40,984 nt of DNA from Lachnospiraceae bacterium. GTDB lineage: Bacteria; Bacillota; Clostridia; Lachnospirales; Lachnospiraceae. The notes beneath the pieces were generated by a model. That model saw nothing but the letters and a program-made list of their open reading frames with translations. It was not told the origin of the DNA and searched no databases. The first letter of the stretch is position 1. Each line of letters starts with the position of its first letter. The stretch covers positions 1 to 40,984 of the forward strand of contig JAFSBX010000089.1 in the NCBI GenBank assembly GCA_017437065.1. Reading direction: 5' to 3'. The translations under genes were made by a program, and so were the position numbers. Below are positions 1 through 40,984 of the stretch, piece by piece.

Positions 1-216
1 CACCAATGTTCGGTCAAATTTGATCCTGCCTAAGACTATTGTAGACCAAGAAGACTGTAAATTGAAAAACTTTGCCATATTTTCATTATAAGCTGTGATA
101 AATTTTACTTTCATGATTCGTTGAAAAGTGAATATTATCTGAAACGAATAAAAATAGACATGAGGAACAGACATAACTGTCGCTATGCCTTAAAATGGTG
201 TATAATAATCGTAGGA

Positions 217-1701
217 TTATGCCGTTTTCAGAATCAACTTTCTCAGGGCAGATTCATAAGGCAAATCCCATGCATCAAGATGTTGAAGCATCATGATGTG
301 ATAGAGGCGGCAGTACCACATCTTAGTAGAGCGGTGTCTGCCGTCTTCTAATTTGAAGTCTAATTTCTCACGTTTGTTGGAACGTTCCGCAGAGGTTCTT
401 GCATTAAATTCCGTTTTCCATTCTGCACTGTCACGAGGTGGTATGTTAATCAATCTTGGATTGTCTTTCATGGCAAGATGTACTGTTCTGCCGTATTTTG
501 AATCAGAGCATGGGTGTTCACAGGAACAGCCATATTTTCTGCTTGCAAGCGGACATCTGAATTTTAATCTGTGTTTAGAAATCTCACAGCCGTCATGATT
601 CATACGAAGACCTTCTTTACAGACAGGAACGCCATCTTTTCCGATGGTAAAGTCATCTTTGTATTTGACTTTGATACCACGTTTTTCATTCAAATCAATG
701 AAAGGCAAGATGTTGTTTTGCTTACAGTATTCATAGATAGGCATTGCATCATGGGCAGAATCTAAAAGCAGCTTTGTAACATTGAAATCTGGAAGAAACG
801 ATTTCATTCTAAAAAAAGTTTCTAAAAATCCATGAGAATCATGTTTTGAAGTTGGGTTTAATAAAGGAAAAACAGGAAGGTCACTTTCAGAATCGGATGC
901 AACCAACATATATAAATCGTATCCATGATACCAGCAGTCTCTGGAAGAATCCCATCCGATATCACAGTCTGGTTGAGAAAAGTATCTGTCACAATTACAG
1001 TCAGAAATCCCCTTTTCACCACAGTCACAAATGCGATGGCTTCTCATTCTGTGAGAGGTAACAACAGGAGTACCGTCACCTGCGACAGACAGGGAACCGG
1101 TATTGATTAATCCTTTAGAAACAGATACATCAAGAAACTCCTTTTTATAAATTTGAAGCAGGGAATGATAAGTCTGCTGTTCCGGAATAAAAACCGTATT
1201 CTCAAGCTGAGGGAGCAATTGGGCAACGGTTACTTTTTCAACAGATGCGGCTTTAGCTCCTTTGTTTTTGGGTTTCTTTACCTTTGTTTTTACGGGATGA
1301 ATATGAGGAGAAAGATTATCATCTTCAGAATCCCATAAGCGATTAAAAAAATCATAAAAGGTCCCAATTCCCGGTGTATTTCCAACTTCAAATCCGCTGA
1401 GAATGGCATACAAAGGATTTATTTTCAACTGTGCTACCCAATCGGTTATGGAAGTAACCTTAAAATCAATGGATAAAAGATAGGAACGCTGCATACAGGA
1501 AGGTGTTCTTGGAGCCGGACCGAATTTAGAGTATTTATCACGTAGAAGTTCATCAGTGTAAGATAAATCCAATGTCCAAAAACGTTCAATAATATCCCAT
1601 GTAGAGCGGGCAATCGCATCCGGGTTAGGATAATATTTACGAAGATTTTCAACAACAAAGTTTTGGTAGTCAGAATGACTGCCGCAGTTAACAGGTAACA
1701 A
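217..1701 (-). CDS. DDE-type insertion sequence transposase (IS1182/IS4-like)
   Basis: A 494-aa protein that looks intact. Candidate catalytic acids are D209 in an AGDGT context, D314 in LLLDSAHDA and E439 in TSAERSN, the order and spacing expected of an RNase H-fold DDE transposase. A Cys-rich insert lies between the first two (about 225-246) and another near 383-398; these may bind metal. The start is a TTG with GGAGG nine bases upstream (1711-1715 on the plus strand), a better supported start than any internal ATG. The gene runs leftward, opposite to the recombinase genes, and sits inside the larger element, so it is probably a nested insertion. I could not identify terminal inverted repeats or a target duplication. 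The family name is from overall resemblance only; the transposase role is well supported. Confidence 0.85.
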   Translation of the reverse strand: MLPVNCGSHSDYQNFVVENLRKYYPNPDAIARSTWDIIERFWTLDLSYTDELLRDKYSKFGPAPRTPSCMQRSYLLSIDFKVTSITDWVAQLKINPLYAILSGFEVGNTPGIGTFYDFFNRLWDSEDDNLSPHIHPVKTKVKKPKNKGAKAASVEKVTVAQLLPQLENTVFIPEQQTYHSLLQIYKKEFLDVSVSKGLINTGSLSVAGDGTPVVTSHRMRSHRICDCGEKGISDCNCDRYFSQPDCDIGWDSSRDCWYHGYDLYMLVASDSESDLPVFPLLNPTSKHDSHGFLETFFRMKSFLPDFNVTKLLLDSAHDAMPIYEYCKQNNILPFIDLNEKRGIKVKYKDDFTIGKDGVPVCKEGLRMNHDGCEISKHRLKFRCPLASRKYGCSCEHPCSDSKYGRTVHLAMKDNPRLINIPPRDSAEWKTEFNARTSAERSNKREKLDFKLEDGRHRSTKMWYCRLYHIMMLQHLDAWDLPYESALRKLILKTA

Positions 1702-1713
1702 ATGAAATCGCCT

Positions 1714-1770
1714 CCAATCGAAAAAATATGCTTATAAATAAGGGCGCGAAGCGCCACATTTTTCGATGGA
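1714..1770. repeat. Nested inverted repeat upstream of the transposase
   Basis: Perfect GGCGC/GCGCC arms (1743-1747 and 1751-1755) with a GAA loop are enclosed by a second, longer inverted repeat: TCCAATCGAAAAA-like at 1713-1725 against TTTTTCGATGGA at 1759-1770, with one unpaired base. The structure begins next to the transposase ribosome binding site. It could be a hairpin that limits transposase translation, a sub-terminal IS structure, or a REP-like repeat. Confidence 0.5.
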
Positions 1771-1823
1771 TTTGTCAAGTGATTTTGGCAAAAAAGAAAA
1801 AAGTGGGGGATTTTAATAAAGGA

Positions 1824-1862
1824 GGAATCTGAAAGCCTTGATTTTATTGGCTTAAAGATTCC
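1824..1862 (+). promoter_or_regulatory. Hairpin in the leader of the small-ORF operon
   Basis: GGAATCT (1824-1830) pairs with AGATTCC (1856-1862) and AAGCC (1833-1837) with GGCTT (1849-1853), separated by a 2x2 internal loop and closed by an 11-nt loop. The 5' arm overlaps a strong AAAGGAGG ribosome binding site that has no long ORF after it; only a five-codon TTG frame (1838-1855) follows. It lies 33 bases before the 99-aa ORF, so it may be a leader-peptide or RBS-masking control. There is no T-run, so it is not a typical terminator. Confidence 0.4.
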
Positions 1863-1895
1863 GAGAGATTATAAAAAAGAAACGGAGGAATTAAA

Positions 1896-2195
1896 ATGGT
1901 AAAGCAACTCTTTCACAGCATAGTCAACAAGAAGGGAATGGTAGGCATCCGATGCAACAATCGCTCGTCCTTAGTAGGATTATATTACCAAAGCCCAAAT
2001 GCATCAATCAAAAGCAACGCATGGTTAGAACGAAAAATACTTCGCATTTACACCAAGTATTATTTAAAAGTCAGCTTAGAAACCACAGGTCAATTCTGGC
2101 GAGAAAATGAGCCGGCAATCAACACAACATATGCAAGCTTTTATGGAGGTGAAGTACTCAATGAGAATCAAAATGAAAAGTCAGAGAAGCGGTAA
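1896..2195 (+). CDS. Hypothetical 99-aa basic protein of the mobile element
   Basis: A 99-residue frame that begins at an ATG with a strong GGAGG six to ten bases upstream (AACGGAGGAATTAAAATG). The protein is basic and polar, with a patch rich in Arg and Lys in the middle (LERKILRIYTKYYLK) and no membrane segment or Cys motif. I do not recognise a family. Its 3' end overlaps the following small ORF by 35 bases in another frame, suggesting translational coupling. Since it is carried just upstream of the recombinase module it could be an accessory DNA-binding protein, but that rests on location only. Confidence 0.5.
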   Translation: MVKQLFHSIVNKKGMVGIRCNNRSSLVGLYYQSPNASIKSNAWLERKILRIYTKYYLKVSLETTGQFWRENEPAINTTYASFYGGEVLNENQNEKSEKR

Positions 2196-2346
2196 CAATA
2201 TAGGTTTAGCGATAGTTTATCCCAATGGAGCAACAGAAACAGTAGTAATCGCAAAAATGCCACCCGACAACGACTGGAGAGCAAATGTAGAATTTTACGA
2301 TGACTTAAAGAAAATCTACGCCAAACGCCTATCAAAAATATTATAA
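2161..2346 (+). CDS. Small recombinase-associated protein, 61 aa
   Basis: Start taken at the ATG at 2161 because GGAGGTG lies ten bases upstream (2144-2150); the frame is open further upstream but those starts have no ribosome binding site. The C-terminal half (ETVVIAKMPP...VEFYDDLKKIYAKRL) resembles the C-terminal half of the ORF at 3096 (VKVTVEFPT...QEFITRLKEIYLRK): a short beta-like stretch, then a helix with EF..DLK.IY. The two look like divergent members of one small family, the second lying directly before the recombinase. A strong terminator follows ten bases after the stop. Function unknown; a recombination accessory factor is plausible by position. Confidence 0.6.
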   Translation: MRIKMKSQRSGNNIGLAIVYPNGATETVVIAKMPPDNDWRANVEFYDDLKKIYAKRLSKIL

Positions 2347-2355
2347 CAAAACCCC

Positions 2356-2396
2356 AAAATGGAAGCCAACCCCACCCATCCAAGGCTTCCATTTTT
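2356..2396 (+). terminator. Rho-independent terminator after the small-ORF pair
   Basis: A perfect 12-bp stem (2356-2367 with 2384-2395: AAAATGGAAGCC/GGCTTCCATTTT), 16-nt loop and a T-run at its 3' side, ten bases after the stop codon at 2346. It separates the first small-ORF unit from the recombinase unit. Confidence 0.8.
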
Positions 2397-2881
2397 CATG
2401 CATACCTATTTTCCCATACCTCAAAAGAGCTAGTTGATAATAAAGATTTTGAAAAGGAATTAATACAATTAAGATAACCATTACAAAACTAAATCAAAAA
2501 AATGTAATCTAATAATATTTTATTAAATTGATAATTTTCAAAAAATCTGAAAAAAATTTTTCAAAGAAAAAGAATGAGTTTATAAGGATTTCCAAAGCAG
2601 AAGCAGTTTGAAAGAAATAAAAAAAGAAGTAAAAGTTTATAAGAGAAAATCAAAAAATTTCCAACCTACAATTCTACAATTCCCTACCAATACAAAATAA
2701 AAATAACCATCAAAAACCACACCAAATAAAATTTCAATCTACATATCCCACCCATCAATAAAAACCCATCAAAAGCAATCCCAAACCCATCACAATCCAT
2801 TAGTAAAAATGCACAACAAAAACATCAATATTCACAACAAAAGCAAAAATTGGAATGTAGCCTGGAGGATACAGTGGAACT
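2397..2881. other. Gene-poor A/C-rich stretch with a 129-nt G-free run
   Basis: No convincing ORF on either strand. From 2646 to 2774 the plus strand contains no G at all, and only three G residues occur up to 2842. Within and just after the run, CCCATCA occurs at 2751-2757, 2765-2771 and 2786-2792, with a related ACCATCAA at 2706-2713. The earlier part (2450-2640) is simply A-rich. This may be a protein-binding array, a transfer or replication-related region, or strongly biased filler DNA; the sequence does not decide. Confidence 0.6.
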
Positions 2882-3028
2882 ATGAACACAATATTAAAAA
2901 GCAAATCGGCATATACATTTGAAAAAAAGAAAAGACATATGCCAACAATGAAACTCATTGTATCACCACCAAACTTTTTTCAAAAAAATATTAATATCCT
3001 ATCCGAACGATCAGACTCATTACCATAA
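2882..3028 (+). CDS. Possible 48-aa small protein
   Basis: An ATG frame of 48 codons beginning MNTILKSKSAYTF and ending at a TAA at 3026-3028. GGAGG lies about 14 bases before the ATG (CCTGGAGGATACAGTGG), rather far, with a second purine-rich GTGGA closer in. The peptide is basic and contains no recognisable motif. It sits in the otherwise empty gap before the recombinase unit. I am unsure that it is translated. Confidence 0.3.
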   Translation: MNTILKSKSAYTFEKKKRHMPTMKLIVSPPNFFQKNINILSERSDSLP

Positions 3029-3095
3029 ACACCCAAGATAAAAAACAGATGCGTATTGATATGGAAGTTATCTTAATAAAATGGAGGTAGCTTCA

Positions 3096-3422
3096 ATGAT
3101 TTACAACGGTAAAGCAACACAGTGCGAAAGCAAACCAGATTCTGCATACAGTTTATCAGAATCACATAACAATATGAATAAGGAAGTAAACCCAGAGGAA
3201 TATCCAATGGATTCCCAAACATTCATATGTAAATCTAAAAATCAAGAAGTAAAAGTCACAGTAGAATTTCCAACACAATCCAACAAGGTAGCAGAGCAGG
3301 AGTTTATCACAAGACTCAAGGAAATTTACTTAAGAAAAATTAAAATCGGGGCTATGCAACAGAAAGAATCAGCGTTATCATCCCAATTCACAAAGGATAA
3401 GGAGGAAAATATCAATGAGTAA
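3096..3422 (+). CDS. Small protein coupled to the serine recombinase, 108 aa
   Basis: Start chosen at the ATG at 3096, because GGAGG at 3083-3087 stands eight bases upstream; the earlier in-frame ATG (3081) overlaps that Shine-Dalgarno and has none of its own. The last codons overlap the recombinase start by eight bases, so the two are almost certainly translated together. The N-terminal 40 residues are polar and probably disordered; the middle (about 42-80) has the same beta-then-helix pattern with EF..RLKEIY seen in the 61-aa ORF at 2161. A role as a recombinase partner or directionality factor is possible but is only inferred from coupling. Confidence 0.7.
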   Translation: MIYNGKATQCESKPDSAYSLSESHNNMNKEVNPEEYPMDSQTFICKSKNQEVKVTVEFPTQSNKVAEQEFITRLKEIYLRKIKIGAMQQKESALSSQFTKDKEENINE

Positions 3423-5088
3423 AAAAGTAAGAACTTTATTAAGAGTATCATCAAAACAGCAGTTACACGATGATGACATACCGGTACAGAGAGCAGAAGT
3501 AGAGCAATTCATCAATCAGCATCCTGACTGGGAGTTTGACAGAGAATATATTGAAAAAGCAATATCAGCTTACAAAAACAATGTAGATGATAGAGAAGTC
3601 TTAAGGGAAATTATGGAAGATGCGAAACATCATGAATTCGATGTGTTACTTGCGTATTTTTCCGATAGAATCGGTAGGTTGGAAGAATACAGCTTTTATG
3701 TAGCAACTCTAAATCAATTAGGGATAGAGGTTTGGACAATAAAAGAGGGTCAGTTAAAAACAGATACCCGTACGGATAGATTAATGAATTTTCTAAGATT
3801 CTGGCAAAACGAAGGAGAATCAGAAAAAACAAGTAAGCGTGTAAGAGATGCACAGGTAGAATTAGTCAAATCCGGTAAGTTTGTAGGTGGAAAAGCACCT
3901 TTCGGTTACGAACTTGTACCATCAGGCATAATAAGTAATCATGGAAGATTATTAAAGAAGCTTGTAATTGTTGAAAAAGATGCAGAGATTGTAAGAAAGA
4001 TATACAGTTTAGCCATTCATCAAGGTTATGGCTATGATAAAATTGCAAAAACATTAAATGCGGAAGGTATTCCAGCTATTACAACGGATAAATGGAAGGC
4101 ATCAACCATAGCCAGTATCTTAAAGAATCCGATTTACATGGGATATTATGCAATTAACAGAAGAGTCAACCATGGTAGTTTCACAAGATTAGACAGAAGA
4201 AATTGGATATATTCAAAAGAGCAAATCCCAGAGTTAATAATTATAAATCAATGTGATTGGGAAAAAGCACAAGAAATCAGAGAAGCACGGAAGAATAAAA
4301 TTAATGCATCCAAAGAAAAATCTGCAAAGCAGTATGAGGAACAGTACAATGTCCCATTCAGAACAAATGATAAACTATCGTTATTAGGTTTAGCCTATTG
4401 TGGTTATTGTGGTAAGCGATTAAAGAATGGAAGTTACTGCAACCATTGGACTTTAAAATCAACTGGAGAAAAGAAAGTTTCTTTTACCGGAAGATACATA
4501 TGTCCTGAAAAATGCAAAGAACGCTCCTGTTATTCCCAAAGCTACTTAGAAGATATCGTGTTTACAGTAGTAGAAACTTATATGGAGCAATTAAAAAATA
4601 TAAATGTAGTGGAAGAATTGGAGAAAATGCAAAAGCAACAAAGAGAGTCCATTGAAAAAGAATTAAAAGTTATTTCAAAACAACAAAAATCCTTACAACA
4701 AGACATAGAAACTTTAGAAGAAAAAATACCCGAAGCGATTCGAGGAGAATATTATTTCAGTGCTGATAAATTAGCTTCCATAATCAAAGAGAAAGAGCAA
4801 CTATTGAAAGAATTAGACAACCAAAAGAAGCAGATACAAACCAAAATATCCAAATCAACAGTGCAAAGCAGTGAAATGGAAACATTCATCGCTAAAATAC
4901 CAAACTGGAAAGAAGAGTTTCAAAATGCAGACGTAGCAACAAAACAAATGTTACTATCTTCCTTAATAGATAGAATTGAGGTAAAAGATGGAGATATTAA
5001 GATAAAGTTTAAGATACGATTAGAGGATTATTTAGTACACGAATCTATTGATTCCGATACCATTCCGTGTAAACTCTATTTAACGTAA
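3415..5088 (+). CDS. Large serine recombinase (site-specific integrase/excisionase)
   Basis: A 557-aa enzyme that would insert and excise the element by serine-mediated strand exchange. Order of parts: resolvase catalytic domain (about 1-150) with the nucleophile S12 in LLRVSSKQQ and the arginine motif YFSDRIGR near residue 80; recombinase domain (about 160-290) beginning GGKAPFGYE; a zinc-ribbon with C329, C332 and later Cys pairs (ICPEKC, RSC); then a long coiled coil (about 395-490) typical of large serine integrases that controls synapsis and direction. RBS AAGGAGG is nine bases before the ATG. The last 12 or so codons (5048-5088) appear to be supplied by host sleC DNA read on the opposite strand, so the protein made from the circular element would probably have a different C-terminus. 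Confidence 0.93.
   Translation: MSKKVRTLLRVSSKQQLHDDDIPVQRAEVEQFINQHPDWEFDREYIEKAISAYKNNVDDREVLREIMEDAKHHEFDVLLAYFSDRIGRLEEYSFYVATLNQLGIEVWTIKEGQLKTDTRTDRLMNFLRFWQNEGESEKTSKRVRDAQVELVKSGKFVGGKAPFGYELVPSGIISNHGRLLKKLVIVEKDAEIVRKIYSLAIHQGYGYDKIAKTLNAEGIPAITTDKWKASTIASILKNPIYMGYYAINRRVNHGSFTRLDRRNWIYSKEQIPELIIINQCDWEKAQEIREARKNKINASKEKSAKQYEEQYNVPFRTNDKLSLLGLAYCGYCGKRLKNGSYCNHWTLKSTGEKKVSFTGRYICPEKCKERSCYSQSYLEDIVFTVVETYMEQLKNINVVEELEKMQKQQRESIEKELKVISKQQKSLQQDIETLEEKIPEAIRGEYYFSADKLASIIKEKEQLLKELDNQKKQIQTKISKSTVQSSEMETFIAKIPNWKEEFQNADVATKQMLLSSLIDRIEVKDGDIKIKFKIRLEDYLVHESIDSDTIPCKLYLT
5041..5054. other. Candidate attachment-site core at the element/sleC junction
   Basis: GAATC-TATT-GATTC is a short inverted repeat whose centre falls between 5047 and 5048. 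This is the point where sleC coding sequence (read leftward) stops matching what I expect of the family: after the conserved YRNQ codons comes a stop instead of GYDFTIT. Known: serine integrase att sites are imperfect inverted repeats around a dinucleotide core. That the true crossover is here is inferred. Confidence 0.5.
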
Positions 5089-5749
5089 AAGACATAATCG
5101 CAAGAATATTAGCATAAATGGCACTTTCCGGCCAGGTTGCATAAATTTCACAAGAAGCGACATTTTTAATATAGTCTTTATAACGAACATAATAATTTGG
5201 TGCACTTGCATCATCCGGTTCACCATCATGCACAATCACATATTCAGGAATCACAACACGGCTCAGAACGATTTCCCCTGTCTCGTCCATTGGTTTGATT
5301 TCAGCCTCCGGGATTTTCGGGGGATAATCATAATAAAGGGTATGTGGACCGATATTAATATCTTCTTCTGCACCATTGGAAACTTCTAAAGGTGGTAATT
5401 GAATATTCTGTAAGGAAGTAACTTCGGGGAGAATTTCAGAACCTGATACAACGACGGTTTCATAGCCAGGTGCAGATACTCTTATAATATATTCGGCATA
5501 AGGTCTTGGAGAGCCCGGTTCTAAACTATAGGCGATGGGTGGTGCGGGTAATTGGATTACCTGCGTCTGTCCGGAGGAATCGGTGGTAAGTTCCTGAATG
5601 GGGGAATCCGGTGCAGTTTCGTAATAAATCGTTATAGTTGCATTTGGAATCGGAATCAGACCAATCGTGGAAGTTACCTGAATACGCAGCCCGCCTTCTT
5701 CAGGGTTTTCGGTTTGAGCTGCATGAGTAGAAAAAGAATAAACAGACAT
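5045..5749 (-). pseudogene. sleC: SleC-type spore cortex-lytic enzyme, 3' part cut off by the element
   Basis: The 234 visible residues match, from memory, the N-terminal half of clostridial SleC, the lytic enzyme that degrades spore cortex peptidoglycan on germination. An N-terminal carboxypeptidase-regulatory-like beta domain (about 18-105, GGLRIQV...PGYETVVVSG) is followed by the linker (PPKIPEAE) and the start of the catalytic region with IPEYVIVHDGEPDD, NYYVRYKDYIKNV and SFTLNRVYTEWYRNQ. Intact homologues go on with GYDFTIT and further catalytic and peptidoglycan-binding sequence; here a TAG comes directly after Q234. The start ATG has AGAGG seven bases upstream. The reading frame is clean up to the junction, so the break is due to insertion, not decay. 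If the element excises precisely, the gene could be restored. Confidence 0.85.
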
Positions 5750-5779
5750 ACTTAACCTCTGTATTTTAACTTAATCATA

Positions 5780-5809
5780 CTATATGCGATAAATTTACAC
5801 CATGATACA
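5780..5809 (-). promoter_or_regulatory. Possible sigma-G type promoter for sleC
   Basis: On the minus strand TGTATC (5809-5804) and CATATAG (5786-5780) are separated by 17 bases, close to the forespore sigma-G pattern TGAATA-17/18-CATACTA. The sleC start is about 30 bases downstream of the -10. Forespore expression is what is known for cortex-lytic enzymes, which adds weight, but the match is imperfect. Confidence 0.4.
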
Positions 5810-5816
5810 GTGAAAA

Positions 5817-5833
5817 TGAGAATTGATATCAAT
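5817..5833 (+). promoter_or_regulatory. Fur-like palindrome upstream of the suf promoter
   Basis: TGAGAATTGATATCA (5817-5831) matches the 7-1-7 Fur pattern TGATAATNATTATCA at 12 of 14 defined positions. It overlaps a perfect 12-bp palindrome ATTGATATCAAT at 5822-5833. It ends nine bases before the -35 of the suf promoter, so iron-dependent control of Fe-S assembly is a natural reading. An Rrf2-type (IscR-like) site is an alternative. Confidence 0.45.
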
Positions 5834-5841
5834 AAGAACCA

Positions 5842-5869
5842 TTGCAATTAAAAGGAATCCATGTATAAT
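5842..5869 (+). promoter_or_regulatory. Sigma-A promoter of the suf pair
   Basis: TTGCAA (5842-5847), 16-base spacer, TATAAT (5864-5869); the sufC start codon lies 45 bases downstream. Confidence 0.7.
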
Positions 5870-5914
5870 GGAAGATGTTGGAAAGACACAAAGGTAACAG
5901 AATGAGAGGTAACT

Positions 5915-6643
5915 ATGCTTAGAGTAGAAAATCTGAATTTCCATATTACAGAAGATGGAAAAGTGAAAAAAATAATAGATAATATCAGTTTTGAAGTAGC
6001 AGATGGAGAACTTCTGGTAATTACAGGACCAAATGGTGGAGGAAAGTCTACACTTGCGAAATTGCTTATGGGTGTGGAAAAAGCAGATTCCGGCAGAATT
6101 TTTCTGGATGATGAGGAAATTACGGATTATGACATTAATCACAGGGCAAATGCAGGGCTTGGCTTTGCGTTTCAACAACCTCCAAGGTTTAAAGGAATGA
6201 CAGTGGAAAAGTTACTTTCTTTGGCAGCAGGAGAAAAGCTTCCGAATCATGTGTGCTGTAAGTTATTAAGTAATGTGGGACTATGTGCAAAGGAATATAT
6301 TAACCGTCAGGTAGATGCTACGCTGTCAGGTGGAGAAATGAAACGAATTGAAATTGCCACCGCAATGGTAAAGGAGCATAAGATTTGTATTTATGATGAG
6401 CCGGAGGCCGGAATTGATTTGTGGAGTTTTAAAATGCTTGTAAAGCAATTTGAAAAAATACACAAAGAGAAAAAGGAAAGTATCGTTATTATTTCTCATC
6501 AGGAGCGAATCATTAATATGGCAGACCGCATTATGGTTGTAAAGGATGGAAAAATAGAGAAAGAAGGCTCAAAAGAAAGCGTTATGCAGGGGCTTTTTAT
6601 GGATAATCCTGTTTGCGGATGCATGGATGAGGAATCCTGTTAG
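5915..6643 (+). CDS. sufC: SufC-like ABC ATPase of Fe-S cluster assembly
   Basis: A 242-aa soluble ABC ATPase that drives conformational change in the SufB/D scaffold during Fe-S cluster assembly. Seen: Walker A GPNGGGKST (38-46), glutamines at 87-88 (Q-loop), signature LSGGE (137-141), Walker B ICIYDEPEAGID (157-168) and switch H195 (ISHQ). The EPEAGID wording after Walker B and the KRIEIA after the signature are typical of SufC rather than of transporter ATPases, and no permease is adjacent. The C-terminus has an extra Cys-rich end, CGCMDEESC (234-242), unlike classical SufC, which could bind metal. GAGAGG lies before the ATG. The next gene, 47 bases downstream, is the scaffold, so the locus is the two-gene minimal SUF type (called SMS or SmsCB). 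Confidence 0.9.
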   Translation: MLRVENLNFHITEDGKVKKIIDNISFEVADGELLVITGPNGGGKSTLAKLLMGVEKADSGRIFLDDEEITDYDINHRANAGLGFAFQQPPRFKGMTVEKLLSLAAGEKLPNHVCCKLLSNVGLCAKEYINRQVDATLSGGEMKRIEIATAMVKEHKICIYDEPEAGIDLWSFKMLVKQFEKIHKEKKESIVIISHQERIINMADRIMVVKDGKIEKEGSKESVMQGLFMDNPVCGCMDEESC

Positions 6644-6690
6644 TCAGAAGGAAAAGCAAGTGCAAATAATCAGAGAGGCTTGGTGCGAAC

Positions 6691-7614
6691 ATGAATATAG
6701 ATGAAACAGCAAAAGAAGTATTAGACATTATTAATGGTGAAGAATTTAAAGAAGAGGGAGCATATAATGTCCGTTATAACGGACAGGCACTCTGCCATGG
6801 TGATACGGAACATGTAAAAATCAAAAAGAAAGAGGATAAGCAGGGGATAGATGTTTTTATCAGCAGTGAGGCACAGGGAGAAAGACTGAATATTCCGGTA
6901 GTAGTATCCGTATCCGGTATGACAGATGAAGTATATAATGACTTTTTTGTGGAAGCAGGCGCAGATGTGACGATTGTAGCGGGCTGTGGTATTCATAATT
7001 CCGGCTGTAATGATACAAGGCATGATGGTATTCATACGTTCCATATAGGGAAAGGCGCGAATGTGCGTTATGAGGAAAAACACTATGGAGCAGGAGAAGG
7101 AACCGGAGGACGTATTTTAAATCCGGTAACGAAAATTATTCTGGAAGAGGAAGCGGTTTTTACGCTGGATACAGTACAGATTAAAGGAGTAGATTCCACA
7201 GTAAGAAAAACAGAAGTCATTCTTGGCAAGGGAAGTAAATTATTTGCAACAGAGAAGTTGATGACACATGACAAACAAAGTGCAGAATCTGACATGGATG
7301 TCATTCTTGAAGGTGAAGACAGTAGTGCACAGATTATTTCCCGTTCCGTGGCAGATGGTGAGAGCAGACAGGTATTTCATCCGAGAGCAGTAGGAGAGAA
7401 TATGTGTCATGCGCATATTCAGTGTGATTCCATTATTATGGGACAGGCTCAGGTGGCTTCCATTCCTGAAATTGATGCAAAACACATTGATGCGGCAATT
7501 ATTCATGAAGCCGCAATTGGCAGAATCAATAACGAACAGCTTTTAAAGCTTCGTACGTTTGGAATGACGGAAGAAGAGGCAGAGGCAGTAATTATTGAGG
7601 CATTTTTAAATTAG
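6691..7614 (+). CDS. SufB/SufD-like scaffold of the minimal SUF system
   Basis: A 307-aa protein with the beta-helix core of the SufB/SufD family: repeated hydrophobic strands from about 90 to 270 and the family's C-terminal helical tail (IIHEAAIGRINNEQLLKLRTFGMTEEEAEAVI). It is shorter than canonical SufB (about 470 aa) or SufD (about 430 aa), lacking the long N-terminal region, and there is only one such gene. It would presumably form a homodimer on which clusters are built, powered by the ATPase just upstream. Notable residues that could serve as cluster ligands are the Cys pair in AGCGIHNSGC and several His residues after it (HDGIHTFH). No cysteine desulfurase (SufS) or SufU is adjacent, so sulfur must come from elsewhere. 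A strong terminator follows. Confidence 0.88.
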   Translation: MNIDETAKEVLDIINGEEFKEEGAYNVRYNGQALCHGDTEHVKIKKKEDKQGIDVFISSEAQGERLNIPVVVSVSGMTDEVYNDFFVEAGADVTIVAGCGIHNSGCNDTRHDGIHTFHIGKGANVRYEEKHYGAGEGTGGRILNPVTKIILEEEAVFTLDTVQIKGVDSTVRKTEVILGKGSKLFATEKLMTHDKQSAESDMDVILEGEDSSAQIISRSVADGESRQVFHPRAVGENMCHAHIQCDSIIMGQAQVASIPEIDAKHIDAAIIHEAAIGRINNEQLLKLRTFGMTEEEAEAVIIEAFLN

Positions 7615-7616
7615 AA

Positions 7617-7660
7617 ATATGAAAACCGCTCCCGTTATGTGCAGGGAGCGGTTTTCATAT
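7617..7660. terminator. Bidirectional terminator between suf and the ABC operon
   Basis: A perfect 17-bp stem (7617-7633 with 7644-7660) with a 10-nt loop. The GC core is flanked by A-runs on one side and T-runs on the other, so it can terminate both the rightward scaffold gene and the leftward permease gene. Confidence 0.9.
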
Positions 7661-7686
7661 GTAAAGTGTAGTTCATATTTTGAAGT

Positions 7687-8514
7687 TTACTCTAAATTCA
7701 GTTTTCTCTTCATAATCCATTCTGTCAGGAAGAAGAATCCAATAATCAGTAAAATCTGTTCTCCAAGAGTAAAGTACATCATAGGCCCAAAAACGGTTAA
7801 CTCTGCTGTATTTGCAGTAGAGAACATGATAGGTGCTGTGACAATGGAGTTGATAATCTGTAAAACAGTGTAAATTCCTATGTAACTTAAAATGGCACCA
7901 CCTACCTTATGCTTTTTGAAAAGCTGTCCTAAGGAAATGGAAGTATAAATCATAAGGATGTTTGAAAGAGGGCTAAGGAGAGCAATAAGAATCCATACGA
8001 TAATTAACGGAACAAAACCAATTCCTAATACCTCTTGGAATTCTTTCATAAATCCATAGCTGCTTAAAATTTCCATAATTTCCTGTATATTTTCCCAAAA
8101 GGAAGAAAGTGTACCGGTGGTAGCCAAAAGTGCGCAAACCAGACCGGAAATACTTAGTATGATTACGACAGCAATAATGATAGTCCATATATAGGAAACA
8201 ATCAATTTGGAAAGAATCAGAGATTTCTGTGTAACCGGAAGCGTGTGCATCAGATATCCCTCATCAGTATAAATGTTTTTGTAAAAGCGTAAAGCTGTAT
8301 ATAATATAGCTACAAAACTTACTACAAAGATTGCAATATAGTAAAATAACATAACAAATACGGAAAGAGCCATAATTACCGGATTATCCGTTTCCCATAT
8401 TTTGGCACTCAGAGCAATAACTCCGAATAATGTAAAGATAGCAAGAAATAAGCTGACAAACGCCGGAACTTTCCAAAAAGCGCGCCATTCATGTTTTATT
8501 AATTTATTTAGCAT
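7687..8514 (-). CDS. ABC-2 type membrane permease
   Basis: A 275-aa integral membrane protein with about six hydrophobic segments (for example AFVSLFLAIFTLFGVIAL near 20-36, and paired segments near 55-80, 105-130, 165-190, 200-225 and 240-262). The N-terminal motif MLNKLIKHEWRAFWK is typical of small ABC-2 permeases paired with YtrB-like ATPases. Its start overlaps the end of the ATPase gene by seven bases, indicating coupled translation and a transporter complex. The substrate is not indicated by the sequence; relatives are associated with envelope stress or peptide-antibiotic response. Confidence 0.82.
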   Translation of the reverse strand: MLNKLIKHEWRAFWKVPAFVSLFLAIFTLFGVIALSAKIWETDNPVIMALSVFVMLFYYIAIFVVSFVAILYTALRFYKNIYTDEGYLMHTLPVTQKSLILSKLIVSYIWTIIIAVVIILSISGLVCALLATTGTLSSFWENIQEIMEILSSYGFMKEFQEVLGIGFVPLIIVWILIALLSPLSNILMIYTSISLGQLFKKHKVGGAILSYIGIYTVLQIINSIVTAPIMFSTANTAELTVFGPMMYFTLGEQILLIIGFFFLTEWIMKRKLNLE

Positions 8515-9209
8515 GCAAATACCTCCCTGAAATAAGCATCTACAGATTTACCTTTTGTCTGACGGATATCATCTACACTGGCATGACAGAGCAGGTGACC
8601 GTATTTTAAGAAAATAACTTCATCCAAAATATTTTCGATATCAGAAATCAGATGAGTGGAAAGGAGAATGGTAGCATTCTCACTGTAGTTAGATACAATT
8701 GTTCGTAAAATATAATCTCTAGCCGCAGGGTCTACACCTGCTATCGGCTCATCTAAAATATAAAGGTCTGCGGAACGACTCATAACGAGAATCAGTTGCA
8801 CTTTTTCCTTTGTACCTTTGGAGAGAGTTTTTAATTTGGCATCACTGTCAATATTCAATGCCGTCAGCATGGAGTATGCTTTTTCTTTGGAAAAATCCGC
8901 ATAAAAATCACAGAAGAAATCAATCAGTTCGTGAACTTTCATATTGTTTTCCAAATAAGTACGTTCGGGAAGGTAGGAAACAACAGCTTTTGTTTCGATT
9001 CCCGGTTCGTTTCCCTTGATTAAAATAGTGCCGTGTGTAGGAGTGAGAAGACCATTCATCATTTTGATTAATGTGGTTTTTCCACTTCCGTTAGGTCCTA
9101 ATAATCCAATGATTTTACCGTGTTCTAAATTAAGATTCAGATTGTTTACGGCAACAGCTTTTGCGTTATAGGCTTTTGTCAATTCCCTTATTTCTACTAA
9201 TGAACTCAT
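8508..9209 (-). CDS. ABC transporter ATP-binding protein
   Basis: A 233-aa ATPase with Walker A GPNGSGKTT (38-46), a degenerate signature LSKGTKEK (129-136), Walker B LYILDEPIAGVD (149-160) and switch H186 (LLSTHL). The LSKG form of the signature is common in ATPases that serve ABC-2 permeases such as YtrB. It is the middle gene of the leftward regulator-ATPase-permease operon, 23 bases downstream of the GntR gene and overlapping the permease start. It supplies energy for that permease. Confidence 0.88.
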   Translation of the reverse strand: MSSLVEIRELTKAYNAKAVAVNNLNLNLEHGKIIGLLGPNGSGKTTLIKMMNGLLTPTHGTILIKGNEPGIETKAVVSYLPERTYLENNMKVHELIDFFCDFYADFSKEKAYSMLTALNIDSDAKLKTLSKGTKEKVQLILVMSRSADLYILDEPIAGVDPAARDYILRTIVSNYSENATILLSTHLISDIENILDEVIFLKYGHLLCHASVDDIRQTKGKSVDAYFREVFAC

Positions 9210-9232
9210 ATTTAGTCTCCCTTCTTGTATTC

Positions 9233-9598
9233 TTAACCCTCGTTTGCAGCAGATTCTATCAGTGCCACAATTTCTTTTTTATCATAACCCAGTTCTTTCA
9301 TTTTTTCAAAAAATTCCCTAATGCTTTCTTTCGCAAGTTCCAATTGAATTCCCTTAATCATTTCAACATCCTCCGTTACCGTTCTTCCACTGGTACGCTG
9401 TGTAATAATAAGACCGCTTCGTTCTAATTCTGCAAATGCCTTCTGCATTGTGTTCGGATTGACACTTGCTTCGGCGGCCAGGTCTCGTACACTGGGGAGT
9501 TTATCACCCGGACGATAATATCCTGACACAATCTGCATTTGAATCTTTTCTACAATTTGTGTGTAGATTGGTCGGTCGGAATCTAAAAGCCAAGCCAT
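9233..9598 (-). CDS. GntR-family regulator, YtrA subfamily
   Basis: A 121-aa repressor-type protein. Residues about 5-75 form the GntR winged helix (PIYTQIVEKIQ, then LPSVRDLAAEASVNPNTMQKAFAELE split over helix-turn-helix, then a wing with SGRTVTE). Only some 45 residues follow, the short C-terminal dimerisation tail that marks the YtrA subfamily rather than FadR or HutC types. The ATG has GGAGG nine bases upstream. It heads the operon with an ABC ATPase and permease, and an inverted repeat overlaps its own promoter, so it most likely represses its operon and is released by an envelope-active signal. Confidence 0.9.
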   Translation of the reverse strand: MAWLLDSDRPIYTQIVEKIQMQIVSGYYRPGDKLPSVRDLAAEASVNPNTMQKAFAELERSGLIITQRTSGRTVTEDVEMIKGIQLELAKESIREFFEKMKELGYDKKEIVALIESAANEG

Positions 9599-9626
9599 AT
9601 GATTTAACCTCCTTGTTTTATATTAA

Positions 9627-9658
9627 ATTGTATTACTGTATCACTTACATAATACAAT
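9627..9658 (-). promoter_or_regulatory. Likely operator of the YtrA-type regulator
   Basis: Perfect 9-bp arms ATTGTATTA (9627-9635) and TAATACAAT (9650-9658), with inner TGTA/TACA pairs (9637-9640, 9646-9649), so the dyad spans 32 bases with one bulged base. It overlaps the -10 and transcription start of the leftward promoter. Autoregulation by the adjacent GntR protein is expected of this family; binding here is inferred. Confidence 0.7.
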
Positions 9659-9684
9659 AATATATTATTTAAAAAAAATGTCAA
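9657..9684 (-). promoter_or_regulatory. Promoter of the GntR-ABC operon
   Basis: On the minus strand a consensus TTGACA (9684-9679), 16-base spacer and TATTAT (9662-9657). The dyad described at 9627-9658 covers the end of the -10. Confidence 0.75.
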
Positions 9685-9701
9685 GAGGAAATTTACATTT
9701 A

Positions 9702-9731
9702 TTGCACAAAGAACAAGGTTAATGGTATAAT
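9702..9731 (+). promoter_or_regulatory. Promoter of the DUF5717/DUF5716 operon
   Basis: TTGCAC (9702-9707), 18-base spacer and TATAAT (9726-9731) with TGG just before it, giving an extended -10. Transcription would start near 9738, which argues against the upstream GTG at 9742 as the start codon of the next gene. Confidence 0.65.
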
Positions 9732-9777
9732 TGTTTTATTCGTGCAGAAAAAATTTTTTAAGGAAAGTGGTGGGTTT

Positions 9778-12700
9778 GTGAATCAGATAATTGACAGATT
9801 ATTAAATGGAGACTTCGACTATGAGAGAGGTTCTCTGGATTTTTCATGCCCCCGACTGGAACTTGTAATAAATAAAGGTGAGATTTTAGAAGACTGTTTT
9901 ACGGTTTACGGATTTCCGAATAAGCTGACAAAGGGATATATAACCACTTCTGATATGAGAATGGAGTGTCTGACACCGGAATTTGCGGGAAGTGAGGAAC
10001 AAATCCGGTATCGTTTTCATTCGGAAGGATTAGAAGAAGGAGCAGTAGTAAAAGGGGAATTTTATGTGATTTCTAATCAGGGAGAATATTATTTGCCATA
10101 TGTAGTCACTGTTGCACATCGTGTACTGGATTCTTCACTGGGAGGAATTAAAAATCTGTTTCATTTTGCCAATCTTGCAAAGTCAAATATGGAAGAGGCA
10201 ATGCAGCTTTTTTACTCACCGGATTTTAAACAAATTCTTACAGGAAATGACAGACAGTATTTAAAGGTGTATGAAGGACTTTCAAAATATAAAGGTAACG
10301 GACAGAATTTAGAAGAGTTTCTTCTTGTGATTAACAAAAAACAGAAGACAGAATATTTATTGGAAGAGTCACACATTCGCGTGGAGAATCCGGAAGGAAT
10401 CAGTGAAGGAAAGATTTCCATTACAAAAAACGGATGGGGCTATACTTTTTTGAATATAGAAACAGAAGGAGACTTTCTTTCCGTAGAGAAAGAAGAGTTA
10501 AGTGATGACGATTTTTTAGGAAATTATTGCAAACTTTCTTATTATATTGATGCGGACAGGCTTCATGCGGGGAAAAATTACGGTTCTATTCGACTTTACA
10601 GTGCGTATGTAGATATTACTGCGGAAGTTGTAGTAATAAACGGTGAAAGTCATCGGATGAAAAAAATAAGAGAACGTGAAAAGAAACGGACGATATGTCA
10701 GATTATGAAATATTATCAGGCATTGCGGTTGAAAAAAATCGGTACGGCTGTCTGGCTTTCTGAAACGCAAAAAGAAGTAGAAAATTTACTGGCTTTTAAT
10801 GAAGATGATATTTCAGCAAGGTTGTTTCAGGCACAGCTCCTGATTACAAAGGAACGGTTTAATGAAGCAAAGTGGATTTTAGACAGGATTAGTAATTACT
10901 ATGCGGAGGAAGTTTCAGAGCCGGTACTTTACAGCTATTACCTGTACCTGACTACATTGTATCACAGAGAGGAACAGTATGTGAACGAAGTTGCTGCCGT
11001 GGTAGAGCAGATTTATCGGGAAAATGAAGGGAATTGGAGAATTGCGTGGCTGCTGTTATATTTATCAGAAGAATACAGTAAAAGTGCTCAGAAAAAATGG
11101 ATTTTTTTGGAAGAACAGTTTCGGTATAATTGCAAAAGTCCGGTAATATATGCGGAAGCAGCAATGATTGTATTGGCGAATCCTGCTATATTGATGAAAC
11201 TTGGGGAATTTGAAATACAGGTACTGAATTATATGGCAAAGCAGGAAGTGTTGACGGCGGAGGTTACGGTACAGGTACGTTATCTTATACAAAATGCGAA
11301 GGAATATAAAGAAAGCCTGTTTTATTTGCTTAAAGTCTGCTATGAAGTGAATCCGAATGATGAGATATTGCTGACTATTTGTACAATATTGATGAAGGGC
11401 GGCCGTAGCGGTAAAAAGTATTTTCCGTGGTATCAGGCGGCTGTAGAGAAGGAAATGCGTATTACAAAATTGTATGAATACTACATGATGTCCATTGATT
11501 TGGAGTATGATAAACCAATCCCCAAAACGGTTGCCATGTATTTTTCTTATCATAGTGATTTGGATTATGAAAGAAATGCATTCCTTTATGCAAATGTGCA
11601 TAAAAACAGAGAAAGTTTTCCGGAAGTATATAAAGCGTATACCATAAATATTGAAAAATTCGTGGAAGAGCAGATTTTAAAAGGACATATAAATCGAAAT
11701 TTAGCTTATCTGTATAAAAATTTACTGACACCCCGGATGTTAAATGAGGAGATGGCAAATGCACTTGCAAAACTTTTGTTTATGCATCAGATAGAAGTAG
11801 AACAAAGGGCAGTCAGATGGGCAGTAGTATACTATGCAAGAATGGCAGAAGAGATAATGTATCCGGTAATAAACGGAAAAGTGCAGATTCCGCTTTATGA
11901 TAATGATTATACATTGCTTTTTGAAGATGATAACAGAAACAGGTATCAGATAAGTACACCATATATTATGGAGAAATTTATGTTACCGGGGAAAGTTGCA
12001 AAAGTGATTGCGCCTTTGGTAACGAACCAACTTGGTTATGCTACATATATATGTGAATGCAGTAATCACTTTGTGGCAATTACGGAAGAAAATCTGGACT
12101 TTTTTTTACAACTGTTGGAAAGTGATAAGGTGGAAAGTGCATATAAAAAAGAAATAGGTCTGAAGCTGGTGCAGTTTTATTATGAGAACGACAGAATCAA
12201 GGAATTGGATTTGTATTTGGAAGAGGTGGAAGCATCTATATTTGACCATAAAGAACGTGGTGAGATGTTGCGTTTTCTTGTTATGCGCGGACTTTACGAA
12301 AAGGCATATGAGTGGATTGGGCAGTATGGATTGGAAGGGATAGATCCGAAAATTCTTGTGAGATTGTGTGACAGGCTTATAGAAAGAGATGAGTACACCG
12401 GAGATGAACTGATGTGTCATGTGATTATGCATGCATTTCGTTATGGAAAATACAATGAAGCAATGCTAAATTATCTTATGGTTTATTTTGAAGGAATGAC
12501 CAAGGAGCTGCGGAATATATGGAAGGCAGCGTTAGCATTTGAACTGGATAATTATGAGATGACAGAAAGGATTCTCAGGCAGATGCTTTATACAGGTTCC
12601 TATGTAGGCGAAAAAATGGAAATCTTCAAAAATTATGTGGCAGAGAATGGAAAAATAGAAATGGAAATGGCATTTCTTGCACAGGGCGCTTATGATTATT

Positions 12701-13353
12701 TTGTAAAAGAAAAAGTGCAGGAAGAGTATCTGTTTGAAGAAATTATGCGACTTTACAGACTTGGAGAAGAAATTCCGTTTATATGCAAGCTGGCATTGAC
12801 CAAGTATTATGCGGAGAACAAAAATGAAAGAGAGTATGTGAAGCGGGATGTTGATAAATGTGATACTTTGGAAAAGTTTTTGACGGAGCTTGTAGAAAGA
12901 GGTATAGCATTAGGGTATTTCAAAGAATATGCAGAGATGTTTCCTATGATGAAACAGTTTGGGGATAAGACGATTATTGAATATCGTGCACATCCGGATG
13001 CGAAAGCAATGCTTCATTATGTAATAGAAAAGGAAGAGGGAGACGTAGGAGAATATCACACGGAGGAATTGAAAAATGTCTTCGGAGGTGTATGTACGAA
13101 AGAATTTGTACTTTTCTTTGGAGAAACATTGCAATATTATATTATAGAAGAACGGGACGGCAAAGGACAGCTGACAGAAAGTAATGCCATTCAGAAGAGT
13201 GATATTATGGAAGAAGAAATGCAGACCAGATTTACCATGATAAATGATATGGTAATCAGCAAGACTCTGCAGGACTATGATACAGTGGATGCACTGTTGG
13301 AGGAATATTTTTTGCAGGAGTATGAAAATGACAGACTGTTTTATCTGCAGTAG
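9778..13353 (+). CDS. DUF5717-family giant helical-repeat protein, 1191 aa
   Basis: Start set at the GTG at 9778 (MNQIIDRLLNGDFDY), which fits the family's N-terminus as I remember it; AAGGA lies 13 bases upstream, rather far. The in-frame GTG at 9742 would be almost leaderless. The first 170 residues are beta-rich (ELVINKGEILEDCFTVYGFP, VVKGEFYVISNQGEYYLPYVV) and resemble a sandwich domain; a second beta stretch is near 210-290. From about 300 on the protein is almost wholly alpha-helical, with tetratricopeptide-like helix pairs. No signal peptide, membrane segment or catalytic motif is visible, so it is probably a large cytoplasmic scaffold. It heads a four-gene operon, 18 bases from an actin/Hsp70-like gene. 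The family assignment is from memory of wording; function is unknown. Confidence 0.82.
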   Translation: MNQIIDRLLNGDFDYERGSLDFSCPRLELVINKGEILEDCFTVYGFPNKLTKGYITTSDMRMECLTPEFAGSEEQIRYRFHSEGLEEGAVVKGEFYVISNQGEYYLPYVVTVAHRVLDSSLGGIKNLFHFANLAKSNMEEAMQLFYSPDFKQILTGNDRQYLKVYEGLSKYKGNGQNLEEFLLVINKKQKTEYLLEESHIRVENPEGISEGKISITKNGWGYTFLNIETEGDFLSVEKEELSDDDFLGNYCKLSYYIDADRLHAGKNYGSIRLYSAYVDITAEVVVINGESHRMKKIREREKKRTICQIMKYYQALRLKKIGTAVWLSETQKEVENLLAFNEDDISARLFQAQLLITKERFNEAKWILDRISNYYAEEVSEPVLYSYYLYLTTLYHREEQYVNEVAAVVEQIYRENEGNWRIAWLLLYLSEEYSKSAQKKWIFLEEQFRYNCKSPVIYAEAAMIVLANPAILMKLGEFEIQVLNYMAKQEVLTAEVTVQVRYLIQNAKEYKESLFYLLKVCYEVNPNDEILLTICTILMKGGRSGKKYFPWYQAAVEKEMRITKLYEYYMMSIDLEYDKPIPKTVAMYFSYHSDLDYERNAFLYANVHKNRESFPEVYKAYTINIEKFVEEQILKGHINRNLAYLYKNLLTPRMLNEEMANALAKLLFMHQIEVEQRAVRWAVVYYARMAEEIMYPVINGKVQIPLYDNDYTLLFEDDNRNRYQISTPYIMEKFMLPGKVAKVIAPLVTNQLGYATYICECSNHFVAITEENLDFFLQLLESDKVESAYKKEIGLKLVQFYYENDRIKELDLYLEEVEASIFDHKERGEMLRFLVMRGLYEKAYEWIGQYGLEGIDPKILVRLCDRLIERDEYTGDELMCHVIMHAFRYGKYNEAMLNYLMVYFEGMTKELRNIWKAALAFELDNYEMTERILRQMLYTGSYVGEKMEIFKNYVAENGKIEMEMAFLAQGAYDYFVKEKVQEEYLFEEIMRLYRLGEEIPFICKLALTKYYAENKNEREYVKRDVDKCDTLEKFLTELVERGIALGYFKEYAEMFPMMKQFGDKTIIEYRAHPDAKAMLHYVIEKEEGDVGEYHTEELKNVFGGVCTKEFVLFFGETLQYYIIEERDGKGQLTESNAIQKSDIMEEEMQTRFTMINDMVISKTLQDYDTVDALLEEYFLQEYENDRLFYLQ

Positions 13354-13371
13354 TAATGAGGGAGAAAGAGT

Positions 13372-14658
13372 ATGCTTAGAAACACCACAAAACTTGTTGT
13401 AGGATATGATCTTGGAGATACTGTATCGCAGATTAGTTACAGTTATCCGGAGAAGGCAGAACCGGAGACTTTGTCTACTGTAGCCGGAGGAGAAAATTAT
13501 AATATTCCCACCATACTTGCGAAACGGGCGAATGTAAACCAATGGTTTTACGGAAAAGATGCATTAAAAGCAGCAAAGGAAGGGGAGGGTGTTTTAGTAG
13601 AGAATCTGGTAAGTCTTGCAAGGACAGGAGAGCCGGTTACAATAGAAGGAAATACATTTGAACCGGCCGCCATGCTTGCACTTTTTATGAAAAGAACCAT
13701 GTCCCTTTTCGCTATGGTTGCACCGATAGAAAAGATAGAAGTATTTGTGGTAACGGTAGATAAACTGGACCGTGTTATGGTGGAAATCCTCAACAGAGCC
13801 GTGGCAGGAATCGGACTGAAAACAGACAAAATCTATTTTCAGTCACATATGGAAAGCTTTTATTATTATATGATTTCCCAACCCAGAGAGTTATGGACTT
13901 ATCAGGTACTTTTATATGATTTTGTTGGAGAATATCTGAAAACTTATCGTTTGGAATGTAATAAAAGAACGACGCCGATTGTAGTTTTTATTGAAACAAA
14001 ACACTTTGAGGCGATGGAAAGGAAAGAACTTCCGAAGGAAGAAGCAGAACGGGAAAAAGTATCTGAAAAGTTAGATGAAAAGTTTCTGGATATAGTAGAA
14101 GAAACCGGAAGAGAACGGGTAGTTTCTTCGGCCTATTTAATAGGGGAAGGATTTCAGGGAGACTGGGCAAAACAATCTTTAAAAGCTTTGTGCAGAAACA
14201 AAAGAGTATTTCAGGGAAACAATCTGTACAGTAAGGGAGCCTGTTTCAGCGGACTGGAAAAAATTCATCCCAGTGAAAACGGGAAAGCATATGTTTTTTT
14301 GGGAAATGAGAAATTGAAATCCAACATAGGAATGAAGGTTTTAAGACAGGGAGAGGAGTCCTATCTTGCCTTGCTGGATGCGGGAATTAACTGGTTTGAA
14401 GCAGTTCGTGAATGTGAATTTATACTGGAAAGTGGTAACACGGTTTCTATATTGATTACGCCCCTAAATGGGAAACAGATACGGGAGATGGTGTTACATA
14501 TGGACGGACTTTTGGAGCGGCCGGAAAAGACCACACGGATTCATATGAAGATTTGTATGAATGGTGAACATAAGGCAGTTGTAACGCTTACGGATATGGG
14601 ATTCGGTGAATTATTTCCTGCTTCAGGACAGATGTGGGAAGAGGAATTTGAAGTTTAG
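13372..14658 (+). CDS. DUF5716-family actin/Hsp70-fold protein
   Basis: A 428-aa protein with traces of the actin-like ATPase fold. Seen: a phosphate-1-like loop GYDLGDT (11-17), a region LLYDFVGEYLKTYRL (180-193) where Hsp70 and actin have the glycine-rich phosphate-2 loop, and LIGEGFQGDW (256-265) plus GNNLYSKGACFSG (282-294), which look like the adenosine motif and following helix. The phosphate-2 glycines are not kept, so nucleotide hydrolysis is doubtful even if binding persists. The C-terminal third (about 300-428) is beta-rich, as in an Hsp70 substrate domain. A strong ribosome site (GGGAGAAAGAG) precedes ATG. It lies between the giant DUF5717 protein and a helical-repeat protein. The fold call is an inference; the role is unknown. 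Confidence 0.78.
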   Translation: MLRNTTKLVVGYDLGDTVSQISYSYPEKAEPETLSTVAGGENYNIPTILAKRANVNQWFYGKDALKAAKEGEGVLVENLVSLARTGEPVTIEGNTFEPAAMLALFMKRTMSLFAMVAPIEKIEVFVVTVDKLDRVMVEILNRAVAGIGLKTDKIYFQSHMESFYYYMISQPRELWTYQVLLYDFVGEYLKTYRLECNKRTTPIVVFIETKHFEAMERKELPKEEAEREKVSEKLDEKFLDIVEETGRERVVSSAYLIGEGFQGDWAKQSLKALCRNKRVFQGNNLYSKGACFSGLEKIHPSENGKAYVFLGNEKLKSNIGMKVLRQGEESYLALLDAGINWFEAVRECEFILESGNTVSILITPLNGKQIREMVLHMDGLLERPEKTTRIHMKICMNGEHKAVVTLTDMGFGELFPASGQMWEEEFEV

Positions 14659-14672
14659 TAAAGGAGACGGAT

Positions 14673-15506
14673 GTGGGCAGAGTTGTATTATGCATTGGAA
14701 AAAGAGCAGAAAATCCATATTTTTTCGATAAAACATGTCAAAATATATACTCTATAGAAGAACTGTGCTATGTATTCGGTGAAAATGCCTATCTGTTGGA
14801 TGAAGATATTGTGGATAAATGGCTGGTGAAATGGATAGAAGATGAGTGTAAACTGACAGAGCTGGCAAGGAATCTGTATACAATGCTTAATCAAAAAGTA
14901 TCCGCAGTAGCTTTTGTCGGCACAATTTTAGAGTATACAGGCTATTTTTCAAAAGAAAAAATAATGCAGATAGAAGCCGTACTGAAAAATGGTAAAAATT
15001 TAAGTCTGTTTGAGAGAAAGAAGGCAAAAGCAGATTATTTGGTAAAGCGCAAAAAGTTTGCTTTGGCAGTTACAGAATATGACAGTCTTATTAAGGAACT
15101 GGAAGGGCAGGATCCGGTGCTTTTGGCGAAAGTGCGGCATAATAAAGGGGTAGCACAAACAGGCCTGTTTGCTTATGAGTATGCTTCGGGAGAATTTTTG
15201 AAAGCATATGAGCTTAGTGGGAGTGAAGAAGACTATATGGCATATCTGGCAGCAAAAAGAATGTATATGGAAGATCAGGATTATATTCGTTTTATGTCAG
15301 AGCATACAGAAGGATATGAAATTTCGCTTGTGCTGGAGAAACAGATTAATAAAATTCTGGAACAGTGGCAGACAGCACCGGAACGGGAGCACATGGATGT
15401 GCTGTTTGATTATAAAGAAAATGGAAACAGAAATCTTTATTACAGGGAAGTGGAGAAATTAATTAACGAATTAAAGCAGGATTACAGAGAATGTGTAACA
15501 AATTAG
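14673..15506 (+). CDS. Hypothetical helical-repeat protein, 277 aa
   Basis: Start is the GTG at 14673 with AAGGAG about seven bases upstream; the ATG two bases before it is out of frame and stops soon. Residues 1-90 start beta-alpha (RVVLCIGKRAENPYFF, IYSIEELCYVF) and then become helical; residues about 110-215 read as three tetratricopeptide-like helix pairs (AKADYLVKRKKFALAVTEYDSLI, KVRHNKGVAQTGLFAYEYASGEFLKAYEL broken over two helices). No membrane segment or catalytic motif. I do not recognise the family. It sits 14 bases after the DUF5716 gene and 28 before the coiled-coil gene, so it is a core member of the four-gene operon and may be an adaptor. Confidence 0.7.
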   Translation: MGRVVLCIGKRAENPYFFDKTCQNIYSIEELCYVFGENAYLLDEDIVDKWLVKWIEDECKLTELARNLYTMLNQKVSAVAFVGTILEYTGYFSKEKIMQIEAVLKNGKNLSLFERKKAKADYLVKRKKFALAVTEYDSLIKELEGQDPVLLAKVRHNKGVAQTGLFAYEYASGEFLKAYELSGSEEDYMAYLAAKRMYMEDQDYIRFMSEHTEGYEISLVLEKQINKILEQWQTAPEREHMDVLFDYKENGNRNLYYREVEKLINELKQDYRECVTN

Positions 15507-15534
15507 CCTGCAGGCACACGGGAGGAAGCGGAGA

Positions 15535-16737
15535 ATGAATTTAGTGCAAAAACTGATGTGGTGGAAAAAGAAAAAATCCATTTCTGAAGAAGTTGAATAT
15601 GTTGATGAGAATGAAGAAAGTTGGGAAGAGCCGGAAGTACTTGACAGAAAACAGTTAGATATCAGAAAAGAAGAAGACAGAGAACGATACCTTCGTACCT
15701 GTTGTGAGCAGATTACAGATGCTTCCAAAGAAATGGAAAATCTGACATATGAATATAGTCTGGTTACTTCTTATTTAAAAGATATTGAAGAAATTGAGGC
15801 ACTTCCTTCAGAACAAAGAAGGGAACTGAATGAATTTGCGGAAAAAATAGTAAATCTGGAAAAAATACAGCAGAGCTATACAAAAGGTGCCAAAAGAATT
15901 ACCGATGTGAAATTCCGCCAGATGGAAGCATTGGAAGATGAAGTGCAGGAAGGATATAAAAAGATTCGGGAAGCGGAGGAATACCGGGCATTGGTACGAC
16001 AGGATTTACAGAGACTGGACGGAGAAAGACATGCCTATCATTACCGTAGGGCAGAGCTCCGAACAACTTTGGAAAATGCCAGAGGAATGTCGCAGATTCT
16101 CTTAATTGCGGCAGCAGCCTGTATTTTCATGTTGATAATTCTGCAGGTAGGTCTGGAAATGAATGTAAAAATTGGTTATATGCTTACAGCAGCTTTGGCG
16201 GCAGTGGCAGTTACTTATTTTTATGTACGTTATAGTGATGCAGAAAAGGAATTGCAGCGAGTGAATTCCGGGATTAACCGTTTGATTCTGCTACAGAATA
16301 CTGTAAAAATTCGATATGTAAATAACAAAAATCTGTTGGACTACCTATATATGAAATTTAAAGTGGAGAGTGCTTCTGAATTGGATTTACTTTGGCAGAG
16401 ATATCAGGAAGAGGTTGTGGAGAGGCAGAAGATTGCAGAGACAGAAGAAGAGTACAGTTTTTATCAGAAACAGTTGTTGCATGCTTTATTTCAGTATAAT
16501 CTGAAAGATCCTAATATATGGCTTCATCAGGCAATTGCGATTGTTGATAACAGAGAAATGGTGGAAATCAGACATGAGTTGATTGAAAGAAGACAAAATA
16601 TACGTAAGCAGATGGATTATAACACGGAAGTCGCAAGAAATGCACAGGGGGAAATTAAAGATATTGTAGATAAGTATCCGCAGTACACAAAAGAAATTTC
16701 AAATGTAATATCACAGTATAATAAAGCATTTCCGTAA
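15535..16737 (+). CDS. Two-TM coiled-coil membrane protein, 400 aa
   Basis: Last gene of the DUF5717/DUF5716 operon; GGAGG is eight or so bases upstream of the ATG. The first 45 residues are charged and probably disordered (KKKK followed by acidic residues). About 48-180 is a long charged coiled coil; two hydrophobic segments follow at about 186-205 and 212-230 with a very short connection, and 232-400 is coiled coil again. The topology is therefore a hairpin in the membrane with both long arms on the same side, most likely cytoplasmic. It could anchor the large helical and actin-like partners at the membrane. There is no enzymatic motif and I know no named family. Confidence 0.75.
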   Translation: MNLVQKLMWWKKKKSISEEVEYVDENEESWEEPEVLDRKQLDIRKEEDRERYLRTCCEQITDASKEMENLTYEYSLVTSYLKDIEEIEALPSEQRRELNEFAEKIVNLEKIQQSYTKGAKRITDVKFRQMEALEDEVQEGYKKIREAEEYRALVRQDLQRLDGERHAYHYRRAELRTTLENARGMSQILLIAAAACIFMLIILQVGLEMNVKIGYMLTAALAAVAVTYFYVRYSDAEKELQRVNSGINRLILLQNTVKIRYVNNKNLLDYLYMKFKVESASELDLLWQRYQEEVVERQKIAETEEEYSFYQKQLLHALFQYNLKDPNIWLHQAIAIVDNREMVEIRHELIERRQNIRKQMDYNTEVARNAQGEIKDIVDKYPQYTKEISNVISQYNKAFP

Positions 16738-16789
16738 AAAATTTGTCGATAAAAAACAGGAATAGGAAACATATTCTAGCAGGATTTTA

Positions 16790-16818
16790 TTGATTTCTAA
16801 TTTTGGCTGAGCTATAAT
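16790..16818 (+). promoter_or_regulatory. Promoter of purC-purB
   Basis: TTGATT (16790-16795), 17-base spacer and TATAAT (16813-16818), giving a leader of about 80 bases. The leader holds two weak hairpins (16826-16844 and 16865-16881). I see no purine riboswitch core and no PurR box wording. Confidence 0.6.
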
Positions 16819-16904
16819 TGGCGCGTAGGTTTTTGTTGCACCTATAATGAGACGCATATAAGAGTACTGTGGTAAACAGTAACAGAAAGGTTGAGGAGAC
16901 AGCA

Positions 16905-17612
16905 ATGAAAAAAATGGAACAACTTTATGAAGGAAAAGCAAAAAAGGTATTTAAGACAGATAATCCGGATATTTTAATTGTGGATTACAAAGATGATGCA
17001 ACGGCTTTTAATGGAGAGAAAAAAGGAACCATTACAGGAAAAGGTGTCATTAACAACCGGATGACAAATCATGTTTTCAGGATTTTGGAAAAAGAAGGTG
17101 TTCCGACACATTTCGTTGAAGAATTAAGTGACAGGGAAACTGCTGTAAAGAAAGTAGAAATTGTACCTCTTGAGGTTATTGTCCGTAATGTGGCAGCAGG
17201 CAGCTTTTCTAAAAGACTTGGGGTGCCGGAGGGAACTCAGTTTGCAGAACCAACCATTGAATTTAGTTACAAAAATGATGAATTAGGTGATCCGTTAATT
17301 AACTCTTATTTTGCGGTTGCGTTAGGACTTGCAACATGGGAAGAAATTGAAACCATTAAGAAATATGCGTTTAAGGTAAATGAAGTATTGAAGGCGTACT
17401 TCTTACAGGCAGAGCTTAAATTAATTGACTTTAAAATAGAATTTGGACGTTTTCACGGAGAAATTATTCTTGCAGATGAGACATCGCCGGATACATGCCG
17501 TTTATGGGATGTAAACACAAATGAAAAATTAGATAAAGACCGTTTCCGCAGAGATATGGGAAATGTAGAAGAAGCTTATAACGAGGTATTCAAACGTTTA
17601 GGATTGGCATAA
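16905..17612 (+). CDS. purC: Phosphoribosylaminoimidazole-succinocarboxamide synthase
   Basis: A 235-aa SAICAR synthetase: joins aspartate to CAIR using ATP in purine synthesis. Seen: N-terminal [21 protein letters not shown], the substrate-binding region [23 protein letters not shown], and DFKIEFGR with [14 protein letters not shown] near the end, all typical of bacterial PurC of this length. Start is the ATG at 16905 with TTGAGGAG upstream; the frame is open further upstream but without a ribosome site. It lies 62 bases before purB, the enzyme that acts on its product, so the two steps are encoded together. Confidence 0.97.
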
Positions 17613-17674
17613 GTGGAAGCAGTAGATGCACATGGAACAGAACACTTATCACATAAGAAAGGAAGATGAATTTT

Positions 17675-19108
17675 ATGAGTACAGACAGATATCAGAGCCC
17701 ACTTTCTGAGCGTTATGCCAGCAAGGAAATGCAGTATATTTTTTCCCCTGACATGAAATTCAGAACATGGAGAAAATTATGGATTGCATTAGCAGAAACA
17801 GAAAAAGAATTAGGACTTGCAATTACGGATGAACAGATTGCGGAGTTGAAAGCTCATGCAGATGACATCAACTATGATGTTGCTAAAAAGAGAGAAAAAG
17901 AAGTTCGTCATGATGTAATGAGTCATGTATATGCTTACGGTGTACAGTGTCCAAAAGCAAAAGGAATTATCCATTTAGGAGCAACTTCCTGTTATGTTGG
18001 TGATAATACAGATATTATCGTTATGACAGAAGCTTTGAAGCTGGTAAAAAAGAAATTAGTAAACGTAATGAAAGAATTGGCTGAGTTTGCAGAAAAGTAT
18101 AAGGCACAGCCAACACTTGCATTTACACACTTCCAGCCGGCGCAGCCTACAACCGTAGGAAAGAGAGCCACACTCTGGTTGCAGGAGTTTTATTTGGATT
18201 TGGAAGATTTGGATCATGTTCTTGATAATATGAAATTACTTGGTTCGAAGGGAACAACAGGAACACAGGCATCCTTCCTTGAATTATTTGACGGAGATCA
18301 GGAAACTATTGATAAGATTGATCCGATGATTGCACAGAAAATGGGATTCAAAGAATGCTATCCCGTATCGGGACAGACCTATTCCCGGAAGGTAGATACA
18401 AGAGTTGCTAACGTACTTGCAGGCATTGCGGCAAGTGCACACAAAATGTCAAACGATATTCGTTTATTACAGCACTTAAAAGAAGTAGAAGAACCGTTTG
18501 AAAAGAGTCAGATTGGTTCCTCTGCCATGGCATATAAGAGAAATCCTATGAGAAGTGAACGTATTGCATCCCTTTCCAGATATGTTATGATTGATGCTTT
18601 AAATCCGGCAATTACTTCTGCTACACAGTGGTTTGAAAGAACTTTGGATGATTCCGCAAATAAACGTTTGTCTATTCCGGAAGGATTCCTTGCGATAGAT
18701 GGTATCTTAGACCTTTGCTTAAACGTAGTAGATGGACTGGTAGTATATCCGAAAGTTATTGAAAAACGTTTAATGAGCGAATTACCGTTTATGGCAACAG
18801 AAAATATCATGATGGATGCCGTAAAAGCAGGCGGAGACAGACAGGAACTTCATGAGAAGATTCGTACACTTTCCATGGAAGCAGGAAGGAATGTAAAAGT
18901 AGAAGGAAAAGAAAACAATCTGTTAGAGCTGATTGCAGCAGATCCGGCGTTTAATATGACACTGGAAGACTTGCAGAAAACAATGGAGCCGTCACGTTAT
19001 GTAGGACGTTCTAAAGAGCAGGTAGAGGCGTTCCTTATGAATGTAATCCGTCCGGTATTGGAAGAGAATAAAGAATTGCTTGGTATGAAAGCGGAAATTC
19101 ATGTATAA
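17675..19108 (+). CDS. purB: Adenylosuccinate lyase
   Basis: A 477-aa member of the fumarase/aspartase superfamily that cleaves SAICAR to AICAR and adenylosuccinate to AMP, releasing fumarate. Seen: the N-terminal SPLSERYAS, HLGATSCYVGDN near 103-114, THFQPAQPTTVGKRA around 150-164, and the superfamily signature GSSAMAYKRNP near 283-293. Start placed at the second ATG (17675), which stands about 11 bases from AAAGGA; the first ATG at 17666 is too close to it. Length fits the long PurB type found in Clostridia and animals. A terminator lies about 55 bases downstream. Confidence 0.97.
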   Translation: MSTDRYQSPLSERYASKEMQYIFSPDMKFRTWRKLWIALAETEKELGLAITDEQIAELKAHADDINYDVAKKREKEVRHDVMSHVYAYGVQCPKAKGIIHLGATSCYVGDNTDIIVMTEALKLVKKKLVNVMKELAEFAEKYKAQPTLAFTHFQPAQPTTVGKRATLWLQEFYLDLEDLDHVLDNMKLLGSKGTTGTQASFLELFDGDQETIDKIDPMIAQKMGFKECYPVSGQTYSRKVDTRVANVLAGIAASAHKMSNDIRLLQHLKEVEEPFEKSQIGSSAMAYKRNPMRSERIASLSRYVMIDALNPAITSATQWFERTLDDSANKRLSIPEGFLAIDGILDLCLNVVDGLVVYPKVIEKRLMSELPFMATENIMMDAVKAGGDRQELHEKIRTLSMEAGRNVKVEGKENNLLELIAADPAFNMTLEDLQKTMEPSRYVGRSKEQVEAFLMNVIRPVLEENKELLGMKAEIHV

Positions 19109-19162
19109 TTCGGAAGTAATAAGAAATAAATATCAAATAAAAATTAGATAAAAAAATATGGA

Positions 19163-19202
19163 AAACGTCAGATGCGATAAAATTTCGTAACTGACGTTTT
19201 TT
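19163..19202 (+). terminator. Rho-independent terminator after purB
   Basis: AAAACGTCAG (19163-19172) pairs with CTGACGTTTT (19192-19201), 19-nt loop, followed by a T-run. Confidence 0.85.
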
Positions 19203-19265
19203 ACGTAATAGAAAATTATTTCAGTGAAAAAATTTCTTAAATGATGGTTTTAAAATAAAACTGCA

Positions 19266-19278
19266 AATGGTATAATTG
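19266..19278 (+). promoter_or_regulatory. Extended -10 promoter of the giant secreted protein
   Basis: TATAAT at 19271-19276 preceded by TGG, with no good -35 hexamer 16-18 bases upstream. The 13-mer AATGGTATAATTG is identical to the one at 9721-9733 before the DUF5717 gene. Transcription would start about 85 bases before the ATG. Confidence 0.5.
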
Positions 19279-19368
19279 AAATTGTGGGAAAATTAACACC
19301 TAACAAAAAGAAAATTCAGAACTTTGACAGCATTGGAACTATAAGAGGTGTTCAAAAGGAGAAAAAGA

Positions 19369-22300
19369 ATGAAAAACAAGAGAAAAAAAGGAAAGCAGAT
19401 ACTTGTACTGATTTTATCAGTGGCTATGGTACTTGGAACGATGGATATATCATCGTTGAATGCCTTAGCATCGGAAGAGATTGAAAGTGAAGCAATAGTA
19501 GAAAATGAATCGGTGCAAGAGGAAACAACTGAGAGTGAACCGACAGAAGAAACCGAAGAAGAAGCAATCACGGAAAACGAATCAGTAGAAGAAATTGAGG
19601 AAGAAGTAGCAACGGAAAGCGAATTAGCAGAGGAAACCGAAGAAGAAGCAATAATGGAAAACGAATCAGTAGAAGAAACTGAGGAAGAAGTAACACTTGA
19701 AAGCGAATCGGCAAAAGAAACCGAAGAAGAAACAGCAACGGAAAGTGAATCAGTGGAAGAAGAATTTGTGTATCAAAAGACAACTGATGAAATTACAACG
19801 TATGAAGAATGGTACGAACTGTCATCAGTAGAAACCTCGGCACTTCCTGTTGCGTTATTTAGTCTTAAAGATGGCGTGGTAGAGCTGAATTCGGGTACGG
19901 CAACCGCGTGGATTGACCGATTGAATTTATCAGGAACAGAGGAACAGGTAATTAGGGAGTTTTATGATGTTCTGGTAGAAGCTACGGACAATGACGGCGT
20001 AAATGATTATCTGATTGATGATACCTATTTTGGACAAGATAAGCATGAAATTAAAGTGGCAGAGGTGAAAGGAACAGCCACTAACACAAATGAAATTGAT
20101 CAGGCAATGAGCGATGCCTTAGGAAGGTATGGGTCATATATCAGGGCAGCATATGATGCTTTTGATCGTGACCATCCGGAAGTATTCTGGCTGACAGGCT
20201 CTACTGCTTATGGTGCAAGCTGTTCATATGGCATAACAGCACAGAAGGGGTATGCTTATACTGTCACAATTAATTTTACGGTAAAAGGAACACTTAGTAA
20301 CGGGAAAGAATTTGATATGCGTGATGCAGACTTCCAAAGCCAGTCAGCGATTGAAAATGCAATAGTGAACAGAGATAAACGAACGAAAGAGTTATTGTCG
20401 GCAGCCGCAGGGAAGACGACTATGGAAAAACTGCAATATTTTAATCAGCAGTTGACTACAACGAATGAGTATAACACAAGTGCAGATTTAAATAATATCG
20501 GTCATGAATGCAGAGAATGTACAGGTGCGCTTGCAGGAAAAACAGGAACAGAAGGACCGGTATGTGAAGCATATGCAAGGGCATTTAAAGTGCTGTGTGA
20601 TGAGGCAGGGATTCCATGTGTATTAGTAGATGGATATGCCAGAACATCGACATCTGCCTGTGGAGAAGCACATATGTGGAATTATGTTCAGGTAGGAAAG
20701 AACTGGTATGGTGCGGATGTTACATGGAATGATCCGAAAGTTGCCGGAATTTCAGGAGCAATATCAGGGTATGAAAGTGAAAAATGGTTATTAGTAGGTT
20801 CAGATACAGAGATTGGAAGTCTGACATTTATTGAGTCTCATCCGGTAGCAAATCAAGTATCTGTTGGTGGAGTGGCATTTACGAATGGTCCTGCACTGGC
20901 AAAAGAAAAATTTGTTCCTGGTGTGCAATTAGTTCCAACTTTTACCGAAACACCTGTTATTAGTGGAACGTATGGTCAGAAGTTGTCAGAATTGAAGATT
21001 AAAGCAGCAACGACAAGTAGCAATGGTGCTGTCGGTACATGGAAACTGGAAGTATCAGAGGAAGAGTTGACAGAAATTTTGGAGGTAAATACACAGAAGG
21101 AATATACGGTGGTATTTGTACCGGAAGACAAAGAAGCTTACACGGAATATCGAACAACAGTAATTCCTGTCATTTCTCAAAAAGAGATTACAGTGAAGGC
21201 AGAGGATAAAACAAGAAAATATAAAGAAGAAAATCCGAAACTTACGTTTACTTACAATGCTAAGGATTTTGTAGGAAAGGATACGAAAGAAGACCTTGCA
21301 ATTACACTTAAGACAGTAGCTACTTTAGGGTCAGATGTGGGAGATTATGCAATTACAGGAGAATCTACAAGCCAAAACTACAAGGTAACAATAACACCGG
21401 GAGTTTTGAAAATAACACCGGCAGAGACAAACGTTATTGTAGCAGATGGAAAAAGCAATTATAAAAAGACTTACGGAGATACAGAATTTAGACTGGAAGG
21501 TATTCAGGTAGATGGTGAAGGCACTTTGGTTTATCAAGTGACAGAAGGCAAAAATACAGAAGGAAAGTCTAAAGATACAACAGAAATTTTGTCTGTTTCC
21601 GATGAAGGAATAGTAACGATTCATGGTAGTGGAAGTGTAGTTATTGTAGTCGATGTAAAAACGGATAATAATTATAAATCGTCAGGGGCAAAAAAAATTA
21701 CCATTGATGTGGCAAAAAAAGAAATTACCGTAAAAGCAGAGGATCAAACCAAGGTATATGGGGAAGAAAATCCAAAGCTTACATTTACATATGATACGGC
21801 TGAATTAGTAGGAAAGGATACAGTTGCTGATTTAGCGGTAACGCTTAAAACAGAAGCGACAAAGGTATCAGATGTAGGAACCTATAAAATTACAGGTATT
21901 TCTGCAAGTGAAAATTATAGAGTAACAGTAACACCTGCTACGTTAAAAGTTACACAGGCACAGGCAAGTATTACAATTGCAGAAGGAAAGGAACACTATA
22001 AAAAGACCTTTGGAGATGCAGACTTTAAATTAGAAGGTATTCAGACAATTGGTAAAGGTGAAATTAAGTATACCTTGTCAGATGGGAAAGATATAGAAGG
22101 ACAGAAGAAGGCAGAGGAAGATATACTTTCTGTTTTGAAAGATGGTACGGTAGTTATTCAGGGAAGTGGAAGTGTAACAATTACAATAAGCATGGAAGCT
22201 GATAAAAACTACAAGATGGCAGAACCAAAACAGATTACTGTGCAGGTGGCAAGGAGAGAAGGCTTTAATGTTGGTGTATTTGAGCAGGAAACTTATACCG

Positions 22301-24255
22301 GAAAAGCCATAAAACCGGAACCGGCAGTTTATGATGGAAGTTTGGAAAAACAATTGGTAAAGGGAAAAGATTATCGTATTTCCTATAAGAATAATGTAAA
22401 TGCGTATACCTATAAGAAAGGGGAGAGAGGATTTGATGCAAAGAAAGCTCCTCAGATCATTATTACAGGAATAGGAAATTATAGCCAAAAACTGACAGTT
22501 TACTTTACCATTCAGCCGAAAAACCTTTCTGATTTAGAAGATGAGAGCATTATTGCAACGGACATTGTTTTGGAGGCAAACGGTAAAGTGCAGAAAAAAG
22601 TGCCGGTTATTACTTACAATAAAAAGAAATTAACTGGTGTAATAAAACCGACACCGCCAAACAAATTAAAAACAAAGAAAGATTTTATTTACTCATATCC
22701 TGCTTTGGAAGTGGAGGAAACAAAAAATATTGCATTTAAAGAAAAAGGGACATATCAGATTTTGGTAGAGGGAACAGGTAATTACACAGGAAACAGGATA
22801 ATAAATCTGACGATTACCGGAAAAGGAACAAGTATCAGTAAAGCAACTATCAAAAGTATACCAAGTCAGCCATATAATAATGGAAATGATATAGAATTGA
22901 AAGAACAGGACTTGAAGGTAACTGCCAAAATATCCGGAAAGACAAAAACGCTTAAGAAAGATGTGGATTATACGGTAAGTTATGAAAATAATAAAGAGAT
23001 TGGAACAGCAACGGTTATTATTACCGGAAAAGGAGAGTTTGCAGGAACAAAGAAAGCAACCTTTAAGATTACAGGAGCTTCTATTGCTAAGGCAAATGTA
23101 ACAGGACTAAAAAATAAGGTGTATAACGGTAAAGAGCAGACGCAGAAGTTGAACCTGACTCTGACGACCAAAAAGGGAAGCGGAAAGAATGCAGTAACAA
23201 CAACCACTACATTAGTAGAAGGAAAACACTTTGAAGTAGCTTATACGAATAATGTAAAAGTTGGAACTGCAAAAGTAACCATCAAAGGAATTGGTGCTTA
23301 TACAGGAACGCTCAAAAAGACATTTAAGATTACACCATATGATTTTAAGGGTGAAACAGATGCAAACGGAAATAGTAAGAAGGGAAGCAGTTTGTCAGAA
23401 GCAAACGGTCTTTTGAAAATGAAAGACGGAGAACTTTCCGTGAAATATGTAAAGGGTGGTTGTAAGCCTGACGTACAGCTTTTCTTTAATGGTACACAGT
23501 TGACTGCAGGAAAGGATTATACAATCAGCTATTCCAATAATAAGGCAGTTACTACTGAAAAACTTAAGAAACAAAAGAAAATTCCTATGATTACAATTCA
23601 AGGAAAAGGTAATTTTAAAGGCAGCTTCAAGAAAGCATTTACGATTATTTCAAGAAGCTTGGATGATAAGGAACTGTCTGTAACCATGACAGCAGTGGAT
23701 AAGGTAGTAAACTATAATAAAGCAGGCGGTTATATCAGCAAACCGGTGCTTACGGATGCAGATGGTAAGGTTTTGAAAGAAGGAACGGATTATACAAAAC
23801 CAATTTATACTACGACAGATGACATGGGAAATGTAGTTACACTCACAAACAAAAGTAAAGGAGTAGGAGTGGGAAAAGTAATTACCGTATCTGTGAATGG
23901 AAAAGGTGCTTATACGGGAGAGAATTTCACTACGACATATCGGATTACAGCGAAGAATTTTGGTGGTGTGAAAGTGCAGTCTATAAAGAAAAATTACACA
24001 GGGAAGGAAGTAAGCTTAAGTGCAAAAGATTTTGTGTTTTCTGAGGGTGTAAACAAAGGAAAAAGCAAGGTAACCATAGGAAGTGGGAAGAATACGAAAG
24101 AGCTTGTCTATGGAAAGGACTTCGAAATTGTGGAAGGAAGCTATAAGAACAATCTGAAGAAAGGGACTGCAAGTGTGACTTTAAGAGGTCTTGGAGAATA
24201 TGGCGGAACGAAGACAATCAAATTCAGCATAGGTGCCAGAGAAATGTTCTGGTAG
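19369..24255 (+). CDS. Giant secreted repeat protein with transglutaminase-like domain
   Basis: 1628 aa; the ATG at 19369 has AAAAGGAG upstream. A Sec signal peptide (1-34: basic MKNKRKKGKQ, hydrophobic ILVLILSVAMVLG, cleavage near ALA-S) is followed by five acidic 14-residue repeats (60-129). A transglutaminase/protease-like domain follows at about 170-500 with the triad C399 (GPVCEAYAR), H435 (EAHMWNY) and D450 (GADVTWND). Next come two 179-residue units (607-785, 786-964), each starting ITVKAED and carrying an MBG/YDG-like half, then about seven Ig-like repeats with patterns such as Y.GK, V.GKDY.ISY.NN and I.G.G.Y.G to the end. There is no LPXTG, S-layer or choline-binding motif, and the last residues are just GAREMFW, so how it is held at the cell is unclear. 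Probably an extracellular adhesin or crosslinking enzyme. Confidence 0.85.
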   Translation: MKNKRKKGKQILVLILSVAMVLGTMDISSLNALASEEIESEAIVENESVQEETTESEPTEETEEEAITENESVEEIEEEVATESELAEETEEEAIMENESVEETEEEVTLESESAKETEEETATESESVEEEFVYQKTTDEITTYEEWYELSSVETSALPVALFSLKDGVVELNSGTATAWIDRLNLSGTEEQVIREFYDVLVEATDNDGVNDYLIDDTYFGQDKHEIKVAEVKGTATNTNEIDQAMSDALGRYGSYIRAAYDAFDRDHPEVFWLTGSTAYGASCSYGITAQKGYAYTVTINFTVKGTLSNGKEFDMRDADFQSQSAIENAIVNRDKRTKELLSAAAGKTTMEKLQYFNQQLTTTNEYNTSADLNNIGHECRECTGALAGKTGTEGPVCEAYARAFKVLCDEAGIPCVLVDGYARTSTSACGEAHMWNYVQVGKNWYGADVTWNDPKVAGISGAISGYESEKWLLVGSDTEIGSLTFIESHPVANQVSVGGVAFTNGPALAKEKFVPGVQLVPTFTETPVISGTYGQKLSELKIKAATTSSNGAVGTWKLEVSEEELTEILEVNTQKEYTVVFVPEDKEAYTEYRTTVIPVISQKEITVKAEDKTRKYKEENPKLTFTYNAKDFVGKDTKEDLAITLKTVATLGSDVGDYAITGESTSQNYKVTITPGVLKITPAETNVIVADGKSNYKKTYGDTEFRLEGIQVDGEGTLVYQVTEGKNTEGKSKDTTEILSVSDEGIVTIHGSGSVVIVVDVKTDNNYKSSGAKKITIDVAKKEITVKAEDQTKVYGEENPKLTFTYDTAELVGKDTVADLAVTLKTEATKVSDVGTYKITGISASENYRVTVTPATLKVTQAQASITIAEGKEHYKKTFGDADFKLEGIQTIGKGEIKYTLSDGKDIEGQKKAEEDILSVLKDGTVVIQGSGSVTITISMEADKNYKMAEPKQITVQVARREGFNVGVFEQETYTGKAIKPEPAVYDGSLEKQLVKGKDYRISYKNNVNAYTYKKGERGFDAKKAPQIIITGIGNYSQKLTVYFTIQPKNLSDLEDESIIATDIVLEANGKVQKKVPVITYNKKKLTGVIKPTPPNKLKTKKDFIYSYPALEVEETKNIAFKEKGTYQILVEGTGNYTGNRIINLTITGKGTSISKATIKSIPSQPYNNGNDIELKEQDLKVTAKISGKTKTLKKDVDYTVSYENNKEIGTATVIITGKGEFAGTKKATFKITGASIAKANVTGLKNKVYNGKEQTQKLNLTLTTKKGSGKNAVTTTTTLVEGKHFEVAYTNNVKVGTAKVTIKGIGAYTGTLKKTFKITPYDFKGETDANGNSKKGSSLSEANGLLKMKDGELSVKYVKGGCKPDVQLFFNGTQLTAGKDYTISYSNNKAVTTEKLKKQKKIPMITIQGKGNFKGSFKKAFTIISRSLDDKELSVTMTAVDKVVNYNKAGGYISKPVLTDADGKVLKEGTDYTKPIYTTTDDMGNVVTLTNKSKGVGVGKVITVSVNGKGAYTGENFTTTYRITAKNFGGVKVQSIKKNYTGKEVSLSAKDFVFSEGVNKGKSKVTIGSGKNTKELVYGKDFEIVEGSYKNNLKKGTASVTLRGLGEYGGTKTIKFSIGAREMFW
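19546..19755 (+). repeat. Five 42-bp tandem repeats coding an acidic stalk
   Basis: Five in-frame copies encode 14-residue units of the form EETEEE-AxxENES-V/A, alternating between two subtypes (ENESV and ESELA/ESESA). The alternation suggests growth by duplication of an 84-bp pair. Such repeats can change in number by slippage or recombination. Confidence 0.85.
21187..22260 (+). repeat. Two 537-bp direct repeats inside the giant gene
   Basis: Two consecutive units of exactly 537 bp (21187-21723 and 21724-22260) encode 179 residues each, both starting ITVKAED and ending VA(K/R)(K/R)E. They differ at many sites, so the duplication is old, but the equal length indicates selection on the fold. 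Each has an MBG-like half and a half starting with a KKT(Y/F)GD motif. Confidence 0.8.
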
Positions 24256-24269
24256 AGACGAAGAAAAGA

Positions 24270-24307
24270 GTGTGGCAAAATAACGAAAAACAGTTATTTT
24301 GCCACAC
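24270..24307. terminator. Bidirectional terminator between convergent genes
   Basis: A perfect 15-bp stem (24270-24284 with 24293-24307) and an 8-nt loop, placed between the stop of the giant protein and the stop of the leftward DUF5050 gene. Confidence 0.85.
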
Positions 24308-24312
24308 ATTAG

Positions 24313-25356
24313 TTATTTCATATTTTCCATCGCTGCGTTCAAAGCCGCATCAAAAGTTTCTACATATACCGGTCCAAAGGTACTTGTTTTATAAACAGGT
24401 ACTTCTGAATTAAATCCCGTAAAATAAACGTATTCCGAAGTGATATTAATATTAGTGTAATTACCGTCTGCTACAGTTAACAGACCGCTACCGTCAGTAT
24501 TCATACGTTTCAAAGCCGGTTCCGTGGAAGAATTGGCCTGATAGTAAATGATATCCTCATAGACGTTAAAAGTATCAACTCTGTCTTCGGTAAGAACTCT
24601 GTCAGAGCTGTCCAATAAAGAATAGCTGTAAAGTCTGTAATTATCTGCCACGTTCATATAGTATATATAATCACCTGAGATAACAGGATTCCACATATTT
24701 CCTTCCCAAACAGTAGAGGAAGTATCTGTGCCGGTATCCCATGCATACAAATAATGGTCATCACCTGTACCGTTGTAATAGATGATTCCATTCAGACAGG
24801 CTGCAGGGTTAATCCAGTAATCGGTTAAAGTCTGTGATTTCTTTTTATCCAGACGGATTTTACGAAGAGTCAGTGCAGTGTCAGTATCGTAGTGTGCATA
24901 ATAGACATAATCATCTACAAGAAGTAATGTACCGGATGGATCGTCATCCAGACACACTGCATTTTTCCCGTTTAATTTGGAACGATAGATACCATTCATG
25001 GCTCCGACAAATTTTATATTTCCTGTACCGGAAGTGCTGCTTCCTTTTTGGTAATAAACAAGATATTTTCCACCAGCGTTGATGTATTCTGCTTTGGAAT
25101 TGTTCAGTTTTTTGATGTTTGTTTCATCCGGATTCATACTATAAAGTGCACCATCGTCATAGGCATTGGAAAAATATACTTTTCCGTCATATTCACAGAA
25201 CAGTCCGCGGTTGTTTAAGTTGCCTCCGGTGTTACCGATTGTCCCTTCAGGGACAGGAGCAATTCGATTGCTAAAAAAAGCAATAACTGCAATGAGAATA
25301 ACCAGTATGACGGCAATGATAATAAAAAGAGTTGAAGATTGTTTTTTCTTTTGCAT
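24313..25356 (-). CDS. Membrane-anchored DUF5050-type propeller protein
   Basis: 347 aa when started at the ATG whose A is at 25356; GGGGG lies five bases upstream, while the longer open frame has no ribosome site. A charged start (MQKKKQSS) precedes one hydrophobic segment (about 9-28), which acts as an uncleaved anchor. The outer part has repeated strands with aromatic pairs (KVYFSNAYDDGALYSMN, YVYYAHY, IIYYNG, YIYYMN, IIYYQA, YVYFTG) spaced about 45 residues, a beta-propeller pattern typical of DUF5050. It is likely an extracellular binding protein; the ligand is unknown. It converges on the giant secreted protein gene, but nothing shows that they work together. Confidence 0.8.
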   Translation of the reverse strand: MQKKKQSSTLFIIIAVILVILIAVIAFFSNRIAPVPEGTIGNTGGNLNNRGLFCEYDGKVYFSNAYDDGALYSMNPDETNIKKLNNSKAEYINAGGKYLVYYQKGSSTSGTGNIKFVGAMNGIYRSKLNGKNAVCLDDDPSGTLLLVDDYVYYAHYDTDTALTLRKIRLDKKKSQTLTDYWINPAACLNGIIYYNGTGDDHYLYAWDTGTDTSSTVWEGNMWNPVISGDYIYYMNVADNYRLYSYSLLDSSDRVLTEDRVDTFNVYEDIIYYQANSSTEPALKRMNTDGSGLLTVADGNYTNINITSEYVYFTGFNSEVPVYKTSTFGPVYVETFDAALNAAMENMK

Positions 25357-25453
25357 AATATCCCCCTGTATATTGTGTAAGATGTTCCGGATAAACCAGC
25401 GATTTTGTTGTTTACCGGACATTTGCTATAGAAGATTATAACCTTAATTTTAC

Positions 25454-25482
25454 TTGCTATCAAGTACGATTTGAGATAAGAT
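25454..25482 (+). promoter_or_regulatory. Possible promoter of the pheA operon
   Basis: TTGCTA (25454-25459), 17-base spacer and TAAGAT (25477-25482). The predicted start would be near 25489, inside the structured leader. The hexamers are only moderately good. Confidence 0.4.
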
Positions 25483-25611
25483 AAAGTGAAACCAAGTGAG
25501 TTAAGTGTAAGGGCTTATGCTTGCATAAAAGCCCTTACATTTAACGAACGCCACTTTATGAGCGAAGGGAACCGTAGCGAATGAAGTGTTAGTGCGAAGC
25601 ACGGGTTTCAC
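25481..25611 (+). promoter_or_regulatory. Highly structured leader or repeat element before pheA
   Basis: A 15-17-bp hairpin (25500-25516 with 25529-25545, one G-U) has its tip extended by TTATGC/GCATAA. It is enclosed by ATAAAGTG (25481-25488) pairing with CACTTTAT (25552-25559). A competing stem pairs GTGAAACC (25486-25493) with GGTTTCAC (25604-25611); the two share bases 25486-25488 so they cannot both form. A small GTGC-GAA-GCAC hairpin (25592-25602) lies within. GGAGG at 25620-25624 is left free. There are no T-box conserved words and no T-run. It may be a regulatory leader or a REP/MITE-like insertion with the outer stem as terminal repeats. Confidence 0.55.
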
Positions 25612-25633
25612 ACACCACAGGAGGAATACATAC

Positions 25634-26761
25634 ATGGATTTATTAGAACTAAGAAAGCAAATAGACAGTATTGACAGCAGCATAGTGGAGTTATATGAAA
25701 AACGAATGGAAATCTCCAAGCAGGTTGCTGAGTATAAAATAGAAACAGGAAAAAAGGTACTTGATAAAGAAAGAGAAATACAGAAAATTGCGGCAGTTAA
25801 GGCATTGACACATAATGATTTTAACAAACACGGAATTGAAGAGCTGTTTGAACAGATTATGTCAGTGAGCCGGAAACTGCAGTATCAGTTACTGACCGAA
25901 CATGGAAGTATGGGACGGCTTCCGTTTATCGGAGTTGATGAACTGGAGACAAAAAAAGCAAGAGTTGTATTTCCGGGGGCGGAAGGAGCTTACACACAGG
26001 CAGCAATGCAGGAATTTTTCGGGGATGAAATTAACAGTTTCCATGTAGATACTTTCCGGGATGCGATGGTGGCAATTGATGAAGGAAGTGCGGATTTTGC
26101 AGTCCTTCCGATTGAAAATTCCACAGCAGGTATTGTTAATGAAATTTATGATATGTTGGTGGAATTTGAAAATTACATAGTTGGAGAACAGATTATTAAA
26201 ATAGAACATTGTCTGATGGCATTGCCGGGAACCAAAATGGAGGATATCAAAACAGTATATTCACATCCCCAGTCTTTAATGCAGAGTGCAGGATACCTTA
26301 GAGAGCATCCTTTATGGCAACAGATTAGTATGAATAATAATGCGTTTGCGGCAAGAAAAATAGCGGAAGAACAGGACAAAACACAGGCGGCGATTGCTTC
26401 TGAATATGCAGCGAAAACATATGGTTTGGAAGTGTTGGAAAAGGGCGTCAATGATTTGAAAAACAATTCTACCCGTTTTATTGTGGTAACAAATCAGAAA
26501 ATTTTCAAAAAAGATGCCAATAAAATCAGTATTTGTTTTGAAGTGGATAACGAGAGCGGAGCGTTATATCGCATGCTTTCCCATTTTATCTACAACAATC
26601 TGAATATGAATAAAATTGAGAGCCGTCCGTTGGAAGGAAGAACATGGGAGTATCGTTTTTTCATTGATTTTGACGGCAATCTGGCAGACAGTGCAGTAAA
26701 AAATGCATTGCGCGGACTTCGTGATGAAGCAAGAAACATGAAAATTTTAGGAAATTATTAA
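25634..26761 (+). CDS. pheA: Bifunctional chorismate mutase/prephenate dehydratase
   Basis: A 375-aa fused enzyme of phenylalanine synthesis, converting chorismate to prephenate and then to phenylpyruvate. The AroQ mutase (1-88) shows LRKQIDSID with R7, then KR.EI...VAEYK and the end helix FEQIMSVSR. The dehydratase (about 108-285) shows GAEGAYTQAA, PIENSTAGIV and the catalytic NSTRF (278-282). The ACT domain (about 297-375) has the phenylalanine-binding words GALYRML (309-315) and ESRP (329-332), so feedback inhibition by phenylalanine is expected. Start is the ATG at 25634 after AGGAGG; the open frame begins earlier within the structured leader. It is 18 bases before the AAA ATPase gene. 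Confidence 0.95.
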   Translation: MDLLELRKQIDSIDSSIVELYEKRMEISKQVAEYKIETGKKVLDKEREIQKIAAVKALTHNDFNKHGIEELFEQIMSVSRKLQYQLLTEHGSMGRLPFIGVDELETKKARVVFPGAEGAYTQAAMQEFFGDEINSFHVDTFRDAMVAIDEGSADFAVLPIENSTAGIVNEIYDMLVEFENYIVGEQIIKIEHCLMALPGTKMEDIKTVYSHPQSLMQSAGYLREHPLWQQISMNNNAFAARKIAEEQDKTQAAIASEYAAKTYGLEVLEKGVNDLKNNSTRFIVVTNQKIFKKDANKISICFEVDNESGALYRMLSHFIYNNLNMNKIESRPLEGRTWEYRFFIDFDGNLADSAVKNALRGLRDEARNMKILGNY

Positions 26762-26779
26762 AGATAAAGAGGCAAAAAA

Positions 26780-28075
26780 ATGCGGGCAAGAGAACTGATT
26801 GTATACAAGGAATTTGAAGACGGACAGCTGTTGGAAGATATGGAATGGCTGATGGATAATTATGCGGATGAGTATTATAATAAAGAGGATAAGGCGGCTC
26901 TTTTTTATGATTGTATTCATGAATTACTGGATAAGGCAGGGCATCATGGATTCTACGGAAATCTGTGGCATTGTTATCTGACGAATCTTTTGGTAAATAA
27001 TGAAAATACTTATAGTATGGCATGTGAAGTAAAAGGAGAAATTGAAGGAACCATTAATAAAGCGGTTCTTCATGATATTGCCATATTTAAAGAATTTTTC
27101 GATTTTGACTTTGCTCCTGTTTGTGAGGCTCTTGGCGTGGATACTTTTGAGTTTGTAGAACAGTATGAAAGCAGTTCGGAAAAAAGTAAAGTTTATAATG
27201 CAAGAATCCGTGACAGAATATGTGAGCTTGCAGTGAGATTTACGGAAGATTCCACACCGGAAGAAATGAAAAAGTCTTTAACGGAGTTTTATAAAGAATA
27301 TGGTGTGGGAAAATTCGGCTTACATAAATCATTCAGAATTGAGCATACAGAAGAAGGAGCAAGGATTGTACCGATTAAAAATATTGCCCATGTGTATCTG
27401 GACGATATTATCGGATATGAAATTCCCAAGCAGAAACTGATTGACAATACAGAGGCTTTTGTAAAAGGGAAAAAAGCCAATAACTGTCTTTTGTTCGGTG
27501 ATGCGGGAACAGGCAAATCTTCCAGTATTAAGGCGATTGCAAATGAATATTACGGGCAGGGACTTCGCATTATAGAAGTGTACAAGCATCAGTTTCAGGA
27601 TTTAAATGATGTAATCAGCCAGATAAAGAACAGAAATTATAAGTTTATTATTTATATGGATGATTTAAGTTTTGAGGATTTTGAGATTGAATATAAATAC
27701 TTAAAAGCAGTGATAGAAGGCGGCTTGGAAAAGAAACCGGACAATGTGCTGATTTATGCGACTTCCAACAGAAGACATCTGGTACGCGAGAAATTCAGCG
27801 ATAAAGAAGAAAGAAGAGATGATTTACATTCCAGTGATACAGTGCAGGAAAAATTGTCACTTGTGTATCGTTTCGGTGTATCCATTTTCTTCTGTGCACC
27901 AACGAAGAAAGAGTTCCAACAGATTGTATGCAGTCTGGCAAAGAAAAATCGGATTGATATGCAGGAAGAAGAGCTGTTATTGGAAGCAAATAAGTGGGAA
28001 CTCTCCCATGGAGGTTTATCGGGAAGAACGGCACAGCAGTTTATTGATTATTTGTTAGGTAAAGCAGAAACTTAA
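26780..28075 (+). CDS. DUF815-family AAA ATPase
   Basis: A 431-aa protein with an N-terminal helical region (1-195) of unknown role and a C-terminal P-loop AAA module: Walker A GDAGTGKSS (240-248), Walker B FIIYMDDLSF (289-298) and a sensor-like stretch VLIYATSNRRHL about 323-334, followed by the ERRDDLH segment and a small helical lid. The wording is that of DUF815 ATPases, conserved but uncharacterised. It has AAAGAGG before its ATG and follows pheA closely. Its role next to pheA and polyphosphate genes is not apparent; DnaA/DnaC-like remodelling is a structural analogy only. Confidence 0.85.
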   Translation: MRARELIVYKEFEDGQLLEDMEWLMDNYADEYYNKEDKAALFYDCIHELLDKAGHHGFYGNLWHCYLTNLLVNNENTYSMACEVKGEIEGTINKAVLHDIAIFKEFFDFDFAPVCEALGVDTFEFVEQYESSSEKSKVYNARIRDRICELAVRFTEDSTPEEMKKSLTEFYKEYGVGKFGLHKSFRIEHTEEGARIVPIKNIAHVYLDDIIGYEIPKQKLIDNTEAFVKGKKANNCLLFGDAGTGKSSSIKAIANEYYGQGLRIIEVYKHQFQDLNDVISQIKNRNYKFIIYMDDLSFEDFEIEYKYLKAVIEGGLEKKPDNVLIYATSNRRHLVREKFSDKEERRDDLHSSDTVQEKLSLVYRFGVSIFFCAPTKKEFQQIVCSLAKKNRIDMQEEELLLEANKWELSHGGLSGRTAQQFIDYLLGKAET

Positions 28076-28139
28076 AGAGTTAATAGGTTTAATTGGGTGA
28101 ATACTTAAGCAGACGAATTGGGAAAGGGGTAAGGCAGGT

Positions 28140-29657
28140 ATGGCGGTAAAGACATTTGCAGCAATTGATGTAGGTTCTTATGAGCTTTGCATGAAAATTT
28201 TTGAAGCTTCTGCAAAGAATGGAATGAAGGAAATTGATTGTATCAGATATCGGCTGGATTTAGGAACGGATACTTATGCAACGGGGAAAATAGGGTATGA
28301 AAAAGTAGAGGAACTGTGTCGGATTTTACGAGAATTTTCAGATATTATGAAGTCCTATCAGGTGGAAGATTACAGAGCCTATGCTACCAGTGCGATAAGG
28401 GAAACAAACAACAGCCGGATTGTTTTAGAGCAGATTCGGGTAAAAACGGGAATTAAGATTGACATTCTCAGTAATTCCGAACAGCGTTTTCTGGATTATA
28501 AGTCTGTGGCGTCCAAAGGAGAAGCTTTTGCACAAATTTTAGAAAACAGTACGGTAATTGCGGATATCGGAGGTGGAAGTATCCAGCTATCCCTCTTTAT
28601 GAAAGATACTCTTGTTGCAACGCAGAATTTAAAACTCGGGGTGTTAAGAATTCAGGAACGAATGAATCGTTTAAATGCAAAACCGGCACAATTTGAAGGT
28701 CTGGTAGATGAGCTGATCAGTTCCCAGCTGGCTGTATTTAAAAAGCTTTATTTAAAAGACCGGGATATTCATAATATTATTATCGTAGATGACTATCTTT
28801 CTCCACTTGCCAAAAAGCATAAGTTGAAAATTACGGAAGAGGATTATGTCAAGACAGAATCCTTTGAAGAGTTTTCACAGGTGATTCATAAAAAAACACC
28901 GCTTGAGATTGTAAAAGTATTGGATATACCGGAAGAGAATATTCCTTTACTTAGCATAACAGAGATTCTGATTAGGAAAATTATTCATTTGATGGATGCC
29001 AAGATGCTTTGGATACCGGGAGTAACACTTTGTGATGGTATTGCATATGAATATGCGGAGAAAAATAAAATTGCCGTAGTTTCTCACAATTTTGAGGAAG
29101 ATATCATTGCCTGTGCGCAAAATATCAGTAAGCGGTATATGGGAAGTAAAAAACGGGGTGAGACGCTGGAAAAACTTACGCTGACCATTTTTGACAGTAT
29201 GAAAAAAGTGCATGGATTGGGAAAAAGGGAAAGACTTTTACTTAGAATTGCAGCTATTTTACATGATTGCGGAAAATATATCAGTATGATGAATCTGGCA
29301 GAATGCTCCTATAATATCATAATGTCGACCGAAATTATCGGACTTTCCCATACGGAGAGAGAAATTGTGGCAAATGTGGTAAAATATAATCATGCAGTGT
29401 TTGATTATTCTCAAAATATTGATTATCTTACGATTGCGAAGCTGACAGCGATTTTAAGAGTGGCAAACGGACTTGACCGTAGCCATAAACAGAAGTTTAA
29501 GGATGTAAAGACCGTATTAAAAGATGGTAATTTAGTGATTACTGTGGATACGGATGAAGATATTACACTGGAAAAAGGATTGTTTGAAAAGAGAGCTGAA
29601 TTTTTCGAAGAGGTATTCAGTGTGTGTCCTGTAATTAAGCAGAAAAAGACATTTTAG
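28140..29657 (+). CDS. ppx: Ppx/GppA-family exopolyphosphatase with HD domain
   Basis: A 505-aa enzyme expected to remove terminal phosphate from polyphosphate (or pppGpp). The N-terminal two thirds have the ASKHA fold: FAAIDVGSYE (6-14), catalytic-region SNSEQRF with E114, and the glycine loop ADIGGGSIQL (141-150). A C-terminal HD domain (about 340-480) has ILHDCGKY with H375-D376, a variant found in longer Ppx proteins. The start has a purine-rich GGGGTAAGG upstream. It precedes ppk by 39 bases, so the enzymes that make and break polyphosphate are coexpressed. Confidence 0.88.
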   Translation: MAVKTFAAIDVGSYELCMKIFEASAKNGMKEIDCIRYRLDLGTDTYATGKIGYEKVEELCRILREFSDIMKSYQVEDYRAYATSAIRETNNSRIVLEQIRVKTGIKIDILSNSEQRFLDYKSVASKGEAFAQILENSTVIADIGGGSIQLSLFMKDTLVATQNLKLGVLRIQERMNRLNAKPAQFEGLVDELISSQLAVFKKLYLKDRDIHNIIIVDDYLSPLAKKHKLKITEEDYVKTESFEEFSQVIHKKTPLEIVKVLDIPEENIPLLSITEILIRKIIHLMDAKMLWIPGVTLCDGIAYEYAEKNKIAVVSHNFEEDIIACAQNISKRYMGSKKRGETLEKLTLTIFDSMKKVHGLGKRERLLLRIAAILHDCGKYISMMNLAECSYNIIMSTEIIGLSHTEREIVANVVKYNHAVFDYSQNIDYLTIAKLTAILRVANGLDRSHKQKFKDVKTVLKDGNLVITVDTDEDITLEKGLFEKRAEFFEEVFSVCPVIKQKKTF

Positions 29658-29696
29658 GAAATCATGGAACTGATAGAATAGAGGAGGTGCTTTGTA

Positions 29697-31817
29697 ATGG
29701 ATAAGTTTAAAAGTCCGGAATATTATACAAACAGGGAAATGAGCTGGGTGTTATTCAATAATCGTGTACTCAGTGAGGCAAAAGACAAGAAAATCCCGCT
29801 TTTTGAAAGATTGAAATTTTTGAGTATTACATCATCTAATCTGGATGAGTTCTTTATGGTTCGTGTTGCTTCTTTAAAGGATATGGTAAACGCAGGTTAT
29901 ACAAAGAAGGATATTTCAGGAAAAACTCCGTTAGAACAGCTTGCCATGCTGGATAAGGCAACGCATGAGCTTGTGAGGAGTCAATATTCAACTTATAAAA
30001 GATCTTTAGTACCGTTGCTTTTACAGAATGGATTGCGTGTAGTGGAGCATCATGAACAGCTGAATGAGGAAGAAAAGAAATATGTTGACCGTTATTTTAT
30101 GGATAACGTGTATCCGGTGCTGACACCGATGGCGGTGGATTCTTCCAGACCATTCCCACTGATTCGGAATAAGTCATTAAACATTGGGGCTCTGGTAAGT
30201 AAAAAGGCAGGGAAAGATGAATTTGAGTTTGCTACAGTGCAGGTGCCAAGTGTGTTACCGAGAATTGTTTCGATTCCATCCGAAAAGGAAGGAGAAAAAA
30301 CAGTCATTCTTTTGGAAGAAATTATTGAGCGAAACATTGATAAGCTGTTTCTAAATTATGATATTATTTGTGCGCATCCATTCCGTATTATGAGAAATGC
30401 GGATCTGACAATTGAAGAGGATGAAGCAGAGGATTTATTAAAAGAAATCGAGAGACAGCTCAAAAAGAGACAGTGGGGACAGGTTATCCGTTTGGAGGTA
30501 GAAGACGGAATTGATAAACGACTGTTAAAAATTCTGAAAAATGAGTTGATGATTTCTGAACAGGGAATTTACAAAATTGACGGACCTCTTGATCTGACTT
30601 TCCTTATGAAGATGTATGGATTGGAAGGGTTTGACCATTTAAAAACAAAAAAATATGTGCCTCAGCCTGTTCCGGAGTTACCGGCAGGAGAAGATATATT
30701 TGAACATATCAGACAGGGTGATATTTTACTGCACCATCCATATCAGACATTTACGCCGGTAGTGGATTTTATCAGACAGGCGGCAAAGGATGAAAATGTG
30801 CTGGCAATTAAGCAGACACTTTATCGTGTCAGTGGAAATTCGCCCATTATAGCGGCACTTGCGCAGGCAGCAGAAAACGGAAAGCAGGTAACCGTTTTAG
30901 TGGAACTGAAAGCCAGATTTGATGAAGAAAATAATATTGTCTGGGCAAGAAAACTGGAAAAAGCCGGATGCCATGTTATTTATGGATTAGTAGGTTTAAA
31001 GACGCACAGTAAGATTACGCTGATTGTTCGAAAAGAAGAAGATGGTATTCGCAGGTATGTACATCTTGGTACGGGAAATTATAACGATGCTACGGCGAAG
31101 TTGTATACGGATGTGGGAATGCTGACTTGTTCTGAAGCAATCGGAGAAGATGCTACTGCGGTATTTAATATGCTTTCAGGATATTCAGAGCCGCTTAGCT
31201 GGAATAAGCTGGCAGTTGCACCGCTCTGGCTGAAAAAGAAATTTTTATATCTCATAGAAAGAGAAGCAAAATGTGCAAGAGAGGGAAAGGGCGGACATAT
31301 TATTGCCAAAATGAATTCTCTGTGCGATAAGGATATTATGGCGGCTCTTTATGAAGCAAGTGGGGCAGGCGTGAAAATTGAACTGATAGTAAGAGGTATC
31401 TGCTGTCTGAAGGTTGGGATTCCGGGAATCAGTGATAATATCAGTGTGCGTTCCATTGTAGGCAATTTTTTGGAACACAGCCGTATCTTTTATTTTGAAA
31501 ATGGCGGCAAGAGTGAGATTTATTGTGGCAGCGCAGACTGGATGCCGAGAAATCTGGAACGACGTGTAGAAATTCTTTTTCCGGTGGAAAATGAACAGTT
31601 AAAAGAGAAATTAAAACATATATTGGACGGACAGCTTAAGGATACGGAGAAAGCCCATGTTTTAAATGAAAAAGGCATCTATGAGAAGGTAGACCGGAGA
31701 GGTAAGGCAATTTTTAATTCACAGGATGCATTTTGTGAAGAAGCTGTTTGGTATGCAAAAGAGAGTAAAGATATTACAAATAATCGAGTATTTATACCGG
31801 AGACACATCATGAGTAA
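29697..31817 (+). CDS. ppk: Polyphosphate kinase 1
   Basis: A 706-aa PPK1 that reversibly transfers the terminal phosphate of ATP to polyphosphate. The N-terminal domain begins YTNREMSWVLFNNRVL and SSNLDEFFMVRVASL; the two phospholipase-D-like catalytic modules carry GLKTHSKITL with H437, the expected autophosphorylated histidine, and FLEHSRIFYF with H594. SADWMPRNLERRVE near the end is also a family hallmark. GAGGAGG is upstream of the ATG. Its last eight bases overlap the maf start, indicating translational coupling. Length is normal for the family. Confidence 0.96.
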   Translation: MDKFKSPEYYTNREMSWVLFNNRVLSEAKDKKIPLFERLKFLSITSSNLDEFFMVRVASLKDMVNAGYTKKDISGKTPLEQLAMLDKATHELVRSQYSTYKRSLVPLLLQNGLRVVEHHEQLNEEEKKYVDRYFMDNVYPVLTPMAVDSSRPFPLIRNKSLNIGALVSKKAGKDEFEFATVQVPSVLPRIVSIPSEKEGEKTVILLEEIIERNIDKLFLNYDIICAHPFRIMRNADLTIEEDEAEDLLKEIERQLKKRQWGQVIRLEVEDGIDKRLLKILKNELMISEQGIYKIDGPLDLTFLMKMYGLEGFDHLKTKKYVPQPVPELPAGEDIFEHIRQGDILLHHPYQTFTPVVDFIRQAAKDENVLAIKQTLYRVSGNSPIIAALAQAAENGKQVTVLVELKARFDEENNIVWARKLEKAGCHVIYGLVGLKTHSKITLIVRKEEDGIRRYVHLGTGNYNDATAKLYTDVGMLTCSEAIGEDATAVFNMLSGYSEPLSWNKLAVAPLWLKKKFLYLIEREAKCAREGKGGHIIAKMNSLCDKDIMAALYEASGAGVKIELIVRGICCLKVGIPGISDNISVRSIVGNFLEHSRIFYFENGGKSEIYCGSADWMPRNLERRVEILFPVENEQLKEKLKHILDGQLKDTEKAHVLNEKGIYEKVDRRGKAIFNSQDAFCEEAVWYAKESKDITNNRVFIPETHHE

Positions 31818-32385
31818 AATTGTTTTAGCATCGGCATCGCCGAGAAGAAAAGAATTATTGGAGCAAATAGGAATTTGTTTTACTGTAGAGGTAAGCAGTA
31901 TTGAAGAAGTGATTACAAAGACGGTTCCGCAAGAGGTAGTTATGGAGCTGGCAACACAAAAGGCGGCAGATGTAAAGAAAAATCTTAAGGAAGATGCAGT
32001 TGTAATCGGTGCAGATACGATTGTAGTCTGTAACAGTGCGGAAGGCGAGAAAATTTTAGGAAAGCCGAAGAGTGAAGAAGAAGCATTTCGGATGTTAAAG
32101 GAACTTCAAGGGAATGTGCATCAGGTTTATACCGGTGTGGCGTTGTGTTATGCTGAAGAGATTACCACCTTTTTTGAGTGTACAAAAGTGCATGTATATG
32201 AAATGAGTGAACAGCAGATTTGGGATTATATCAAAACAGGTGATCCAATGGATAAGGCAGGTGCCTACGGCATTCAGGGCAGATTTGCCGCATATGTGAA
32301 AGGAATAGAAGGCGATTATAATAATGTGGTAGGACTGCCGGTAGGAAGATTATATCAGGAATTATATAAACTTAATCTTTTGTAA
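31810..32385 (+). CDS. maf: Maf-family nucleoside triphosphate pyrophosphatase
   Basis: 191 aa from the ATG at 31810 (MSKIVLASASPRRKELL), chosen because homologues start there; the frame is open further upstream inside ppk. Seen: substrate motif SASPRRKE (8-15), VIGADTIV around residues 58-65, and DKAGAYGIQG near 153-162, which fits the dTTP/UTP-hydrolysing (YhdE) branch. The enzyme removes noncanonical nucleotides and is often near cell-division genes; here it is at the end of the polyphosphate operon and overlaps ppk by eight bases. Confidence 0.93.
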   Translation: MSKIVLASASPRRKELLEQIGICFTVEVSSIEEVITKTVPQEVVMELATQKAADVKKNLKEDAVVIGADTIVVCNSAEGEKILGKPKSEEEAFRMLKELQGNVHQVYTGVALCYAEEITTFFECTKVHVYEMSEQQIWDYIKTGDPMDKAGAYGIQGRFAAYVKGIEGDYNNVVGLPVGRLYQELYKLNLL

Positions 32386-32468
32386 TATTGCAGAGAGGAA
32401 AAACAGAATTAGTTAAAAAGTCACAGTAAAAATGTTAAAATAATGAAACGACAAGGAGGAACAGGTAT

Positions 32469-32732
32469 ATGCAGGAATTTGATGATGTTGTACTAAAATG
32501 TTTTTTGGAGAAACAGTTGCAGCTGTTTCCGGAAAGGGTTGCACAAGACGAAGAAGAAGCAGAAGAATTTTTATTAGACTGTATGGCAGTGGTGGTAAAT
32601 TCCGTAAAAGAAGTATGGGAATACTTTGAAGAAGAGGGTGTGGATATGGAAGGAGCCGACGAAGAAGGAATATTAGAGGCAGATGAAGTATTTGAAGTCG
32701 GCGATGGAAGATATCTGATTGTAGAGTGTTAG
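32469..32732 (+). CDS. Small acidic conserved protein, 87 aa
   Basis: An 87-residue strongly acidic protein with AAGGAGG just upstream. The pattern (EEEAEEFLLDCMAVVVNSVKEV, EYFEEEGVDMEG, then EVFEVGDGRYLIVEC) looks like a helical protein ending in a short beta strand. I recall similar acidic small proteins in Lachnospiraceae but know no function. It lies 83 bases after maf and just before a terminator, so it could end the pheA-maf transcript or have its own promoter. Confidence 0.65.
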   Translation: MQEFDDVVLKCFLEKQLQLFPERVAQDEEEAEEFLLDCMAVVVNSVKEVWEYFEEEGVDMEGADEEGILEADEVFEVGDGRYLIVEC

Positions 32733-32774
32733 TATATCATTTCCAAAATTAATTATTGGCAAAGTATATTTATA

Positions 32775-32818
32775 AAAAAGAACCGGCAGACCATTTTGGT
32801 AAGTCAGTTCTTTTTTTT
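32775..32818 (+). terminator. Terminator ending the pheA-ppk-maf region
   Basis: AAAAGAAC pairs with GTTCTTTT, with an imperfect inner part (CGGC-AGACC against GGT-AAGTCA) and a run of at least eight T on the 3' side. Confidence 0.75.
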
Positions 32819-32859
32819 GTAAATATAGTTTGAAAATCAGGTAATAAGAGGGCAGTTAT

Positions 32860-33726
32860 TTAGGTTGTGATATGTTGCTCTCCGGTAGGAAGCGCCTTTC
32901 TTAAATTTACTAAGATTTCTTCCGGTACTACCAAAGAGCCGTAGCCTACTGCCAGATCCAGTTTAGGCTTGGTTGTCCCATGGAAATCAGAACCACCGCT
33001 TGGAAGAAGATTATATTTTTGGGCGAGTGTTTTCATTTGTCTTTCTTCAGCAGGTGAGTAGGTGCTATAAATGCATTCCATAGCAACCAAACCAACTTCT
33101 TTCAGTCGATAAAGAAGTAGTTCCAGTCTGCGGTCACTCATATGGTAGAGAGTAGGGTGGGCAAGTACCGGAATGCCACCTGCATCCAAAATTAACTGAA
33201 CAGCCTGCATAGGTGTTACTTTTTCGCGGGGAACGAAGTAACGAGTGTGGTCGCCTAAATATTTGTCAAATGCCTCAGGCATACTCTTGACAGCACCGAT
33301 ATTCAGTAAATATTTTGCATAGTGAGCTCTTGTGATAACAGAGTCAGGAAAGGCTGTCAGAAGTTTTTCGTAGGAAATATCGATACCTGCCGTTTGAAGA
33401 TTCTGACACATTTTTCTGTTTCTTTCAATACGGGAATCTACAAAGGCGTGAATATGTTTTTGGAAAATCTCCCCTTTATAGTCAATATAGAGTCCTACAA
33501 TATGAATGTCTTTTCCTTCGTATTCTGTGGAAAATTCAATTCCGGGAATAACTTCAATATCTTTTCCTTTGGCGGCTTCTATAGCTTCGTCTAAGCCGTC
33601 TGTTGTATCGTGGTCTGTTAATGCAAAGGCAGAAAGTCCCTTTTCTATCGCATAGTTTACTAATTCCGTGGGAGAGAAGCTACCATCGGATTTGTTGGAA
33701 TGTACATGTAAATCTACTATTTTCAT
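32860..33726 (-). CDS. PHP-domain phosphoesterase (RNase AM / nucleotidase type)
   Basis: A 288-aa metal-dependent PHP hydrolase. Metal-binding words in order: DLHVHSNKSDG (5-15), ALTDHDTTDG (around 33-42), PGIEFS (around 62-67), TRAHYAKYL (around 135), VLAHPTLY (around 187) and SGGSDFHG (around 247-254). Relatives act as 3',5'-nucleoside bisphosphate phosphatases or 5' exoribonucleases (RNase AM). The start is the ATG at 33726 (MKIVDLHVHS) with GGAG ten bases upstream; the first in-frame Met would include the ribosome site. Leftward, downstream of the ABC-F gene but separated by a hairpin. Confidence 0.87.
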   Translation of the reverse strand: MKIVDLHVHSNKSDGSFSPTELVNYAIEKGLSAFALTDHDTTDGLDEAIEAAKGKDIEVIPGIEFSTEYEGKDIHIVGLYIDYKGEIFQKHIHAFVDSRIERNRKMCQNLQTAGIDISYEKLLTAFPDSVITRAHYAKYLLNIGAVKSMPEAFDKYLGDHTRYFVPREKVTPMQAVQLILDAGGIPVLAHPTLYHMSDRRLELLLYRLKEVGLVAMECIYSTYSPAEERQMKTLAQKYNLLPSGGSDFHGTTKPKLDLAVGYGSLVVPEEILVNLRKALPTGEQHITT

Positions 33727-33815
33727 AAGCGAATACTCCATTCTTGATAACATAATGAATAAGACGGTCTTGTTGATTTAAACAATCAGTAACAAAAGTC
33801 TTATGTAATTATAAA

Positions 33816-33843
33816 CAGCAGATGTTCTACAAAACATCTGCTG
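33816..33843 (-). terminator. Hairpin after the ABC-F gene
   Basis: Perfect 11-bp stem CAGCAGATGTT/AACATCTGCTG with a 6-nt loop, 36 bases after the ABC-F stop. On the minus strand it is followed by TTTATAATTA, a weak T-run, so it is a moderate terminator or a processing stem. Confidence 0.6.
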
Positions 33844-33879
33844 CTAAATTTGTACAATCAGGAAAGTGCTTGTATGTGA

Positions 33880-35517
33880 TTAGTTTTCGTCATCTTCCTT
33901 ATTTGCAGTAAATACAGTTCTCTTACGAGCCATTTCATCGCTTGCAAGGTACTCATCGTAAGTTGTAATTTTATCAATTAAAGAACCGTTCGGAAGGATT
34001 TCCATAATACGGTTAGCTGTTGTCTGTACGAACTGGTGATCGTGGCAGGAGAATAATTCTACTCCTGAGAATTTAATTAATCCATTGTTCAATGCGGTAA
34101 TGGATTCCATATCCAAATGGTTTGTCGGCTCGTCTAAAATCAGACAGTTTGCACCGGAAATCATCATTTTGGATAAAAGACAACGTACTTTTTCACCACC
34201 GGATAAAACTTTTACCTTTTTCACACCATCTTCGCCTGCAAAGAGCATACGGCCGAGGAAACCACGAACATATGTCACATCTTTTACAGGGGAATAGCCT
34301 GTAAGCCAGTCTACAATAGTAAGGTCATTGTCAAATTCTTCCGTGTTATCCTTCGGGAAGTATGCCTGGGAAGTAGTAACACCCCATTTGTAGCTTCCGC
34401 TGTCGGGTTCCATTTCACCCATCAGGATTTTGAAGAGAGTTGTTTTTGCAATTTCGTTGCTTCCTACGAAAGCAATTTTATCATCATGACCTACAATAAA
34501 GGAAATATTGTCCAATACTTTTACGCCATCGATTGTTTTTGTAATGCCTTCTACAGTCAATACTTCATTCCCGATTTCACGTTCCGGACGGAAATCAATG
34601 TACGGATATTTTCTACTGGATGGTTTGATGGTATCCAGTTCGATTTTTTCCAAAGCTTTCTTTCTGGAAGTAGCCTGTTTGGATTTGGAAGCATTTGCGG
34701 AGAAACGGGAAATAAATTCCTGTAATTCCTTGATTTTTTCTTCTTTCTTTTTGTTGGCTTCCTTCATCTGTTTGATTAAAAGCTGGCTGGATTCATACCA
34801 GAAGTCATAGTTTCCGGCGTAAAGCTGAATTTTGCCGTAGTCAATATCAGCAGTATGTGTACAAACTTTATTTAAGAAGTAACGGTCATGGGATACAACG
34901 ATAACCGTATTTTCAAAATCAATTAAAAAGTCCTCAAGCCATGCGATAGCGTCCAAATCTAAGTGGTTGGTAGGCTCGTCTAAAAGAAGAATGTCAGGAT
35001 TTCCAAACAATGCTTTTGCAAGCAAAATTTTCACCTTGTCATTACCTGTTAAAGTAGACATCTGAGCATAGTGGATGTCTGTATCAATACCAAGACCATT
35101 TAAGAGCATGGCAGCGTTGGATTCTGCTTCCCAACCATCCATTTCCGCAAATTCTGCTTCTAATTCGCTGGCACGGATACCGTCTTCGTCAGAGAAATCT
35201 TCTTTTGCATAGATAGCATCTTTTTCTTTCATAATCTGGTAAAGACGTTCATTACCCATGATAACAACGTCCATAACCGGATAGTCGTCATATTTAAAGT
35301 GATCCTGTTCCAAAACGGAAAGTCTCTGTCCCGGTGTAATTGTAATATCACCGTTAGTAGTTTCTAACTGACCGGAAAGAATTTTTAAGAATGTAGATTT
35401 ACCGGCACCGTTTGCACCGATTAAACCATAACAGTTTCCTTCCGTAAATTTAATGTTAACGTCTTCAAATAACGCTTTTTTGCCGATTCGTAATGTTACA
35501 TTATTTGCACTAATCAT
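33880..35517 (-). CDS. ABC-F family ATPase (YkpA/YbiT type)
   Basis: A 545-aa protein with two ABC domains and no membrane segment, the class that acts on ribosomes. NBD1: Walker A GANGAGKST (34-42), signature form LTGNDK, Walker B LLLDEPTNHLD. A charged interdomain linker (about 240-300, KKKEEKIKELQEFISRF) follows. NBD2: a degenerate P-loop GSNEIAKTT, good signature LSGGEK and Walker B LILDEPTNHLD, with SCHDH as switch. The NEIAKTT form is, as I recall, normal for this subgroup. The acidic C-terminus is short. The subgroup is housekeeping translation-associated rather than a known resistance type. Confidence 0.92.
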   Translation of the reverse strand: MISANNVTLRIGKKALFEDVNIKFTEGNCYGLIGANGAGKSTFLKILSGQLETTNGDITITPGQRLSVLEQDHFKYDDYPVMDVVIMGNERLYQIMKEKDAIYAKEDFSDEDGIRASELEAEFAEMDGWEAESNAAMLLNGLGIDTDIHYAQMSTLTGNDKVKILLAKALFGNPDILLLDEPTNHLDLDAIAWLEDFLIDFENTVIVVSHDRYFLNKVCTHTADIDYGKIQLYAGNYDFWYESSQLLIKQMKEANKKKEEKIKELQEFISRFSANASKSKQATSRKKALEKIELDTIKPSSRKYPYIDFRPEREIGNEVLTVEGITKTIDGVKVLDNISFIVGHDDKIAFVGSNEIAKTTLFKILMGEMEPDSGSYKWGVTTSQAYFPKDNTEEFDNDLTIVDWLTGYSPVKDVTYVRGFLGRMLFAGEDGVKKVKVLSGGEKVRCLLSKMMISGANCLILDEPTNHLDMESITALNNGLIKFSGVELFSCHDHQFVQTTANRIMEILPNGSLIDKITTYDEYLASDEMARKRTVFTANKEDDEN

Positions 35518-35565
35518 TTATGATAACCTTTCTTATTATAAATATTATGAGTTGCCACCTTACCT

Positions 35566-35593
35566 ATTTTACAGAAAATCCCTAAAATTGCAA
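35566..35593 (-). promoter_or_regulatory. Promoter of the ABC-F gene
   Basis: On the minus strand TTGCAA (35593-35588), 16-base spacer and TAAAAT (35571-35566). Confidence 0.55.
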
Positions 35594-35615
35594 GTTATTC
35601 TTAAGAATATATTAA

Positions 35616-35644
35616 TTGGAAATAAAAGAATATAGGTGTATAAT
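35616..35644 (+). promoter_or_regulatory. Promoter of the envelope gene group
   Basis: TTGGAA (35616-35621), 17-base spacer and TATAAT (35639-35644), 51 bases before the GDPD start codon. Confidence 0.65.
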
Positions 35645-35695
35645 GAAATATAGATAAAATTTACGGAAAGAAAAATTGAAAAAAGAGGCAGGAAA

Positions 35696-36535
35696 ATGAT
35701 TTTTTTGTGGATAGGATTCATAGTTTTGTTTTTAGTGGCAGTGTATCTTTATGCAATTATGCCAAGAATGATAAAAAGACCGGATAGAACACCGTTTGAA
35801 GGAAAATTATATGCACACAGAGGATTGTTTGATAATGAGACGGACGCACCGGAAAATTCATTACCGGCATTTGCTAAAGCGGCAGAAAACGGATTTGGTA
35901 TTGAAATGGATATACAGCTTACCAAGGATAAAATTCCGGTGGTTTTTCATGATTTTACGTTGCGAAGGGCATGTAGGACAAGCGGTAAAGTAATTGATTA
36001 CACATATGAGGAATTAAAAAATCTGGAATTATTTCGTTCACAGGAGCATATCCCCACATTGGAAGAAGCCTTGGAAGTGATTGGAGGAAGAGTTCCCATT
36101 ATCGTGGAATTGAAAATAGAGTGGAGAGATTACCGGGTATGCAGGATTGCAGATGAAATATTGCGTAAGTATAAAGGTGCTTATGCCATAGAATCCTTCA
36201 ATCCGTTAGCATTACTGTGGTATAGGAAAAATCATAAAGAAGTAGTCAGAGGACAGTTGGCGGACCATTTCAGGAAAGAGGGAACAGCGAATGTACCATT
36301 TTATTTTCTGTTGCATTATCTGACATTGAACTTTCTGACGAAACCGGATTTTATTGCATACAATCATAAATATTCAAAAAATATGTCAAGGCAGATATGC
36401 CGTTATCTGTTTGGAGCAGCGGCAGCAGGCTGGACAATTAAAAATGAAGAGCAGTTAAAAGCAGCAAAAGAAAATTTTGACTGGTTTATTTTTGATGGAT
36501 TTATTCCAAAAGAAAGAAGTGCCGGATTAAAATAG
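35696..36535 (+). CDS. Membrane-tethered glycerophosphodiester phosphodiesterase
   Basis: A 279-aa protein with an N-terminal membrane segment (2-21) and a GDPD TIM-barrel: AHRG with H41-R42, the metal ligands E70 and D72 in GIEMDIQLTKD, and HDFTL with H85. It would hydrolyse glycerophosphodiesters, such as those released from phospholipid or lipoteichoic acid. AGAGGCAGGA precedes the ATG. It is the first gene of a rightward group with a cell wall amidase 21 bases on, which fits envelope turnover. Confidence 0.9.
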   Translation: MIFLWIGFIVLFLVAVYLYAIMPRMIKRPDRTPFEGKLYAHRGLFDNETDAPENSLPAFAKAAENGFGIEMDIQLTKDKIPVVFHDFTLRRACRTSGKVIDYTYEELKNLELFRSQEHIPTLEEALEVIGGRVPIIVELKIEWRDYRVCRIADEILRKYKGAYAIESFNPLALLWYRKNHKEVVRGQLADHFRKEGTANVPFYFLLHYLTLNFLTKPDFIAYNHKYSKNMSRQICRYLFGAAAAGWTIKNEEQLKAAKENFDWFIFDGFIPKERSAGLK

Positions 36536-36556
36536 AATGATAGGGGAAGAAGAGTA

Positions 36557-37429
36557 ATGTACAGTAGTAGGGGAAGAGAAACAGCGGTTTGTTCTTGTGT
36601 AAGAACAACTGTAAGAATAAACGAGAGAAACAGACAACAGGCGGAAAGTGCAAAAAAAGCACGTGTACAGCAAAAAAGGGGACTGACAAGAGACGAACTT
36701 CGGGAAATAAGGCGAAAAAAGAGAAGAAAAAAAGTGTTTATTGCGCGGTGTATCTGCGCATTTTTTATCTGCATAGTCGTGGGTTTGATTTTTTTTGGAG
36801 TCAAAAGTCTGGTGTTTAAGGAAGATACAAAAATACGGGCAAGCAACTTATCGGAGACGCTTGGAACTTTATTTTATAAAGGGAATGACTGGACAATTGA
36901 AGAAATGTTTGGAATGTTGGAAGAGGAAGGAATTGTCTGTACACAGGAGTTTTTGACAATCAATGAATATTCAAGGCCCGGGAATGAACTAAAGAAAGTA
37001 AAAAATATTTTTGTACATTATACGGCAAATCCCGGAACAAATGCGACACAGAATAGGAGTTATTTTCAAAATCTGTCAGAAACACATGAAACTTCTGCCA
37101 GTTCTCATTTTATTATCGGATACGAGGGGGAAATTGTACAGTGTATTCCACTGGAAGAAATTGCCTATGCGGTTGCCGGAAGAAATGATGATTCTATTTC
37201 CATTGAATGCTGTTATATTGATGAAAGCGGAGAGTTTACGGAAGCAACCTATCAGACGCTTGTGAAATTTGCAGCGATTCTGTTGGAAAAATACGGATTG
37301 AAACCGAAAGATTTGATGAGACATTATGATGATAATGGAAAAATATGTCCGAAATATTATGTGGAAAACGAAGATGCGTGGTGGCAGTTTGTAGAGGATG
37401 TGGAAGTGGAGATGAAAGAGAAAAAGTAG
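36557..37429 (+). CDS. Membrane-anchored N-acetylmuramoyl-L-alanine amidase
   Basis: A 290-aa type-2 amidase. The first 60 residues are very basic and cytoplasmic (ending RRKKRRKK), then a single membrane segment (61-82) puts the enzyme outside. Zinc ligands are H154 in FVHYTANPG, H256 in MRHYDD and C264 in KICPKYY; SSHFIIG (182-188) is also typical. It cleaves the amide bond between muramic acid and the stem peptide, or acts as a sensor of wall fragments. GGGAAGAAGAG precedes ATG. The unusually long basic cytoplasmic tail is odd for an amidase and might bind partners or nucleic acid. Confidence 0.88.
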   Translation: MYSSRGRETAVCSCVRTTVRINERNRQQAESAKKARVQQKRGLTRDELREIRRKKRRKKVFIARCICAFFICIVVGLIFFGVKSLVFKEDTKIRASNLSETLGTLFYKGNDWTIEEMFGMLEEEGIVCTQEFLTINEYSRPGNELKKVKNIFVHYTANPGTNATQNRSYFQNLSETHETSASSHFIIGYEGEIVQCIPLEEIAYAVAGRNDDSISIECCYIDESGEFTEATYQTLVKFAAILLEKYGLKPKDLMRHYDDNGKICPKYYVENEDAWWQFVEDVEVEMKEKK

Positions 37430-37490
37430 TTTGGGAATATGGATAACGTTTTGGGTTTTGCGGTGAAAATAGGATGAAAAAGGAGTGGGG

Positions 37491-38519
37491 ATGAAATTGA
37501 TATTAAAGCGTGGTACAGTTGTGGTATGGTTGATTTTTGGTATGATTTTTTTATGTGCATGTGGAGATAAAGGGGCAGGAAATGATGTGGCGGAAACATT
37601 AGAGATAGAAACTAAGGAGGAAGAGGTACAAGAGTCGGAAACACGGGCAAAAGAGGAAGAAGAGAATATTGCCGTGGAAGAAAGTACAGCATTTGTAGCA
37701 GAAGCAAATGAATCAGGATATACAGAGCTTGTGGAAGACGATTTTGCAGAGCATAAAATAATTGCCGTACCTGCCGGATTTCCGTGCAGGGTAGATTTAA
37801 ATAGTGATGGAATTTCGGAAGATGTAATTTATGAGCCACAGTCATCTGATGGAATTAATGTAGAACTGCTTTTTGCCATATATCCCGGAAGCGAGTGTCT
37901 GACACCTGTGTCAGAGTGGAAAGGGGAAGTGCCTCAAATGATATCGCCTTCTGCGGATTTCTTTTTTGTAGTGGATTTGGACAGTAAGGACGATTATCGT
38001 GAAGTTGTTATTTTGGATGAAGGATTCAGTGACGATCCGGAGTTTCGGTTTATGCGTTATCAGGATGACGCGATAGTTTATCTGGGCAGTGTATTTACGG
38101 ATAGTCCGTATAATGAACTTATGATAAATGGTAATGGAAAAATTACCGGTTCCGGAAGACTTTCCATTTTTCAGACATGGAATGCACCGTTTACATGGGA
38201 ACTGGAGGGAGAAAAGATTCGTTTAGTTGAGGAAGAGTGGTATTATCCTTATAATGATTCTGTCACTGGTCAGGATGTAAAACAGATAAAGAAAATGACT
38301 GTTTATTCAGAGCCGGATTTAGGAGCAGAAAAAATGGCGCTGGAACCCTCAGATGCCACAGTAACGTTTGGTGCAACGGATAATAAAAACTGGCTGCAGT
38401 TTTTCAGGGAAGATGGGGCAGAAGGATGGATTTATCTTAATAGACAGGTTTTTATGGAAGTTGATGGGGAAGAAGTACCTACGGAGAAAGTATTTGAAAA
38501 TCTGCATTTTGCAGGGTGA
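37491..38519 (+). CDS. Lipoprotein with C-terminal SH3-like domain
   Basis: 342 aa from the ATG at 37491, with AAAGGAG five bases upstream; the GTG at 37485 overlaps that site. A type II signal peptide ends at the lipobox LCAC (Cys is the anchored residue), followed by an acidic linker rich in Glu (about 30-75). The middle part (about 80-250) is beta-rich with VDLNSDGISEDVIYEP, resembling EF-hand-like or FG-GAP/VCBS type calcium loops. The C-terminal 70 residues (KKMTVYSEPDLGAEK...NWLQFFREDGAEGWIYLN) look like a bacterial SH3 domain, which often binds wall peptides. It follows the amidase by 61 bases and probably works at the wall. Confidence 0.8.
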   Translation: MKLILKRGTVVVWLIFGMIFLCACGDKGAGNDVAETLEIETKEEEVQESETRAKEEEENIAVEESTAFVAEANESGYTELVEDDFAEHKIIAVPAGFPCRVDLNSDGISEDVIYEPQSSDGINVELLFAIYPGSECLTPVSEWKGEVPQMISPSADFFFVVDLDSKDDYREVVILDEGFSDDPEFRFMRYQDDAIVYLGSVFTDSPYNELMINGNGKITGSGRLSIFQTWNAPFTWELEGEKIRLVEEEWYYPYNDSVTGQDVKQIKKMTVYSEPDLGAEKMALEPSDATVTFGATDNKNWLQFFREDGAEGWIYLNRQVFMEVDGEEVPTEKVFENLHFAG

Positions 38520-38589
38520 GTTTGTAGTAGTATGTGATTTGATCAGAGCGAATGGATAAACAGATTGAAAGGTAATATGGGATATCAAA

Positions 38590-39126
38590 ATGGAATTAAT
38601 GAACGTAAATGGTAAAGATTATAATATTATAAAACTGCTGGGACATGGCAAGGGCGGATATTCTTATTTAGTCACTGACGGAGCCAAAGAATACGTTTTG
38701 AAGCAGATACATCACGAGCCGTGTTCCTATTACCACTTCGGGAACAAGATAGAAGCTGAAAAAAGGGATTACGACAGATTGTGTAGGACAGGAATTTTGA
38801 TACCTCAAATGTTAGATATCGATGAGACGATGGAAAGAATTCTAAAAGAATATATTGATGGTCCTACGATATACGAATTAGTGCTTCATGATAAGATGAA
38901 AGATACATATATTCATCAAGTGCAAAAGATGAGCGAACTGGTACAATCACAAGGGTTAAATATTGATTATTTTCCAACAAATTTCATAGTGCAAAATGAA
39001 CAGATATACTACATAGATTATGAATGCAATGAATATATGGAAGAGTGGAATTTTGAAAACTGGGGAAAGAAGTATTGGTCAAAAACTCCTGAATTTTTGG
39101 AATATGTAAGGGAACATGGAGAGTGA
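38590..39126 (+). CDS. Small protein-kinase-like protein, 178 aa
   Basis: A compact kinase-fold protein: glycine loop GHGKGGYSYLV (18-28), a lysine in VLKQIH (K38), a catalytic-loop-like NIDYFPTNFIV with D126 and N131, and IDYECNEY with D143 in the place of the DFG aspartate. It lacks most of the C-lobe, giving the size of Bud32/RIO-like or aminoglycoside-phosphotransferase-like minimal kinases. The ribosome site is weak and a second ATG lies at 38599, so the exact start is uncertain. It ends with a 4-base GTGA overlap with a tiny Cys-containing frame. Target unknown. Confidence 0.75.
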   Translation: MELMNVNGKDYNIIKLLGHGKGGYSYLVTDGAKEYVLKQIHHEPCSYYHFGNKIEAEKRDYDRLCRTGILIPQMLDIDETMERILKEYIDGPTIYELVLHDKMKDTYIHQVQKMSELVQSQGLNIDYFPTNFIVQNEQIYYIDYECNEYMEEWNFENWGKKYWSKTPEFLEYVREHGE

Positions 39127-39212
39127 CAATTACTGTAGAAAAAGACTGGATAAATTGCCCCGATGAAAACAGTGAAATATTGCTTGTTTGTACAAAATGC
39201 ACAACGCGATAA
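39123..39212 (+). CDS. Possible 29-aa Cys-containing peptide or zinc-ribbon remnant
   Basis: A GTG start overlaps the TGA of the kinase-like gene in the classic GTGA way. The 29 codons encode EKDWINCPDE...LLVCTKCTTR, with three Cys in an order reminiscent of the small Cys-rich KTR zinc-ribbon proteins but shorter. It may be a real coupled peptide or the leftover of a longer gene. No other gene is visible between 39127 and 39488; the rest of that gap holds the ppdK control region. Confidence 0.35.
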   Translation: MTITVEKDWINCPDENSEILLVCTKCTTR

Positions 39213-39278
39213 ATTAAAAAATGAAAATAAATCGTCCTAAGAAAAACAAACGTTTTTGAGATACGGACAAAAAGACTA

Positions 39279-39292
39279 TGTAACCGCTTACA
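39279..39292 (+). promoter_or_regulatory. Consensus CcpA (cre) site upstream of ppdK
   Basis: TGTAACCGCTTACA matches the catabolite-responsive pattern TGTAANCGNTTACA at every defined base and its 6-base arms (ATGTAA/TTACAT) are perfect. It lies 100 bases before the ppdK -10, in the range where CcpA can activate. It could also belong to an unseen upstream promoter. Confidence 0.7.
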
Positions 39293-39388
39293 TTTTGTTA
39301 AACTAAAGAAATAAAGCGGAAAATATTAGGCAACTTTTACGAAAATGGCACAAAAAGAGAAATTGATGGTGCGTCAAAGGGGGGCTTA

Positions 39389-39397
39389 TGCTATAAT
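39389..39397 (+). promoter_or_regulatory. Extended -10 promoter of ppdK
   Basis: TGC-TATAAT (39389-39397), a full extended -10 without a clear -35. The leader of about 85 bases has no obvious riboswitch. Confidence 0.65.
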
Positions 39398-39488
39398 ATT
39401 CGCAGACGACAACCGCGCATTGGACAGTATATTTGACAAGGCGCTTTGTTTTGTACGTTCAAAAAAACATTTCAAGGAGAAAAAGCAA

Positions 39489-40984
39489 ATGGCAAAATGG
39501 GTTTACTTATTTAGCGAAGGTGACGCTAGCATGCGTGAACTTCTTGGTGGAAAAGGTGCTAACCTTGCAGAAATGACTAAATTAGGTCTTCCTGTACCAC
39601 AGGGTTTCACAATTTCAACAGAAGCTTGTACACAGTATTATGAAGATGGTCGTCAGATCAATGACGAAATTCAGACACAGATTAACGAAGCAATCGTTAA
39701 AATGGAAGAAATCACAGGAAAGAAATTCGGCGATTTAGAAAATCCATTACTTGTATCTGTTCGTTCAGGAGCTAGAGCTTCTATGCCTGGTATGATGGAT
39801 ACAATCTTAAACCTTGGTTTAAATGAAGAAGTAGTAGAAGTAGTTGCTAAGAAAACAGGAAATGAAAGATGGGCTCGTGACTGCTACAGAAGATTTATCC
39901 AGATGTATTCTGACGTAGTTATGGAAGTTGGTAAAAAATACTTCGAAGAATTAATCGATAAAATGAAAGAAGAAAGAGGCGTTACTCAGGACGTTGATTT
40001 AACAGCTGATGACCTTAAAGAATTAGCTAATCAGTTCAAAGCTGAATACAAAGCTAAAATTGGTCAGGACTTCCCGGATGATCCGAAGGAACAGTTAATG
40101 GGTGCTGTTAAAGCCGTATTCCGTTCTTGGGACAACCCACGTGCAAACGTATATCGTCGTGACAATGATATCCCTTATTCTTGGGGTACAGCTGTTAACG
40201 TACAGGAAATGGCATTCGGTAACTGGTCTGATGAATCCGGTACAGGTGTTGCCTTCACGAGAGATCCTGCTACAGGCGAAAAGAAACTTATGGGTGAGTT
40301 CTTAATCAACGCTCAGGGTGAAGACGTAGTTGCCGGTGTTCGTACACCTCAGCCAATCGCTGCATTAGCAGAAGTTATGCCTGAAGTTTATGAGCAGTTT
40401 ACACAGGTATGTTCTACACTTGAAAATCACTACAGAGATATGCAGGATATGGAGTTTACTATCCAGGATAGAAAACTTTTCATGTTACAGACACGTAACG
40501 GTAAGAGAACAGCTCAGGCTGCATTAAAGATTGCTTGTGATTTAGTAGATGAAGGTATGAGAACTGAAGAAGAAGCAGTTGCTATGATCGATCCTCGTAA
40601 CCTTGATACATTATTACATCCACAGTTCGATGCTGCTGCATTAAAAGCTGCTACACCATTAGGAAGAGGACTTGGTGCATCACCGGGTGCTGCTTGTGGT
40701 AAAGTTGTATTTACAGCAGAAGATGCTGAAAGCTGGAACGCTAGAGGAGAAAAAGTTGTACTTGTTCGTCTTGAAACATCTCCGGAAGACATCACAGGTA
40801 TGAAAGCTTCTCAGGGTATCTTAACAGTTCGTGGTGGTATGACATCTCACGCAGCAGTAGTTGCTCGTGGTATGGGTACATGCTGTGTATCCGGTTGTGG
40901 CGATATCGCTATGGATGAAGCAAACAAGAAATTTACATTAGCTGGTAAAACTTTCAACGAAGGAGATTTCATCTCTATCGATGG
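39489..40984 (+). CDS. ppdK: Pyruvate phosphate dikinase, N-terminal 498 codons
   Basis: The frame starts at the ATG at 39489 (MAKWVYLFSEG) after AAGGAG and remains open to the window edge, so the gene is cut by the window, not broken. PPDK interconverts pyruvate, ATP and phosphate with PEP, AMP and pyrophosphate. Seen: nucleotide-binding domain with GGKGANLAEM (about 20-29), SVRSGARASMPGMMDT (about 88-103), FRSWDNPRANVYRR, and the central phosphohistidine domain TSHAAVVARGMG with H454, in line with the catalytic His of clostridial PPDK. About 375 residues of the PEP/pyruvate barrel lie beyond the window. Codon use favours GCT, CGT, TTA and GGT more than its neighbours, a sign of high expression. 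Confidence 0.97.
   Translation, partial: MAKWVYLFSEGDASMRELLGGKGANLAEMTKLGLPVPQGFTISTEACTQYYEDGRQINDEIQTQINEAIVKMEEITGKKFGDLENPLLVSVRSGARASMPGMMDTILNLGLNEEVVEVVAKKTGNERWARDCYRRFIQMYSDVVMEVGKKYFEELIDKMKEERGVTQDVDLTADDLKELANQFKAEYKAKIGQDFPDDPKEQLMGAVKAVFRSWDNPRANVYRRDNDIPYSWGTAVNVQEMAFGNWSDESGTGVAFTRDPATGEKKLMGEFLINAQGEDVVAGVRTPQPIAALAEVMPEVYEQFTQVCSTLENHYRDMQDMEFTIQDRKLFMLQTRNGKRTAQAALKIACDLVDEGMRTEEEAVAMIDPRNLDTLLHPQFDAAALKAATPLGRGLGASPGAACGKVVFTAEDAESWNARGEKVVLVRLETSPEDITGMKASQGILTVRGGMTSHAAVVARGMGTCCVSGCGDIAMDEANKKFTLAGKTFNEGDFISID

Follow-up and report, generated by a model that had tools for sequence, protein, structure and literature searches.

A compact operon of four genes is a core trait of the Lachnospiraceae, and its kinship with a fuller, multi-Hsp70 gene set found in other families of the same order is well supported. 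The operon lies in a window of 40,984 nucleotides (contig JAFSBX010000089.1, assembly GCA_017437065.1, from a Lachnospiraceae bacterium), the whole of which is referred to below as the window. Its second product, g2, is predicted from sequence motifs and a structural model to be a lidless Hsp70 unable to hydrolyze ATP. Because the predicted build of the g2 family, DUF5716, is similar to that of Ssz1, we tentatively propose, as the most likely function, that the four products make up a pseudo-Hsp70 co-chaperone platform tethered to the membrane, which would be Ssz1-like in its working without being a member of RAC.

The four genes and their products

As an earlier note on this DNA had described, the four genes are tightly spaced within about 7 kb. 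They occupy positions 9778–16737 of the + strand with gaps of 18, 14, and 28 bp, and a Shine–Dalgarno-like sequence lies ahead of each of them. The features are as follows:

9703..9731, + strand: promoter-like site TGCACA-17-TATAAT (consensus scan)
9778..13353 (ORF open from 9742), + strand: g1, DUF5717_N plus DUF5717, 1191 aa (Pfam, start analysis, AlphaFold2 model, fold matches)
13372..14658, + strand: g2, DUF5716, lidless Hsp70 fold, predicted pseudo-Hsp70 (Pfam, tree, motif counts, model, fold matches)
14673..15506, + strand: g3, putative TPR-type adaptor, 277 aa (alignment A6, TPR matches, class search)
15535..16737, + strand: g4, 400 aa, two predicted TM helices in mid-protein (hydropathy, alignment A7)

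The GTG at 9778 is a likelier start for g1 than the listed 9742, as judged by its ribosome-binding sequence and by length agreement with relatives. The promoter-like site is suggestive only, since such matches are no more frequent in this region than in shuffled sequences. Upstream of the operon lie a divergent gene presumably for a GntR-type regulator and a presumed ABC gene, both named from their sequences, and downstream lie purC and purB (Pfam scan), with a promoter-like site preceding purC; these flanking genes are judged to be neighborhood rather than parts of the system. The most frequent neighbors of the operon are purB, purF-type, and htpG genes, and the flanks vary between genera. 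Among 51 Lachnospiraceae loci, some of them too short to show these neighbors, purB lies downstream in 35 and an htpG-type (Hsp90) gene upstream in 23.

The g1 protein matches PF18984 (E 0, 1041.8 bits) and PF18983 (5.7e-95, 318.5 bits) against a curated cut-off of 25, and g2 matches PF18980 (E 4e-109, 364.6 bits, curated cut-off 34.7); both are far above the cut-offs of the Pfam families DUF5717_N, DUF5717, and DUF5716, for which Pfam gives no function. The AlphaFold2 model of g1 (pLDDT 86.3, pTM 0.57) contains two PapD/ASH-like β sandwiches, at residues of about 20–124 and 190–290, and the remainder forms a long α-solenoid with a β insertion and then a C-terminal β element, so that the β-plus-helical-repeat character assigned to g1 at first reading is upheld by the model and by fold matches. 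No solved structure related to g1 by sequence was found, and a viral fold library returned Ig/BACON-type and TPR folds only, among the matches listed.

The ASKHA/Hsp70 fold likewise assigned to g2 is confirmed by structural matches and by a confident model (pLDDT 91.9), which consists of a nucleotide domain and an SBD-β without the α-helical lid, the last SBD-β strand reaching residue 427 of 428. With these two domains, g2 belongs to the Hsp70s by fold and descent, and Ssz1 is among its tied best structural matches, level with the best DnaK matches. Of the features of an ATPase Hsp70, the catalytic lysine together with the phosphate-2 loop GGGT is absent from DUF5716, and the α-helical lid from the g2 model. 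The lysine and the loop were found in every copy of Hsp70-A (14/14), Hsp70-C (10/10), and Hsp70-D (7/7) from the related gene sets and of DnaK (4/4), and in none of Hsp70-B (0/14) or DUF5716 (0/18), so the degenerate state is common to both kinds of operon. Among residues bearing on ATP binding, the phosphate-1 aspartate is retained in all 18 DUF5716 proteins, and the two threonines in none of the 18. An actin-like filament protein of the MreB, FtsA, or ParM/Alp type was also considered for g2 and rejected, as none of the MreB, FtsA, and Alp profiles matched it at E up to 1.

The g3 protein carries a conserved N-terminal segment, YS.EELCY...NA.LLD. Its proposed helical-repeat, TPR-like nature holds for longer homologs, which match TPR_2 at 5e-26 and 2.2e-21, and for the family profile, which matches TPR chains, but not for the copy in the window by Pfam, where neither g3 nor g4 matched any family at E up to 1. 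The two hydrophobic segments expected in g4 are located by hydropathy at residues 188–206 and 213–231, and its mostly charged helical arms are likely a coiled coil, the coiled-coil matches being weak and of keratin type.

Conservation within Lachnospiraceae and relatives in other families

DUF5716 is present in 246 of 248 Lachnospiraceae genomes, 244 of which have a single match and the remaining 2 a pair of matches; of the two misses, G355 lacks both DUF5716 and g1, and in G359 g1 runs off the contig end. Gene order was counted in 41 short loci and 50 others, two sets that may share species (L001 being the window, and L014, a weak match, being dropped), and in all 91 the genes present are ordered g1-g2-g3-g4 on one strand. 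Each of the 41 short loci has g1-g2-g3, and the start of g4 is present as well in 26. Among the 50, all four genes are found in 44, five more are cut by contig ends, and the sixth, L072, has an amino-acid ABC transporter at the expected place of g1; gene order is conserved across the family, the sole exception in the 50 loci being at g1. This conservation far exceeds chance. Alignment A4 comprised the window and 65 of 69 non-redundant sequences, with L001, L041, L072, and L109 excluded. Comparison of the window with L053, a single pair at 80% identity, gave dN/dS values of 0.06 for g2 and 0.08 for g3, both of which are under purifying selection; in the same pair, the silent sites of g1 and g4 are saturated, pN being 0.13 for g1 and 0.11 for g4.

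A class-wide sample of 293 genomes was searched for spread beyond the order, and DUF5716 was above cut-off in 13, all in Lachnospiraceae, as were the strong g1 matches. Weak matches elsewhere in this sample (DUF5716 in G275, g1 in two genomes, and g3 in its TPR region only) look like chance or generic TPR matches.

Within the order, a sample of 148 genomes contained 32 Lachnospiraceae, all positive for DUF5717, and DUF5717 was also found in 35 genomes of other families. Stretches from 20 of these 35 genomes and 12 further downstream flanks were analyzed. Fourteen of the 20 stretches have g1 (split, fused, or recognized by its solenoid half only) and, after it, Hsp70-A, a GrpE-like gene, and Hsp70-B; among the other six, four loci of family f77 show g1 alone, one stretch ends after Hsp70-A, and L122 holds g1 and Hsp70-B only. 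The 12 downstream flanks contain Hsp70-C and Hsp70-D, with g3 in nine, g4 in five, and neither in two, and with g4 in just five of 12 the membrane anchor is not constant in these families. Profiles of g3 and g4 built from Lachnospiraceae gave nothing convincing in the first other-family stretches, chiefly because the genes lie farther out; they were found in the flanks. In some of these flanks, the set is followed by what is presumably a valS-like gene. The f77 loci encode a membrane coiled coil upstream of the split g1, with weak family matches, one of four being just over the cut-off (Nsp1_C, L121).

By Pfam, Hsp70-A, -B, and -C of L105 match HSP70, and the GrpE-like proteins of L105 and L103 match GrpE (E 3e-13 and 5.4e-12). 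Hsp70-B also matches DUF5716_C, at E 1.5e-26 in L105 and at 3.4e-74 in L103, where HSP70 is unmatched, and Hsp70-B of family f76 has no PF00012 match; the Hsp70-D copies were identified by tree and motif. The GrpE-like gene (E up to 1e-15) was found in 34 of the 35 non-Lachnospiraceae genomes with DUF5717, in none of 81 without it, and in none of 32 Lachnospiraceae, the DUF5717 and GrpE-like samples being 148 genomes each and identical as far as listed; this co-occurrence has a Fisher p of about 1e-28 when shared descent is ignored. The exception, G538, keeps g1 and Hsp70-B, and A, C, D, the GrpE-like gene, and adjacent g3 or g4 were not found there, a state probably reached by an independent reduction that left the same gene pair. 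The f77 genomes G568, G575, and G545 each have g1, A, the GrpE-like gene, B, C, and D, dispersed over two to four contigs.

An unrooted tree of 67 proteins (18 DUF5716, 14 B, 14 A, 10 C, 7 D, and 4 DnaK, without L107 and a number of copies truncated where their stretch ends) places DUF5716 in a single clade (100/98), whose sister is the f76 Hsp70-B (100/100). DnaK and the A, C, and D proteins form one clade each, and B occurs in more than one place (row L114 lies elsewhere), several Hsp70-B rows carrying long-branch and composition warnings. We infer that the Lachnospiraceae operon is a reduced form, since the fuller set occurs in f76, the family closest to it, and in most of the other g1-carrying families. 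The lack of the active Hsp70s and of the exchange factor may reflect a chaperone function that was dropped or, the tree being unrooted, gains in the other families.

The genome of the window has one DnaK and no operon Hsp70, and a further Hsp70-search match of 348 aa in it is presumably of MreB type. Other Lachnospiraceae have more, with 2 to 8 Hsp70 matches per genome in 30 genomes. Twenty such paralogs from 15 genomes were compared, leaving aside each genome's principal DnaK, matches of MreB type, and some fragmentary ones. The DnaK profile gives all 20 their highest score (286–979 bits), and none is of A, C, or D type; operon members score 921–1362 bits on their own profiles.

A proposed pseudo-Hsp70 platform and its rivals

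In the proposed platform, we infer a single complex, in which the two-helix hairpin of g4 would anchor the assembly on the inner side of the membrane with both helical arms cytoplasmic, g1 would serve as a large scaffold and client-binding arm through its PapD/ASH-type domains and α-solenoid, and g3 would act as the TPR adaptor. The g2 protein would undergo no ATPase cycle; its lidless β substrate domain may hold a client or a built-in peptide, and it would hand clients on to active Hsp70s. In the related families, the co-encoded Hsp70 ATPases and GrpE-like exchange factor would do the active work, and in Lachnospiraceae, where none of these were found and their absence would reflect loss, the housekeeping DnaK system would take their place. 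The earlier description of a cytoskeletal or chaperone-type assembly survives in its chaperone half, the g1 and g2 homolog of the relatives lying beside canonical Hsp70s and a GrpE-like gene; its actin/cytoskeletal half is not borne out by family profiles, tree and structure marking g2 as specifically an Hsp70. The htpG gene lies outside the transcription unit of the operon in the loci inspected, so its adjacency lends the chaperone reading weak support.

Ssz1 binds ATP without hydrolysis, has no lid, holds a built-in peptide, and passes nascent chains on to Ssb, an active Hsp70 (PMC7083937). The g2 protein would resemble yeast RAC (Ssz1–Zuo1) with Ssb in being, as sequence and model predict, a lidless Hsp70 with a nucleotide domain and SBD-β and no expected ATPase cycle. 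RAC, however, requires a J-domain partner, and no J-domain was found in g1–g4 (Pfam, E up to 1) or in nine scanned proteins of the relatives; the operon is therefore not a RAC, and it has a membrane segment in place of the ribosome anchor. No RAC protein known to us corresponds to g1. The likeness would be one of working and does not imply homology as systems. With DnaK–DnaJ–GrpE, the operon shares Hsp70 ancestry, and its relatives encode canonical Hsp70s and a GrpE-domain protein alongside; in contrast, the Lachnospiraceae operon lacks an ATPase Hsp70 and an exchange factor, and has a giant scaffold, a TPR-type adaptor, and a membrane coiled coil that are absent from DnaK–DnaJ–GrpE. The ciliary central apparatus has ASH/PapD-like proteins that, like CEP192, share tandem PapD-type β sandwiches with g1, and two chains of the solved apparatus, presumably its Hsp70, match g2; the resemblance is at fold level, with under 20% identity, and homology of the assemblies is unsupported.

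A broader claim is possible, although we lean against it: one Clostridia order, in the samples here, may possess an undescribed chaperone machine composed of an ASH/PapD scaffold, an inactive-Hsp70 hub, a TPR adaptor, often a membrane anchor, three Hsp70 ATPases, and its own long GrpE-type factor, from which the Lachnospiraceae would have discarded the ATPases, keeping the dead-Hsp70 core as an ATP-independent membrane platform.

The main rival, which we consider unlikely but serious, is an ATP-independent membrane scaffold for cell shape, the envelope, or division, in which the Hsp70 fold would be a dead building block. Fold searches match the PapD-like domains of g1 to pilus chaperones equally well, g2 matches no actin-type polymer family, and in the other families g1 and the g2 homolog accompany active Hsp70s plus a GrpE-like factor, all of which argue against a purely structural scaffold.

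A regulatory Hsp70-like module for an envelope or surface trait appears distinctly less probable. Its precedent is StkA of Myxococcus xanthus, a negative regulator of exopolysaccharide likened by its authors to Ssz1 and, like g2, a specialized Hsp70-like protein within a small gene group, whose partners StkB (SCP2-like) and StkC (PhaE-like) are unlike g1, g3, and g4 (PMC4319316). Moreover, no regulator or envelope enzyme is constant near the operon, although a peptidoglycan-binding/SpoIID-type gene lies near it, mostly upstream, in 32 of 51 Lachnospiraceae loci. The same gene, and the genes several kb downstream of the operon in L134 that are apparently of sporulation type, would fit a sporulation system, which is very improbable and largely refuted, as 32 of the 33 genomes without a spoIIID match, among 100 Lachnospiraceae searched, keep DUF5716. 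Least probable of all is an anti-phage or conflict system, which the large solenoid and membrane coiled coil bring to mind, being akin to some defense layouts, and against which stand the near-universal, mostly single DUF5716 (246/248 genomes) and the lack of any PADLOC or PHROGs match for g1–g4 at E up to 0.01.

Significance of the operon

In the mammalian gut, Lachnospiraceae rank among the dominant bacteria. Nearly every member examined carries this core unit of four genes, about 7 kb long, without any role found in the literature. The earlier note knew of no described function, and a literature search conducted largely outside subscription journals found none for the operon system, nor separate assigned roles for its members; a search by name gave no mention of DUF5717 and a sole mention of DUF5716, unrelated by title. 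Kinship with the multi-Hsp70 gene set offers a testable starting point for the function of the operon. As a lineage that has a pseudo-Hsp70 hub without motor Hsp70s, the Lachnospiraceae make the role of an inactive Hsp70 in bacteria directly testable. If the broader claim of an ancestral chaperone machine is true, one lineage would have turned a chaperone into a membrane platform that works independently of ATP and is nearly universal in Lachnospiraceae.

Neighbours of the operon in Lachnospiraceae

The operon is preceded by an htpG-type gene in 23 of the 51 loci (the window and the 50 Lachnospiraceae loci), the copy at locus L056 being HSP90 by Pfam, and is followed by purB in 35 of the 51. 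Three further features lie in the window:

3415-5088, + strand, large serine recombinase gene
5045-5749, − strand, 234-aa gene with a partial peptidoglycan-binding/SpoIID-type match
19348-24255, probable surface protein of 1635 aa that carries MBG_2 and transglutaminase-like domains

Possibly interrupted sporulation-type genes

The recombinase gene overlaps the 3' end of the 234-aa gene. The product of the latter aligns with a peptidoglycan-binding/SpoIID-type protein of 423 aa, encoded near g1, the DUF5717 gene, in relatives, but only over residues 6-236 of that protein. A search of the window's genome for the remainder of this protein found no further part, and 3415-5749 looks like a sporulation-type gene with an inserted recombinase element.

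Among 100 Lachnospiraceae genomes searched, several (for example, G308, G307, G365, G380, G386, and G324) carry spoIIID as two separated partial matches, spanning model positions of about 1-42 and 34-79, as if the gene were interrupted at one place by skin-like elements.

Gene sets in other families

In genomes of f77, another family of the same order, a protein of 408-432 aa with only weak family matches is encoded directly 5' of the split g1 (L115, L117, L118, and L121); judged by its sequence, the L117 copy reads as a protein with membrane segments and a coiled coil. In G538, a genome from a non-Lachnospiraceae family, the same gene set seems to have shrunk independently to g1 and the pseudo-Hsp70 gene (loci L122 and L166), with neither g3 (TPR-type) nor g4 (two-TM coiled coil) found beside them.
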